64,000 nucleotides of DNA, taken from Sphingomonadales bacterium (GTDB lineage Bacteria > Pseudomonadota > Alphaproteobacteria > Sphingomonadales > Sphingomonadaceae). The stretch spans positions 62,001 to 126,000 of the forward strand of contig JANYGX010000020.1 of the NCBI GenBank assembly GCA_025362295.1. Reading direction: 5' to 3'. The stretch's first letter is position 1, and each line of letters begins with the position of its first letter. The notes below the pieces were generated by a model. That model saw nothing but the letters and a program-made list of their open reading frames with translations, was not told the DNA's origin and made no database searches. A program made the position numbers and the translations under genes. Shown here in pieces: positions 1 to 64,000 of this stretch.

Positions 1-2
1 AT

Positions 3-983
3 GGATCTGATTCAGAAATCAACAGCGTGGTGATGCGCGAGCAAACCCAGTTGATTGAAGAGGCCCCGGGGGTTGCGCGCGTTAACGGCAAGGCGTTGGT
101 GTCCGCAGAACTTTATGTGGTGGTTGATGGAAAACGGCGCACAAACGGCATAAAGGCCAATATGCCGCTGCGTGGCCTCGATTCAACTGGCTTTGCCCTG
201 CGCCCAGGCGTTACGTTCAGCAAGGGAAGGTTGTTTCGTCCCGGCACCAACGAGGTGATTGTCGGATCAGGCCTGGTTCGAGAATTTTCCGGTTTTGACC
301 TCGGTCAGACAATCAGGTTTGGCACTAGCACATGGACCATTGTTGGTGTTTTTGATGCGGGTGGCAGTGTATATGAATCTGAAATCTGGGGTGATGTGAG
401 TGTTGTACAAAGCCAATTCAAACGCCTCAACAGCTATCAGTCTATTCGCGCCAAACTCGCCTCACCGGACCAACTTGCTGCCTTGAAAGCCTATGTGGAT
501 AAAGACCAGCGCCTGAAACTTGAAACCAGATCAGAAGCCGATTATTTTGCGGCACAAGCCAAACAATCAAGCGACTTGATTTCTAACCTGGGCTGGCCGC
601 TCGCCATTATCATGACATTCGGTGCAGTCGCTGGCGCCCTCAACACCATGTACAGTTCAGTCTCAGTGCGCACGGCCGAAATTGGAACACTGCGGGCGAT
701 TGGCTTTGGCGGGTTCCCAACGTTTGTCGGCACGTTGATTGAGGCTGTTATACTGGCAGCTATTGGTGCCGTTCTTGGATCAGTTGTCATATGGCTGTTT
801 GTAAACGGTCTCAGCACATCTTCTCTGGGCGGGAGCTTCACACAAGTGGTGTTTACGTTTTCGCTGACACCGCGCATCATCACAACAGCTATACTGCTTG
901 CCTTGCTGATCGGTTTTATCGGCGGGTTTTTTCCAGCCCTCAGGGCAGCACGGCAGCCGATTGCAGCGATGGTGAACGAGTAG
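3..983 (+). CDS. FtsX/MacB-type ABC transporter permease, C-terminal part
   Basis: The frame is already open at base 3 and no start lies inside the window, so this is the C-terminal part of a gene beginning upstream. About the first 190 visible residues look like the periplasmic MacB-like domain. The last 130 carry three hydrophobic segments and the FtsX signature region (RTAEIGTLRAIGF, then GGFFPALRAARQPI at the end). The family forms the membrane part of ABC systems that move lipoproteins, peptides or lipids or act mechanically across the envelope. The ATPase partner should lie outside the window. The substrate cannot be read from this sequence. A MITE-like element begins 7 bases after the stop. 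Confidence 0.85.
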   Translation, partial: GSDSEINSVVMREQTQLIEEAPGVARVNGKALVSAELYVVVDGKRRTNGIKANMPLRGLDSTGFALRPGVTFSKGRLFRPGTNEVIVGSGLVREFSGFDLGQTIRFGTSTWTIVGVFDAGGSVYESEIWGDVSVVQSQFKRLNSYQSIRAKLASPDQLAALKAYVDKDQRLKLETRSEADYFAAQAKQSSDLISNLGWPLAIIMTFGAVAGALNTMYSSVSVRTAEIGTLRAIGFGGFPTFVGTLIEAVILAAIGAVLGSVVIWLFVNGLSTSSLGGSFTQVVFTFSLTPRIITTAILLALLIGFIGGFFPALRAARQPIAAMVNE

Positions 984-990
984 GGTGTAA

Positions 991-1165
991 TACCAACCAC
1001 CCGATGACGTGACTTGGTTTGGGAAGTCATTGATATAGACCTGCCTTTCTCATGCCGACATACGTCGGCATGACGAGTGATAGCAATCATCGTCCCACGA
1101 ATAATGCTGTGCGCAGATGCAAGCCGAGAGCACTCCATGTGAGTCAACTCATAGGGCAATTGGTA
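991..1165. mobile_element. MITE-like 175-bp element, copy 1
   Basis: This 175-bp segment begins with TACCAA and ends with TTGGTA. Its reverse complement matches 58558-58732, which is also exactly 175 bp, across nearly the whole length. The terminal inverted repeats are short and imperfect here. The flanks are TAA on the left and TTA on the right, compatible with a TA-rich target duplication. An internal perfect palindrome (CATGCCGA..TCGGCATG, about 1051-1072) could fold as a hairpin. There is no transposase inside, so mobilisation would have to be in trans. A 205-aa antisense frame running through it is an artefact. Confidence 0.8.
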
Positions 1166-1170
1166 TTATT

Positions 1171-1227
1171 GCAGATTATCAGGCCTTACCTTAAGGTTTA
1201 TGCGCCTGACAACGATTTGACGGGCAT
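1171..1227 (-). repeat. 57-bp imperfect repeat, copy A
   Basis: Read on the minus strand, this segment matches the plus strand at 3575-3631 at 42 of 57 positions without gaps, including a 15-base identical run CGTCAAATCGTTGTC. Both copies lie next to IS5-family debris, and this one abuts the MITE. It may be the conserved end of an insertion element or a decayed coding end. In copy B the frame reads MFVKSLSSGQTLRRGLISAYWR-stop, while copy A has stops in that frame. Confidence 0.6.
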
Positions 1228-1407
1228 AAGTGGAAGACCTGTCACGCAACTAGATGGTGTGTGGCGATCAATTTCCACAAACGACGGCTTAAGCCAAATC
1301 AATTTCCAACACCAGTCATTCCGGAATCCACCCAAAAGGCGTCGTAGCGGAGCTTCATATTTGAGGCTAAATTCGCTAAGCGTACGTTTACGTCCAGATT
1401 CTGCGAT

Positions 1408-1528
1408 GCCCCCGAATATGCCGTTCAGCACACGACGGTCATCAACACGAAGCACCCCCCTTGGGCTTATTCGGCAGTAAAAGTGCTATGATCTCCTACT
1501 TGAAATCCGTCAAATCAAAACGCGCCAT
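1408..1528 (-). pseudogene. IS5-family transposase, N-terminal remnant
   Basis: On the minus strand an ATG at 1528 opens MARFDLTDFK, then a TAG stands where the family has a Trp codon. It continues EIIALLLPNKPKGG and, after a frameshift, RVDDRRVLNGIF. This is the well-known N-terminus of IS5/IS427-group transposases (MARFDLTDFEW..LLPNKPRG..VDDRRVLNGIFW). The similarity ends at about 1400, and no catalytic domain follows. With an in-frame stop, a frameshift and a truncation, it is dead. The gap 1171-1674 holds only this remnant and the 57-bp repeat. Confidence 0.85.
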
Positions 1529-1674
1529 AACCAGTCTCCCTTCAAGGAACGCTGAATCAGAACTCACCAGCCTTGATAATCCTCTTTATTGGGTCCGCGA
1601 CCTGAACTATTCCCTTGCAAATTTCCGCTGTGCATGATGTTCTGACCATCTGAATAGCACGAGCTGGAGGCGGC

Positions 1675-3063
1675 ATGCGGCGTTTTTCTATAATTTCTGG
1701 AATCATGTTTTTATGTGCGCCTGCGCTAGCGCAAGACTATCTGTATCAGGGATTTGCTGCCAGCAGAGCGATGAATACGATGATGGCGGCCAATCTTGAG
1801 CGCCAGCTCGAAGCCGGGCAAGAATTCGGGACTCAGAAATCAACTGCCGCGCTTGCAATCCTTGTATATAGGCCGTCTCTCGTGGCGCGCAAAAAAAACC
1901 TAGCGCAGTTTGTTGAAAAAACGCGTGCCATTGATTCGGCTGGCGCAGCGCAATTGCAGCAAATGTTTGCGCAAGGCGATATGATCGAACAGATCGGCAA
2001 AGGGCTTGCCCCTTATGGTCTGCGCACAGACAATGTAGCTGATGCTTATGCGGCCTGGTGGGTGAATGCCTGGCAAGCCTGGGCAGGCGTGACAGATAAT
2101 GGCACGCGCGAACAGGCGCAGGCCGTGAAACAGCAGGCGGCTCGGGCACTTTCGGCAACACCGGTGTTTGCCAGCGCGACAGACCCGCAAAAACAGGAAA
2201 TGGCTGAAGCTTTGCTTATTCAGGCAGCGATGATCGGAGCTGTTGCAGAACAGTTGAAAACAAATCCGGCAGTCAAACCGCAGATAAAATCAGCCATGAC
2301 ACATGCAGCAAAAGCCATGGGGCTGGATTTTTCAAAAATGAAATTGACCGGGGCAGGTTTTGTGCCCATCGACGCTCTAGTTGGTAGCGCAAAATCGTCC
2401 ATCGTGCAACAAAAGCGTGGCACAGCTCCAGTGCAGGCCAACAGGCCAGCCCCGCCATCAACCCTGCCAGCCAATATCGACTCTTTGCGGTTTTTTTATT
2501 TTGCCGGTGGCCCGGGCGGCGTCGATCCGCGCCCGGTGATCCTGTTCAAAAACGGCGTCTTGTGCGATTGTATTGAATATGCATTTGGCGCGGCAGATCC
2601 GCTAGTTTTTCGCGGACAGCATCCAGCTGATTTTGGCAAATGGCGGCGAAACGCCAAAGGCGAATTTGAAGTAATGTGGGATGACAGCCGTAGCTGGTCA
2701 GGCCTAACCAACACAACAGCCAAGCCGCTGCCAACCAACTGGCGCGCCAAAGGCTATTTTAGCCGCACGTCCAGCGTCGGTATGATGGGTGCCGAAAATG
2801 CAACCTTCACCTCGTCGACCAGTTCGCTCAGCTTCGCACTGGATGGCCGCTTTTCTGAAGGCAATAGTATTTCTTCGACCGGAAATTCTGGCGGCGCCTC
2901 TGTGGTTGCCGGCGGCACCGCGGGTCCGCGCGGCGGCCGATATGAGGTGCGTGGCTATTCGCTGATTCTCAGCTACAATGATGGCCGCAAAAAGCAGCTG
3001 ACCGCCGTGTGGGAGTCCGATCCGGATGTCGTCTGGCTCAATGGCAGGGGCTATATTCGCTGA
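1675..3063 (+). CDS. secreted protein of unknown function, two-part
   Basis: A 462-residue protein with a clear Sec signal peptide (MRRFSIISGIMFLCAPALA, cleavage near AQD). GGAGG about six bases before the ATG supports the start. Residues 20-240 are alanine- and glutamine-rich and probably helical. A proline-rich linker (about 250-265) joins a C-terminal half rich in Gly, Ser and Tyr with alternating strands, including a CDC motif (about residue 300). The N-terminal part resembles the DUF6683-type secreted domain, but this rests on general appearance only. It stands alone between two IS graveyards. An 11-bp inverted repeat follows at 3082-3123. Function is unknown; periplasm or outer-membrane lumen is the likely location. 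Confidence 0.75.
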   Translation: MRRFSIISGIMFLCAPALAQDYLYQGFAASRAMNTMMAANLERQLEAGQEFGTQKSTAALAILVYRPSLVARKKNLAQFVEKTRAIDSAGAAQLQQMFAQGDMIEQIGKGLAPYGLRTDNVADAYAAWWVNAWQAWAGVTDNGTREQAQAVKQQAARALSATPVFASATDPQKQEMAEALLIQAAMIGAVAEQLKTNPAVKPQIKSAMTHAAKAMGLDFSKMKLTGAGFVPIDALVGSAKSSIVQQKRGTAPVQANRPAPPSTLPANIDSLRFFYFAGGPGGVDPRPVILFKNGVLCDCIEYAFGAADPLVFRGQHPADFGKWRRNAKGEFEVMWDDSRSWSGLTNTTAKPLPTNWRAKGYFSRTSSVGMMGAENATFTSSTSSLSFALDGRFSEGNSISSTGNSGGASVVAGGTAGPRGGRYEVRGYSLILSYNDGRKKQLTAVWESDPDVVWLNGRGYIR

Positions 3064-3081
3064 TAAATCATCTGACTATTT

Positions 3082-3123
3082 CCGATTTTGATCGATGCAC
3101 TTTTGTGATCCAATCAAAATCGG
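3082..3123. terminator. inverted repeat after the secreted-protein gene
   Basis: CCGATTTTGAT at 3082-3092 is perfectly complementary to ATCAAAATCGG at 3113-3123, giving an 11-bp stem with a 20-base loop. It starts 19 bases after the stop codon at 3063. No T-run follows, so it may be a weak terminator or the end of an old insertion element. Confidence 0.45.
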
Positions 3124-3184
3124 GAAGTCTCTCGGCCACCGATTCATTAAATTTGATCTAGATGCGGATTGAGGCGAGTTGGAT

Positions 3185-3420
3185 TTAGGCGAGGAAAGTG
3201 TCATATCCTTTGTCGTATCGCGTTGCGACGGCGCGATAATGTTTTATTTTATTGAAGTATCGTTCGATGGCATTGCCCGCTCTTGCCATCATAGGCCTGG
3301 CTTTTTGTCAGTTTGAGGGTGATCGGTAGCCCGTTGGCATCGACCAGCGCATGTATTTTTGTTGTCAAGCCTCCGCGCGAGGGCATAGCCATCGCCAAGC
3401 AGCGTGGGGCATTCGCGGGC
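3185..3420 (-). pseudogene. IS5-family transposase, middle plus C-terminal remnant
   Basis: On the minus strand, one frame reads SRGGLTTKIHALVDANGLP followed by KLTKSQAYDGKSG, typical of the middle of IS5-group transposases. After a frameshift near 3285, another frame reads NAIERYFNKIKHYR, then ATRYDK and a stop at 3185-3187, typical of their C-terminus. The segment between these blocks, which would carry the catalytic DDE part, is missing. It is not the other half of the 1408-1528 remnant, because the order on the minus strand is wrong. This is a separate decayed copy. Confidence 0.85.
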
Positions 3421-3421
3421 G

Positions 3422-3538
3422 GAAGGAGAGTCATTGCCTGATGATCGTATCGCAGAGTTACGCCACCGCGCTGCCCAGATAGAGAAGAAAACAGCAATCG
3501 CTCGGGATATGGAAATCTCATGCGAAACCCTCTATTAG
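3422..3538 (+). pseudogene. serine recombinase (resolvase/invertase) C-terminal HTH remnant
   Basis: The plus frame reads LPDDRIAELRHRAAQ, then IEKKTAIARDMEIS and CETLY followed by TAG. This matches the C-terminal helix-turn-helix of Tn3-type resolvases and Hin-like invertases (DDRIAELRRRAA..KTALAREFGISRETLY). The catalytic N-terminal domain is absent and the last residues are replaced by a stop. It abuts the IS5 remnant on the opposite strand, so this is nested element debris. From 3539 to 3665 I see only repeat copy B. Confidence 0.75.
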
Positions 3539-3574
3539 CATATTTTAGTTATGGCAAAAATCTATGCTCTAACT

Positions 3575-3631
3575 ATGTTCGTCAAATCGTTGTCTAGCGG
3601 ACAAACCTTGAGGCGTGGCCTTATTAGCGCC
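3575..3631 (+). repeat. 57-bp imperfect repeat, copy B
   Basis: Matches the minus strand of 1171-1227 at 42 of 57 positions. It lies between the recombinase remnant and the end of nrdR, on the boundary between mobile debris and the conserved operon. Confidence 0.6.
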
Positions 3632-3665
3632 TATTGGCGCTGATGATAAAGCTGCGGTTGATTGT

Positions 3666-4127
3666 TTAGGTATCATTCTTGCCGCCAAGTGTTTCAATGA
3701 ATTTCTCGAAATCCTGTGTTTCGCGGAAGTTTTTGTAAACCGAGGCAAAGCGTACGTAGGCTACTGGATCAAGCTGTTCCAACCCCTCCATGATGATCGC
3801 ACCAATGGTGTCGGTGGTGATTTCGTTTTCACCCAGCGACTCAAGTCTTCTCACCAACCCATTGAGCATGCGCTCAACCCGTTCAGGTTTTACCGGACGT
3901 TTGCGCAGCGCAATCGCCATGGAGCGCTCCAGCTTGTCACGATCAAATGGCTCACGCAGGCCGTTCTTTTTCACCACGGTCAACTCGCGGAGTTGCACCC
4001 GTTCAAAAGTCGTGAACCGTGCCCCGCACGCTGGACACTGACGACGACGGCGAATGGCCCCGTTATCCTCGGTCGGGCGGCTGTCTTTGACCTGACTGTC
4101 GTCGTGGCTGCAAAACGGACAGCGCAT
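3666..4127 (-). CDS. nrdR: transcriptional repressor NrdR
   Basis: A 153-residue protein, normal for NrdR, which represses ribonucleotide reductase genes in response to ATP/dATP. A zinc ribbon with Cys3, Cys6, Cys31 and Cys34 comes first ([14 protein letters not shown]), followed by an ATP-cone domain (about 49-139, [16 protein letters not shown]). It lies 21 bases after glyA in an rpiB-glyA-nrdR run. In many alphaproteobacteria riboflavin genes (ribD, ribE) and nusB follow nrdR. Here the run ends in insertion-element debris. No NrdR box was identified in the window. Confidence 0.95.
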
Positions 4128-4148
4128 AGGCTAAACCCCCTCCTGATA

Positions 4149-5453
4149 TTAGACAACCATGCCGGGATAGATCGGGAATTCGGCGCAGAGGGCTTTCACC
4201 TGTTCAAGCACGGCGTGCTCCTTAACGCCGTTATCCTTCGCCACCAAGCCATCCAGTACATCAGCAATCATGTCTCCGATTGACTGAAACTCTGCTGTAC
4301 CAAAACCGCGTGTGGTGCCAGCAGGTGACCCGACCCGAATACCGGATGTTTGCATAGGCGGCAGTGGATCGAACGGCACGCCGTTTTTGTTGCAGGTTAT
4401 GCCAGCACGTTCCAGCGCATCATCCGCCTGTTTGCCGGTGACACCCTTGGGTGTCAGATCGATCAACGCCAGATGGGTGTCGGTGCCGCCTGACACAACG
4501 ACACAGCCACGCTGTTCCAGCCGCGCCGCCAAAGCCTTGGCATTTTCAATCACCCGCTTGGTGTACAATTTGTATTCAGGTCTTAATGCTTCGCCGAAAG
4601 CCACTGCTTTTGCTGCGATAACATGCATGAGAGGGCCGCCCTGCGAACCTGGAAAAACCGCCGAATTAAACTTCTTCCCCAAAGCTTCATCGTTTGAGAG
4701 TATCATGCCACCACGTGGACCGCGCAAGGTCTTGTGTGTGGTTGTGGTGCAGACATGGGCGTGAGGCAATGGCGACGGGTGCACGCCCCCGGCAACCAGA
4801 CCAGAGAAGTGCGCCATATCCACCATGAGATAGGCACCAACCTTGTCAGCGATCATGCGGAAGCGGGGAAAGTCGATGACCCTTGGATAGGCTGACCCAC
4901 CGGCAATAATCAGCTTTGGTTTATGTTCAAGCGCCAATCGCTCAACCTCATCATAATCGATGAGCGCATCTTCGCGCCGCACCCCATATTGAACGGCATT
5001 GTACCACTTGCCGGAAAGGGCGGCTTTCGCGCCATGTGTCAGGTGACCACCGGCATCCAGGCTCATACCAAGTATGGTGTCACCTGGTGTGGTCAGCGCC
5101 AGCATAACGGCCAGATTGGCATTGGCACCGGAGTGCGGTTGCACGTTGGCATAGGCGCAATCAAACAGCCGCTTGGCGCGATCAATGGCCAGCTGCTCAG
5201 CCACATCGACATAGTGACAGCCCTGATAGTAGCGTTTGCCCGGATAGCCTTCCGCATACTTGTTGGTAAGAACAGAACCTTGCGCTTGTAACACGGCCAG
5301 CGAAACAATGTTTTCAGAGGCGATCAGCTCTATCTGGTTTTGCTGGCGTACAAGCTCGTGCACGATAAAGCCGTAAAGTTCCGGATCTGCCTCGGCCAGA
5401 TTCTGGTGAAAGAAGCTTGTTTGTATATTATCGTGCTTCAAATGAGTCGCCAT
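4149..5453 (-). CDS. glyA: serine hydroxymethyltransferase
   Basis: A 434-residue PLP enzyme converting serine and tetrahydrofolate to glycine and methylene-tetrahydrofolate, the cell's main one-carbon source. The PLP-lysine motif [14 protein letters not shown], the N-terminal ELIASEN block and the GKRYYQGC block are all present, and the length is normal. It lies 15 bases after rpiB and 21 before nrdR, so the three are probably cotranscribed. The N-terminus ([15 protein letters not shown]) is a little longer than some homologues, but no closer start is convincing. Confidence 0.97.
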
Positions 5454-5468
5454 ATATAATTTCCTTTA

Positions 5469-5927
5469 TTATAATCCACTTGAACCTTGTGGCTCAGCTA
5501 ATTTATCAACACGGCGCTGGTGCCGGTCACCTAAAAATTCTGTCAGCAAAAACTCTCGCAGGCATTCCTTGGCCATATCGACACCTGTGAGGCGGGCAGC
5601 GAGTGCAAGTATATTGGCGTCGTTGTGTGAACGCGATAGCCGCGCCATCAAACTGTTGGTGCAAAGCGCTGCACGCGCTTTCGGGTAGCGATTGGCCGCG
5701 ATGGAGATACCAATGCCAGAACCGCAAATGATAACGCCGCGCCATGCTGCGCCTGAAACAACAGCACGCGCCACCTGAAAACCAAAATCCGGATAATCAA
5801 CTGGTTCCGGTCCGCGTGTACCAAAATCCAGCACCTCAAAGCCCATGGTTTCAATTTGAGGACACAATTGTTCTCTCAGCAAATAGCCAGCATGGTCGCA
5901 GCCTATGGCAACGGTGAGTCTGCTCAA
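5469..5927 (-). CDS. rpiB: ribose-5-phosphate isomerase B
   Basis: RpiB/LacAB-family isomerase interconverting ribose 5-phosphate and ribulose 5-phosphate. The sequence has AIGCDHAGYLLRE, the CGSGIGISIAANR catalytic loop and SRSHNDANILALAAR. I place the start at a TTG (5927-5925). It has AGGAG seven bases upstream and gives 152 residues, the usual length. An in-frame ATG at 5996 would add 23 residues that do not look like the family. First gene of the rpiB-glyA-nrdR run. The order suggests that pentose supply and one-carbon metabolism share one transcript. Confidence 0.92.
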   Translation of the reverse strand: MSRLTVAIGCDHAGYLLREQLCPQIETMGFEVLDFGTRGPEPVDYPDFGFQVARAVVSGAAWRGVIICGSGIGISIAANRYPKARAALCTNSLMARLSRSHNDANILALAARLTGVDMAKECLREFLLTEFLGDRHQRRVDKLAEPQGSSGL

Positions 5928-6003
5928 AAAATGCTCCTGAAATTCGGATAGCGTCGAATCAAGCTTGTAGCATATATAGTGGTTTCCGATCAGCATGCCA
6001 CCA

Positions 6004-6129
6004 CTAATTCCAAAAAGTACGGAGCACTACAGTACCGCCATCAACCGATAGCACAATTTTGGTGTCACCAGATATCTCCAGCGTCCTGCGCACCGATATC
6101 GGCAAAACCAATTTACCATTTGCTGCCAC
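6004..6129 (-). pseudogene. AbrB/MazE-like swapped-hairpin fragment (41 codons)
   Basis: A short minus-strand frame begins with GTG at 6129, directly after an in-frame TAA, and ends at TAG 6004-6006. It reads AANGKLVLPISVRRTLEI, then SGDTKIVLSVDGGTVVLRT. This follows the SpoVT/AbrB pattern (NGRVVLPAEIRRALGI..GDxVxLxVxDGxVVLR) of MazE- and VapB-type antitoxins. The usual N-terminal strand and C-terminal tail are missing and I see no Shine-Dalgarno or toxin gene. It is probably a remnant of a toxin-antitoxin pair, although a minimal functional protein is possible. Confidence 0.6.
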
Positions 6130-6132
6130 TTA

Positions 6133-6221
6133 AACGTTATAATGTATTTAGTATGTACCTGTATTAAATATATTTAATGCCATTATTTAAAATATGGCAT
6201 GTATGATGTTAACGTTATAAT
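6133..6221. promoter_or_regulatory. AT-rich region with direct repeats and a palindrome
   Basis: AACGTTATAAT occurs at 6133-6143 and again at 6211-6221, 78 bases apart. Between them are a perfect 16-bp palindrome ATTAAATATATTTAAT (6163-6178) and a GCCAT..ATGGC inverted repeat (6179-6198). The region lies between the divergent AbrB-like fragment and trcR. It could be an operator of the lost AbrB system or a promoter region for rpiB. Function is inferred only. Confidence 0.4.
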
Positions 6222-6242
6222 CATCTTATTCTATGAATAAAC

Positions 6243-6271
6243 TTGATATTTTTTATAGTCTGGCCTAATAT
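6243..6271 (+). promoter_or_regulatory. sigma-70-type promoter of trcR
   Basis: TTGATA (6243-6248), 17 bases, then TAATAT (6266-6271), close to consensus with optimal spacing. The predicted transcript begins near 6278, about 59 bases before the trcR start, so the hairpin at 6284-6303 would lie at its 5' end. Confidence 0.6.
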
Positions 6272-6283
6272 TCTTACATACGC

Positions 6284-6303
6284 GGCCACCCCATCGGGTG
6301 GCC
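6284..6303 (+). promoter_or_regulatory. 5'-end hairpin in the trcR leader
   Basis: GGCCACCC and GGGTGGCC form a perfect 8-bp stem with a four-base CATC loop, followed by a T-rich stretch. It resembles a terminator but sits between the predicted promoter and the ribosome-binding site of trcR. It could be an attenuator, a stabilising 5' hairpin, or the terminator of a short upstream RNA. Confidence 0.55.
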
Positions 6304-6336
6304 GATTTCGTTTTCGCTTTAGAAGGAGAAACCCCC

Positions 6337-7002
6337 ATGGCCGAACCCCTTATGCCGCTGGCGACTGCCGTTTGGCTGGTTGACAACACTGGCCTGACCT
6401 TTCAGCAAATTGCTGATTTTTGCGGGCTTCATGTGCTCGAAATCCAGGGCATTGCTGATGAAACCATTGCCACCAAGATCGTCGGGCATGATCCGGTGCG
6501 TTCAGGCCAGCTGGCACAAAGCGACATCACCGCGTGCGAGGCAGACCCTGTAAAACGCTTGGTCGTGCTTGTTGGCCCTGAGCAGCAGAAACGCACCAGA
6601 GGGCCGCGCTACACACCAGTTTCCAAGCGTCAGGAAAAACCTCACGGCATTGCCTGGCTGCTTCGCAATCATCCAGAGCTCACGGATGCGCATATTTCAC
6701 GGCTGATCGGCACGACCAAATCGACTATCACTCAAATTCGCGATCGTACCCATTGGGATATGGCCAATCTGCGACCCTCTGATCCAGTGGGTCTCGGTTT
6801 ATGCACCCAGCGCGATCTTGATACTTTGGTTGCCAAAGTCGCCAAGAAAAGCGGTGTAACGCGGGTTGATCCAAGGCTTGAAGAAGAGGCGGCTAAACTC
6901 GAAATAGAGCTTAAGGAAAAGCGGACTCAGGCTGCTGCACAGTTGGCAGCATTGGAAGAAAAAGAGCATGAGTTCACCGCGGAGACTTTGTTCAAGTCGT
7001 AG
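6337..7002 (+). CDS. trcR: DUF1013-family cell-cycle regulator TrcR
   Basis: A 221-residue protein of the DUF1013 family, conserved in alphaproteobacteria and named as the cell-cycle transcriptional regulator TrcR. The ATG at 6337 is chosen because AAGGAG lies eight bases upstream. The N-terminal 60 residues and the block HISRLIGTTKSTITQIRDR look like helix-turn-helix DNA-binding segments. The C-terminus (about 175-215) is charged and probably coiled coil. It is preceded by a strong promoter with a leader hairpin and followed by a perfect hairpin at 7036. The family assignment is firm, but the DNA targets cannot be judged here. Confidence 0.85.
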   Translation: MAEPLMPLATAVWLVDNTGLTFQQIADFCGLHVLEIQGIADETIATKIVGHDPVRSGQLAQSDITACEADPVKRLVVLVGPEQQKRTRGPRYTPVSKRQEKPHGIAWLLRNHPELTDAHISRLIGTTKSTITQIRDRTHWDMANLRPSDPVGLGLCTQRDLDTLVAKVAKKSGVTRVDPRLEEEAAKLEIELKEKRTQAAAQLAALEEKEHEFTAETLFKS

Positions 7003-7035
7003 GATTGTGGCCTGATGCTTTAAGGAAAAACATGG

Positions 7036-7055
7036 ATGCCAGCCTTCGCTGGCAT
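7036..7055. terminator. hairpin between convergent trcR and modB
   Basis: ATGCCAGC, CTTC loop, GCTGGCAT: a perfect 8-bp stem in the 71 bases between convergent stop codons. It shares the AGCGAAGGCTGG core of the dispersed repeats seen at 17.3, 28.9, 35.0 and 40.4 kb, so it may be one of them acting as a two-way terminator. Confidence 0.6.
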
Positions 7056-7073
7056 TATGTGCACAGATCATAT

Positions 7074-7754
7074 TTAGCGGCGATGAATTTTACGCATCAG
7101 CAGCTCAGCACCCACCAGCGCTGTTAAAGCAATAACGATTGAAATGAGAGCGAGCCGAACAACCATCGGCTCGCCGCCTGGTGTTTGCAGATTGGCATAA
7201 ATCGCCAGAGGCAGCGTTTGCGAGATGCCGGGAATGCTGGCAGCAAACGTGATGACGGCACCGAATTCTCCAAGCGCTGCTGCAAACGCGACCATCGCAC
7301 CCGAGACTATACCAGGAAACATCAACGACAGTGTGATCGTCAGGAAACGATCAAACGGCCTTGCCCCTAATGTCCGCGCTGCCGCTTCTAGGCCGGGATC
7401 AATCGACTCGATGGAAAGACGCATGGAGCGCACCATGAGCGGAAAGGCCATCACAGCTGTTGCCAGTATCGCGCCTGCTGTTGTGAAAGCCAGACGCATA
7501 TTAAAAGTGTGATAGAGCCATCCACCCACTGGTCCATGAACACCAAAAACCACCAGCAGCAGATAGCCCACAACAACGGGCGGCAACACCAATGGCAAGT
7601 GCACCACACCATCAAAAATAATTTTACCGGGGAATTGTGTGCGTGCCAGAATCCATGCACAGGCGATGGCCAGTGGCAGCGAGAATAGGATAGCCGCAAA
7701 CGCAACACGCAGGCTGAGTGCTATGATCGGCCATAGCTGTACGAACGGCACCAT
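7074..7754 (-). CDS. modB: molybdate ABC transporter permease ModB
   Basis: A 226-residue inner-membrane permease with five to six hydrophobic segments and the EAA loop EAARTLGARPFDRF..LSLMFPG that contacts the ATPase. The sequence is closest in character to ModB, the permease of ModABC molybdate uptake (tungstate permeases are similar). No binding protein (modA) or ATPase (modC) lies next to it. It begins 49 bases after sucC on the same strand, where sucD would usually be. It appears intact, so it either works with partners encoded elsewhere or is a stranded relic. Confidence 0.85.
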   Translation of the reverse strand: MVPFVQLWPIIALSLRVAFAAILFSLPLAIACAWILARTQFPGKIIFDGVVHLPLVLPPVVVGYLLLVVFGVHGPVGGWLYHTFNMRLAFTTAGAILATAVMAFPLMVRSMRLSIESIDPGLEAAARTLGARPFDRFLTITLSLMFPGIVSGAMVAFAAALGEFGAVITFAASIPGISQTLPLAIYANLQTPGGEPMVVRLALISIVIALTALVGAELLMRKIHRR

Positions 7755-7803
7755 GAAATATCTCCATACTATCCTCTTCCCTTGCGGGCGAGAGGAAGAT
7801 ATT

Positions 7804-9003
7804 TCAAGCCGCCTTTTTCACCTCAGCCACAATTTTCCGGGCGGCGTCGCCAAGATCATCCCCACTGACAATAGGCAAGCCACTCTCGGCCAATATTTTC
7901 TTGCCAAGAACGACATTGGTGCCCTCAAGCCGTACAACAAGCGGCACCGACAGCTGCACCTCCTTGGCCGCAGCAACGATACCATCAGCAATGATATCAC
8001 AGCGCATGATGCCACCAAAAATGTTGACCAATATGCCCTTGACCGATGGATCACTTAAAATGATCTTGAAGGCGGCGGTGACTTTTTCTTTTGTCGCACC
8101 GCCACCCACATCGAGAAAATTGGCTGGCTCGCCGCCGCACAGTTTGATGATGTCCATGGTGGCCATGGCAAGCCCAGCCCCGTTCACCATGCAGCCAATT
8201 TCCCCATCGAGTTTGATATAACTCAAGTCGAATTTGGAGGCTTCAACTTCTGCCGGATCTTCCTCAGTCAGATCGCGCAATGCCATCACATCCGGGTGAC
8301 GATAGAGCGCATTCGAGTCAAAACTCATTTTGGCATCCAGCACTACAATCCGACCATCGGTGGTCGCGATAAGCGGATTAACCTCAAGCATCGAGGCATC
8401 AGTTGCCACGAAAGCCGTGTAAAGTTTGGTTGCCGTATCCTGGCATTGTTTATTGAGTTCACCGGTGAGGCCCAACGCAAACGCCACTTTGCGGGCATGA
8501 TAGGCCTGAAAACCAGTGGCCGGATCAACCGAGAAGCTGGTGATTTTTTCAGGCGTGGCGTGCGCCACTTCCTCAATATCCATGCCGCCTTCAGTCGAGA
8601 CGATCACACCCACCTCGCCACTGCCACGATCGACAACCATGGAGAGGTAAAATTCGTGGGCGATGTCAGATCCGCTCTCGATATACAACCGGTTGACCTG
8701 CTTGCCATGCGGCCCTGTCTGGTGTGTGATCAAAACCCGACCCAGCATTTCCTGCGCGTTGGTAACGACTTCAGCCACCGACTTTACAACGCGAACGCCG
8801 CCCTTGGCATCTGGAGCCAGACCTGCAAACTTGCCCTTGCCCCGACCCCCGGCATGGATTTGCGATTTCACAACATAGATCGGACCGGGGAGTTGTTTCG
8901 CGGCAGCTTCCGCTTCATCCGCCGAAAAAATCGGGATGCCCAACGATATCGGTGCGCCGTATGAGGCGAGCAGTTTTTTGGCCTGGTATTCGTGGATATC
9001 CAT
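7804..9003 (-). CDS. sucC: succinyl-CoA synthetase beta subunit
   Basis: A 399-residue ATP-grasp subunit binding nucleotide and succinate in the TCA cycle enzyme that makes ATP or GTP from succinyl-CoA. It begins [18 protein letters not shown] and carries [21 protein letters not shown] and GGIMRCD blocks. It lies downstream of mdh on the same strand, the alphaproteobacterial order. The alpha subunit sucD, which normally follows at once and is essential for activity, is absent here and must be elsewhere. Confidence 0.96.
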
Positions 9004-9111
9004 GGGTTTGTTTCCTTAAAAGCCGTGTCAATGTTATTGATGACACCTTTATATAATACACCTTAGAGTTTATCGGAGAGAATGTGGACGAATCCACTCA
9101 CTATATTAAGG

Positions 9112-10122
<1,011 letters not shown>

Positions 10123-10149
10123 TCATGCTGCTCTGCAATATTTGATGTG

Positions 10150-12012
10150 TCAGGTTGTTAGTGCCGCCATATCCGCCGCCAGACTTTCGCAATCGGGGTC
10201 AAGCGCCAGAGCCTTTGCGAATGCCGCTTTGGCTTCGGCTATCTTGCCACTCACCCTGTGCAGAAATATCGCCCAATCGTGCCACAGGGCATGATCAGAT
10301 GGTTGCTGCTCCAGCGCGGCTACATACAGGGCTTCGGCTTCTGGCACGCGGTTCTGGCCAGCCAGCAAATGACAGAGTTCACCCAGAACCCACCTGTAAT
10401 CCGGCTGCAAAACCAGTGCAGCGCGGTAAGCCACCTCGGCATCAACGGGCCGGCTCATGCAATTGGCATACAAGCTGCCGATTTGGGCGCGCACCCAGGG
10501 GTCGTCTGCATCATACTTGACAGCGTTCAGATAGGCCGTTTCTGCGGCCTCATAATGTTTCAGCCCCTCGTGGCACACGTGGCCCATGCCGCTCCATGCC
10601 CAGGCATAATCTGGCTCGAATTCCAGCGCCTTGGTGTAGGCTGCCAAAGCCTCCTCCAGCCGACCGCCTTGATGAAACAGCACCTGGCCCAATTGTGCCC
10701 ACGGCCATGCATAGGCATCGTCCTGCTCGATTAGGATGCGATAGTGCTTTTCGGCCTCACTTGGCTGACCCATTTCATGATGCAGCAGCTGGGCAAACTG
10801 CGCCCGCGCCCAGCCGTAATCGGGTTGCAGAGCAAGCGCTTTGTTATAATGCTCAACAGCTATGTCGTACCGACCAGCGGCATCGGCATAAAAATACGCC
10901 AGATGTGCTTCAGCCCAGGCATAGTTTGCATTCAGCTGAAGGGCATGATGAAAGGACGCCTCGGCCTCAGTTGCCCGATTTGGTAGGTGAGAGAGCGTTT
11001 CCGCAAGCTGTGCCCAGTCCCAGGCGTCGTTGGGATCAAGGTCCAGACTCTTTCGCAAAATTGTCTCGGCTTCCGGCCAGCGACCCAGATCCTGCCCGAC
11101 CAGCATACCCAGCTGACCCCACGCCCAGACATAACCGGGATTATGCTGCACAGCGCTGCGATAGGCGTATTCCGCCTCTAACGGCCTGTCCAGAGCTTCC
11201 TGCAACAACAAACCGAGATGCGCCCAGGCCCAGGCATAGCTCGGGCTGATCTCTACAGATTGCCGCAAACAACGCTCCGCCTCCTCCAGATCGATGTCGT
11301 AATCGTGCAGCAGCCGGCCTTTCCAGGCCCACGCCGCTGCTGATTCTGGTTCGAGGTCAAGAGCGCGGTCGAAAGCCAGCATCGCAGTATTCATGTCACC
11401 GCCGCTATCGGCTGTCACACGACCAAGATATGCCCAGGCCATGCCATCATCATCTTCCAGGGTAACAAGGTGCCGGAACAGCGGCGCCGCGCGGGCAGGA
11501 TCGTCCATACGGTCTGCCAGCAGCTCAGCCAAATGGCGCAGTGCATCCGTATCATCGGGGTGCATGGACAGTATTGATTGCCATTTGTTGACTGCGTCCT
11601 CCAGTCGTTCCGACTGTTCCAACCGCAGCGCCTCGGTACGTTCATAGGCAAGCTGCAAGGCCGTGGCTTCTGGCGGTAGCGGCGTTGCGCCTTCTGAAGA
11701 CCAGTCCGTATCCATATCCGAATCAAGGATATACCCTCCCGGCGCGTCACTCGATCTTGAATTGCCATGATTGAGAAAATCGGCCTGGCTGCGAATCCGC
11801 CGATCCGCAACAAGAACCGCTTCAGATTGCTCGTTTTGGCCAAGATGGCTTCGAATTTCAGAGAGTTGCGCCCAGGCCTCGGCGTGGCTTTCCTGCAAGG
11901 CAACAACAACTCTCAGCGCAATTTCAGCCTCATCGTAACGCCCGGCTTTGGAAAAACTCGCAGCGCGGCCCATATAATCTGTAATCGCAGCTTCGGTGGT
12001 TTGGGCGCTCAT
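10150..12012 (-). CDS. large tryptophan-rich TPR-repeat protein
   Basis: A 620-residue protein without signal peptide or membrane segment, so probably cytoplasmic. An N-terminal TPR pair (about 10-75) is separated by an acidic linker (about 80-120) from about 12 consecutive repeats of near 35 residues (about 190-615). Units start with AWAWAxLGxLL and end with AxxLxPxY. The double Trp, at positions two and four of the unit, is unusual, since canonical TPRs keep only one aromatic there. Such superhelices bind peptides or proteins. No enzymatic domain is attached. A 25-codon ORF and a hairpin terminator lie just upstream; the gene has only a weak Shine-Dalgarno of its own. Function unknown. Confidence 0.8.
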   Translation of the reverse strand: MSAQTTEAAITDYMGRAASFSKAGRYDEAEIALRVVVALQESHAEAWAQLSEIRSHLGQNEQSEAVLVADRRIRSQADFLNHGNSRSSDAPGGYILDSDMDTDWSSEGATPLPPEATALQLAYERTEALRLEQSERLEDAVNKWQSILSMHPDDTDALRHLAELLADRMDDPARAAPLFRHLVTLEDDDGMAWAYLGRVTADSGGDMNTAMLAFDRALDLEPESAAAWAWKGRLLHDYDIDLEEAERCLRQSVEISPSYAWAWAHLGLLLQEALDRPLEAEYAYRSAVQHNPGYVWAWGQLGMLVGQDLGRWPEAETILRKSLDLDPNDAWDWAQLAETLSHLPNRATEAEASFHHALQLNANYAWAEAHLAYFYADAAGRYDIAVEHYNKALALQPDYGWARAQFAQLLHHEMGQPSEAEKHYRILIEQDDAYAWPWAQLGQVLFHQGGRLEEALAAYTKALEFEPDYAWAWSGMGHVCHEGLKHYEAAETAYLNAVKYDADDPWVRAQIGSLYANCMSRPVDAEVAYRAALVLQPDYRWVLGELCHLLAGQNRVPEAEALYVAALEQQPSDHALWHDWAIFLHRVSGKIAEAKAAFAKALALDPDCESLAADMAALTT

Positions 12013-12065
12013 ATCTTTGTATTGGCGTTTTTAACCGAATAATTCAAGATGAACGCTTTAACAGA

Positions 12066-12093
12066 AAGGGCCGCCCTTTTATAGGCGACCCTT
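12066..12093 (-). terminator. hairpin between the 25-codon ORF and the TPR gene
   Basis: AAGGGCCGCC (12066-12075) pairs with GGCGACCCTT (12084-12093) over 10 positions with one G-U, around an eight-base loop, followed on the minus strand by a short T-containing tract. It lies 36 bases after the small ORF stop and 53 bases before the TPR start codon. It is either the terminator of the small gene or an attenuator for the TPR gene. Confidence 0.6.
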
Positions 12094-12128
12094 CCATTGT
12101 CTTGCTCTGATATGGCAGAGAAAGTAGC

Positions 12129-12206
12129 CTATGCCTTGCAAGCACCAGAGAGTGTATTTGATCCGGTATCAAGCTTTTGTATCAGAGTGTTGTGACAATG
12201 AGACAT
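12129..12206 (-). CDS. 25-residue peptide ORF with perfect Shine-Dalgarno
   Basis: ATG at 12206 opens MSHCHNTLIQK, LDTGSNTLSGACKA, then TAG at 12129-12131. The sequence AAAGGAGGTGATCC (12221 to 12208) is complementary to the full 3' end of 16S rRNA, with AGGAGG exactly seven bases from the ATG, the strongest ribosome-binding site I see in the window. The peptide has two Cys and two His and a Gly/Ser/Thr-rich second half. It could be a leader peptide controlling the TPR gene, a RiPP-like precursor or a small metal-binding protein. I recognise no family. The reading frame is certain; expression is inferred. Confidence 0.5.
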   Translation of the reverse strand: MSHCHNTLIQKLDTGSNTLSGACKA

Positions 12207-12207
12207 T

Positions 12208-12221
12208 GGATCACCTCCTTT
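12208..12221 (-). promoter_or_regulatory. ribosome-binding site fully complementary to 16S rRNA 3' end
   Basis: On the minus strand AAAGGAGGTGATCC. On the plus strand the same bases read as the 3' end of 16S rRNA (GGATCACCTCCTTT). The spacing to the ATG and the absence of any other rRNA sequence nearby favour a Shine-Dalgarno over an rRNA fragment. A further inverted repeat AATACA..TGTATT lies upstream (about 12241-12260). Confidence 0.6.
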
Positions 12222-12343
12222 CAAATGTTGATGGTAAGATACAAATACATTTATTGTATTGAAAAGCAAATAAATGGGCCCTTAAAAATATTGCCTTATT
12301 TATAGCCATGTGTATAAAAATTAGGCAGTTAAGGTTCACCTGA

Positions 12344-12778
<435 letters not shown>

Positions 12779-12834
12779 AATCCCTATCAAAAGTCAAATC
12801 TGCCGTTTCATCCCAACCGAAAGTCACTGAACCT

Positions 12835-14250
12835 ATGGCCTCCGCAGACGTCAAAAAAATTCTCAAACTCATTAAAGATAAAGGCATCGAATGGGTCGAT
12901 GTGCGCTTCACCGATCCGCGCGGCAAGTGGCAACATCTCTCCATGGTTGCTGGCGTTGTTGATGAGGAGATGCTGGACGAAGGTTTCATGTTCGACGGAT
13001 CATCGATTGCCGGCTGGAAAGCCATCAACGAATCCGACATGCTGTTAAAACCCGATCTTGATGCAACGTATATCGATCCGTTTTCAGCGACACCCATGCT
13101 GATCATTTTCTGCGATGTGGTCGATCCGGCCACTGGCCAACTTTATGATCGTTGTCCGCGTTCCATCGCCAAGCGCGCCGAAGCTTACGTAAAAACTTCA
13201 AAAATTGGTGATACTGCTTACATCGGGCCTGAAGCTGAATTTTTTGTATTTGACGATGTAAAGTTCAAGGTTGGCTATGACGGCGCCATGTATTCGATTG
13301 ATGACATCGAAGGGCCCTACAATTCCGCCAAGCACTATGATGAAGGCAATTTTGCGCACCGCCCTCGCATCAAGGGCGGCTACTTTCCGGTTGCACCTGT
13401 TGATGGCTGCCAGGATTTGCGCGCTGAAATGGTGCGCGTGATGCTTGACATGGGCCTACCGATGGACAAGCACCATCACGAAGTTGCCGCCTCTCAGCAT
13501 GAACTTGGCTTGATGTTTGGCACACTCACCACAACCGCAGACCGTATGCAAATATATAAATATGTGGTGCATATGGTGGCACACAGCTACGGCAAAACGG
13601 CAACATTCATGCCCAAACCGATCATGCTCGACAATGGATCAGGGATGCACGTGCACCAGTCGATCTGGAAAGCTGGCAAGCCACTGTTTGCTGGCAATGG
13701 CTATGCCGGCCTCAGCGATATGGCGCTTTATTATATCGGCGGCATTATCAAACATGCCAAAGCGTTGAACGCGTTCACCAACCCTTCTACCAATAGCTAT
13801 AAGCGTCTCGTGCCAGGTTATGAAGCACCGGTGCTGCTCGCTTACTCCAGTCGCAATCGCTCAGCCTCCTGCCGCATCCCATACGGGACGTCCGGCAAAG
13901 CCAAGCGGGTTGAGGTGCGTTTTCCGGACCCAACAGCCAACCCTTATCTGGCCTATGCAGCCATGCTGATGGCAGGCCTCGACGGTATCGAAAACAAAAT
14001 TCACCCCGGCGACCCGATGGACAAAAACCTCTATGATCTGCCTGAAAAAGAACTGAAGAAAGTGCCAACTGTGTGCGGCTCATTGCGTGAGGCTCTCGAA
14101 AATCTCGATAAGTCGCGTAAGGTATTCACCAAAGGAGGCGTATTCTCCGACGAGATGATCACATCCTATATTGAGCTTAAAATGGAAGAAGTGATGCGAA
14201 CAGATATGACACCGCACCCGGTTGAGTTTGATATGTATTATAGTGCCTAG
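12835..14250 (+). CDS. glnA: glutamine synthetase type I
   Basis: A 471-residue dodecameric GSI that makes glutamine from glutamate and ammonia. [11 protein letters not shown], the catalytic [34 protein letters not shown] and NRSASCRIP blocks are all present. Tyr400 in NLYDLP is the adenylylation site of the beta-subtype enzyme, so activity should be tuned by GlnE with PII. Probably cotranscribed with glnB. A GC-rich hairpin about 50 bases after the stop separates it from the convergent M16 peptidase gene. Confidence 0.98.
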
Positions 14251-14301
14251 ACGTTATCAGATTTTAAAATAATACAATCAGACTTAAACAGTGACTTGTC
14301 G

Positions 14302-14322
14302 TCCCCGCGTTTTGAGCGGGGA
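14302..14322. terminator. hairpin between convergent glnA and the M16 peptidase gene
   Basis: TCCCCGC / GCGGGGA form a 7-bp stem around GTTTTGA, with CTTGT..ACAAG able to extend it. It lies between two convergent stop codons and belongs by context to the dispersed intergenic hairpins of this chromosome. The surrounding gap to 14434 holds no gene. Confidence 0.55.
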
Positions 14323-14434
14323 TCACAAGCTGCAATGCACATTACCGCTGCTGATGCTCTATCGTCAGAAAGTATCGATCACTTGTCAGGGATGACGATG
14401 ATGGGTGGTTTTCAAGGGCCTTTAATGTGAGTGT

Positions 14435-17173
14435 TTATTTCTGCGCCTCTCGCACTTCAACCGGCCCGATATTCAGTGCCTTCAACCCCGCTTCGATCTT
14501 GCTGCGATCGCCTGCAACCAGCCAGATCATGTGATCCGGGAAGAGTGAGTTTTTTGCCGCTGCTGCAAGATCAGCCACGCTCAGGGCACGGTAGCGCGCC
14601 GAAAGTGTGTTGTGATAATCATCGGCACGATTGTAGACCGCGTTATTGATCAACCCGCCAAGCACCGCGCCACCGGTTTCATAATCGCCCGGAAGTGCAC
14701 TCACTGTATTTATCACTGTGCGGCCAAGCTCGGCGAGTGTGGCTGGTTTTGTTGTCATAATGGCCCGCACTTCGGCGAGGGCTTCGCGCAAACTGTCCGC
14801 CGTTTTATCTGTCTGCACAGGAGCATAGATTATCCACGGCATTTGCCCCTTGAGCGGCATGGCAAACGAGCTTGCACCGTAAGACCAGCCTTTCACTTCA
14901 CGCAAATTCTGGTTGATGCGGGAGGAGAATTGTCCGCCCAGAATGTCATTGAGCGTATTGAAATCAATGCGCCCATCCGTACCTTTTTGTGGCAAAACAT
15001 AGCCACCAAGAATATAACTTTGCGGTGCTCCGGGCCTATCGATAATCACAATGCGGCTGTGCTCGGGCAGTGCAACAGCTGAGAGTGTCTTGGTGCCGTG
15101 GGGTATATTCGGGTTCTGCCAATTACCGAAAGCTTTTTCGAGTAACGGCATCATGCTTGCCAGTGTCGTGTCCCCCACCACGAACAAGGTTGCCGTGTCT
15201 GGTCGTAGCCAGGTTTTTTGATAGTCAACAAGATCGTTCCGTGTCAGGGCTTTCACACTGGCCACGGTGCCACTGCCGGTGAGTGGCACACCGTAGGGGT
15301 GGTTTGGTCCGTAAATCAGCGGCGGCAACTCCCGCAGGGCAACGCTGAGCGGATCATCCTGTTCTTGCGCAATGCCAGCAATCTTGATCTGGCGCACGCG
15401 CTCCATCTGGTCAGATGTAAAACTTGGATTACGAACAACATCGGCATAAACATCCACAGCTTCCGGCAATGTGCCAACCAGCGTGGAAAGGCCCACACGC
15501 ACTGTGTCGGCACTGGCACTGGAACCAATATCAGCGCCAAGCCGCTCGAGTGCTTCCGATATCTGAATGCCAGAGCGTTTTGTGGTGCCCTGATCAAGCA
15601 AAGCTGCAACAAAAGATGCAGCGCCCAGCTTGTCCTTGCTGTCAGCCGCAGACCCGGCATCGAACACCATACTTATAGATACTTTAGGCACAGCGTGGCG
15701 CTCAGCCAGCACCACTGAAATACCGTTGGAAAGTTTTGCTCTGTTTACCAATGGAAATTTTAGGTCTTCAGCCGTTCCAATGGCTGGTAGCCGGCTTCTG
15801 TCGGCATCGGCCCCGGCCACAGCCCCTCTAGTCGCCGGCACCACATTCAGCTGGTAGTAGCCATTGCCAAACCAGTGTTGTGAATCGCGCAATATATCTG
15901 CCGGTGTGGCCGTATGGCGCACAGCAAAGTCGCGCTTGTACGATGCCGGGTCATTATCATAAAGCTCACCTTCAGCCAGTGTTACCGCCTTGCCACCAAA
16001 GCCGCCGATTTTTTCCAGTGCCCGCACGGCATTGCTGTCTTCACCGACAACAGCACGCGCAAGCTCATCTTTTGTCGGTCCTGTTTTTAGATAATCCGCC
16101 AGCACGGCATCGATGCGCGCCTCAACTCTTGCAGGGTCAACACCAGGTTTTACATCTGCAGTAATATGCAATTGGCTGGCCACCTCACTTGGGTCAATCG
16201 AACAGCTGACACCGATTGCCAATTGCTTTTCCAGCACCAGATCGCGGTAGAGCCGTGAAGTGGATGTGCCACCGAGAATAGTGGTGGACAGAGACAATCG
16301 CTCGGTCACATCTTCCGGGCTGCCGGGGGCTGCCCACACACGGTTGATGCGTACGGTCGATACGTGGTCCTGCATCACCTCATGCACATTCTCGCGTCGC
16401 TCTGGCACCCATGTTTTCAGATGCTTGATTGGCGGACCAGACGGAATGGCTGCAAAGTATTTTTCAACCAGTGGCTTCGCTGTTTTCAGATCGATGTCAC
16501 CCGCGAGCACCAGCACCGCGTTGTCTGGACCGTAATAGGTTTTGAACCAAGCCTTCACATCATCAAGAGAGGCGGCATCGAGATCTTTTTCCGAGCCAAT
16601 GGTCGGCACCCGATAGGGGTGGCCCTCAGGGAACAGCCCTTCAAGGATGCGGTATTCGGTGAGGCCGTAAGGTTGATTATCGCCTTGGCGCTTTTCGTTC
16701 TTTACCACATCGCGTTGGTTATCCAGTTTGGTTTTGCTGATCGATCCGACAAGATGGCCCATACGGTCCGATTCCAGCCAGAGTGTACGATCAAGTGCTG
16801 AGGTTGGCACGGTTTCGAAGTAGTTGGTGCGATCAAAGGCTGTGGTGCCATTAAGATCGCTCGCGCCAATCTCCTCCATGGTGTTGATATAACTGCGGTC
16901 GTTATGCTCGGAGCCAGAAAACATCAAATGCTCGAACAGGTGGGCAAAGCCGGATTTGCCTTTTGGTTCGTCTTTTGAACCAATATGATACCAGATACTG
17001 ACGGCCACGATTGGCACCTTGTGATCAGTGTGGACAATAACCCTCAGACCGTTAGGGAGCACAAAACGGTCGTAGGGAATGTTAACGGCAGCGGGGGCTG
17101 TCGCGGCGTGGCTCAGAAGCGGGAAACCCAGAAAGCAGAGCAAAAAGATGAAAGCAGTTTTTAGGGACCGCAT
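14435..17173 (-). CDS. secreted M16 zinc peptidase, two-domain fusion
   Basis: A 912-residue protein starting at the ATG 17173, where GGAGA precedes a clean signal peptide (MRSLKTAFIFLLCFLGFPLLSHA). The N-terminal half has the inverted zinc motif HLFEH (His78, Glu81, His82) of pitrilysin/insulinase-type peptidases. The C-terminal half (about 500-900) has the same fold but no HxxEH and ends in a non-catalytic clamp. It corresponds to the active and inactive M16B subunits fused in one chain, a common form in the periplasm of proteobacteria. The substrate is unknown, likely peptides. Longer in-frame starts (17242) would bury the signal peptide. Confidence 0.92.
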   Translation of the reverse strand: MRSLKTAFIFLLCFLGFPLLSHAATAPAAVNIPYDRFVLPNGLRVIVHTDHKVPIVAVSIWYHIGSKDEPKGKSGFAHLFEHLMFSGSEHNDRSYINTMEEIGASDLNGTTAFDRTNYFETVPTSALDRTLWLESDRMGHLVGSISKTKLDNQRDVVKNEKRQGDNQPYGLTEYRILEGLFPEGHPYRVPTIGSEKDLDAASLDDVKAWFKTYYGPDNAVLVLAGDIDLKTAKPLVEKYFAAIPSGPPIKHLKTWVPERRENVHEVMQDHVSTVRINRVWAAPGSPEDVTERLSLSTTILGGTSTSRLYRDLVLEKQLAIGVSCSIDPSEVASQLHITADVKPGVDPARVEARIDAVLADYLKTGPTKDELARAVVGEDSNAVRALEKIGGFGGKAVTLAEGELYDNDPASYKRDFAVRHTATPADILRDSQHWFGNGYYQLNVVPATRGAVAGADADRSRLPAIGTAEDLKFPLVNRAKLSNGISVVLAERHAVPKVSISMVFDAGSAADSKDKLGAASFVAALLDQGTTKRSGIQISEALERLGADIGSSASADTVRVGLSTLVGTLPEAVDVYADVVRNPSFTSDQMERVRQIKIAGIAQEQDDPLSVALRELPPLIYGPNHPYGVPLTGSGTVASVKALTRNDLVDYQKTWLRPDTATLFVVGDTTLASMMPLLEKAFGNWQNPNIPHGTKTLSAVALPEHSRIVIIDRPGAPQSYILGGYVLPQKGTDGRIDFNTLNDILGGQFSSRINQNLREVKGWSYGASSFAMPLKGQMPWIIYAPVQTDKTADSLREALAEVRAIMTTKPATLAELGRTVINTVSALPGDYETGGAVLGGLINNAVYNRADDYHNTLSARYRALSVADLAAAAKNSLFPDHMIWLVAGDRSKIEAGLKALNIGPVEVREAQK

Positions 17174-17373
17174 GATGTTCTCCGATGTATGAAACTTTTG
17201 GACTGTATCCATTAACGATGTTTGTAGCCTCATAACAAACATTTGTCAAGTTATATTAATCTATATGGATAAAATAATTCATAGTAATGGGTGTTAATGT
17301 TATGATAAACATGTAAATATTTATATTAATGCCCATGCTATCACTCCAGCGAAGGTTGTTATAGCCGCCTTGG

Positions 17374-17402
17374 TTGACATGGGCAGGCAGGCTACTTATC
17401 TC
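17374..17402 (+). promoter_or_regulatory. putative secA promoter
   Basis: TTGACA (17374-17379), 17 bases, TATCTC (17397-17402); the -35 is perfect and the -10 matches partly. The leader to secA would be about 60 bases. Upstream, 17337-17366 contains an ACTCCAGCGAAGGTTG copy of the dispersed repeat. The rest of the 295-base gap is AT-rich with no gene. Confidence 0.5.
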
Positions 17403-17468
17403 AAATTCAACTCTCACTTAGCCTTACATCAGGGCGCCGCCTGCTTTTGGCCTTAAGGAATAAGAAAC

Positions 17469-20246
17469 ATGCTCGGCTTCAATGCTCTCGCGCGACGTCT
17501 GTTTGGTTCGTCCAACGATCGTTATGTTAAATCAATATCGCCGACTGTGAAAAAAATTAATGATCTGGAATCAAGACTATCTGGCTTCAGCGATGATGAT
17601 CTGCGGGCGCAGACTGCAACCTTGCGCGCACGGCTGACTGACGGGGCCAAGCTGGATGATCTTCTACCCGAGGCCTTTGCCACGGTGCGCGAGGCTGCCA
17701 AGCGGGTGATGGGAATGCGGCACTACGATGTGCAGATGGTCGGCGGTGTGGTGCTGCATCGGGGCGAAATCGCCGAGATGAAAACCGGCGAGGGTAAAAC
17801 CCTGGTCGCAACGCTGGCAGTTTACCTCAACGCGCTTGAAGGCAAAGGCGTGCATGTTGTTACTGTAAATGATTATCTGGCACAGCGCGATTCGGAATGG
17901 ATGGGCCGCATCTATAAATTTCTCGGCATGTCAGTCGGTGTGATCATCAATGGCCTTGATGATGAGCAGCGCCAGCTCGCCTATAATTGCGACATCACTT
18001 ACGGCACCAACAACGAATACGGCTTTGATTATCTTCGTGATAACATGAAGTATGATCGTGCGCAGATGGTGCAGCGGCCGTTTCACTACGCGATAGTCGA
18101 TGAGGTCGATTCAATTCTGATTGATGAAGCGCGCACGCCGCTGATCATTTCAGGGCCAACCGAAGACAAGTCCGAACTCTACATTGCAGCGGATAAAATT
18201 GTTAAAACACTTGATAAAAGCGATTACGAGCTTGATGAAAAACAGCGTCAGGTTGTGCTGACAGAGGGCGGCAACGAAAAGGTTGAAGAGGTTTTGCGTG
18301 GTGAGGATTTACTGCGCTCGGAAAATTTGTATGATGCTGAAAATACGCCTCTGGTCCATCATCTCAATCAGGCGCTGAAAGCCAACACATTGTTTGGCCG
18401 CGACACCGAATATATTATCAAGGATAACAAGGTTATCATTATTGATGAAAATACCGGCCGGATGATGGATGGTCGACGTTGGTCCGATGGTTTGCACCAA
18501 GCGGTTGAAGCCAAGGAGGGCGTTGAGATACAGCCGGAAAACCAGACGCTGGCATCGATTACCTTTCAAAACTATTTCAGGCTCTATCCAAAACTTGCTG
18601 GGATGACAGGGACAGCATCAACCGAGGCGCAAGAATTTTTTGATATCTACAAACTCAATGTGGCTGAAATCCCTGCCAACCTGCCAGTCAAACGGCTGGA
18701 CGAGCACGATGAGTTTTACCGCACAGGCCAAGAGAAATATCAGGCGATTGTCGGTGCCGTGCGTCAGGCCAATGCCAAAGGTCAGCCGATACTGATCGGC
18801 ACGGTCTCGATTGAGAAATCGGAATTGCTGTCGGATTTTCTGAAAAAAGAAGGCATCGACCATGTCGTCTTGAATGCCCGTTACCATGAACAGGAAGCGC
18901 ATATCGTGGCCCAAGCTGGTCGGTTTGGCGTTGTGACAATTGCCACAAACATGGCGGGTCGCGGCACGGATATTCAGCTTGGCGGCAGTTTTGATGCCCG
19001 CATTGAGGATGAGCTTAAGGACATAGCCGAGGGCACGGAGCGGGACAAGGCCATCGAGCACATTCGCACAGAAATTGCGGAAGAGAAAGCGCGCGTGCTG
19101 GCAGCTGGTGGCCTTTTTGTTTTGGGCACAGAGCGCCATGAAAGTCGCCGGATTGATAATCAGTTGCGCGGTCGTTCAGGCCGTCAAGGCGACCCGGGTT
19201 TATCAAAATTTTTTCTGTCGCTTGATGATGACTTAATGCGCTTGTTCACCAACATGCAAAAACTTGATCCTATGCTCAAAAAGCTTGGTATCAAGGAAGG
19301 TGAAGCGATTGTTCATCCGTGGCTCAACCGTGCGATCGAAAAAGCTCAGCAGAAAGTTGAAGCCCGCAACTACGATATGCGCAAACACGTGGTCGATTAC
19401 GACAATGTTATGAATGATCAGCGTAAGGTAATTTATGAGCAACGTCTCGACATCATGGAATCAGAGGACGTCACGGACATTGTGCTGGATATGCGCACGG
19501 ATACTGTTAATAACATGGTGGGCAATGCTTGTCCGCCGGGCACCTACCCTGAGCAGTGGCATGTTGATGTATTGAAAGAAGACATCACGCGCATCTTCGG
19601 CATAGACGCGCCGGTTGACAGCTGGCTTGCGGAAGATGGCATCGATGCAGCCCATCTTGAAAAGCATCTGCAGGATATTGCTGAAACTCAGATTACAGAA
19701 AAGCAAAGCACCTACGGCAATGAGTTTTGGCAGCGGCTTGAAAAATCTGTCTTGCTGCAATCCATCGATCATCACTGGAAAGAGCATCTGGCGACCCTTG
19801 ATGTACTGCGCTCAACCATTCAACTGCGCGCCTACGGCCAGCGCAACCCGCTGAATGAATACAAGTCAGAAGCCTTTGGCTTATTTGAACGGATGTTGGG
19901 AACTGTGCGCGAAGATGTGTCACGCATGTTGAGCCAGGCACATTTTGCCGTTCCGCCAGAGCTGCAGCAGCCAACCGGTCTGGTCACGACACACATCAAT
20001 CCGCTGACGGGTGAAAACGAAATGGATCATGGGCTGCTGACGTCGCCTTATTTATTCGGCACCCAATTAGGCACTGCCGTTAAACTTGATGACAAGCAGC
20101 TTTCCAGCGCCATGAGTGTTGCCAGTAAATATGGCCCAGAGTTTAACCCTGCCGATATCAAAAGTTGGAATGGCAAGGTGTCGCGCAATGAACTTTGCCC
20201 CTGTGGTTCCGGAGAAAAATTTAAGCACTGCCATGGTAAAAACTAA
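17469..20246 (+). CDS. secA: preprotein translocase ATPase SecA
   Basis: A 925-residue ATPase that drives proteins through SecYEG. Walker A (MKTGEGKT), the [15 protein letters not shown] Walker B/DEAD region, [14 protein letters not shown] and [10 protein letters not shown] helicase motifs and the C-terminal zinc-binding [14 protein letters not shown] tail for SecB and lipid contact are all present. The length is normal for alphaproteobacteria. pepN follows 17 bases after its stop, suggesting one transcript. The M16 peptidase gene diverges upstream. Confidence 0.98.
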
Positions 20247-20263
20247 AACTTGTGGAGTGTGAT

Positions 20264-22870
20264 ATGGCGGAAGCTTTGACCACCGCTGTTGTTCACAAGC
20301 GCGAAGATTACAAACCATCCGTATGGAAAATTCCAGCTATTTCACTCAATATAGATCTGTTCGAAACAAAGGCGCGCGTTGAGGCAACATTACATCTCGA
20401 GCGTGTATCAGCATCGGACGTGCCGCTAACACTCGACGGCAAGGATTTAAAATTAATCAGTCTGGAGGTTGATGGCAAAACACTTAAATCTGAAGATTAT
20501 ATATTAAGGGCCAATAGCCTTATTTTGAATGGCTTGAGCAAACATGCTGTGCTCAAAATTATCACTGAAATAAATCCATTAGCCAATACAGAGTTGATGG
20601 GCGTTTACATGTCTGGTGGTATTTTTTGTAGTCAGTGTGAAGCCGAAGGGTTTCGCCGCATCACATATTTTTTGGACCGGCCAGATGTCATGAGTCGTTA
20701 TAGCGTTATTTTGAGTGCTGATAAACAGCTGTATCCTGTTCTTCTCTCCAACGGTAACTTTGCGGGTGGCGGTGAGTGTGAAGCAAGCGGTCGGCATTAT
20801 GCCGTTTTCATCGATCCTTTTCCCAAGCCATGTTATTTGTTTGCCTGCGTCGCTGGTGACCTGAAGCCGTTCCGCGATAACTTTACAACGATGTCAGGTC
20901 GTCATGTTGACCTTGCTATATGGGTTGCCGAGGTTGATCTCGACCGTTGTGCTCATGCCATGCAATCGCTCAAAAAATCTATGCGCTGGGATGAAGTGAA
21001 TTATGGCCGTGAATACGACCTGAATGTTTTTCACATTGTAGCCGTGAATGATTTCAATTTTGGAGCAATGGAAAACAAGGGCCTCAATATTTTTAATTCA
21101 AAGTATGTGTTGGCCAAACCTGAGACGGCAACAGATACAGATTATAATACAATTGAATCAATCGTGGCACATGAATATTTTCACAATTGGAGTGGCAACC
21201 GTGTTACCTGTCAAGATTGGTTTCAGCTTTCACTGAAAGAAGGCTTAACAGTCTATCGCGATCAATGTTTTTCCGCTGATCAAGGTTCAGCTTCAGTTGC
21301 ACGGCTGGAAAATGTCGCGCTAATGCGCGGGTTGCAATATGCAGAGGATAGCGGCCCGTTCGCGCACCCGGTGCGACCGGATAGTTATATGGAAATCAGC
21401 AATTTTTATACAGCGACAGTTTACAACAAAGGTGCAGAAGTTGTGCGCATGCTGGCAACACTGCTGGGCGCTGACGGCTACCGTAAAGGCACTGATTTAT
21501 ATTTTTCAAGGCACGATGGTGAAGCTGTAACATGTGATGACTTTATATGTTGTATGGAAGATGCCAATGCAGCGGACCTCAAGCAATTCAGATTATGGTA
21601 TGCACAGGCAGGCACACCAATTGTTAACGCTCATATACATTACGATACTGCGAACTCGCGCGCCGAACTTCATTTGCAACAGCATATACCAGACACACCA
21701 GGGCAAACGAACAAACAACCGATGGTTATACCTTTGCGTATGGCGCTTATTGGAGCAACGTCAGGAAGGCGGCTGACGGACGAGCGCGTTATAGTGTTTA
21801 ATACAGAAAAATTGGTTGAGGTTTTTGAAAATATTGAAGAGCCGCCCATACCATCTTTGCTGCGTGGATTTTCAGCACCTGTCATGCTCAATGCCAACCT
21901 CTCGATTGCAGAGCTTGCGCATCTTGCCGCATATGATGATGACAGTTTTATGCGGTGCGAGGCTATTCAAAATCTGGCACTTGAGGTCTTGCAAAAACAA
22001 GTATTAGCTCATCCAAAGCATAACAATATTGTGCTCGAGCCGATGCTGCTTAAGGCAGTCAAGCACATGTTGCTGTCTAAACTTGACCCGGCCTTGATTG
22101 CGGTTGCTGTGCTTTTGCCTACCGAAGCCTTTATCGGCGATCAGATGGCAAGTGTTGATGTGGATGCCATTCACACAGTCAGACAGGCATATCGTTGCAA
22201 TTTGGGGTCCACGTTACACGATCAATGGTGGCGCCTTTGGCGTGAAAATACTGACATTGAATATACCATTACTCAAAAAGCCAAAGCACGCCGTCAACTC
22301 AAGAATGCCAGTTTGAATTATTTGATGGTTAATGATGATCGCGATGCAACGGCCGCCTGCTATCTGCAATTTTGTGATGCAACAAATATGACTGATCAAA
22401 TTGCCGCATTATCAGCCTTATCGCATTCCAATGCAGTCGAACGTGTTGATGCCCTGGATAGATTTTATCAGCAGTGGCGGCACGACCCGCTTGTTATAGA
22501 TAAATGGTTCAGCTTGCAGGCGTTGAGCCTGCGCACTGACACGCTTGATGCCGTATTGAACCTGAGCGCACACGCTGACTTTAATCATAACAATCCAAAC
22601 CGCGTTCGTGCCTTGATTGGCGCGTTCACCACAAACCAAAGCCGTTTTCATAACCTGACAGGCTGTGGTTACGAATTTCTGGCAGACCAGGTGCTGCTCA
22701 TTGACAAGCTCAACAGCCAGACGGCTGCTCGGCTGATTTCATCGCTTGGTCGTTGGCGTCGCTATGATGCGGGCAGGGCACGTTTAATGAGGCTCCAGCT
22801 TGAGCGCGTAGCATCGTCGCAAGGTTTATCAAATGATGTCTTGGAACTGGTAAGCAAAAGTTTGGCATAA
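20264..22870 (+). CDS. pepN: aminopeptidase N
   Basis: An M1-family zinc aminopeptidase of 868 residues that trims N-terminal residues from peptides in the cytosol. The exopeptidase motif GAMEN and the zinc site HEYFHNW followed 18 residues on by the Glu of LKEGLTVYRDQ are intact. The PepN-type C-terminal helical domain follows. The ATG at 20264 is chosen because TGGAGTG precedes it; a GTG 12 bases upstream is also in frame. It follows secA closely. Codon use is somewhat more AT-rich than in secA. Confidence 0.96.
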   Translation: MAEALTTAVVHKREDYKPSVWKIPAISLNIDLFETKARVEATLHLERVSASDVPLTLDGKDLKLISLEVDGKTLKSEDYILRANSLILNGLSKHAVLKIITEINPLANTELMGVYMSGGIFCSQCEAEGFRRITYFLDRPDVMSRYSVILSADKQLYPVLLSNGNFAGGGECEASGRHYAVFIDPFPKPCYLFACVAGDLKPFRDNFTTMSGRHVDLAIWVAEVDLDRCAHAMQSLKKSMRWDEVNYGREYDLNVFHIVAVNDFNFGAMENKGLNIFNSKYVLAKPETATDTDYNTIESIVAHEYFHNWSGNRVTCQDWFQLSLKEGLTVYRDQCFSADQGSASVARLENVALMRGLQYAEDSGPFAHPVRPDSYMEISNFYTATVYNKGAEVVRMLATLLGADGYRKGTDLYFSRHDGEAVTCDDFICCMEDANAADLKQFRLWYAQAGTPIVNAHIHYDTANSRAELHLQQHIPDTPGQTNKQPMVIPLRMALIGATSGRRLTDERVIVFNTEKLVEVFENIEEPPIPSLLRGFSAPVMLNANLSIAELAHLAAYDDDSFMRCEAIQNLALEVLQKQVLAHPKHNNIVLEPMLLKAVKHMLLSKLDPALIAVAVLLPTEAFIGDQMASVDVDAIHTVRQAYRCNLGSTLHDQWWRLWRENTDIEYTITQKAKARRQLKNASLNYLMVNDDRDATAACYLQFCDATNMTDQIAALSALSHSNAVERVDALDRFYQQWRHDPLVIDKWFSLQALSLRTDTLDAVLNLSAHADFNHNNPNRVRALIGAFTTNQSRFHNLTGCGYEFLADQVLLIDKLNSQTAARLISSLGRWRRYDAGRARLMRLQLERVASSQGLSNDVLELVSKSLA

Positions 22871-22978
22871 TAGGGTTTGTTTAGCTTCTTTTCAGGATAG
22901 CCGCGGTCATATTAAACGCGAATATTCTTAAACACATCCAAGAGTTGCATAAGAAACTATTTTGTACTATGTTCACAT

Positions 22979-23398
22979 ATGTCTGATGTTCCACACCCAG
23001 TTGACTCATATGTTGGCAGTCGTTTGCGGCTGCGACGCACCTTGATTGGCATGAGCCAGGAAAAGCTAGGCCATGCGCTTGGTTTAACGTTTCAACAGGT
23101 TCAAAAGTATGAACGCGGTGCAAATCGCATAAGTGCCAGCAAATTGCATGATGTTTCAAAAATACTGGATGTGCCCATTAGTTTTTTCTTTGAAAACATG
23201 CCAAGCGGGGTAAGGCCACTTACAGGCCTTTCCGCAGTCGCAGCTGAGCCCTTTGAGGCGGATCAACTACAACGACGGGAAACGATTGATCTGGTGCGCG
23301 CCTACTACAGAATAACCGATCCGCAAGTGCGCCGCCGCACACTTGATCTTATCAAAGCTCTTAGTATTTCTGAAGCTGCCGTAAAATCAGAAGTTTAA
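22979..23398 (+). CDS. XRE-family transcriptional regulator
   Basis: A 139-residue regulator with an N-terminal helix-turn-helix (about 12-70: GSRLRLRRTLIGMSQEKLG, FQQVQKYERGANRIS) and a C-terminal helical segment (about 100-132). This is the common alphaproteobacterial small XRE type, similar to PhrR-like and cell-cycle-linked homologues. There is no Shine-Dalgarno before the ATG, and a TTGCAT-17-TATGTT promoter would start transcription at the ATG itself, so it may be leaderless. The target is unknown. It converges with the DUF1003 gene 6 bases downstream. Confidence 0.88.
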   Translation: MSDVPHPVDSYVGSRLRLRRTLIGMSQEKLGHALGLTFQQVQKYERGANRISASKLHDVSKILDVPISFFFENMPSGVRPLTGLSAVAAEPFEADQLQRRETIDLVRAYYRITDPQVRRRTLDLIKALSISEAAVKSEV

Positions 23399-23404
23399 AT
23401 TAGG

Positions 23405-24097
23405 CTATTGATTATGGCGTGCTTCAGCATCTTGTAAAAGCTCAAGTTGCAACTGCTGTATTTCCTGCAAGCGCTGCCATTGACTGTTCATCAGATGATC
23501 AAGTTTTTCATGCAGGTGGCGAATCTCAAGCTCAGCTTTTAGATTAACTTTATAATCACTGTCAGAGCGCTGCCGATCTTTGGCTTCCTGGCGGCGCTGG
23601 CTCATCATGATGATTGGTGCTTGCAAGGCAGCAATGCATGAGAGCACCAAATTAAGTAGAATAAACGGAAACGGATCGAATGCTTTTTTTTCACCGACAT
23701 AGCCATTCACTGCAATCCAAACGGATAATATGAACAGGAATGATAATATAAATGTCCACGAACCGCCAAATTTTGCCACTACATCGGCAATGCGTTCGCC
23801 AAAGCTGCGCTGCTCGTCATACATCTCATCTGAATTTTCAGTAAGTCGCGTATGCGTCAGCAGACTCTGCTCCACCTCTTTATCAAGTGTGTTGAGCTCG
23901 CCTGACTCCTGTCGCAATAGGTCTGACACGTAAGCACTGCGAAAACGCGAAACCTCATCGCGACTTATCAGCGAACCCATGGTGAGAGCGGGATGGATGT
24001 GCAAAATACGTTTGGCCAATTCCGGACGCAAACTGCCGACGACGGTCAGATCGTTGCGGTCAAGTTGCTTGCCGGAAATACTGCATTGGTCGTTCAT
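23405..24097 (-). CDS. DUF1003 membrane protein
   Basis: A 230-residue protein with the DUF1003 core (FGGSWTFILSFLFILSVWIA, then FDPFPFILLNLVLS and APIIMMSQRRQ) holding two membrane helices, at about 115-170. The N-terminus (CSISGKQL) contains a small Cys-containing motif seen in this family. The C-terminus is a coiled coil. Family members are of unknown function. It starts next to the stop of the nitronate monooxygenase gene on the same strand, with no gap, suggesting translational coupling. Confidence 0.85.
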   Translation of the reverse strand: MNDQCSISGKQLDRNDLTVVGSLRPELAKRILHIHPALTMGSLISRDEVSRFRSAYVSDLLRQESGELNTLDKEVEQSLLTHTRLTENSDEMYDEQRSFGERIADVVAKFGGSWTFILSFLFILSVWIAVNGYVGEKKAFDPFPFILLNLVLSCIAALQAPIIMMSQRRQEAKDRQRSDSDYKVNLKAELEIRHLHEKLDHLMNSQWQRLQEIQQLQLELLQDAEARHNQ

Positions 24098-25132
24098 TCA
24101 AAATCGTTCCAGATAGCCAACGGCCTGACCGACAAGCTCTGCCATAATATCAGTAACAGACTGTTCAGATTTGACCATGCCGACAGATTGGCCTGCCATC
24201 AGCGATCCATTTTCAATGTCACCGTTTATAACGGCGCGTCGCAAGGCGCCTGCCCAGAAATGCTCAATCTCGAGCTGGCCCTGCATCTGATCAAGCTCGC
24301 CGGCGCTCACCTTGGCCGCCACTTCCAGCTGTTTGACATTGAAAGCTTCAGTGCCGGCATTTTTGAGGGCCCGCACAGGAATAACCGGAAAGCGCGGATC
24401 AATCTGCACAGATGCTACCGCATCCCGCGCGTTGCCCCGGATGAAAGCTTTCTTGAAAGCCTGGTGGGCAATACTTTCATGAGCTGCAACAAAACGTGTG
24501 CCGAGCTGCACACCACTTGCCCCCATTTGAAGATACGTGGCAATGGCCTCGCCTCTGCCGATACCACCGGCCACAAAAACGGGGATGTCCCTTATTTCAG
24601 GTAAAATTTCTTGCGCCAATACGGAAGTTGAAACCGGCCCGATGTGTCCACCAGCCTCCGATCCTTCAATCACGAGTGCATCTGCGCCGGAGCGAATAAG
24701 TTTCTTGCCCAAAGCGGCTGTTGGTGTGAAGCACAATAGTTTGGCGCCGTAGGCTTTGATCGCTTCGATTGCAGGCCCAGGCGGTACACCGCCAGCGAGC
24801 ACAACGTGGCTGACATTGGCAGCCGCACAAACGGCAATAAGGTCCATGAGTTGCGGGTGCATGGTGATGAGGTTGACACCAAACGGTTTGCTGGTCAGCA
24901 ATTTTGTGGCGGCAATCTCTTTTTCCAGAAGTTCAACCGGCATGGCGCCACAAGCGATCACGCCAAACCCACCAGCATTGGAGATGGCAGCAACCAGGTT
25001 GCGCTCGGATACCCACGACATGGCACCACACATGATAGCCGTTTCGGTGCCCAGGAAAAGGCAACCGCGTGACCATAAATTATTTAACCGCTGTTGGCCT
25101 ATGGTTGATCTGGTTTCACTATCGGCCATCAC
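24098..25132 (-). CDS. nitronate monooxygenase / FMN-dependent oxidoreductase
   Basis: A 344-residue TIM-barrel flavoprotein of the NMO/2-nitropropane dioxygenase family, close to FabK. MCGAMSWVSERNLVAAISNAGG is the N-terminal active-site block (its first 20 residues are typical), GSEAGGHIG binds the FMN phosphate and PVFVAGGIGRGEA lines the barrel. Such enzymes oxidise nitronates; some act as enoyl-ACP reductases, and the sequence alone does not settle which. Its ATG overlaps the lysC stop by four bases, so it is translated from the lysC transcript. Confidence 0.88.
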   Translation of the reverse strand: MMADSETRSTIGQQRLNNLWSRGCLFLGTETAIMCGAMSWVSERNLVAAISNAGGFGVIACGAMPVELLEKEIAATKLLTSKPFGVNLITMHPQLMDLIAVCAAANVSHVVLAGGVPPGPAIEAIKAYGAKLLCFTPTAALGKKLIRSGADALVIEGSEAGGHIGPVSTSVLAQEILPEIRDIPVFVAGGIGRGEAIATYLQMGASGVQLGTRFVAAHESIAHQAFKKAFIRGNARDAVASVQIDPRFPVIPVRALKNAGTEAFNVKQLEVAAKVSAGELDQMQGQLEIEHFWAGALRRAVINGDIENGSLMAGQSVGMVKSEQSVTDIMAELVGQAVGYLERF

Positions 25133-26355
25133 GCTGCCACCGCATCTAAGCCATACGCTGTGTGCAGGGCACGAACAGCAAGCTCGGTATATTCGGCGGC
25201 TATTAGAACGCTTATTTTAATTTCGGATGTTGATATAACCTGAATGTTGATACTCTTTTCTGCCAGTGTTTTAAACATGGTAAGGGCTACCCCTGCGTGA
25301 GAACGCATACCAACGCCAACAACGGATATTTTGGCAACATTGGCATCGTGCGTGAGTGTTTCATATTCAATCAGTGGTTTGGCTTTTTCCAGAACATCCA
25401 GTGCGCGTGGCAAATCCGCCGCTGTCAATGTAAAGGTAAGGTCAGTTGTCTTGCCATCGTGTGCGACGTTCTGCACAATCATGTCAACATTGATATTTGC
25501 CTCGGAAAGGGGTCCAAAAATGGCAGCCGAAACACCAGGATGGTCCGGCACATTCATAATCGTAATTTTTGCCTCGTTGCGACTGTAAGCGACGCCGGCA
25601 ATCAATTCTTTTTCCATAATTTCATCCTCATCAACAACCATTGTACCGGGTTTGTGCTTAAATGATGACAGCACCTGCACGCGCACCTTTTCTTTCATGG
25701 CCACTTCAACCGAGCGGGTTTGCAATACCTTGGCGCCAACACTTGCCAGCTCAAGCATTTCCTCATACGTGATTTTTTCAAGCTTGCGTGCCCGCGATAC
25801 AATACGCGGGTCTGTCGTGTAGATACCATCGACATCAGTATAAATATCGCAACGATCGGCCTTCAATGCGGCAGCCAGCGCCACAGCTGATGTATCAGAG
25901 CCACCGCGCCCTAAAGTGGTTATACGACTGTCAGGCCCCAAGCCCTGAAAACCTGCCATAACCGCTACACTTCCGGCGATCATCTGTGTGATCATATCGG
26001 CTGTGTCAATATTTTCAATTCTGGCTGCACCATGTGCACCATCCGTTTTGATTGCCAGTTGCCAGCCTAGCCAACTGCGTGCAGGAATGCCCATGGATTG
26101 CAGGACAATCGCCAGGAGACCGCTGGTCACTTGTTCGCCAGTCGCCACGACTGCATCGTACTCGCGCGCGTCATAAAGCTCTGCGGCTTCCCGTACATAA
26201 CCAACCAGTTGATCGGTAACGCCAGTCATGGCGGAAACAACCACGGCAACCTGATGGCCTGCGTCCACCTCAGATTTTATCCGCTGAGCGACATTACGGA
26301 TACGTTCCAAATTGGCGACGGATGTGCCGCCAAATTTCATCACTATTCTTGCCAT
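25129..26355 (-). CDS. lysC: aspartate kinase
   Basis: A 408-residue aspartokinase, first step to lysine, threonine, methionine and diaminopimelate. The start MARIVMKFGGTSVANLERI carries the KFGGTS motif; TTLGRGGSDTSAVALA binds substrate. Two C-terminal ACT domains (about 265-400) give feedback inhibition. It diverges from ubiG across 51 bases, a neighbourhood conserved in alphaproteobacteria. Downstream genes are the overlapping nitronate monooxygenase and the DUF1003 gene. Confidence 0.97.
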   Translation of the reverse strand: MARIVMKFGGTSVANLERIRNVAQRIKSEVDAGHQVAVVVSAMTGVTDQLVGYVREAAELYDAREYDAVVATGEQVTSGLLAIVLQSMGIPARSWLGWQLAIKTDGAHGAARIENIDTADMITQMIAGSVAVMAGFQGLGPDSRITTLGRGGSDTSAVALAAALKADRCDIYTDVDGIYTTDPRIVSRARKLEKITYEEMLELASVGAKVLQTRSVEVAMKEKVRVQVLSSFKHKPGTMVVDEDEIMEKELIAGVAYSRNEAKITIMNVPDHPGVSAAIFGPLSEANINVDMIVQNVAHDGKTTDLTFTLTAADLPRALDVLEKAKPLIEYETLTHDANVAKISVVGVGMRSHAGVALTMFKTLAEKSINIQVISTSEIKISVLIAAEYTELAVRALHTAYGLDAVAA

Positions 26356-26406
26356 GCGCTGGTAGGCCCTCTTGACTTAATTCTGCATGCATAGAAACTG
26401 GTTGGT

Positions 26407-27156
26407 ATGAACGCAAGTGCAGCAACATCAATTAATGAGCATGAAATAGATAAATTCAATGCTTTGGCTGCCAGCTGGTGGAATCCTGACGGCCCATCTA
26501 AAGTTTTGTTTGCTATGGGTCCAGCGCGCATGGGCTATATCAAACGCCAATTGGTATCGCATTTTGACCTTGATGCCAACGCGCGCTATCCGCTGAAAGG
26601 GCTTAAAATTCTCGATCTTGGCTGTGGCGCTGGCTTGATATCCGAGCCACTTGCCCGTTTGGGAGCAGACGTCACTGGCATTGATGCCGCCCAGGAAAAT
26701 ATTATGATGGCCCGCGCGCATGCCAAACAAACAGGTCTCGATATTGAATATATCCCGACCACTGCTGAGGCGCTGGTCATCGATAAAAAACAGTTCAATG
26801 CAGTGGTCTCGCTTGAAGTCATCGAACATGTGGCCGATGCGCAAGACTTTGCAAAGTCTTGTCATGCATTATTAAAACCGGGTGGTATGTTTCTGTTTTC
26901 AACCCTTAATCGCACACTCGAGTCTTATGCTGTAGCAATTGTCGGGGCAGAATATATGACGCGCCTTGTGCCGCGCGGAACACACGAGTGGAAAAAATTT
27001 ATCACGCCCGCCGAAATGGCTGAAATTTTGACCGTTGCTCAGTTTAGGTCCGTAAGGATTGAGGGTTTGAATTATCAACCGGTTCATAAAAGCTGGGCCA
27101 TAGGTGCAAATAAATCAATAAATTATATAGGCGCGGCAATACGTATTGAGGTATAA
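26407..27156 (+). CDS. ubiG: ubiquinone biosynthesis O-methyltransferase
   Basis: A 249-residue SAM-dependent methyltransferase that carries out both O-methylations in ubiquinone synthesis. Motif I is ILDLGCGAGLISEPLARLG, with FNALAASWWNPDGPSKVL typical of UbiG N-termini and SLEVIEHV as motif II. It lies divergent from lysC, with a promoter region of only 51 bases. Start at the ATG 26407. Confidence 0.95.
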   Translation: MNASAATSINEHEIDKFNALAASWWNPDGPSKVLFAMGPARMGYIKRQLVSHFDLDANARYPLKGLKILDLGCGAGLISEPLARLGADVTGIDAAQENIMMARAHAKQTGLDIEYIPTTAEALVIDKKQFNAVVSLEVIEHVADAQDFAKSCHALLKPGGMFLFSTLNRTLESYAVAIVGAEYMTRLVPRGTHEWKKFITPAEMAEILTVAQFRSVRIEGLNYQPVHKSWAIGANKSINYIGAAIRIEV

Positions 27157-27194
27157 TAAGAATAGTTTTCCACAATAAGATGTCAGGATATTAT

Positions 27195-28802
27195 ATGCTT
27201 AAAAAAATTCTTGTTTTAATGTTTTTAGCATATCCCACGTATGCAAAAGTTTTACCCGCAACACCATCTGATATTGCAAGCGTTATTGCAAATGCAAGCG
27301 GTGGGGATACGGTTGAGCTTGCAACTGGCCAGTATCAAAAAGTTATAATCAGTAATCGCAAATTCAATACACCTCTTATAATCAAAAATCGGGAAGGTGC
27401 CAAACCTGTTGTTTTGCAACTGGTGCTGAACAACGATGCGGGTATCACCATCGCTGGTTTAACCTTGGTTTCTCCAACGCATGAGCTCAAAGGCTATCCA
27501 AGTGCAAAATGCAAAGCCAATCCGCTTAATTTGCCCGATCACCCTTATGGCTTCAGTTGCCTGAATTCAAATTATACTGTTATTGCTGTAAACAATAGCG
27601 ATAGCGTTACTGTTAATAATTGCGACTTGAGCAGCGATGACGTCGATCCTATTACGCATCAAAATGGTGTTACCTTTACCGATGTGAAAAATTTAACTTT
27701 GACCAATAATAGATTTCATAATCTTTATAATGCCATTGTTGCTATCGAACGTATGTCGGATGTTGATATCCGAGCAGGAAATTTATCAAACAAAAATATT
27801 ATCGTTAAAGGTAATGAATTCTATGAGGTCAGTAATGATGATATGGATATTCGTGGGGTTGACACTGCACTGATCGACGGTAATTTTGACCATTTACAGG
27901 CCGGGCTTTCATCACTTTTGATTGAAAAAATGGCTAATCATTCTGATTTTTTGCAAATTATTGCAAACCCGGACCCTAAGGTGCCGAATGTTTTTATACC
28001 TGTTAGAAATATAACTATTACAAATAACATTGTTCTAAAAAGTATCGGTCATTACTGTAATAACATCAGTGTTACAGGTAACAAGACCGTCGGATACGAA
28101 TGCACTGCCGGGCGGCAATCCAATCTTCTTGCCAACGCAGGACGTTATGCAAATACAAGCCCGATTTTCCTGGAAAATTTTATAATCAAAAATAATTTAT
28201 ATTCTGGTGGTGATTACGATCAAATTGCTTTGGGTGGAATGAAAAATATCGTTGTGGAGAACAATACAGTAGCAATGCTTAACAGCAATGTTAAGCCATC
28301 CGTGGTTGGTGTGGCCAGTCCTGTAAATAACTCACAAAAACAACTTTTGGCGTCTAAAAATTCTCCAGTCTATGCTCGCTATTTGCCTATAGTTTCAAAT
28401 TCATTTCCAGCCGGGATTATATTCAGAAGAGTTGAAAATATAATTTACAGTAATAATATATCAGATGAGATCAAACCCCCCGTAGATTCTGTCGATGGTA
28501 GCCTCGCCAGTACGCCACTCGCTGCAAGCACAACATCGAAGACATCCACAAACAATATAAGTCTTGGTGAAAAATATCATAACGCGTTTTACGCTGATTA
28601 TAACAGTAATGCCATGTCAATGAGGAAGCTACATTTCAAAGATTGGCAGGATACGAAAATTATTCGAGGCGTCACGACTGTTGCACAAATTGTTGATGAT
28701 TTGTCGCCGCCTTTAAATGCCAGCGCAGCGCGCAAATTGGCAGGGTTCAAGCCAAATGAAGTTACGGAAAAGTGGAATGCGTATGTGGTCGATCCCAAAT
28801 AA
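27195..28802 (+). CDS. secreted right-handed parallel beta-helix protein
   Basis: A 535-residue protein from ATG 27195, with a signal peptide (MLKKILVLMFLAYPTYA). From about residue 30 to 420 it is full of short strands separated by N-rich turns (TVNNCDLSSDD, LTLTNNRFHN, IIVKGNEFYEV, ITITNNIVLK), a typical beta-helix of the pectate/alginate lyase type (PL6-like appearance). No family-specific catalytic set can be assigned confidently. Base composition is distinctly AT-richer than its neighbours and codon use differs, suggesting transfer. It stands alone between ubiG and the hopanoid genes. It is probably a polysaccharide lyase or surface protein. Confidence 0.75.
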   Translation: MLKKILVLMFLAYPTYAKVLPATPSDIASVIANASGGDTVELATGQYQKVIISNRKFNTPLIIKNREGAKPVVLQLVLNNDAGITIAGLTLVSPTHELKGYPSAKCKANPLNLPDHPYGFSCLNSNYTVIAVNNSDSVTVNNCDLSSDDVDPITHQNGVTFTDVKNLTLTNNRFHNLYNAIVAIERMSDVDIRAGNLSNKNIIVKGNEFYEVSNDDMDIRGVDTALIDGNFDHLQAGLSSLLIEKMANHSDFLQIIANPDPKVPNVFIPVRNITITNNIVLKSIGHYCNNISVTGNKTVGYECTAGRQSNLLANAGRYANTSPIFLENFIIKNNLYSGGDYDQIALGGMKNIVVENNTVAMLNSNVKPSVVGVASPVNNSQKQLLASKNSPVYARYLPIVSNSFPAGIIFRRVENIIYSNNISDEIKPPVDSVDGSLASTPLAASTTSKTSTNNISLGEKYHNAFYADYNSNAMSMRKLHFKDWQDTKIIRGVTTVAQIVDDLSPPLNASAARKLAGFKPNEVTEKWNAYVVDPK

Positions 28803-28908
28803 TAATCATGGATATATAGCATAACTGGTGAATGCTGCCCCGTACAATCTGAACAAGCATGTACCACCAGAAGTTTTTTTATTTACAGATGATAATTGTT
28901 TAAGGCTG

Positions 28909-28931
28909 TCATCCCAGCGAAGGTTGGGATC
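28909..28931. repeat. dispersed hairpin repeat between the beta-helix gene and hpnA
   Basis: TCATCCCAGCGAAGGTTGGGATCGA: ATCCCA (28911-28916) pairs with TGGGAT (28925-28930). It is a clear copy of the chromosome's intergenic AGCGAAGG family; related copies lie at 7036-7055, 17337-17366, 34974-34995 and 40362-40383. It lies between convergent genes. Confidence 0.6.
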
Positions 28932-28959
28932 GATAATTTCTGCTACACACTAATGAATT

Positions 28960-29952
28960 TCAGCTTTTCAGTGTATTGTCATGAAACCAGCGGTAGGCAT
29001 CTTGAAGCGCCTCTATCGCTGGACGGTGCGTGTAGCCCAAATACGTTTCTGCCTTGCGGCTGCTGAAGTACATTTTCTTTTTTGCCATGCGCACACTGTC
29101 AACTGTCACAAAAGGTTCCCAGTTTGGCAGCAGTCGCGCAGTAAATTCTGCGACATAAGCAATTGGCAACACAGCAGCAATTGGCAGCTGTATTTTAGGT
29201 GGCGTGCGATCAGCAAGTTTTGCAATCATTGCCAATATTTCCCCAAGCGTGTGATCATCACCGCCCAGAATATACCGCTCACCAACAATGCCCTTATCAT
29301 GCGCCAGAATATGGCCGCGCGCGCAATCATCCACATGAACAACGTTAAGGCCGGTGTCTACATAGGCAGGCATTCTGCCCGCAGCGGCCTCCACCACAAT
29401 TCGGCCTGTGGGTGTGGGTTTTATATCACGCGGACCAATGGGTGTTGATGGGTTTACAATAACGACAGGAGCATTTTCAGTTTTGATGAGCGCGTGGACG
29501 GCGGCTTCTGCCAGATATTTCGAGCGTTTGTAAACGCCAACCATATCATCAAGTGTTGATGGTGTGTTTTCATCTGACGGGGTCCCGTCTTTATGAATGC
29601 CAAGTGCGGCGACACTTGATGTGTAGACAATCCGGTTAACCCCGGCTGCAACGGCTGCGCGGATAAGCGCTTGAGTGCCGGCAACATTGACAGCATTCAT
29701 CGCCGCAGCATCGCGTACCCATAATCGATAGTCCGCCGCAACATGATAGACGCTTTGACAGCCAGCCACAGCACGTGCCAGGCTTGCCGCATCGGTAAGG
29801 TCTCCTTCAGCTACCTCCAGCTTGAGGCCAGCAATATTGCGCCGATCCGAGCCCTTGCGAGCAAGCACGCGCACATCCACGCCGTCGGCAAGAAGTTGCC
29901 GCACGACGCTGCTTCCAAGAAATCCCGTTGCTCCAGTCACTAGCGCTGTCAT
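28960..29952 (-). CDS. hpnA: hopanoid-associated sugar epimerase HpnA
   Basis: A 330-residue SDR-type NAD(P)-dependent enzyme. GATGFLGSSVVRQLL is the Rossmann motif and the YKRSKYLAE block carries the YxxxK catalytic pair. The sequence is of the HpnA type (hopanoid-associated epimerase), and it lies beside hpnK and hpnN, which supports the call. The start at 29952 (MTALVTG) is preferred to the 38-residue longer frame. It diverges from hpnK with 27 bases between start codons. A role in making the hopanoid side chain is inferred from known hpn clusters. Confidence 0.9.
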   Translation of the reverse strand: MTALVTGATGFLGSSVVRQLLADGVDVRVLARKGSDRRNIAGLKLEVAEGDLTDAASLARAVAGCQSVYHVAADYRLWVRDAAAMNAVNVAGTQALIRAAVAAGVNRIVYTSSVAALGIHKDGTPSDENTPSTLDDMVGVYKRSKYLAEAAVHALIKTENAPVVIVNPSTPIGPRDIKPTPTGRIVVEAAAGRMPAYVDTGLNVVHVDDCARGHILAHDKGIVGERYILGGDDHTLGEILAMIAKLADRTPPKIQLPIAAVLPIAYVAEFTARLLPNWEPFVTVDSVRMAKKKMYFSSRKAETYLGYTHRPAIEALQDAYRWFHDNTLKS

Positions 29953-29979
29953 AGCTTTATCGGTTAAGTGACCAGCATC

Positions 29980-30780
29980 ATGAATGCAACGCACCTTATT
30001 ATCACTGCCGATGATTTTGGCGCACATATAGCCATCAATGAGGCGGTTGAGGCCGCGCACCACCACGGCGTATTGTCAGCGGCCAGCCTGATGATGGGTG
30101 GTGAGGCCCTTGCCGATGCGGTTGCAAGGGCAAAGCGATCGCCAAAATTAAGGGTGGGTCTGCATTTGACACTCGTAGAGGGGCGACCGCTCACGGTGTG
30201 TCCTAAACTCATGCAACAAAACGGTCGGTTTACAGAAAACCTTGTAAAAGCAGGATTCATCTGGTTTTTTTCACCTTCAGCACGGCGTCAGCTGAAAGCT
30301 GAAATTACGGCGCAGTTTGAAGCGTTCCAAGCGACTGGCCTCAAGCTCGATCATGTCAACGCCCATAACCACATGCATATTCACCCGACTGTATTGGGTA
30401 TTATTATTGATATATCAAAGCGATATGGCGTGAAATGGGTGCGTTTGCCTTATGAACCGCAAACCATGGGCTGGCTCAAGCCCTTGATGTGGATGATGCG
30501 CTGGCGATTAAAACGCTCTGGCATCAAAACCAATGATATCATGCTTGGCTTGGCTGCCAGTGGCCATTTGAGTGAGATAACCATGCTGAAACTGCTTCAA
30601 TCAATGCCAAAAAGTGGCATAATTGAGTTATATTGTCATCCGGCAACGGTCAATTTACCTGATTATTTACCGGGTTATGAAGCTGTTGTTGAGTTTGCAG
30701 CGCTTCAATCTGACGTAATTGTGTCACACCTAAGCCATGAAACGATCAAACCGGTCGGTTTTTCAGATATTTTTGCCTGA
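29980..30780 (+). CDS. hpnK: hopanoid-associated deacetylase-like protein HpnK
   Basis: A 266-residue YdjC/ChbG-like carbohydrate deacetylase-type protein. LIITADDFGAHIAINEAV has the metal-binding Asp-Asp pair, and LDHVNAHNHMHIHPTV has the His cluster. HpnK proteins belong to hopanoid synthesis clusters and probably deacetylate an N-acetylglucosaminyl-type intermediate in the glycosylation path. An in-frame GTG at 29968 is an alternative start. It leads the run hpnK, dioxygenase, hpnN, tetR. hpnA diverges only 27 bases upstream. Confidence 0.9.
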   Translation: MNATHLIITADDFGAHIAINEAVEAAHHHGVLSAASLMMGGEALADAVARAKRSPKLRVGLHLTLVEGRPLTVCPKLMQQNGRFTENLVKAGFIWFFSPSARRQLKAEITAQFEAFQATGLKLDHVNAHNHMHIHPTVLGIIIDISKRYGVKWVRLPYEPQTMGWLKPLMWMMRWRLKRSGIKTNDIMLGLAASGHLSEITMLKLLQSMPKSGIIELYCHPATVNLPDYLPGYEAVVEFAALQSDVIVSHLSHETIKPVGFSDIFA

Positions 30781-30854
30781 CTTTAACAATTATGACGTTC
30801 TATAAGGCTTTTAAATCAATATGCCTATGGGCTTATGGAATCTGGTAATTTTTG

Positions 30855-31703
30855 ATGCAATCTGAAGTATTCTACTCAAATGATATCGCCGTGCCGCGTG
30901 ACGCGCTTCACAGTGGTAAGATGGCTGAAATATCGAATGACAGTAATTTGTGCGATCAGTTTCATGGTGACGGATATTTACTGTTTCGCGGAGCGTTGAA
31001 CCGTGATGCTGTACTCGACATGCGTGAAGCTTATCTCAATCTGTTTGATCAGTCATTTTGCATTGAAGGTGATTGTCGTCAGGGTCGGTATGCCGGTGCA
31101 GCACAACCAGCGCTGAACTATGGCGTAGAAGGGCACCCAGCGCATGCTTTTGTGCGTTCGCAGGTGTTTAAAGATTTTCTTGATCAGCCGACTTTAAAAA
31201 AGCTAGCCGAAAAATTATTGCGCTCAGATGTCAAGCGGGTGCCGCGCACACCGCTACGGCACTTCATCAAGGGTATGAAAATGGCCAGCCGAGCCCACTA
31301 CGACCGGACGTATATGAACGAGAGCGCCGATACCTGTGTCACCTTGTGGGTGCCGCTGGGCGATGCACCCGTTGCGGCTGGAGGCATCACCTATCTTGAA
31401 GGCTCGCACCTTGATATTAATATGGAGGCCACAATTCGTCAGGCTGGCCGCACCGATCGACCGAATGACAGTCGCCCTTTAACACATGATCTCAAGTGGC
31501 TGTCGGAGGCCACCGGTCGACGTTGGCTGCTGGCGGATTATAAGGCGGGCGATGTTGTCGCCCATGTGCCGGATATTGTTCATGCGTCAACCGACCCGAT
31601 GATAGATCTTATGCGCATTTCGACGGATGTACGGTTCGTGCGCTCCGACATCGAAATAGACTCACGCTGGCAGAATGACTGGTCTGCTGATGATCGGTAT
31701 TAA
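30855..31703 (+). CDS. phytanoyl-CoA dioxygenase (Fe(II)/2-oxoglutarate)
   Basis: A 282-residue PhyH-family dioxygenase. The metal triad is His148 and Asp150 (HYDRTYMN) with His243 (HVPDIVHAS); Arg254 or Arg260 (MRISTDVR) could bind 2-oxoglutarate. Such enzymes hydroxylate unactivated carbons of lipids or secondary metabolites. It lies between hpnK (74 bases) and hpnN (21 bases) on one strand, so a role in tailoring a hopanoid or its sugar is plausible but inferred. I know of no described hopanoid enzyme of this family. The start is not marked by a strong Shine-Dalgarno; an ATG at 30921 is possible. Confidence 0.85.
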   Translation: MQSEVFYSNDIAVPRDALHSGKMAEISNDSNLCDQFHGDGYLLFRGALNRDAVLDMREAYLNLFDQSFCIEGDCRQGRYAGAAQPALNYGVEGHPAHAFVRSQVFKDFLDQPTLKKLAEKLLRSDVKRVPRTPLRHFIKGMKMASRAHYDRTYMNESADTCVTLWVPLGDAPVAAGGITYLEGSHLDINMEATIRQAGRTDRPNDSRPLTHDLKWLSEATGRRWLLADYKAGDVVAHVPDIVHASTDPMIDLMRISTDVRFVRSDIEIDSRWQNDWSADDRY

Positions 31704-31724
31704 CGGCCGTCTGTTGCTTCCATT

Positions 31725-34379
31725 ATGATGGCCATACTTGCCAAGCTGTCTCGCCTGTGCGTTCGCCATGCCTGGAAAACTGTTTTTGCCGCCCTATTGC
31801 TGGCAGCCCTTAGTCTGTGGCTGGTTACACATAAACTTGAGATGAATACCAGCACATCCGCCTTGTTCAATCAAAATATGCCATTTTTAAAACAGGACGC
31901 GGCCTACAACAAAGCCTTTCCAGATGAGCAGGATGCTGTGTTGGTGGTTATTGATGCAAACTCAATAGCCAAAGCCACGCGCGCAGCCGATTTGCTGGCA
32001 CATGAACTGCAAAAGTCACCTCGCTTGTTTTTGGCAATCAGCCAGCCATCTGGTGGCGCATTTTTTCTGCGCAATGGTCTTTTGTATTTGTCTGAATCTG
32101 AGCTAGCGGACGTCTCGACGCAAATGGCGCAAGCACAGCCTTTGCTGGGGGCGCTTACGGCTGATCCGAGTTTGCGCGGCCTGTTTAATCTTACAGATAT
32201 CATCGTCACTGGCGTCAAGAATGGCGATGCCAACATCAGTCGCGCGGTGCCAATGCTCACCGGCACGGCTGGCAGCATTCAGGCTGCGGCTTCATTGCTT
32301 ACGGCAGCACACACGCAACACAGCATTGCAGACCCTTTTTTAAAACCCGTGGACTGGGCTTCGCTGTTTGCCTCAGCGGCACCTTCGGGCAACGCACCGC
32401 GTGCAATACTGCTCACACGCGTAAAGCTCGATAATAATGATTTGCAACCGGGGCGCGTTCCTGTTGCAACGATCAGGCGCGCGGCAAAACAGTTGAACCT
32501 TACCGCAGACAATGGCTACCATGTGCGCCTGTCTGGTGATGTGCCGCTCACTGATGAAGAGTTTGCAACCGTTGAACACGGCACCAGCCGATCAGGTATT
32601 ATTTCGATTGTACTGGTTATTGCACTTGTGTTCATGGCACTGGGGTCATGGCGTCTGGTGCTGATTACAATATTCACTTTATGTCTTGGTTTTATCATGG
32701 CCGGTGGTTGGGCGGCAGTGGCAGTTGGAGAGCTCAACCTTATCTCCATTGCCTTTGCTGTGATGTTTGTGGGTCTTGCTGTTGATTTTGGCATTCAGTT
32801 TTGCATGCGTTTGCGCGAAGAACGGTTTCGCACCGGCACGGCCGAGAAGGCATTGCAGTCAGCGATTACCATCACCGCAATGCCATTGTTGCTGGCTGGT
32901 GTTGCTACAGCTGTTGGCTTTTTTTCATTCTTGCCAACACATTATAAAGGCGTTGCAGATCTTGGCCTGATTGCCGGTGGCGGCATTTTTATTGCTTATC
33001 TGTTAACTGTTACCTTGCTGCCTGCGCTGGCTAAAATCATCAAGCCTGATTCTGAATTCAAACCAGCTGGGTATCAGTTTACCCAACCGTTTAATCACTG
33101 GCTGCTTGCAAAGCGTTCATGGGTGCTGGGTGCAACGCTGTTGATCACACTGGCCGCAGCACTGGCCTTGCCATTACTGCGGTTTGATTTTGATCCATTA
33201 AAGCTCAAGGATCCCAAAACAGAATCCATGCAAACTTTAAAGGATATGATGAACGACCCCTGGGCGACACCCTACACAGTCAATGTGCTGCGCCCGACAG
33301 CAGCAGCGGCAGAGGCCGAAGCCGCACGCCTTGCCAAATTGCCTACAGTGCGCGAGACGCTGACACTCAATAATTTTGTACCCGAAAACCAGGAGGGCAA
33401 GCACGCCATTCTGGATGATCTGGCGCTCACTATGGGCCCGGCTTTGGCGATGCCAAAATCAACCGGCACCGCAACAGGTGCCGACATGCGTTTAGCTGCA
33501 AAACTGACAATCACCCATCTCAACGAGGCCCTTAAAGTGAAGTCGCCAGCAGCCCCATTGCGCGTTGCCTTGGCATCCATGCGCGCTGCTTTGGAGGCCC
33601 TTGTGGCGGTGCCTGATGACGCCTCTATTGAAGTTATTTCCCATGCCTTAATGGTTGGTTTTTCCAGCGAGCACAAAGCACTGACCGACGCACTCAACCC
33701 TGAACACATCACAACACAAATTTTACCGGCGGATTTAAAACGTAGCTGGATTACGGCAGATGGTCGCCACCGCGTGCAAATTTATCCCAAAACAATGAGC
33801 GGCGATGCACGAGAAATGGCAGCGTTTGTAGAATCTGTTCGTGCTGTTGCCCCAGATGCGATTGGCCCACCTGTGGTGATTGCGCAAACCGGGCAGCTGG
33901 TGACACACGCTTTTATTATTGCGTCAACTCTGGCACTTGTTGCGATACTTGTTCTTTTACTGGTTATGCTTAAGGATATAGGCGATGTGCTGCGCACTAT
34001 GGCGCCGCTTTTGCTGGCGGGAATTTGGACACTCGGTTTGTCAGCAGCCATAGGTTTTCCCATTACGTTTGCCAATATTATCGGCTTGCCGTTATTGCTT
34101 GGCATTGGCGTCACCTACCCGATTTATCATGTGATCGCCTGGCGGGCAGGGGAGGGCGATTTGCTCCCCTCCCCAATGGCGCGTGGTGTATTTTATTCGG
34201 CTCTAACAGTTATGGCAGCGTTTGGCAGTTTGGCATTGTCGCAGCATCCAGGCACGGCTGGCATGGGAAAATTGCTAGCAATGGCGCTCACATTCGCCTT
34301 GATTGCCACCTTCGTGGTTCTGCCAGCCTTGCTTGGACCGGCTCCAGAGAAAGAAAAACAGCGTCATGGCACGACCTAA
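31725..34379 (+). CDS. hpnN: hopanoid-associated RND transporter HpnN
   Basis: An 884-residue RND-family protein with an N-terminal helix, a periplasmic loop, a bundle of helices at about 285-425, a second loop, and a C-terminal bundle at about 715-870. HpnN in Rhodopseudomonas moves hopanoids from the inner to the outer membrane. The gene order with hpnK and hpnA supports this. The start is ambiguous between two adjacent ATGs (31725 and 31728). It overlaps tetR by 14 bases. No membrane fusion or outer membrane partner is encoded here, which is typical for HpnN. Confidence 0.9.
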   Translation: MMAILAKLSRLCVRHAWKTVFAALLLAALSLWLVTHKLEMNTSTSALFNQNMPFLKQDAAYNKAFPDEQDAVLVVIDANSIAKATRAADLLAHELQKSPRLFLAISQPSGGAFFLRNGLLYLSESELADVSTQMAQAQPLLGALTADPSLRGLFNLTDIIVTGVKNGDANISRAVPMLTGTAGSIQAAASLLTAAHTQHSIADPFLKPVDWASLFASAAPSGNAPRAILLTRVKLDNNDLQPGRVPVATIRRAAKQLNLTADNGYHVRLSGDVPLTDEEFATVEHGTSRSGIISIVLVIALVFMALGSWRLVLITIFTLCLGFIMAGGWAAVAVGELNLISIAFAVMFVGLAVDFGIQFCMRLREERFRTGTAEKALQSAITITAMPLLLAGVATAVGFFSFLPTHYKGVADLGLIAGGGIFIAYLLTVTLLPALAKIIKPDSEFKPAGYQFTQPFNHWLLAKRSWVLGATLLITLAAALALPLLRFDFDPLKLKDPKTESMQTLKDMMNDPWATPYTVNVLRPTAAAAEAEAARLAKLPTVRETLTLNNFVPENQEGKHAILDDLALTMGPALAMPKSTGTATGADMRLAAKLTITHLNEALKVKSPAAPLRVALASMRAALEALVAVPDDASIEVISHALMVGFSSEHKALTDALNPEHITTQILPADLKRSWITADGRHRVQIYPKTMSGDAREMAAFVESVRAVAPDAIGPPVVIAQTGQLVTHAFIIASTLALVAILVLLLVMLKDIGDVLRTMAPLLLAGIWTLGLSAAIGFPITFANIIGLPLLLGIGVTYPIYHVIAWRAGEGDLLPSPMARGVFYSALTVMAAFGSLALSQHPGTAGMGKLLAMALTFALIATFVVLPALLGPAPEKEKQRHGTT

Positions 34380-34953
34380 AAATGTTGATGCGACACTGCG
34401 CACGGCACAGATGTATCATCAGCTGATAAAAACCTTTCGCGCCAAAGGTTACGAGGGCGCTGCCCTCAGCGATTTAAGTGCTGCAACAGGGCTCGCCAAG
34501 GCTAGCTTTTATCATCGGTTTCCCGGCGGCAAGCCAGAGCTTGGTAGGGCCACACTGGCAGAAGCCGGCAAGCGGTTTGCTGATACTGTTTTACGGCCAC
34601 TGCAATCAAAAGTGCCGGCTGATAAACGATGGAGCGCCATGCTTGATGGTGTCGCGCTGTTTTACGCTGATGGTGCTAATGCCTGCCTGATGAACAGTAT
34701 GACTATAGGTGATGGCGCGGCGCTGTTTGGCAAGGATATCCGGTTGACATTGAATGCTTGGGAAAAATTGATCAGTGCGGTGTTTGAGGAAAGTGGAACA
34801 GCGGCAATCGTCGCACGGCAGCAAGCTGAAGACGTTATCATTCGTATTGAGGGCGCATTGGTGGTGGCGCGCATGAAAGACAAACCCGAAGTGCTGGCGA
34901 TGACATTAGAAGCTTTGCGTCAATGGCTGATGCGGGACAAGGCAAGCGTGTGA
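34366..34953 (+). CDS. TetR/AcrR-family transcriptional regulator
   Basis: A 195-residue regulator, ATG at 34366, overlapping the end of hpnN by 14 bases. The N-terminal HTH reads IKTFRAKGYEGAALSDLSAA, then GLAKASFYHRFPGGK; the C-terminal helical ligand domain follows. Being the last gene of the hopanoid-linked run, it is a natural candidate for a repressor of hpnK-hpnN that senses a lipid, but no operator was found. It could also act elsewhere. The long in-frame extension back into hpnN is not a real start. Confidence 0.85.
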   Translation: MARPKNVDATLRTAQMYHQLIKTFRAKGYEGAALSDLSAATGLAKASFYHRFPGGKPELGRATLAEAGKRFADTVLRPLQSKVPADKRWSAMLDGVALFYADGANACLMNSMTIGDGAALFGKDIRLTLNAWEKLISAVFEESGTAAIVARQQAEDVIIRIEGALVVARMKDKPEVLAMTLEALRQWLMRDKASV

Positions 34954-34972
34954 AAGAATTTTTTTCACAATT

Positions 34973-35045
34973 ACGTCACCTTAGCGAAGGCTCATAAAAG
35001 TTATTTTCACCATCCGTCATTCCGGCTCAAAGCCAAAATGACGTC
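34973..35045. repeat. dispersed repeats between tetR and the aminotransferase gene
   Basis: GTCACCTTAGCGAAGGCTCAT (in about 34974-34995) is a copy of the intergenic AGCGAAGG family, and the CGTCATTCCGGC..GCCAAAATGACG hairpin (35012-35041) is related. These lie between convergent stop codons and may stop transcription from both sides. Confidence 0.5.
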
Positions 35046-35057
35046 AGAAATCATCTG

Positions 35058-38098
<3,041 letters not shown>

Positions 38099-38112
38099 CC
38101 TTTATTATTATT

Positions 38113-38128
38113 ACGATATTAATATCGT
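38113..38128. promoter_or_regulatory. 16-bp perfect palindrome upstream of the GGDEF-EAL gene
   Basis: ACGATATTAATATCGT is fully self-complementary and lies 15 bases before the ATG of the GGDEF-EAL gene. It could be an operator or a short AT-rich hairpin. No regulator binding such a site is recognised. The gap to the carbonic anhydrase stop (38190) is AT-rich with no gene. Confidence 0.5.
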
Positions 38129-38189
38129 TCAGGCCTTAAAATTTTCGTAAAGTTTCATGCTTTCGTGGTTAACAACTAATTGTTTATAA

Positions 38190-38834
38190 TCAGCTGTTTT
38201 GCACGTCTGTGAAATGTCCGGTTTCAGGGTTTCGTATTTTCAGTTGTCCATCGCTAATATCGAAGAAACCACCCTGCAGGGTAAGGGATTTATCGATAAT
38301 ACGCTGCTTCACAAATGGGAATGTTTCGAGGTTGGCTAGGCTTAACTCGACAGTCGCCTGCTCAAGTCTGGTTTGCATGTCGACCTCCGGGTCAGCACTG
38401 TGTGCAATCAACAGTTTGTCCCGTACAGGTTTAATCATGGATATCCACTGACCGATAAAGCTATACTCTCCACCCTGTTGGTCATAGGTTTTACCGAGGC
38501 AGGCCTGAACACCGCCACATCGGCCGTGGCCCATAACCAGAATATGCTCGACCTTGAGCATGGTGACAGCAAACTCGACAGCCGCACTGACCCCGTGCAG
38601 GCCACCATCGGGCGAGTAGGGCGGCACCAGGTTGGCAACATTGCGCAGCATGAATATCTGCCCGGGTTCAACATCAAAAATCAGGCTTGGGTCAACCCGG
38701 CTGTCCGAGCAGGCGATGATCATGATTTTGGGGGACTGCCCGTGCGCAAGCTGATCATAACGTTCGCGCTGCTTTGCGTATCCAAGGTGGCGGAATCGCC
38801 TGTAGCCATCAAGTAATGTTTGAAAATCAGCCAT
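38190..38834 (-). CDS. beta-class carbonic anhydrase
   Basis: A 214-residue zinc enzyme interconverting CO2 and bicarbonate. The zinc ligands Cys42 (ACSDSRVDP), His103 and Cys106 (GHGRCGG), and the catalytic Asp44-Arg46 pair are present. It supplies bicarbonate for carboxylases such as those of purine and fatty acid synthesis. It diverges from lipA across 118 bases. Confidence 0.95.
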
Positions 38835-38952
38835 TTATTTGGTTTCCTGCGTCAAAAATGCCGTAAACATTGGCACGTGGTGGGTTGGCGTTGCTCTGCC
38901 AAAGGTTTATGATAGCATCAGGAATAAACATCCAGCACAGATTGATCAGGCT

Positions 38953-39876
38953 ATGAATGCACCCGCGCACCCTATAATGCCCAGCTCGCGCAAGCCAGAC
39001 TGGATACGGGTCAAGGCCCCGACATCGCCAGCCTATCATGAAACACGCAAACTCATCCGCACGCTTGGCCTGAACACTGTGTGTGAAGAGGCGGCTTGCC
39101 CGAACATCGGCGAATGTTGGCAGCAAAAGCACGCGACTGTCATGATTCTTGGGGACACGTGCACGCGAGCCTGTGCGTTTTGCAATGTCAAAACCGGCAT
39201 GCCACAAGCGGTTGATGCGTTGGAGCCAGAGCGTGTGGCCGAAGCCTGTGCAGGGCTTGGACTCAAGCACATAGTCATCACCAGCGTTGACCGCGATGAT
39301 CTTGCGGACGGTGGGGCAGGGCAGTTTGTCAAGGTGATACAGGCGCTGCGAGCCCGCACGCCAGACACCACAATAGAAATTCTGACACCGGACTTTCGCA
39401 ATAAAATGGCCTATGCGGTCGATGCGATCGTTGCAGCGCGGCCAGACGTTTACAATCACAATCTCGAAACGGTGCCAAGGCTTTATCCAACCATACGGCC
39501 TGGTGCGCGCTACTATCACAGCTTACGTCTGCTCGAGCGGGTCAAAACCCTGGATGCCGGTATTTTCACAAAATCTGGCATGATGATGGGCCTGGGTGAG
39601 GCCCGGCTTGAGGTGCACCAGGTGATGGATGATATGCGCTCGGCGGATATCGATTTTCTCACACTTGGGCAATATCTACAGCCGACACCGCGTCATGCCA
39701 AAGTTATTGAATTTGTAACGCCTGAAGCCTTTAATGCCTATGGTAGCATGGCAAAAGCCAAAGGCTTTCTGCAAGTTGCCGCAAGCCCGCTCACGCGTTC
39801 CAGCTATCATGCTGGCGAAGATTTTGCCACAATGAAAGCGACCAGAGACGCCGCGCATCATCATGCCACGGCATAA
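38953..39876 (+). CDS. lipA: lipoyl synthase
   Basis: A 307-residue radical SAM enzyme inserting two sulfurs into octanoyl groups. The auxiliary cluster motif [12 protein letters not shown] (CX4CX5C) and the radical SAM motif CTRACAFC (CX3CX2C) are intact. The ATG at 38953 is chosen because the in-frame upstream sequence is not family-like. It overlaps the ratA/coq10 gene by 14 bases, the usual alphaproteobacterial neighbour, suggesting translational coupling. LipA supplies lipoate for the pyruvate and 2-oxoglutarate dehydrogenases. Confidence 0.96.
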
Positions 39877-40297
39877 GGATACGCGTATTCTACCCTACAC
39901 GCCGGTGCAGATGTTCGATCTGGTCGCCGACGTGGCAAAATACCCTGAATTCTTGCCGTGGGTGATTGGCAGCCGCATTGTTTCCCGATCAGAAAAGATG
40001 CTGACGGCAGATTTGATTATCGGCTTTAAAATGTTTCGGGAGCGATTTACGTCTAAGGTTATTCTTGAAAAATCAGAGCATATTCATGTCGATTATATCA
40101 GCGGACCGCTTAAATACCTGCATAACGAGTGGCGCTTTGCGGCAACCGGGCAAGGTGGCACCGAAATAGACTTCTTTGTCGAATTCGAATTCAAGAATCG
40201 CATCTTCGAAACAATTGTCGGGGCGCTCTTCACCGAGGCCGTGCGCCGCATGGTGGGTGCGTTTGAAAAGCGCGCTCATGAAATTTATAGCAAGTAA
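39863..40297 (+). CDS. RatA/COQ10-type START-domain protein
   Basis: A 144-residue protein of the polyketide-cyclase/START family. The pattern [18 protein letters not shown] and the final helix [11 protein letters not shown] are typical of Coq10 (ubiquinone binding, needed for respiration) and bacterial RatA. The first 14 bases overlap lipA. In alphaproteobacteria this pair is common, and a role in ubiquinone handling is more likely than toxin function, though sequence alone cannot decide. Confidence 0.9.
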
Positions 40298-40386
40298 CTG
40301 AGCGCGTTGCGTTTGAGTTGATTGAGGCAGCAGGGTGAACAATTTTATTGATTATCATATGTCACCCTAGCGAAGGCTCACAGGTG

Positions 40387-40683
40387 TTAAGTTGGTCGAA
40401 AATAGAAATAAAAACTCCATCTCTTTAACGGAAAAGGAACTATTTTGCGCTTGATTGCATAATGGTAGAGGAATGTCTCCCCAAGTCTGGCAGCAATTTC
40501 TCCTGCAGCCGCCCCTCCACCGCTGAAAAGGCGGTTCCCCTTCCCTTCAAGTAGAGTAGAAATTTTTGCCTTTAGTAAAACCAAATTGGTGGCTTTAGCC
40601 CCGTGCCCAAAGCCCTCACCCACAAACGTGCACATCGCCAACATCCCAAAAATTAATGCCCTTAAAATAGAAACTACAGTCAT
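40387..40683 (-). CDS. small secreted protein of unknown function (possible)
   Basis: A 98-residue frame from the ATG at 40683, with TGTGGAGA seven bases upstream, and a signal-peptide-like start (MTVVSILRALIFGMLAMC, then TFVGEGFG). It continues GKGNRLFSGGGAAAGEIAARL, a mixed glycine-rich middle, and ends in a basic aromatic tail (PLKRWSFYFYFRPT). No family recognised. It converges with ratA/coq10 and diverges from rpsB. A good ribosome-binding site and signal peptide make it more likely real than chance, but base use is not decisive. Confidence 0.45.
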   Translation of the reverse strand: MTVVSILRALIFGMLAMCTFVGEGFGHGAKATNLVLLKAKISTLLEGKGNRLFSGGGAAAGEIAARLGETFLYHYAIKRKIVPFPLKRWSFYFYFRPT

Positions 40684-40750
40684 ATCGTTCTCCACAACAT
40701 ATTCGAATCACGTTAATTCGGTTAAAAAATAAATATCACACAAACCATAT

Positions 40751-41000
40751 CTTGTAGGAAAGCACTTTTTTTATAAATTTTTATGTCTCTGTTTTTGCAC
40801 TATAATTGGCGCTAATCTCCTACAAGCACAGTTGATATAGAGAACGAACGCATTGCCTTTCTTGTGCTTTTCAATTATTAGGTTTTTATCACACAAGCAG
40901 AGGTGGTTTTGCAGGGTCTGTCCCCTGTGGCACCGTCCAGTCCTTTGATAATCAAAGGTCAACCCTCTGCTGACGCATAACTGGAAAAGGAGACACCCGC
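40751..41000 (+). promoter_or_regulatory. rpsB promoter and structured leader
   Basis: A perfect TATAAT lies at 40801-40806 and transcription would start near 40813, leaving a leader of about 190 bases before rpsB. In the leader, GCAGAGG (about 40898) pairs with CCTCTGC (about 40965), enclosing a GGGTCTGTCCCC hairpin and CTTTGATAATCAAAG. This is the sort of structure used for S2 autoregulation. A 9-bp inverted repeat CTTGTAGGA..TCCTACAAG (40751-40759 and 40818-40826) brackets the promoter and could bind a repressor. The leader also starts the divergent small ORF region. Confidence 0.55.
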
Positions 41001-41786
41001 ATGACGATGCCTAATGTATCGATGCAAGAACTTTTGGACGCTGGCGTCCATTTCGGCCACCAAACCCACCGCTGGAACCCGCGCATGGCACCCTATATTT
41101 TCGGGGATCGCAACGGCGTGCATATTCTGGACCTCTCACAAACCGTGCCTTTATTTGATCGTGCCCTGCGCTATGTGCGCGATGTCGCTGCGAATAATGG
41201 CCGGGTGTTGTTTGTCGGCACCAAGCGTCAGGCACAGGAGCCATTAGCGGCAGCAGCCCGCGCCTGTGGCCAGCATTTCGTGAATTCACGCTGGCTCGGT
41301 GGGATGCTCACCAACTGGAAGACCATCAACCAGTCAATCAAGCGTATGAAGGCGCTTGACGAGACTTTGGGTGGCAACACCAGTGGCCTTACCAAGAAAG
41401 AAATTTTGCGGTTGACCCGGTTGCGTGACAAACTGGAGCAGTCTCTCGGTGGTATACGCGACATGGGCGGCGTGCCTGATGTCATGATTGTTATTGATAC
41501 CAACAAGGAAGATATCGCCATCAAGGAAGCCAATGTGCTTGGTATTCCTGTGGTTGCCTTTCTGGACAGCAATTGCAACCCGCAGGGCATAGCCTTCCCG
41601 ATCCCCGGCAATGACGATGCGTCGCGCGCCATCAAACTCTATGTCGATATGCTGGCTGACGCTGTGCTGGATGGTCGCCAGGTGGACGCTGTGAAAAAAG
41701 GCAAGGATATTGGTGCCATGGATATGCCGCCGGTGGCTGAGCCTGTGGCAGCAGAGCCAGCGCCAGCTGAACCTGTTGCAGCATAA
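41001..41786 (+). CDS. rpsB: 30S ribosomal protein S2
   Basis: A 261-residue protein, normal for alphaproteobacteria with a Pro/Ala/Glu-rich tail ([14 protein letters not shown]...). The start [20 protein letters not shown] follows an AAAAGGAG site. [21 protein letters not shown] and [14 protein letters not shown] are S2 blocks. S2 completes the small subunit and can repress its own mRNA. It begins the long run rpsB-tsf-pyrH-frr-uppS and is preceded by a structured leader. Confidence 0.98.
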
Positions 41787-41815
41787 CATAATTTTATAAA
41801 TTTGGAGAAGAGACC

Positions 41816-42742
41816 ATGGCTGAAATTACAGCGGCATTGGTAAAAGACCTGCGCGAGAAAACCGGTGCCGGCATGATGGACTGCAAAAAAGCGCTGGGCG
41901 AAACTGGTGGCGATACCGAAGCCGCGATTGACTGGCTGCGCAAAAAAGGCCTATCGGCTGCCGCTAAAAAAGCCGGTCGCACAGCCGCTGAGGGTCTGGT
42001 GGGTGTTATTGTCAAAGGCACACTCGGGGCTATCGTCGAGATCAATTCCGAAACAGATTTTGTTGCCAAGAACGCAACCTTCCAGAGTTTTGTCCGCACG
42101 GTCACGCATGTTGTCGCTGAAAAGGGTGGTGATATTGAAGTGGTTGCCAATGCACCCTATCCCGGCACGGCATTAACGGTTGCCCAGCAACTTAGCGAAA
42201 ATATTGCCACCATCGGTGAAAATCAAACCCTTCGCCGCGCTGCCACGGTGGAAGTGCTGACAGGCAATGTGTCTTCGTATGTTCATAATGCTGCCGGGGA
42301 CGGGCTCGGTCGTATCGGCGTGTTGGTTGCTTTGGAATCTGAGGCGGACAAGGCCTCGCTTGAAACACTTGGCAAACAACTGGCTATGCACATCGCAGCC
42401 TCCAATCCACTGGCGATTGATGAAACCGGTCTCGATCCGGCACAACTGGTGCGCGAAAAGGACATTGCCGCTGAAAAAGCCGCACAGTCTGGCAAGCCTG
42501 CTGAAATAGTTGCGAAAATGGTTGATGGTGCGATGCGCAAGTTTGCCGAGGAAAACACCCTTATGGGGCAGGTCTCGATTATGGATGGCAAAACCAAAGT
42601 GTCTTCTGTGTTAGCAGAGGCGGCAAAAACTGCAGGCAAGCCGATTTCTGTCAAAGCGTTCGTTCGCTATCAACTGGGTGAGGGTATCGATAAGGGTACA
42701 TCTGACTTTGCCGCCGAGGTTGCAGCGGCGATGGGTAGCTAA
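41816..42742 (+). CDS. tsf: elongation factor Ts
   Basis: A 308-residue nucleotide exchange factor for EF-Tu. The TDFVAKN block, [16 protein letters not shown] at the N-terminus and the coiled-coil dimer region are present. It follows rpsB by 29 bases with GGAGAAGAG before its ATG. The 333-base gap to pyrH holds no convincing gene: one frame open from about 42788 to 42929 has no usable start. Confidence 0.98.
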
Positions 42743-43075
42743 TCATATTGACTGGTAAACACGTATGGCAGATGTAGTATCAGTTACATATTTTAAATTA
42801 AACGTGACATAACCAATATCAAGAATGTTATAAAAGAATTTTGGATAGTAGTAAAAGAAGATTTTACCGAGGTTCAAAACGACGCAAGAACAGATTTTCG
42901 GATGGTTTTTGGTGCAATAATTGCTGTTGCGCTCGGCCCCACAGGTTAAATGGTCAAAGGGTTTCTTTGGCTCTGATCTTCAGATACCCAACCGAAAAGA
43001 CAAGCTGCCCCAATACTTGCTCATCTGAAAGATAGTCGCTAACTGCAAGTATCAGATTAAAATTGGGAGTTACAT

Positions 43076-43792
43076 ATGGCCAGACCGCCGCTCAAACGTG
43101 TGCTCTTGAAGCTCTCTGGTGAAGCCCTGATGGGTGACGGGCATTATGGTATCGACCCCATCACTGTTGACCGTATTGCCACTGAAATCAAACTGGCGGT
43201 TGCGGCAGGCCATCAAATATGTCTGGTTTGCGGTGGTGGCAATATTTTTCGTGGACTGGCGGCAGCGGCCAAAGGTTTTGACCGCGCCTCTGCGGATTAC
43301 ATGGGGATGCTGGCAACGATCATGAATGCGCTTGCCGTGCAGAATGCACTAGAACGTCAGGGTGTGGAAACGCGGGTACAATCAGCCATCCCGATGACCA
43401 CAGTGTGTGAGCCTTATATTCGCCGCCGCGCAGCGCGCCACATGGAGAAGGGCAGGGTGGTGATATTTGCAGCGGGCACAGGCAACCCATTTTTCACAAC
43501 CGATACAGCGGCCGCCTTGCGTGCGGCTGAAATGGGTTGTGATGCGTTGCTCAAGGGCACGCAAGTTGACGGTATTTATACAGCGGATCCCAAAAAAGAC
43601 CCGACAGCAACTCGCTACGAAACGTTGAGTTTTCAAAAAGTGCTGAGTGATGATCTGCAGGTGATGGACGCCTCAGCTGTGGCTTTGTGCCGTGATAATA
43701 AAATTCCGATCATTGTGTTTTCCATTCATGAGCACGGCAACCTCACCAAGGTGCTTGGCGGTGAGGGCACAGTGACCGTTGTCACCAATTAA
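43076..43792 (+). CDS. pyrH: uridylate kinase
   Basis: A 238-residue hexameric UMP kinase of the amino acid kinase fold, distinct from eukaryotic UMP/CMP kinases. [18 protein letters not shown] and [13 protein letters not shown] are signature blocks. Start [18 protein letters not shown]. Cotranscribed with frr, 18 bases downstream. Confidence 0.98.
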
Positions 43793-43810
43793 TAAAGGAA
43801 GGATGAAACA

Positions 43811-44365
43811 ATGAGCGCCTACGACAAAGGAGACCTCGAACGCCGCATGAAAGGGGCCGCCGATACACTGAAGCATGATTTATCCGGCTTGCGCACCGGA
43901 CGTGCCTCGTCCTCCATGCTCGATCCTGTTGTGGTGGAAGTTTACGGTGCCAACATGCCGCTTAACCAGGTGGCGACAGTGACAACGCCAGAGCCACGAC
44001 TGATTTCTGTACAGGTATGGGACCGCGCGAATGTAAGCTCGGTTGAAAAAGCCATTCGTAATGCAGGGCTTGGATTGAACCCCAACACTGAAGGTGCGAC
44101 CATTCGCTTGCCGGTACCGGAAATGACCCAGGAGCGCCGCAAGGACCTCGCCAAACAGGCATCGAAATATGCAGAGAATGCCCGCATTGCTGTGCGCAAT
44201 GTGCGCCGTGACGGCATGGATGGTCTGAAAAAATCTGAAAAAGACGGTGACATAAGCCAAGATGACCAGAAGCGCGAATCTGAAGTTGTGCAAAAGCTCA
44301 CTGATAAAATAATTTCAGAAATTGACTCCATTTCTGCTGCAAAAGAAATAGAAATTCTAGGCTGA
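43811..44365 (+). CDS. frr: ribosome recycling factor
   Basis: A 184-residue protein that splits post-termination ribosomes with [24 protein letters not shown] and [19 protein letters not shown] blocks are typical. GGAAGGATG lies before the start. uppS begins two bases after its stop. Confidence 0.98.
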
Positions 44366-44367
44366 TA

Positions 44368-45126
44368 GTGGCGCAACGCTTTGCCAAATCCATGCCGTCA
44401 GGTCCGCTTGAAGCGGGAGGCGAGTCTGTGCCACGGCACATTGCCATCATCATGGATGGTAACGGGCGCTGGGCCGCCAAGCGTATGCTGCCGCGTATCA
44501 TGGGGCATCGCCAGGGAGCAGAGGCAGTGCGCCGCACGGTGAAGGCCGCCGCTGATCTTGGTATAGGATATCTCACGCTTTATGCATTTTCGTCAGAAAA
44601 TTGGAAGCGACCAGCGGATGAGGTTGATGACTTGATGGGGCTGCTGAGGCTTTATTTGCGCAACGAAATTTCAGAATTGCACCACAGCGGTGTGCGAGTG
44701 CGCTTCATCGGTGAAAGATTGCGACTGAGCAGCGATGTGCGCGAACTTATTGATCACGCCGAAACGCTGACAACCAACAACGCACGGTTGACTCTTGTTA
44801 TTGCACTCAATTACGGCTCCCACGCGGAAATTATTTCCGCTTGCAAACGTATTGCTGAAAAAGCTGTTGCAAACGAAATTGACCCAGCCAGCATTGATCA
44901 TGCGATGATTTCAAAATACCTGCTCACAGCTGATGTGCCTGACCCGGATATGATCATTCGTACCAGTGGTGAGAAACGCCTCTCGAACTTCTTGCTGTGG
45001 CAGGCCGCCTATGCAGAACTGGTGTTCCTCGATTGTCTGTGGCCGGATTTTGACAAGGCTGTGCTGGAATCGGCGATTGCAGAGTATAGCAGTCGTGAAC
45101 GGAGGTTCGGTGGGCGCCAAGCTTAA
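44368..45126 (+). CDS. uppS: undecaprenyl diphosphate synthase
   Basis: A 252-residue cis-prenyltransferase that makes the lipid carrier for peptidoglycan and surface polysaccharide. IAIIMDGNGRWA carries the catalytic Asp; GHRQGAEAVRRTV, YAFSSENWKRP and IRTSGEKRLSNFLLWQ follow. I use the GTG at 44368 two bases after frr; an ATG at 44392 is possible. The stop overlaps cdsA by 17 bases, suggesting coupled translation of carrier and phospholipid genes. Confidence 0.95.
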   Translation: MAQRFAKSMPSGPLEAGGESVPRHIAIIMDGNGRWAAKRMLPRIMGHRQGAEAVRRTVKAAADLGIGYLTLYAFSSENWKRPADEVDDLMGLLRLYLRNEISELHHSGVRVRFIGERLRLSSDVRELIDHAETLTTNNARLTLVIALNYGSHAEIISACKRIAEKAVANEIDPASIDHAMISKYLLTADVPDPDMIIRTSGEKRLSNFLLWQAAYAELVFLDCLWPDFDKAVLESAIAEYSSRERRFGGRQA

Positions 45127-45961
45127 AGATAAATATAAGCCGGATGAACTGAGAACAGAATCGCAATGGTCAGGGCTTGGCCTTCGCATTGTGGTCGGTG
45201 CACTATTGGCTTTATTTGCTATAGGGGCGATATGGTTCGGCGACTGGGTATTTGCCGCTGTTGTTGCGCTGGTTTCACTTCTGGTGCTTTGGGAATGGTG
45301 TGCACTAACGGAGGTGACAACGAGCAGCCTGATGCGTCCGATTGGTATTGTTGCTCTGGCCTGTCTGCTTTTAGCCAGTCAGCTGGGTTACTGGCCCGAA
45401 GCGGCCATTGCATTTGCTGTTATGAGTGTTGTTTTATTGCTTCTGGCTTATGGGTTTTCAAGTCGGCAGGCGTTGTGGCTGGCGTTTGGCTTTTGCTATT
45501 CTGCATTTCCAGGGCTCGCATTGCTCTGGATGCGCCAACTGCCACACGGTGCAGCCATCATTTTGTGGTTAGTGCTGACAATAGCCGCAACAGATATTGG
45601 GGCTTATTTTTCAGGGCGCAGCATTGGCGGTCCAAAGCTTGCACCATACATTAGCCCCAACAAAACTTGGGCAGGTCTGCTTGGGGGTATGGCGGCAGCG
45701 GCGGCTGTCGGGATGGTATTTGGCAAGCAGCTTGCCATTGGGATGCCATGGCGACTGGCGGCGCTATCATCAATCGTCGCTGTTGTTGCGCAACTGGGAG
45801 ATTTGACCGAGTCCGCTATAAAGCGCGGCTTTGGTGCAAAAGATAGCGGCTCTATCTTGCCGGGCCACGGCGGCATCATGGACCGGTTAGATGGTTATGT
45901 GTTCACTGCGCCGCTTTTAGCCTTTGCCCTGTCTTTGCCCGTCGCTGGTAATTTTACATGA
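45110..45961 (+). CDS. cdsA: phosphatidate cytidylyltransferase
   Basis: A 283-residue membrane enzyme making CDP-diacylglycerol. The CDS signature at the C-terminus is present: SAIKRGFGAKDSGSILP followed by GHGGIMDRLDGYVFTAP, with SPNKTWAGLLGG. About seven membrane helices are visible. GTG at 45110 with GGAGG four bases before is the most likely start; the longer frame is an antiparallel shadow. It overlaps uppS by 17 bases and dxr by four. Confidence 0.93.
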   Translation: MGAKLKDKYKPDELRTESQWSGLGLRIVVGALLALFAIGAIWFGDWVFAAVVALVSLLVLWEWCALTEVTTSSLMRPIGIVALACLLLASQLGYWPEAAIAFAVMSVVLLLLAYGFSSRQALWLAFGFCYSAFPGLALLWMRQLPHGAAIILWLVLTIAATDIGAYFSGRSIGGPKLAPYISPNKTWAGLLGGMAAAAAVGMVFGKQLAIGMPWRLAALSSIVAVVAQLGDLTESAIKRGFGAKDSGSILPGHGGIMDRLDGYVFTAPLLAFALSLPVAGNFT

Positions 45962-47112
45962 AGCGTATAAGCATTCTGGGTGTTACCGGATCGATTGGCA
46001 CAAGTGCACTTGATCTGATAGCGCGCAACCGTGATAGTTTTAGTTGCATTGCATTTACTGCCAACGAGAACGTTGAGGCGCTGGCCGTTGCTGCGCGAAC
46101 CTGTCACGCAAAGCTTGCTGTCATTGCCAACGAGGCGCACTATGAGGTTCTAAAAACCCACCTATCCGGTAGTGGTATCGAAGTTGCTGCGGGTGCAGAG
46201 GCGATTGAAAATGCCGCGGCCATGGAAGCAGATTTTGTATTGTCGGCCATAGTCGGGGCTGCTGGCCTTCGTCCAACGCTAAGCGCCATTAAACAGGGAA
46301 GGACAGTTGGTCTTGCCAACAAGGAATCACTGGTTTGTGCCGGGGATTTGATGACCGAAACGGTCAAGGCATCAGGCGCTCGATTGCTGCCGGTCGATAG
46401 CGAACACAATGCCATATTTCAGGTGTTTGATTTTGACAGACCAGAAACAATCGCCAAAATTATACTCACAGCCTCTGGAGGACCATTTAGGGAATGGTCG
46501 CTGGAGGCCATGCGCAGCGCAACCCCAGCTCAAGCTGTGAAACATCCAAACTGGTCGATGGGCGCAAAAATTTCGGTTGATTCGGCAACATTGATGAACA
46601 AAGGGCTTGAATTGATAGAAGCTTATCATCTTTTCCCCGTAAACGTTGACCAGCTAGACGTGATTATTCACCCGCAATCCGTCGTGCACTCCATGGTTGA
46701 GTATATCGATGGTTCGGTTTTGGCGCAGTTGGGTAGCCCGGATATGCGCACACCCATTGCCTATGCCATGGCTTGGCCAGAGCGAATGGCCGCGCCTGTG
46801 CCACGGTTGAACCTTGCGGACGTCGCCAAATTGGAGTTTTTAAAGCCAGATATGGTTCGCTTTCCAGCATTAGGACTAGCATGGGAGGCCCTAAAGGCTG
46901 GCGGTGCTGCGCCTGCAACACTCAATGCAGCCAATGAGGTGGCGGTTGCTGCCTTCCTTGACGGACGGATTGGTTTCCTCGATATCGCCTCAATCGTGTC
47001 TGATACACTCGATAAGATTAAGTTTGCTTCAATTTTGACTGTTGAGGATGTTATGATTGTTGATGAAAATGCGCGTGTGCATGCGACCGATCTGGTGAAA
47101 CGGAAACACTGA
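45958..47112 (+). CDS. dxr: 1-deoxy-D-xylulose 5-phosphate reductoisomerase
   Basis: A 384-residue NADPH enzyme, second step of the MEP path to isoprenoids. GVTGSIGTSALDLIARN binds NADPH; NKESLVCAGDL and the metal site LLPVDSEHNAIFQ (Asp, Glu) follow. Its ATG overlaps the cdsA stop (ATGA). It supplies IPP for UppS next door, for hopanoids (hpn genes at 29-34 kb) and for ubiquinone. Confidence 0.97.
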   Translation: MKRISILGVTGSIGTSALDLIARNRDSFSCIAFTANENVEALAVAARTCHAKLAVIANEAHYEVLKTHLSGSGIEVAAGAEAIENAAAMEADFVLSAIVGAAGLRPTLSAIKQGRTVGLANKESLVCAGDLMTETVKASGARLLPVDSEHNAIFQVFDFDRPETIAKIILTASGGPFREWSLEAMRSATPAQAVKHPNWSMGAKISVDSATLMNKGLELIEAYHLFPVNVDQLDVIIHPQSVVHSMVEYIDGSVLAQLGSPDMRTPIAYAMAWPERMAAPVPRLNLADVAKLEFLKPDMVRFPALGLAWEALKAGGAAPATLNAANEVAVAAFLDGRIGFLDIASIVSDTLDKIKFASILTVEDVMIVDENARVHATDLVKRKH

Positions 47113-47116
47113 AGGC

Positions 47117-48247
47117 ATGTCCATTATACATCCATCGGCAGCGCTTTACCTGATTGGCTTCGTCGGCCTGTTCGGGCCATTGGTCATAATTCATGAATTT
47201 GGCCATTATATTGTCGGGCGGATGTGTGGTGTGCAGGTTGAAGCGTTCTCGATTGGCTTTGGCCCGGAGCTGTTTGCCTGGCACGATAAACGCGGCACCC
47301 GTTGGCGTTTGGCCCTGTTGCCTGTTGGCGGCTATGTGCGTTTTTTTGGTGATGCGAACGCTGCCTCAGCCCCTGGTGATGTGTCGCAGTTGACGGAAGC
47401 TGAAAAAGCGGTTGCGTTTCCTTGCAAGCCTCTCTGGCAGCGTGCGCTTATTGTGGCTGCCGGACCGTTCATTAATTTGCTCTTTGCTGCCGCTATATTT
47501 GCATGTTTTATTTTTGCTTATGGAGAAGTTCATCATCCGCCAGTGGTTGGCGAGGTGATCGCCAAATCTGCGGCTAGCAAGGCTGGTTTGAAAATTGGCG
47601 ACCGCATAATATCCATTGCAGGCAAACCAATTGATGACTTTTCTGATATCTTGCCGGTGGTGATGATGCGCAACAACCAGCCAACACCTATGGTGATTGA
47701 GCGGCAGCATGAAACTCTGTTTTTGACTGTGACACCGCAAGAAAAATCCAACACAGACCGGTTTGGTAATGTCTATCGCATTGGCTTTCTGGGCATTGGT
47801 CAGGCCGAGTTCAAGCTGATCAAGCTTGGACCGCTAGATGCGTTTGCCAGTGGCTGGAAACAGGTTGGTAAACTGATTGTTATGCAGGCCGATGGTCTGA
47901 AGCAAATCCTTACGGGCATGCGACCAACAAGCGATATGAGTGGCACCTTGCGTATGGCAAAAACCGCTGGTGAAGTGGCCTCACTCGGTGCAAAAGCCTT
48001 CATAGATTTTATCGCCATGATGTCAGTTGCTGTCGGGGCGATCAACCTCTTACCGATCCCCATGCTTGACGGTGGCCATTTGCTTCTCTACGCATTCGAA
48101 GCTGTTTTACGCAAACCAGTTAATCAGCGCATACAGGAATATGCCATGATGTCTGGCTTTGCACTGGTCATAGGGCTGGCGCTGTTCAGTTTCTGGAATG
48201 ATTTGCAGGCAATGGGTGTGTGGCAGCGCCTGAGCACAATATTTTGA
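47117..48247 (+). CDS. rseP: site-2 intramembrane metalloprotease RseP
   Basis: A 376-residue membrane protease. HEFGH in the first helix and LPIPMLDGGHLLLY near the C-terminus are the zinc-site motifs. One PDZ-like domain (about 130-210, KAGLKIGDRI) lies between. It cleaves anti-sigma factors and signal-peptide remnants. Start at the ATG 47117, four bases after the dxr stop; bamA follows. Confidence 0.95.
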   Translation: MSIIHPSAALYLIGFVGLFGPLVIIHEFGHYIVGRMCGVQVEAFSIGFGPELFAWHDKRGTRWRLALLPVGGYVRFFGDANAASAPGDVSQLTEAEKAVAFPCKPLWQRALIVAAGPFINLLFAAAIFACFIFAYGEVHHPPVVGEVIAKSAASKAGLKIGDRIISIAGKPIDDFSDILPVVMMRNNQPTPMVIERQHETLFLTVTPQEKSNTDRFGNVYRIGFLGIGQAEFKLIKLGPLDAFASGWKQVGKLIVMQADGLKQILTGMRPTSDMSGTLRMAKTAGEVASLGAKAFIDFIAMMSVAVGAINLLPIPMLDGGHLLLYAFEAVLRKPVNQRIQEYAMMSGFALVIGLALFSFWNDLQAMGVWQRLSTIF

Positions 48248-48276
48248 TACACGATAATGAAGGCGAGAATAGCGTA

Positions 48277-50844
48277 GTGATAAAAACAAATCAATTCTGG
48301 CAAACGGGCCCGACGCTCACAAGTGCTATCGCCTTGATGACAGTAAGCAGCCTGGTCCCAACATACCCAGCGTTTGCACAAACCGTTATCACAGCAACAG
48401 CGCCTTCGCCCAAACCAACTATTGGAGCACCAATTGCACCTGGCGTTGTAAAATCGATCACAGTTGTTGGTAATGAGCGACTGGAACCCGACACAGTGCG
48501 CTCTTATGCTGAGCTATCTGTCGGTGACAGATATGATGCTGTGTTGATTGATGCGGCGCTTAAGCGGCTGTATGCCGCTGAATTGTTTGCAGACGCCACC
48601 ATCAAGGTTGATGAGGGTAAGCTTACCATCACCGTGCGTGAAAATCCGGTGATTAATCGCATTGTGTTTGAAGGGGCGAAAGCCGTTAAAGAGGACAAGT
48701 TGCGCGAGGAGGTGCGTCTTGCGCCGCGTCAAATTTATACGCGTTCCAAGGTTCGTTCAGATGTGGGGCGAATGATTGAAGTGTATCGTCGCGGCGGGCG
48801 TTTTGCAGCAACCATTGAACCGAAAGTAATCTTGCTGCCGCAAAACAGGGTTGATCTGGTTTTTGAGATTGGTGAGGGGCCAAAATCGAAAGTGCGGCAG
48901 ATCAACTTTATCGGGAATAAAAAATTTAAATCCGGTGCTTTGCGTGAACAGCTTTATACCAGGCAGGCGCGCTGGTATCGGTTGTTCACATCCAACGATA
49001 CTTATGATCCAGACCGTTTGTCCGCAGATCGCGAAAAAATTCGCCAATTTTATTTGACTAACGGGTATGCGGATTTTCGCGTGTCTTCGGCCGTTGCAGA
49101 ACTGACAGCCGACCGCAAAAATTTCATCATTACAATGGTCGTTGATGAAGGTGACCGCTACAAGTTCGGCAAGATTGATTTGGATTCTAAAATCCGTGAT
49201 ATAAAATCAGCTGATTATAAAAAGATCATCCCGATCAAGCCCGGCGAATGGTTCAATGTTAAAAAAATGCAGGATACCGTTGAGTTACTGACGAATACGG
49301 CTGGCCTGTTTGGTTATGCTTTTGCCGATGTACGGCCAAAAGTGAACCGTAATAAAGAAAAACTTACACAGGATGTAACGTTCGAAATCGCCGAGGCACC
49401 GCGTGTCTACGTTGAACGCATCAATATCAACGGCAACACACGCACGCTGGATAATGTTATCCGGCGCGAATTTCGTTTGGCGGAAGGTGATGCGTTTAAC
49501 AGCTTCAAGGTCAAGAGATCTAAGGAGCGCATTCAGTCGCTGGGTTATTTTCAGGATAAGCTTGAGATTGAGCAAAAACCCGGCTCAACACCTGACAAGG
49601 TTGTGCTTGAAGTTAATGTGGAAGAAAAATCAACCGGTCAGCTTAATCTGGGTGCTGGTTTTTCATCGCTCGAAAGCTTTATTCTAAATGCCGGTATCGA
49701 GCAACGCAACTTCATGGGTAAAGGGCAGGATTTGCGGCTGAACTTTGAACTTTCGCGTCTGCGCAACACCGTGGATGTCAGTTTCACAGATCCGTATGCG
49801 TTTGGAAAAAATCTGGCTGCCGGTGTTGATTTATACCGGCGCAGTCTGAACAACAACACGCTGGGCAGCAGCATCAGTAACAACACCACTAATTATGATC
49901 AGACCGATCTTGGTTTTGGCCTTCGCGCCGGCTTCCCGATAACGGAGTATTGGAATTATCAGGCGCGCTATAATCTTGCCAAAACCAGTTTGACCTATGG
50001 TGCAATTGATACAACGCCGGTATCTGTTACAGATCCGGCTACAGGTATAATCACGACAACACCACGATGCGTTTTCCTTGGAACCAGCACTCCGGCATCG
50101 CGATCATTATGTGAAGCCGTTGGCAAACGTACCATTTCATCGCTTGGTCAAAGCATAAGCTACAATTCGTTGAACAATAGTCAGCATCCGACACGAGGTC
50201 AGAGGTTTATTGTTTCGACAGACTTCGCCGGTCTTGGGGGTAGTGTAAAATACATCAGAAATGTCGCGGATTATAATATTTTCTACCCAGTTTATGGTGG
50301 TTTTGTCTTGCGGCTTGGGATTGATGGCGGTGTTATCAAGGGGCTTGGTCAATCGGTTCGTTTTAACGATCACTTCTTCCTTGGTACGCCACAGTTCAGA
50401 GGATTTGATTATCGCGGCGTGGGTCCCGTCGAATCACTTAGGGTCGATACGACCACTGCCGCCGGTGTCACAACACAGGGGACTGCTGCACAATCCGACT
50501 TTCTGGGTGGAAAATATTATTATCATGGCACCGCTGAGATGCAAATTCCCTTGGGATCAGCTGCAGGTGAACTCGGCCTGCGAACGTCCGCTTTTGTTGA
50601 TTTTGGTTCAGTTTGGGGCCTTGATGCAACCGCGCCATATTTTCCATCGATTGTAAACGGCGTTACATCCCAAGTTGTCAGCACTGTTCTTGGCAATAGC
50701 CCATCTCCACGCATTACAGCGGGCTTTGGTGTATCGTGGAATTCACCTTTTGGCCCTTTCAGGATTGACATTTCGAAGCCAATCAAGAAACAACCCACCG
50801 ATCGATCACAAACTTTTCAATTTAACGTAGGAACGTCATTCTAA
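48277..50844 (+). CDS. bamA: outer membrane protein assembly factor BamA
   Basis: An 855-residue protein from GTG 48277, which has AAGGCGAG upstream and gives a signal peptide (VIKTNQFWQTGPTLTSAI..., cleavage near FAQ). Five POTRA domains (about 60-440) lead into the 16-stranded barrel with the conserved RGF block (PQFRGFDYRGVG). The last residue is Phe (NVGTSF), as expected for barrel insertion. Its stop overlaps the skp ATG by one base. It inserts barrels into the outer membrane. Confidence 0.95.
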   Translation: MIKTNQFWQTGPTLTSAIALMTVSSLVPTYPAFAQTVITATAPSPKPTIGAPIAPGVVKSITVVGNERLEPDTVRSYAELSVGDRYDAVLIDAALKRLYAAELFADATIKVDEGKLTITVRENPVINRIVFEGAKAVKEDKLREEVRLAPRQIYTRSKVRSDVGRMIEVYRRGGRFAATIEPKVILLPQNRVDLVFEIGEGPKSKVRQINFIGNKKFKSGALREQLYTRQARWYRLFTSNDTYDPDRLSADREKIRQFYLTNGYADFRVSSAVAELTADRKNFIITMVVDEGDRYKFGKIDLDSKIRDIKSADYKKIIPIKPGEWFNVKKMQDTVELLTNTAGLFGYAFADVRPKVNRNKEKLTQDVTFEIAEAPRVYVERININGNTRTLDNVIRREFRLAEGDAFNSFKVKRSKERIQSLGYFQDKLEIEQKPGSTPDKVVLEVNVEEKSTGQLNLGAGFSSLESFILNAGIEQRNFMGKGQDLRLNFELSRLRNTVDVSFTDPYAFGKNLAAGVDLYRRSLNNNTLGSSISNNTTNYDQTDLGFGLRAGFPITEYWNYQARYNLAKTSLTYGAIDTTPVSVTDPATGIITTTPRCVFLGTSTPASRSLCEAVGKRTISSLGQSISYNSLNNSQHPTRGQRFIVSTDFAGLGGSVKYIRNVADYNIFYPVYGGFVLRLGIDGGVIKGLGQSVRFNDHFFLGTPQFRGFDYRGVGPVESLRVDTTTAAGVTTQGTAAQSDFLGGKYYYHGTAEMQIPLGSAAGELGLRTSAFVDFGSVWGLDATAPYFPSIVNGVTSQVVSTVLGNSPSPRITAGFGVSWNSPFGPFRIDISKPIKKQPTDRSQTFQFNVGTSF

Positions 50845-51425
50845 TGAAACACACTCGCATTCTCACCGCTCTCACTCTCGCGCTTGTATCTAGCGCTGCA
50901 ACACCTGCTCTGGCGCAAGCCGTTGAAGGTGCCAAAATAATAGTTTTGGATCAGAAGCAGGTTTTTGAGCAATCCGCCGCTGGCCAGGATGGCAGCAAAA
51001 AATTGAAGCCATTGCTGGATGCCATAGAAGCCAAGGTCAAAGGCTATCAGGATGGTTTTCAGAAAGAAAAGGAAGGTTTAGACCAAGCGCGCGCAAAAGC
51101 TGTCTTTTCCGAGCAGGACTATGCCAAGAAACTCGATGATTTGCAGCGCCGCGCCAATAACGCGAACGATGAAATCACTCAGAAAAAAAATGATTTTCAG
51201 CGCTCAAACCAATATATCATTTATCAAATTAATGTGGCCATGCAGCCGATCATGCAGGAAATCATGACCGCACGCAGCGCCAATGTTGTTATGGAACGTG
51301 GTGCTGTTCTGTTGGCCGCTCCAGCGCTTGATGTGACGGCAACAGCGATACAAAAGCTGAATGCCAAATTGCCAAGTGTTTCAATAACACCGCCAACACA
51401 AGCTGCGGCACCAGCTAAGAAATAA
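50844..51425 (+). CDS. skp: periplasmic chaperone Skp/OmpH
   Basis: A 193-residue protein with signal peptide (MKHTRILTALTLALVSSA, cleavage near ALAQA) and a helical, charged core (about 45-145) forming the tentacles that hold unfolded barrel proteins for BamA. The start overlaps the bamA stop by one base. In enterobacteria lpxD follows skp; here fabZ follows after 10 bases. Confidence 0.93.
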   Translation: MKHTRILTALTLALVSSAATPALAQAVEGAKIIVLDQKQVFEQSAAGQDGSKKLKPLLDAIEAKVKGYQDGFQKEKEGLDQARAKAVFSEQDYAKKLDDLQRRANNANDEITQKKNDFQRSNQYIIYQINVAMQPIMQEIMTARSANVVMERGAVLLAAPALDVTATAIQKLNAKLPSVSITPPTQAAAPAKK

Positions 51426-51435
51426 ATAGCAGTCC

Positions 51436-51900
51436 GTGTCCGCAACGGTTGATTCAATCGGAATCATGCGCATTATGCGCATGATTCCGCACCGCTATCC
51501 GATGCTGCTTATCGACCGGGTTGACCATATCATCAAAGATGTGTCAGCGACGGGCATCAAGGCTGTATCGATCAACGAACCTTTTTTTCAGGGGCATTTT
51601 CCGGGTCGCCCAATAATGCCAGGTGTGTTAATTGTTGAGGCCATGGCACAAACAGCGGCAGTTCAAAGCATTTATTCTATGGAAGGTGCAACTGAAGGCA
51701 AGCTGGTGTATTTCATGTCGATTGATAATGCGAAGTTTCGGAAACCAGTTGAACCGGGTATGATGTTGTATCTTGACATAACCCAAATAAAATCGCGCGG
51801 TAAAATTAAAAAATTTACAAGTGTCGCGCGTACGGACAGTGGTGTGATGGCGGAAGCTGAATTTACGGCAATGATTGCAGACCGGCCGGAAGACCAGTAA
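51436..51900 (+). CDS. fabZ: 3-hydroxyacyl-ACP dehydratase FabZ
   Basis: A 154-residue hot-dog fold dehydratase of fatty acid elongation. The active-site His is in FFQGHFPGRPIMPG and the Glu in VLIVEAMAQTA; HRYPMLLIDRV is the N-terminal block. GTG at 51436 starts 10 bases after skp. In many Gram-negatives fabZ is flanked by lpxD and lpxA; both are absent. A D,D-carboxypeptidase gene follows. Confidence 0.96.
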   Translation: MSATVDSIGIMRIMRMIPHRYPMLLIDRVDHIIKDVSATGIKAVSINEPFFQGHFPGRPIMPGVLIVEAMAQTAAVQSIYSMEGATEGKLVYFMSIDNAKFRKPVEPGMMLYLDITQIKSRGKIKKFTSVARTDSGVMAEAEFTAMIADRPEDQ

Positions 51901-51934
51901 GCTACCGATCAATCAAAACTGACATCAGGGACGT

Positions 51935-53167
51935 ATGACGAAATTTATACTTATTACTATTGCCGCCATTGTTGCAAGCACAGCGCAGGCACAAAATCCG
52001 CAGCCTTTGTTAAAGGGTTTGGCGCCGACGCAACCGTCCGTATCAGAACCTTTGGTAAATGTAGCGCCCTTGCCATTTGATACGCTGGGGAAATCAGCCA
52101 TACTGATTGATAATGCTACTGGCGCTGTGCTCTTCGAAAAAAACGCTGACGCTTCATTGCCACCTGCATCAATGTCAAAAATGATGTCGGTTTATCTGGC
52201 GTTTGAACTGATAGATAGTGGCCAGATCAAGCTAACAGACAAAGTAACCGTACAACCGGAAACATGGAAAAAATGGAACAACCAGGGTTCGACCATGTTC
52301 CTCAGCCCAAACCAGCAAGTGCCCATTGAAGATTTGTTGCATGGTATTATCACATTGTCTGGCAACGACGCGTGTGTGGTGATGGCTGAAGGCATCGCAG
52401 GCACAGAGGCTGAATATGTGGCGCGGATGAATGTGATTGCCAAAAAAATTGGCCTCACCAGTTCAAATTTCGCCAATACAAATGGCTGGCCTGATCCAAA
52501 TGAATATGTGACCGCGCGGGATTTAGCGCGCCTGGCCATGGCCACTATTCACAACCATCCGGCACTTTACAAAAAATTCTACGGTGTGACCGAATACAGC
52601 TGGAAGGCGGATGATCGGGAAAAAGCCATCAGCCAACCGAATCGCAATCCGTTACTGGGAAATGTTAAAGGTGCCGATGGTCTGAAAACTGGCCATACAG
52701 ACGAAGCTGGTTATGGTATGACAGGTTCAGCCGAACGCGGTGCCCAGCGTCTGGTGATGGTTGTTACCGGTCTCACCTCAATGGCGGAGCGTCGGGCTGA
52801 ATCGATCAAAATAATGGAATGGGGGTTCAGAACATTTCAGAGCTACACCCTGTTTACAAAAGGTACGACTGTCGAACAGGTGCCCGTATGGATGGGCAAT
52901 GTTGCAACTGTTGCTGCCGTGCCCCAACAGGATGCCGCATTTTCCATGACCCGTTTTGCCCACAAGGATATGGTGGTGAAAATATCTTATGATGGCCCAC
53001 TTTTAGCACCCATCAAAAAAGGCCAGCCAATCGCTGCGCTGGTGGTGCAGATACCAGGTGCCGCAGAAAGTCGCATTCCGCTTGTCGCCGCCGCAGATGT
53101 GGCAAAAGTTTCGGGTGTTGATAAAATTTCATGGATGTTGTCACATCTGGTGCTCGGCAAAAAATAA
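51935..53167 (+). CDS. D-alanyl-D-alanine carboxypeptidase (class C-like PBP)
   Basis: A 410-residue serine D,D-carboxypeptidase with a signal peptide (MTKFILITIAAIVASTAQA). The active-site triad is Ser79-x-x-Lys82 (SMSK), Ser142-Gly-Asn (SGN) and KTG at 251-253. It trims the terminal D-Ala from peptidoglycan stem peptides and sets the cross-link level. The C-terminal beta domain and amphipathic end support membrane attachment as in DacA/DacC. It stands next to fabZ, with an AT-rich 99-base gap to tmk. Confidence 0.93.
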   Translation: MTKFILITIAAIVASTAQAQNPQPLLKGLAPTQPSVSEPLVNVAPLPFDTLGKSAILIDNATGAVLFEKNADASLPPASMSKMMSVYLAFELIDSGQIKLTDKVTVQPETWKKWNNQGSTMFLSPNQQVPIEDLLHGIITLSGNDACVVMAEGIAGTEAEYVARMNVIAKKIGLTSSNFANTNGWPDPNEYVTARDLARLAMATIHNHPALYKKFYGVTEYSWKADDREKAISQPNRNPLLGNVKGADGLKTGHTDEAGYGMTGSAERGAQRLVMVVTGLTSMAERRAESIKIMEWGFRTFQSYTLFTKGTTVEQVPVWMGNVATVAAVPQQDAAFSMTRFAHKDMVVKISYDGPLLAPIKKGQPIAALVVQIPGAAESRIPLVAAADVAKVSGVDKISWMLSHLVLGKK

Positions 53168-53266
53168 TCACCTTGCCTTCACGGTGAGGGTGGCCTTAGT
53201 TTGCAATGACATTTCGGACTTGATCTTGAATGACGATAAAACAAGTGAACATTAGAGATTATTGCC

Positions 53267-53905
53267 ATGGCCAAGTTGTTTGTTACATTTGAAGGCGGTG
53301 AGGGGGCTGGCAAGTCAACACAAGTCGCGCGGCTAGCAGAACGGATGCGCAGCAATGGCCAAATAGTTACCACCACGCGTGAACCCGGCGGCACAACAGG
53401 TGCCGAGGCTATTCGCGCTTTGCTCGTTAATGGGGCAACAGATCGCTGGGATGCACTCACAGAACTTCACCTTATCAACGCGGCGAGGCGCGATCATGTG
53501 CAAAGGCTGATTTGCCCGATCCTAGAGCGCGGGGATGTGGTGATTTGCGACCGCTTTATTGACAGCACGCGAGTGTATCAGGGTATAGTCAAAGGGCTTG
53601 ATGACGCGCTTATATGCCGACACCACCAGGACACCACAAATAATTTATGGCCGGACTTGACAGTGTTCATCGATCTTGATCCTGAGATCGGTATGGTAAG
53701 AGCTTTGGGCCGATCTGGTGCTAGCACTGAAATGCGTTTCGAGAATGAAACTCTTAGCTTTCATCATAAAATTTATTTCGGGTTTCAAAAGCTTCAGCGC
53801 GCTGAACATCAACGCATTATAGCCATCGACGGAAATCAATCTGCTGAGAGTGTCGCGGAGGCTGTATGGGCTGTTGTCAGTTCTCGGTTAAACGCGGATG
53901 TCTGA
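53267..53905 (+). CDS. tmk: thymidylate kinase
   Basis: A 212-residue kinase making dTDP. Walker A is EGGEGAGKST, the DR motif is CDRFIDSTRVYQG, and the lid region is Arg-poor. It overlaps holB by eight bases, an arrangement common in alphaproteobacteria (tmk-holB-metG). Start ATG 53267 after CATTAGAGATT. Confidence 0.95.
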   Translation: MAKLFVTFEGGEGAGKSTQVARLAERMRSNGQIVTTTREPGGTTGAEAIRALLVNGATDRWDALTELHLINAARRDHVQRLICPILERGDVVICDRFIDSTRVYQGIVKGLDDALICRHHQDTTNNLWPDLTVFIDLDPEIGMVRALGRSGASTEMRFENETLSFHHKIYFGFQKLQRAEHQRIIAIDGNQSAESVAEAVWAVVSSRLNADV

Positions 53906-54890
53906 CCCCCGTTCAACCCTGACGTTCATTGGTCATCACGCAGCTGAGCAATCTTTTCTCGATAGCTTCAACAGTGGTCGTCTGCATCACGCATGGTTGC
54001 TAGCTGGGCCGCGCGGCATTGGCAAGGCGACATTTGCCTGGCGTGTCGCACGGTTTCTGCTGAGTGCCGCACCGAAAGGCAGCGATGGCTTATTTGGCCG
54101 CGAGTGCCCGATATCTCTGACGGTGGCAAATGATGACCCGATTGTAGCGCAAATCAATGCCCGTTCAGTTATCGGTCTTGCTGTGCTTGAACGGCTGGAG
54201 AATGAAAAAACCGGCAAACTGGCAACAAGTATTTCGGTCGAACAAGTGCGTGCGCTCGTGCCAGTGATGGGGACACAAGTGGAACCAGGCGCGTGGCGTG
54301 TGGTCATTATAGATGCGGTTGATGACCTTAATCGCAATGGGTCGAATGCCTTGTTAAAAATGCTGGAGGAGCCGCCTGAGCGCACCTTATTTCTGCTGGT
54401 CAGCCATCAACCGAAGAAATTATTGCCAACCATTCGCTCGCGCTGCCGCCGTGTTGACATGCAAATGCTGAGCACCACTGATGTGGGTGCCGTGCTTGCT
54501 GCGCATGATATCAACGACCCAGTGCTTATATCGCTGGCGGACGGGGCGCCGGGCCAGGCGCTGCGTTACACCGGGCTCGACCTGAAGCCGCTGTCAGCGG
54601 CTATTGAGTCCGCAATGGCGGGCCAATTTAGTTTTACGGACCAATTGCAGCTTTCTGAAAGTATGACCAGACCCGATGCTGCCGCGCGCTATGAGGCGTT
54701 TCTCGATCTCGCCCAGCGTGCAATTGTTTTGCGTCTAAAATCTTTGGCCCGCAGCGGCAGGAAGGTTGAAACAAATCTTGAGCTGTGGGACAAAGTGCGC
54801 ACATTGGTGGGGCCCGCCCAGGTCTTGAACGATGACCCGAAGCTGGTGGTGCTATCACTGCTAGGGTTGCTTCCTCAAATTTCAGTTTAG
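53898..54890 (+). CDS. holB: DNA polymerase III delta-prime subunit
   Basis: A 330-residue clamp-loader subunit. GPRGIGKATFAWRVARF is the P-loop region (the site is degenerate, as usual for delta-prime), and IRSRCRRVDM is the SRC motif. It loads the beta clamp with tau/gamma and delta. It begins within tmk and ends four bases before metG. Confidence 0.92.
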   Translation: MSDPRSTLTFIGHHAAEQSFLDSFNSGRLHHAWLLAGPRGIGKATFAWRVARFLLSAAPKGSDGLFGRECPISLTVANDDPIVAQINARSVIGLAVLERLENEKTGKLATSISVEQVRALVPVMGTQVEPGAWRVVIIDAVDDLNRNGSNALLKMLEEPPERTLFLLVSHQPKKLLPTIRSRCRRVDMQMLSTTDVGAVLAAHDINDPVLISLADGAPGQALRYTGLDLKPLSAAIESAMAGQFSFTDQLQLSESMTRPDAAARYEAFLDLAQRAIVLRLKSLARSGRKVETNLELWDKVRTLVGPAQVLNDDPKLVVLSLLGLLPQISV

Positions 54891-54894
54891 GTGC

Positions 54895-56496
54895 ATGGAT
54901 AAAAATACGTTTTATATTACCACGGCTATCTCTTACCCCAACGGCGCGCCGCATATCGGCCATGCTTATGAGGCTATCGCTACTGACGCGATTGCTCGTT
55001 TTATGCGGCTGTCAGGCAAAGATGTTTTGTTTGTTACGGGCACAGATGAGCACGGTCTGAAAATGGAGCAGACTGCGCGTGGGCTGGGTATGGAAACACG
55101 CGCACTGGCAGACAAGAATTCGGCACTGTTCAAAGAGATGTGCGCTGTGTTCAAAATTAGTCACGACCGTTTTATCCGCACGACGGATGATGATCACAAA
55201 CTGGCGTGTCAGGAATTGTGGCGGCGCATGAAAGCCAATGGCGATATCTACCTAGATCGCTATGAGGGATGGTACTCGGTGCGCGATGAAGCCTATTATG
55301 ACGAGAGCGAACTGAAAGCGGGGCAGGGTGGCGAGAAGCTATCGCCGCAAGGCACGCCAGTTGAATGGACAGTTGAGGAAAGCTATTTTTTCCGGTTATC
55401 AAACTATCAACAGAAATTGCTTGATCTCTATAATGCGCAAAAAACATTTATCCAGCCAGAGTCGCGCCTGAACGAAATTGTTAGCTTTGTCAAAAGCGGC
55501 TTGCGTGATCTTTCTATTTCACGCACCAGCTTCAAGTGGGGCGTGCCGGTGCCGGATGATGAGCGCCACGTGATGTATGTGTGGGTGGATGCGCTCACCA
55601 ACTATTTAACGGCAGCGGGTTATCCCGATGCAGGTTATAAAAAATACTGGCCAGCTAACACCCATATTATAGGCAAGGATATTGTGCGCTTTCACGCGGT
55701 CTATTGGCCCGCGTTTCTGATGTCGGCTGGCATTGCTTTGCCTGAACAAATTTTCGGCCATGGCTTTCTGCTCAATCGCGGCGAGAAAATGAGCAAATCT
55801 ACAGGCAACGTTGTTGATCCGATCGAGCTTGCCAAACGCTATGGCACGGACGCTGTGCGCTGGTATCTGCTGAGCAAGGTGAGCTTTGGTGAAGATGGCA
55901 GCTATTCCGCCGAGGCGATTATTGAAACGCACAACGCAGACCTCGCTAATAGTTTTGGTAACCTGGTGCAGCGGGTGTTCAGCTTCATTGCGAAAAATCT
56001 TGAGGGCAGAATTCCAACTTATGGTTCATTAATCATAGGTGATGCAGCTTTTTTAGAGGCGATTGGCAAGATGGATGAGCAGAAGTCAAAGCCAATTCAT
56101 AGCATACACTCGCCTTACCTTGATGATCTAAGATCGTGGATGAATGAGTATATGATTTCACAAGTATCATCTTCATGGCTAAACGCGGTGTTCCTTTGCA
56201 ACCAGTATGTTGACACACATGCACCATGGGCGCTGCGCAAAACTGACCCTGTGCGCATGGAAACTGTGCTGGCCGTTTTGCTCGATGCTATTCGCCGTCT
56301 TGCCATTGCGGCACAACCGTTTATTCCTGACGCGGCAGCAAAGGCGCTGGCGATGTTTGACCAACATGAGCCGCTCAACTTCGATGCACTTCAAGATGCA
56401 ACATGGTATCTGCGCTGGATAGCCTCCGGTTTCATTATAGCACCGCCGACGGCCATTTTTCCGCGTCTGGAATTGCAGGAAAGCCCACCGTTATAA
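54895..56496 (+). CDS. metG: methionyl-tRNA synthetase
   Basis: A 533-residue class I synthetase. HIGHAYEAI (HIGH) and GEKMSKSTGN (KMSKS) are both intact, with an anticodon-binding helical domain at the C-terminus. Start ATG 54895, four bases after holB. Its stop TAA overlaps the ATG of the hydrolase gene by one base. Length and order fit alphaproteobacteria; the C-terminus lacks the dimerisation extension of longer homologues. Confidence 0.96.
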   Translation: MDKNTFYITTAISYPNGAPHIGHAYEAIATDAIARFMRLSGKDVLFVTGTDEHGLKMEQTARGLGMETRALADKNSALFKEMCAVFKISHDRFIRTTDDDHKLACQELWRRMKANGDIYLDRYEGWYSVRDEAYYDESELKAGQGGEKLSPQGTPVEWTVEESYFFRLSNYQQKLLDLYNAQKTFIQPESRLNEIVSFVKSGLRDLSISRTSFKWGVPVPDDERHVMYVWVDALTNYLTAAGYPDAGYKKYWPANTHIIGKDIVRFHAVYWPAFLMSAGIALPEQIFGHGFLLNRGEKMSKSTGNVVDPIELAKRYGTDAVRWYLLSKVSFGEDGSYSAEAIIETHNADLANSFGNLVQRVFSFIAKNLEGRIPTYGSLIIGDAAFLEAIGKMDEQKSKPIHSIHSPYLDDLRSWMNEYMISQVSSSWLNAVFLCNQYVDTHAPWALRKTDPVRMETVLAVLLDAIRRLAIAAQPFIPDAAAKALAMFDQHEPLNFDALQDATWYLRWIASGFIIAPPTAIFPRLELQESPPL

Positions 56497-57227
56497 TGGC
56501 AACATTCGTGATGATACACGGTGCATGGCACGGCGGCTGGTGTTTCGATCCTCTGCGGCCTCTGCTGGAAGCCAAGGGTCACCGGCTTATCGCACCGGAT
56601 TTACCTGGTATGGGTGGCAGTGATGCTGATCTGGCAGCGGTTACGCTAGATGGCTGGGCTGAATTCGTTGCCAATATTTGCCGCACCGCAGACACGCCGG
56701 TTATTTTATGCGGCCACAGTCGTGGTGGCATTGTCATCAGCCAGGCGGCTGAAACAGCGCCGGAAGCCATTAACGCGTTGGTGTATATCACCGCCATGCT
56801 TGTGCCACCGGATATATCGCGTGAGGCCTTAAAGACTTTGAACGATTCCAATCCGGATTTTACCTCAATCATCCAGCGTCACGCGAGTGGCGTTGCAACA
56901 ACGGTTGATCCAGCACGCGCACCGGCGATTTTTGCACAACTCTCGCCAATGAAGTTAAGCGCGACGGCCGCACAGCGTCTGAGAGCAGATCCCACATCGC
57001 CGCGTTCGGCGAACCTGCATCTGACTCATGCAAGATACGGCTCATTACGCCGTCACTATATCGAGTGTGTTTACGACCTCACCATTCCTATCATCGATCA
57101 GCGCCGTATGCAGGCCTTGCAACCCTGCGCCAGTGTCATCACTCTAAACGCTGATCACAGCCCATTCTTTTCAGTCCCTAAAGACCTCGCAGCCGCTCTC
57201 ACCACCATAGCAACACAGTTTGCATGA
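56496..57227 (+). CDS. alpha/beta hydrolase
   Basis: A 243-residue protein from ATG 56496 overlapping the metG stop. HGAWHGGWCFDPL is an oxyanion block, the nucleophile is Ser75 in GHSRGG, and the catalytic His is in NADHSPFF. It resembles plant methylesterase/salicylate-esterase-type hydrolases. Substrate unknown. The long in-frame extension to 56403 lies inside metG and is not supported. Mobile-element debris follows. Confidence 0.85.
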   Translation: MATFVMIHGAWHGGWCFDPLRPLLEAKGHRLIAPDLPGMGGSDADLAAVTLDGWAEFVANICRTADTPVILCGHSRGGIVISQAAETAPEAINALVYITAMLVPPDISREALKTLNDSNPDFTSIIQRHASGVATTVDPARAPAIFAQLSPMKLSATAAQRLRADPTSPRSANLHLTHARYGSLRRHYIECVYDLTIPIIDQRRMQALQPCASVITLNADHSPFFSVPKDLAAALTTIATQFA

Positions 57228-57278
57228 TGCGGTTGAAAATATAAGATTATAAATAGTCGCCCGTGAAGAACATCATTT

Positions 57279-57573
57279 TCAGTTTGCGGTCATGAGTTTT
57301 GGCGCGATTGTCTGACTGAGCATGACTTGAATAAAGGCCCGCCAAAGCTTTCTCAGCCAAACGAGGAGCCTACGGAGGCCTGCACCAGTGAAGGCGGGTG
57401 TTATATCTGGCGGTCGATGGAACGACATTTATAGCATCGCCGTCTCGTCCAGACAGGAAGTTTCGGTCCATGCGGTGGTCTGACTTGCAATGCCACTGGT
57501 TTAGCCAACCAGATTTTCCTCGCCGGTCTTTTGAACCATCATGAGATCGGCGAGGGATTTTTCGATGCATCAT
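57279..57573 (-). pseudogene. IS5-family transposase, C-terminal remnant
   Basis: On the minus strand HRMDRNFLSGRDGDAIN is a typical block near the C-terminus of an IS5/IS1182-like transposase. After a frameshift near 57390 it continues GAGLRRLLVWLRKLWRA and ends at a stop 57279-57281. The N-terminal and catalytic part is missing. Between the hydrolase stop (57227) and the methyltransferase (57623) I see nothing else. Confidence 0.75.
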
Positions 57574-57622
57574 ATTTTCAGTTTTAAGTGAGCTGTCAGC
57601 GAAACATTTTAGGATGATGAGT

Positions 57623-58327
57623 TCAATTCCGCTGAGGGCGCATCACAAACAGGGACTCCATCGTCGCCAGATCATCCGCACATAGCCCACTAAAATCATC
57701 GTGCATTTTCAAAAGTGGCACACTTGCGAGTGCTTTAGGGCAAACAAAGCGATCTTCGCCAATCACTTGATATCCAAGTCGATTAAAGAGAGCACGATAT
57801 TGCGAATGCCGCAACCGGTTTTGGTAATTTTGCGGGTTGATAGTTGCCCACCACCATTGGCGTTTACTATATTTCAGAAAATTGACTCGGTTGATGCTCT
57901 TGTCCTGATGTTCAAAGTGGTCTGAATTATCGATCAAATGGATAAACACGCCACTGCGCTTCAGCTTGTGCTCATAGCCGCGCGAAAGTGCCATGATAAT
58001 ATCTGGTGGCACATGTTCAAGCACTGCGCGAGAGTAAACCACATCAAAAGAGTTTTCGGCAAAATCGCTTGGGGCGGGATTGATCAGATAGTTTGGTGCA
58101 AAATTTCCAAGTCGATCATCGAAAACAAGGTTGCTGATTTTCAAGCGACTCAGTAATTGTTCCCGATGATCACTAAGAAGGCGTTTTGTTGCAGCAATCG
58201 TTTGCTCGTCGAGCAGTATCTCCTGATCGGTCAGAGTCAGCTGATTTGCAACATCCAATTGAGTCCATTCGTATATAGCAATTTTAATTATACTGAGATT
58301 AAACGAGTGACACTCTGTTGCCAACAT
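57623..58327 (-). CDS. SAM-methyltransferase-like protein without motif I (truncated)
   Basis: A 234-residue frame. SFDVVYSRAVLEHVPPDII is a post-motif block of class I SAM methyltransferases, and the rest (HQDKSINRVNFLKYSKRQWW) is family-like. The GxGxG motif that binds SAM is missing at the N-terminus. The frame is open a further 70 bases upstream but has no start codon. An IS481 remnant lies immediately beyond. The protein is probably a 5'-truncated remnant that may no longer bind SAM. Confidence 0.65.
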   Translation of the reverse strand: MLATECHSFNLSIIKIAIYEWTQLDVANQLTLTDQEILLDEQTIAATKRLLSDHREQLLSRLKISNLVFDDRLGNFAPNYLINPAPSDFAENSFDVVYSRAVLEHVPPDIIMALSRGYEHKLKRSGVFIHLIDNSDHFEHQDKSINRVNFLKYSKRQWWWATINPQNYQNRLRHSQYRALFNRLGYQVIGEDRFVCPKALASVPLLKMHDDFSGLCADDLATMESLFVMRPQRN

Positions 58328-58451
58328 TAACTTTCTTGGTAAACAGTTAATTTTTATGTCAATTGACCCATTTTCGATAGCTTTAGCTGTTTAGGTGTTT
58401 AGTCTCGGAATTTGATGAGGTATCGTTCAGCCCTCAATGGAGGGATGCGTT

Positions 58452-58550
58452 ATGGGACAGATTTTACACGACTGCCGCAGTCCGCCTTGCACTTCAGCAT
58501 AGCCAAGAGAGCCGAACATATTTACTCTCAACCTAATCCATCAAATGCCG
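58452..58550 (+). pseudogene. IS481-family transposase, N-terminal remnant
   Basis: ATG at 58452 reads MGQILHD in one frame; after a small deletion another frame reads TTAAVRLALQHSQES. This matches the common IS481 N-terminus (MGQILHGSATTT..VRRAIQHSQESLRAL). Stops follow within 40 bases. It is a short decayed piece, 7 bases from the MITE. Confidence 0.8.
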
Positions 58551-58557
58551 GGACTAA

Positions 58558-58732
58558 TACCAATCGCTCTATGAGTTGACTCACATGGAGTACTGTCAGC
58601 TCGCATCTGCGCACAGCATCATTCGTGGGATGAAGATTGCTATCACCCGTCATGCCGACCTACGTCGGGATAACGAAGTGAGGTGTATATCAATGACTTC
58701 CCAAACCAAGTCACGTCATCGGGCGATTGGTA
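58558..58732. mobile_element. MITE-like 175-bp element, copy 2 (inverted)
   Basis: Reverse complement of 991-1165, the same 175-bp length, with TACCAATCGC at one end and GCGATTGGTA at the other (10-bp perfect terminal inverted repeats). TAA flanks both ends (58555-58557 and 58733-58735), consistent with a 3-bp target duplication or a TA target. Its inner hairpin is partly decayed (CCGACCTACGTCGG). No transposase. It sits between an IS481 remnant and tRNA-Lys. Confidence 0.85.
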
Positions 58733-58855
58733 TAATTATGAAACAAAAGACGTGCGAAATGTATCGTAAAAATTGTTTTGCTACATTGTACGCTACGATG
58801 AGAAAAATTTAGTAAAAAACTGAGATGGAAAACTTTACTAACCACTTGTTTTACT

Positions 58856-58931
<76 letters not shown>

Positions 58932-58973
58932 AAACAAATATTAAATAGCATGGGATGGTCGGGTTGCCAAAGC

Positions 58974-59714
58974 TTATTTGCTGGTTTTTTCTTTCATGGC
59001 TTTTTTTCGTGCATACATGCGCTTATCGGCAGCCGCGAGAACGGCTGTTGGTGTTTCGCCTGGGCCGAAGGTGTAAACCCCAACAGCTGCCGCTACTATA
59101 ATGTCTTGAGTATTATAGTTGATTGGCCGCTCGGATATCTTGTTTTGTAACAGGTCAGCTTTTTGGGTCGCCATTTCTTCGCTGGCATGGCTTAGTATCA
59201 CGGCGTATTCATCACCACCTAGGCGGCCGACCATATCCGATCCACGAATGTTCGCACGCAGTATTTCAGCGACATGCACAAGGGCGGCATCGCCAGCCCC
59301 GTGACCGTGCACGTCGTTGATATTTTTGAGATCGTTGACATCCACAAACAAAATAGATGTTTCAACCTGATAGCGTTCGGCGTAACTCATCACGCGCGAA
59401 AGTTCACGAACGAAAGCGCGCCGGTTGGCGACCGGCGAAAGTGTGTCACTATCCGCCAGTTTTTCAAGCTCTGCCATCTTCGTTTTGTTGCGCTCTACCT
59501 CGCGCCGCAAGGACTCAACTTCCTGCATGAGGGTCAGCAAGGCTTCACGCACGCGCGGTGTTACCTCGTGAGGCGGTATGCCAAGCACAGCAACTATATC
59601 AAGGGGTGTTTTGGTTGCACCCGCAGAATTTGCTAGCGCCGTCGAAGCGCGGCCAGGCGACAAGACCGTTGAGCGCACGGCACGTGTGGTTCGCGTAGAA
59701 TCAGTTACTTTCAT
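58974..59714 (-). CDS. diguanylate cyclase (GGDEF)
   Basis: A 246-residue cytoplasmic protein. A basic, unstructured N-terminus (1-35), a helical/coiled-coil region (about 50-90, EVESLRREVERNKTKMAELEK) and a GGDEF domain (about 90-240). The active site is GGDEY at 166-170 with the product-inhibition site RxxD at Arg157-Asp160, exactly five residues before it, so synthesis of c-di-GMP with feedback is expected. No sensor domain besides the coiled coil is visible. Confidence 0.9.
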   Translation of the reverse strand: MKVTDSTRTTRAVRSTVLSPGRASTALANSAGATKTPLDIVAVLGIPPHEVTPRVREALLTLMQEVESLRREVERNKTKMAELEKLADSDTLSPVANRRAFVRELSRVMSYAERYQVETSILFVDVNDLKNINDVHGHGAGDAALVHVAEILRANIRGSDMVGRLGGDEYAVILSHASEEMATQKADLLQNKISERPINYNTQDIIVAAAVGVYTFGPGETPTAVLAAADKRMYARKKAMKEKTSK

Positions 59715-59922
59715 GGTCGCACCCTGCGCTTCCTAAAGGTCAAAACTCAACATCCTTTATACATTATGCACTGTTAAGATTACTCTAGTCTTAACCGCAC
59801 TTTTTGAGTGACAATGTATCCAAATGGGCAAGCTTTGGCTTGCGGTTGGCTTAACCTCTGTGTAATAAACAATAGCTTGTTTGTCTTGGTTAATGGAAAC
59901 CATATTAAAAAGGACGATAAGC

Positions 59923-60417
59923 TTGCCCGATATAAACAATAGCCCTGTTGTTGGCTTGATCATGGGAGCCCAATCAGATTGGGAGACGCTACGTCATACG
60001 GCTGAAAAACTCCAACACTTTGATATAAAACATGAAATCAGGATTATATCAGCGCACCGCACACCTGAACGATTGGTGGATTATGCGACACAAGCGTTAA
60101 ATCGCGGCCTTAAGGTTATTATTGCCGGAGCTGGGGGAGCAGCGCATTTGCCTGGTATGGCTGCGGCTATGACGACCCTGCCGGTGCTTGGTGTGCCAGT
60201 GGAAAGTCAGGTTTTGCGTGGCATGGATAGTCTGCTCTCAATTGTACAGATGCCTGCCGGAGTACCGGTCGGCACACTTGCCATTGGCAAGGCAGGGGCC
60301 ATCAATGCCGCGCTTCTTGCGGTATCAATTTTAAGCCTGAGCGATGAAATTTTAGCCCAAAAATTAACTGAATTTCGAAAGAACCAGACAGATAGCATTG
60401 CCGATAGTCCCCAATGA
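59923..60417 (+). CDS. purE: 5-(carboxyamino)imidazole ribonucleotide mutase
   Basis: A 164-residue class I PurE converting N5-CAIR to CAIR in purine synthesis. [17 protein letters not shown] and SAHRTPERL with the catalytic His are intact. I choose a TTG start at 59923 because AAAAAGGA lies eight bases upstream. An in-frame ATG at 59893 has no ribosome-binding site and would add 10 residues. purK overlaps by four bases (ATGA). Confidence 0.94.
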
Positions 60418-61475
60418 CGCGGATTGAGGCGGGCTCAATTATCGGCATATTGGGTGGCGGTCAGCTGGGCCGCATGCTCGCTGTAACGGCTGCTCAACTT
60501 GGTTATAAATGTCATATTTATGATCCGGCACCACAGCCCCCTGCAGGCGATGTGTCAGCTTACGTGACGACGGCTGGTTATGCTGATTTAGTTGCCTCGC
60601 GTGCTTTTGCAGACGCTGTTGATGTCATCACCTATGAGTTTGAGAACGTGCCAGTAGACGCCGTTGAGGCATTGGCAAAACTGAAGCCTGTTGCACCGTC
60701 AGCCAAGGCGCTGCAGGTGGCACAAGATCGGTATATGGAAAAGTGTTTCGCACTTGAACATGGTGGCAGCACGGCGCCTTTTGTCACTGTGAACGATCAT
60801 GATGAACTTGTTGCAGCGTGTCATACACTCGGCACACCGGCCATTCTGAAAACCAGACGTATGGGCTATGATGGCAAAGGGCAGGTGCGTTTGAATGAAC
60901 AGACGGATGTGGCAGATGCCTGGTTGGCGATTGGCAAGCATCCTGCCATTCTGGAAGGGGTGGTGAACTTTGAATGCGAAATATCTGTTATCATAGCGCG
61001 CGGCTATGATGGTAAAATGTGCGTTTACGGGCCAGTTCAAAATGTGCATAAAAATGCCATTCTTGAGAGCTCAGTGGTGCCCTCGACTGTCAACAAGGCA
61101 ACAGCTGATCATGCGATTCTTATGGCACAAAATCTGGCAACAGCGTTGGATCATGTCGGTGTGCTAACAGTTGAAATGTTTGTATGCGATGGCAAGCCAA
61201 TATTCAACGAGATTGCGCCGCGGGTTCATAATTCAGGGCACTGGACCATTGAGGGGGCGGTAACCTCACAATTTGAAAATCATATTCGAGCTATTTGTGG
61301 CTTGCCACTTGGTAATACAGACCCTCGAGGCACAGTATTCATGCAAAATATTATTGGCGACGCTTATCATGATCGGCATAAACTTTTGGCAGACCCAAAA
61401 GCACACGTGCATTTATACGGGAAAACCGAAGTGCGACCAGGCCGGAAAATGGGGCACGTCACGTGGGTGAAATGA
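60414..61475 (+). CDS. purK: N5-CAIR synthetase
   Basis: A 353-residue ATP-grasp enzyme producing N5-CAIR from AIR, bicarbonate and [17 protein letters not shown] is the N-terminal block, [12 protein letters not shown] and [19 protein letters not shown] are diagnostic. It directly follows and overlaps purE, its functional partner. Carbonic anhydrase elsewhere in the window would supply bicarbonate. Confidence 0.96.
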
Positions 61476-61481
61476 GCCAAA

Positions 61482-62408
61482 GTGAAGCCTGATAAACCGA
61501 TACAAAACCATATGCCACTGCGCGATACATTGCTTGCTCTGTTTGTCGCCAGTATGTGGGGTACGAATAATATTGCCGCCAAAGTCGCGATGGCCGATGT
61601 GCCTGCCTTAATGTCTGGCGGGATACGTTTTGCCATTTCAGCAGTTTTTTTGCTACCATGGCTGCGTGTGTCGCGTGCAGACCTGAAAAAAATATTACCA
61701 ATTGCGGTGATGTCCGGCCCACTTCATTTTGGTTTTTTATACAGTGGCTTTGGTCGCTCGCATCATATTGGCGCCATGGCGGTGGTTACACTGCTCTGGG
61801 TGCCCCTCACAACCCTGCTGGCCATGGCCGTGCTGAAAGAGAATCCGACGCATCGCCAGATTGCTGGATTGATTGTGGCTTTTGGCGGTGTGTTGGTTAT
61901 GGGGTTTCAACCGGCACTGTTTCAGGAGTTTGATGCTTTTTTGTTATGTTTTGGGGCAGCCGTGTGCTGGTGCACAGCGGTTATTTTAACCAGACGGGCT
62001 GGCACACTCCCCGGCATCAGCATTCAAGCCTGGATGGCACTCATCACCAGCCCCTCGCTTATCATTGCCAGTCAACTTACCCGGGAACATGCTGTGTCTA
62101 GTGTTTACCATGCTGGCCACGTATTTTGGACCATGACGCTCTTCGGTGCAATCGGGAGCAGCATGATCGGCAATGTGGTGATGTTTAATCTGGTGCGACG
62201 CAACCCTGTCGCCAGGGTTACGCCGCTATTGCTCCTCACACCCATCATCAGCATGGTTGCCGGAGCAATTTTTTTGCATCAATATGTCAGCATTCAGGAA
62301 ATATTGGGTGCCGCACTCACACTGCTGGGTGCGTTTGTATTAATTGGAAATCCACAGAAAAAAAATCTTGCTGTTGAAACTGAAATTGCCGGATCTGATC
62401 AGTATTGA
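61482..62408 (+). CDS. EamA/DMT-family transporter
   Basis: A 308-residue inner-membrane protein with ten hydrophobic segments in two EamA halves (about 15-140 and 155-290). FVASMWGTNNIAAKVA is the N-terminal helix pattern. Family members export amino acids and metabolites; RhaT and PecM are distant relatives. The start is uncertain: GTG 61482 (used here) or ATG 61512, with no strong Shine-Dalgarno. It lies six bases after purK. Confidence 0.85.
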   Translation: MKPDKPIQNHMPLRDTLLALFVASMWGTNNIAAKVAMADVPALMSGGIRFAISAVFLLPWLRVSRADLKKILPIAVMSGPLHFGFLYSGFGRSHHIGAMAVVTLLWVPLTTLLAMAVLKENPTHRQIAGLIVAFGGVLVMGFQPALFQEFDAFLLCFGAAVCWCTAVILTRRAGTLPGISIQAWMALITSPSLIIASQLTREHAVSSVYHAGHVFWTMTLFGAIGSSMIGNVVMFNLVRRNPVARVTPLLLLTPIISMVAGAIFLHQYVSIQEILGAALTLLGAFVLIGNPQKKNLAVETEIAGSDQY

Positions 62409-62493
62409 AAAGAAAAGTCTTGTTTGATCTTTGCCGTCTTGCGGATGCTTCTTCTGCATCTTGTGCGTGAGTGTCATTTACCCAATTGCCCTA

Positions 62494-62511
62494 TGGTTAA
62501 AGCTCTAACCA
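62494..62511. promoter_or_regulatory. 18-bp inverted repeat upstream of the FAD dehydrogenase gene
   Basis: TGGTTA and TAACCA are perfectly complementary arms around AAGCTC, in the 140-base gap upstream of the ATG at 62549. Suited to an operator of a dimeric repressor; no such regulator lies next to it. Function is inferred only. Confidence 0.35.
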
Positions 62512-62548
62512 GTTGATCAAATGAAACAATCATATATACGAATAATAC

Positions 62549-63955
62549 ATGCTTAGTTTGGAATATATATCAACTTTAAAGTCAACTCTCGGTCCCACTG
62601 GCTGGAGCGATGATGCAGCTACGCTTGCGCCTTATTTAACAGACTGGCGCGGTCGCTACACGGGTAAAACAGCTTTTATGCTCAAACCCAGGACAACGGC
62701 CGAGGTTGCAGCATGTGTGCGTCTTGCAAACCAACACCATGTATCACTTGTGCCACAAGGGGGTAATACCGGGTTGGTCGGTGGTGCCACACCGGACATG
62801 TCTGGCGATCAGGTGCTTATATCGCTATCGCGCATGAATGCCATTCGCTCTGTCTCAATAAGTGATGACTCCATGGTGGTTGAGGCCGGTGTTGTTCTGG
62901 CGCATGTTCAAAAGGCGGCGAGTGATGCCAACCGATATTTTCCCATGTCTCTCGCGTCGGAAGGCTCGGCACAGATTGGTGGTTTGGTGGCGACCAACGC
63001 TGGCGGTGTGCATGTGTTGCGTTACGGTTCTATGCGTGCGTTGGTGCTTGGGGTGGAAGCTGTGCTGGCAGACGGATCAATTTTTCACGGGTTGTCATCG
63101 CTTCGCAAGGACAACAGCGGATATGATTTCAAACAGCTGTTGATAGGTTCCGAAGGAACGCTTGGCATCATCACTTCAGCAACACTGAAGTTGTTTCCTA
63201 AACCTCAAACATATGCGACAGCTTTTGTCGGCCTTGAAAATCCACATGCAGCGCTAGAATTATTGAATCAACTGCAGGCAAGTTGCGATAACATGCTGTG
63301 TGCTTTCGAGCTTATGCCGCGTGCAGCCATTGGGCTGGTTGGCAAGCACATGCCGGATTGCCGAGACCCTCTCGCAAACCACCATAGCTGGTATGTGCTT
63401 GTTGAAGCGGCCTCCACCTTGGCAGAAACACACCTTCAAACTGCTCTTTCTTCGGCACTCGAAAGTGGACTGATACGCGATGCCGCTTTTGCAACGAGCG
63501 AATCCCACCGCACCGCATTCTGGAAAATCCGTGAAAGTGTGCCTGAGGCGGAGAGACTTGAGAGCGCTGCCATCAAGCATGATATATCTGTGCCAACCGC
63601 TGCAATGCCGGCGTTCATGCTAAAAGCGACTCAAGTGCTTGAAGCCACTTACCCAGGCACACGCGTGCTGGCGTTCGGGCACCTTGGCGATGGGAATGTT
63701 CACTTTAATCTGCTGCAACCTTCGCATACCGATACAGCCAAATTTCTGGCCTTGACATCAGAGGTAAACCAACGGGTTTATGATTTGGTCTTGGAGCAGG
63801 GAGGCTCGATTTCAGCGGAGCATGGCATCGGAAGGCTAAAAAAAGCCGAACTCGCGCGCACGGCCGACCCGGCCAAGCTTATGGCCCTAAAGGCTATAAA
63901 AAAGGCCCTTGACCCTGAAAATATTCTTAACCCGGGAGTTATGCTTGATCTATAG
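62549..63955 (+). CDS. FAD-linked 2-hydroxyacid dehydrogenase
   Basis: A 468-residue flavoprotein of the VAO/PCMH family. The FAD-binding block PQGGNTGLVGGATP, the EGSAQIGGLVATNAGG block and IGSEGTLGIITSATLKLFP are intact; the C-terminal domain has HLGDGNVHFNL and ISAEHGIGRLK, as in D-2-hydroxyglutarate dehydrogenase, D-lactate dehydrogenase and GlcD. Its substrate cannot be told from sequence; D-2-hydroxyglutarate is likely by overall similarity. Start ATG 62549. It stands alone at the window end. Confidence 0.9.
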   Translation: MLSLEYISTLKSTLGPTGWSDDAATLAPYLTDWRGRYTGKTAFMLKPRTTAEVAACVRLANQHHVSLVPQGGNTGLVGGATPDMSGDQVLISLSRMNAIRSVSISDDSMVVEAGVVLAHVQKAASDANRYFPMSLASEGSAQIGGLVATNAGGVHVLRYGSMRALVLGVEAVLADGSIFHGLSSLRKDNSGYDFKQLLIGSEGTLGIITSATLKLFPKPQTYATAFVGLENPHAALELLNQLQASCDNMLCAFELMPRAAIGLVGKHMPDCRDPLANHHSWYVLVEAASTLAETHLQTALSSALESGLIRDAAFATSESHRTAFWKIRESVPEAERLESAAIKHDISVPTAAMPAFMLKATQVLEATYPGTRVLAFGHLGDGNVHFNLLQPSHTDTAKFLALTSEVNQRVYDLVLEQGGSISAEHGIGRLKKAELARTADPAKLMALKAIKKALDPENILNPGVMLDL

Positions 63956-64000
63956 GGCGCAGCTCGCCATAAGCCGTTTATTGTGTGGTGAAACTATAGA

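Follow-up and report, generated by a model that had tools for sequence, protein, structure and literature searches.

The minus strand of the window (the whole stretch of 64,000 nucleotides analyzed here) carries, as judged by sequence comparison, a new sub-threshold homologue of CC2171 (Rfam RF01867), a named but functionally uncharacterized RNA family, and comparison with its relatives provides evidence that translation, but not the peptide, is conserved. We estimate a probability of roughly one-half that it represents a stand-alone structured RNA of the CC2171 kind, selected to recruit ribosomes and to be translated by them, with the peptide itself being incidental. The parts of the RNA and its two neighboring genes are as follows.

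12067..12230, minus strand: complete RNA, a homologue of CC2171 (Rfam RF01867) aligned to model positions 1-159
12208..12222, minus strand: GAAAGGAGGTGATCC, 15-nt perfect complement of the 16S rRNA 3′ tail GGATCACCTCCTTTC
12129..12206, minus strand: 25-codon open reading frame (ORF) MSHCHNTLIQKLDTGSNTLSGACKA, ATG to TAG, start and stop kept in homologues
12194..12200, minus strand: 5′ arm of helix P1, CAUUGUC (codons 3 to 5), from fold and covariation over 95 distinct sequences
12095..12101, minus strand: 3′ arm of helix P1, GACAAUG, beside the terminator, from fold and covariation
12066..12093, minus strand: intrinsic terminator hairpin AAGGGUCGCC..GGGCGGCCCUU and then a U-rich tail, from sequence and fold
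10150..12012, minus strand: TPR-repeat protein gene (Pfam), a neighbor outside the system
12440..12778, plus strand: PII protein gene of the glnB type (Pfam P-II, E = 1.5e-33), a divergent neighbor outside the system

Read along the minus strand, GAAAGGAGGTGATCC is followed by a single A, the ATG (12206-12204), the 25 codons, and the TAG (12131-12129). The original prediction had described a Shine-Dalgarno (SD) sequence complementary to the whole 16S rRNA tail, and this complementarity is real (12222-12208), with the tail being read from the 16S 3′ ends of relatives (GGCTGGATCACCTCCTTTCT) as the assembly itself is without a 16S 3′ end. The predicted hairpin behind the ORF is also present, yet it has 12 bp in the computed fold rather than 10, is GC-rich, and, with its U-rich tail, constitutes an intrinsic terminator and not a bare hairpin. 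The fold of the window RNA was better than those of dinucleotide shuffles (z = −3.4). Pfam confirmed the downstream gene, located about 55 nt away on the same strand, as the predicted TPR gene; the start of the PII gene was set at the ATG at 12440.

In a permissive cmscan, positions 12230-12067 aligned with the complete RF01867 model (1-159 of 159) at 67.9 bits (E = 2.9e-14). The curated gathering score is 75 bits, and the window copy was missed by the default Rfam scan; since it falls below the cut-off, we refer to it as a homologue and not as a curated member. Our own covariance models R1 and R2, both trained with the window sequence included, scored it at 90.6 and 91.6 bits, respectively. 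Ten of 18 class-wide loci scanned scored above the RF01867 cut-off, which was exceeded by relatives in Methylobacterium, Bosea, Brevundimonas, Belnapia, and others. Thus, the arrangement that had been taken as undescribed matches a known Caulobacter sRNA over its full length, in sequence as well as in structure. The difference is that Rfam files CC2171 as a non-coding sRNA, whereas a start, a frame, and a stop are conserved here, and this comparative evidence suggests that a named RNA may have been misfiled as simply non-coding. A relative in Mesorhizobium huakuii, MH_s33, which is annotated as RF01867, belongs to a set in which RNA-seq products were obtained for 34 of 35 members (PMC5596092).

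Homologous loci fell into three sets: G-type (most of Sphingomonadaceae), C-type (the kind found in the window), and K (pattern matches across the class). The complete 2.59-Mb assembly contains the 14-mer AAAGGAGGTGATCC a single time, at this locus, and lacks its reversed control. Across 60 genomes of the family, there is mostly one copy per genome, usually at this RNA; the extra copies inspected lie at 16S 3′ ends (GGCTGGATCACCTCCTTTCT) in five genomes, and the one in genome G012 is not 16S. The 16S complement hardly varies over 134 distinct loci, and 30 of the 38 variants of the 14-nt core keep the pairing with 16S as G-U, with 8 breaking it. Complementarity to 16S ends at the base preceding the core, which is mostly C. 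These data bear out the earlier suggestion of selection: so extreme an SD is real and under strong selection, and the reading frame behind it is conserved as well. Extended-SD mRNAs of Staphylococcus aureus, in the available part of their description (PMC13009471), resemble this RNA in their reliance on extended anti-SD pairing; here, in contrast, the complement of the whole 14-15 nt tail is held class-wide by a single small RNA gene that is usually present once per genome.

An origin as an antisense remnant of the 16S gene was set aside, as the match spans only 15-16 nt. The predicted unpaired probability of the SD was 0.36-0.45, close to that of shuffled controls, and the SD is therefore not clearly open in the folds, a point against the favored reading. 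Masking of the SD by the ORF segment GGAUCcUCGCCUC was discarded, since the SD remained at least as paired when the downstream sequence was shuffled. At many G-type loci (L048, L050, and L052 among them), the 70-80 nt ahead of the SD contain a GC-rich, palindromic-looking stretch, e.g., CAGCGG...CTTGGCCCCCGGTGAAACGG, which perhaps belongs to a longer structured leader.

Because the pattern used for the K set fixes the start codon, start conservation was assessed on loci found by the models: 133 of 134 distinct loci carry ATG (98), GTG (33), or TTG (2). The ORF has 18 codons in 53 of the 62 distinct G-type loci and 19-20 in the rest, 19-25 codons in the C set, and mostly 20-26 in the K set, with TAA, TGA, and TAG all occurring in both G and C. 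An ORF of 17-26 codons was present in frame 0 at 62/62 (G), 18/18 (C), and 69/74 (K) loci, versus 15, 1, and 8 loci in frame +1 and 21, 2, and 12 loci in frame +2. Lengths in these control frames scatter widely, and frame 0 never closes before codon 14. Twenty distant loci, recovered by covariance model and not by pattern, all possess the SD, a start, and an ORF of 18-36 codons that ends before the terminator. These results make it very likely, on comparative grounds, that the RNA is translated in most lineages. A possible counterargument comes from a ribosome profiling study in Caulobacter, whose available passages describe the majority of ncRNA regions as untranslated, with translation of just two of the earlier ncRNAs (PMC4117421).

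The conserved signals also bear on the possibility that this is an ordinary trans-acting sRNA pairing with mRNAs, in which the SD-like segment would be a seed or a CCUCC-loop sRNA sponge and the ORF incidental. Its filing as an sRNA by Rfam, its strong fold, and its terminator all agree with such a role; a seed, however, needs no start codon, open frame, or stop, all of which are kept, and the complementarity covers the entire 16S tail, the changes in it preserving wobble pairing. We consider this explanation unlikely.

Two groups of loci depart from the common ORF length. At those of Xanthobacteraceae/Afipia/Rhodopseudomonas (L160, L181, and L191), the ORF is shorter, with 14-17 codons (VSHSKRCHLAG...). 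In Azospirillum (L174, L187, L196, L232, and L233), the extended SD and ATG-TCT-CAT precede an ORF of 57-59 codons with a signal-peptide-like N terminus (MSHGASPVV...), where the initiation region has perhaps been reused by another gene.

The peptide shows a different picture. After codon 5, pN/pS was 0.86-0.96 when C and K were taken together, against 1.2-1.5 for the G set, giving no indication of purifying selection on amino acids in any of the three sets; since these pairwise values are uncorrected for phylogeny and RNA structure, they leave room for weak peptide selection. Differences in the C/K set are about equal across codon positions. Most Sphingomonadaceae peptides read MSHGSA.RSV... 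and have no conserved Cys, while those elsewhere start with SNEI, SHEF, or SSEM, and no conservation of Cys or His was detected in the homologues. The two Cys and two His emphasized at first are thus not a property of the family. We conclude that the sequence of the peptide is probably unimportant. With the start and stop signals kept and the peptide not, the RNA has probably been selected for being read by ribosomes.

Dual-function sRNAs such as SgrS/SgrT, Spot 42/SpfP, and rnTrpL/peTrpL carry a conserved, functional peptide. They share with the present RNA a short ORF within a small structured RNA that has its own terminator, and they differ in that the amino acids here are not conserved; no conserved functional peptide was found in the homologues. 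A weaker form of the idea holds that the RNA is a dual-function RNA or small mRNA whose product is the short peptide, only its N terminus (MSH...) and size being of importance. Conservation of start, stop, and frame would be expected of it, as would the almost invariant first codons of the main types, RTG-TCT-CAT, and the TWI(V/L)AS-like stretch that recurs in some lineages of the class. Codons 3-5, however, change together with their P1 partner, so that codon 4 encodes Cys, Gly, Arg, or Glu, i.e., they follow RNA pairing; moreover, pN/pS beyond codon 5 is around 1 or higher, and the off-frames of the C/K set give similar ratios. On balance, a peptide product appears improbable.

The proposal of a RiPP precursor whose partner is the TPR protein met the same difficulty: a short Cys/His-containing peptide does adjoin a TPR protein in the window, but neither a conserved Cys in most family members, nor a conserved core peptide, nor a conserved neighbor or modification partner was found among the homologues. 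These observations contradict the proposal, and we regard it as hardly credible.

In P1, 96.9% of cells are paired and 4 of the 7 pairs show two-sided changes (95 distinct sequences), while all 10 modeled pairs of the terminator show two-sided changes in homologues. The whole structure lies far above slid controls; the alignment had been fitted to the structure, which favors this covariation result. By eye, the 5′ arms of P1 vary by lineage (CAUUGUC, CAUGGUUCAGC, AAUGAGAUU, and CAUGAAU) with matching partners, and both arms apparently swap together, as in AAUGAGAUU/AAUCUCAU at L152 and CAUGAAU/AUUCAUG at L154. At the 130 loci with a locatable 3′ arm of P1, at least 15 nt separate the stop codon from this arm, which is about the reach of a terminating ribosome. 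A rule placing the stop codon of G-type loci in a hairpin loop was abandoned, since it holds in just 36 of 62 loci.

An initiating ribosome and P1 should be unable to share the same nucleotides, from which we infer that the RNA has two states. In the ribosome-loaded state, P1 would be open and its 3′ arm single-stranded, presumably because the position of the stop codon holds terminating ribosomes off the arm. In the unloaded state, P1 would be closed and stacked on the terminator with the start region masked, and the SD would still be able to hold a 30S subunit. Such an RNA would most likely serve as a sensor of, or a decoy for, free 30S subunits, and its open state might expose the 3′ arm of P1 or set the stability of the RNA. 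That its actual function is a ribosome-load switch or decoy is a tentative suggestion. We advance with greater reserve the complete model, in which a class-wide ribosome-loading RNA, translated into an irrelevant peptide, might report on or hold back free 30S subunits through a contest between the SD and P1. If right, it would give genetically simple access to the way alphaproteobacteria sense or manage their ribosome supply, and it would be one more reason for scanning Rfam sRNA families for conserved frames.

Leader ORFs and attenuators of the trpL type have a short translated ORF in competition with RNA helices close to a terminator, and the putatively translated ORF described here would resemble them in this. 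The difference is that there is no evident target of regulation in cis, as the RNA stands alone in varied contexts. Flanking proteins of 162 loci fell into 204 clusters (with crude ORF calling), and the downstream gene is nearly as often opposed as co-directional (68 versus 84 of 152 cases), i.e., no conserved co-directional downstream gene was found in these cases. As the neighboring genes are not conserved, we consider the RNA a stand-alone gene and leave the TPR gene out of the general explanation. A translational attenuator or leader of the TPR gene, as first envisaged, accords with the window, where the RNA lies on the same strand just upstream with its terminator between, but the downstream gene varies by locus, which contradicts this as the general function and renders it very improbable. 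Of the conservation beside TPR homologues that the original prediction called for, the RNA itself proved to be conserved and the link to TPR genes did not.

CC2171 relatives were identified in 137 of 150 Sphingomonadaceae genomes, only 3 of them above the Rfam cut-off. A search of sister families within Sphingomonadales yielded no convincing relative, and the RNA is present in many other alphaproteobacterial families: in a class-wide draw of 385 genomes, the R1/R2 models detected it in 84. Every strong match in a phylum-wide draw was inside Alphaproteobacteria, with weak, unconvincing matches outside the class in three genomes (best E = 3e-5). The exact pattern gave at least 120 matches, and among the 80 matches listed, the records are Alphaproteobacteria or unclassified Proteobacteria MAGs.

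Several named RNAs were considered as possible counterparts. The loci of Afipia/Rhodopseudomonas had no Rfam match, known Bradyrhizobium sRNA families included. For BjrC174 of Bradyrhizobium and for Zms4/Zms6 of Zymomonas, the published excerpts available carry no sequence for comparison. RcsR1, considered as a lead, was dropped because the available part of a review assigns both it and rnTrpL, the trp attenuator RNA, to one position. A term-based search of two motif papers (PMC6429828 and PMC11109978) turned up no mention of the RNA described here. Two copies per genome occur in G010, G011, G100, G107, G126, G143, and G160, some of which combine one C-type with one G-type copy. Motif matches in plasmid records are only alphaproteobacterial, and the exact motif also occurs on two IMG/VR viral contigs (L310 and L311) among 2.9 million.
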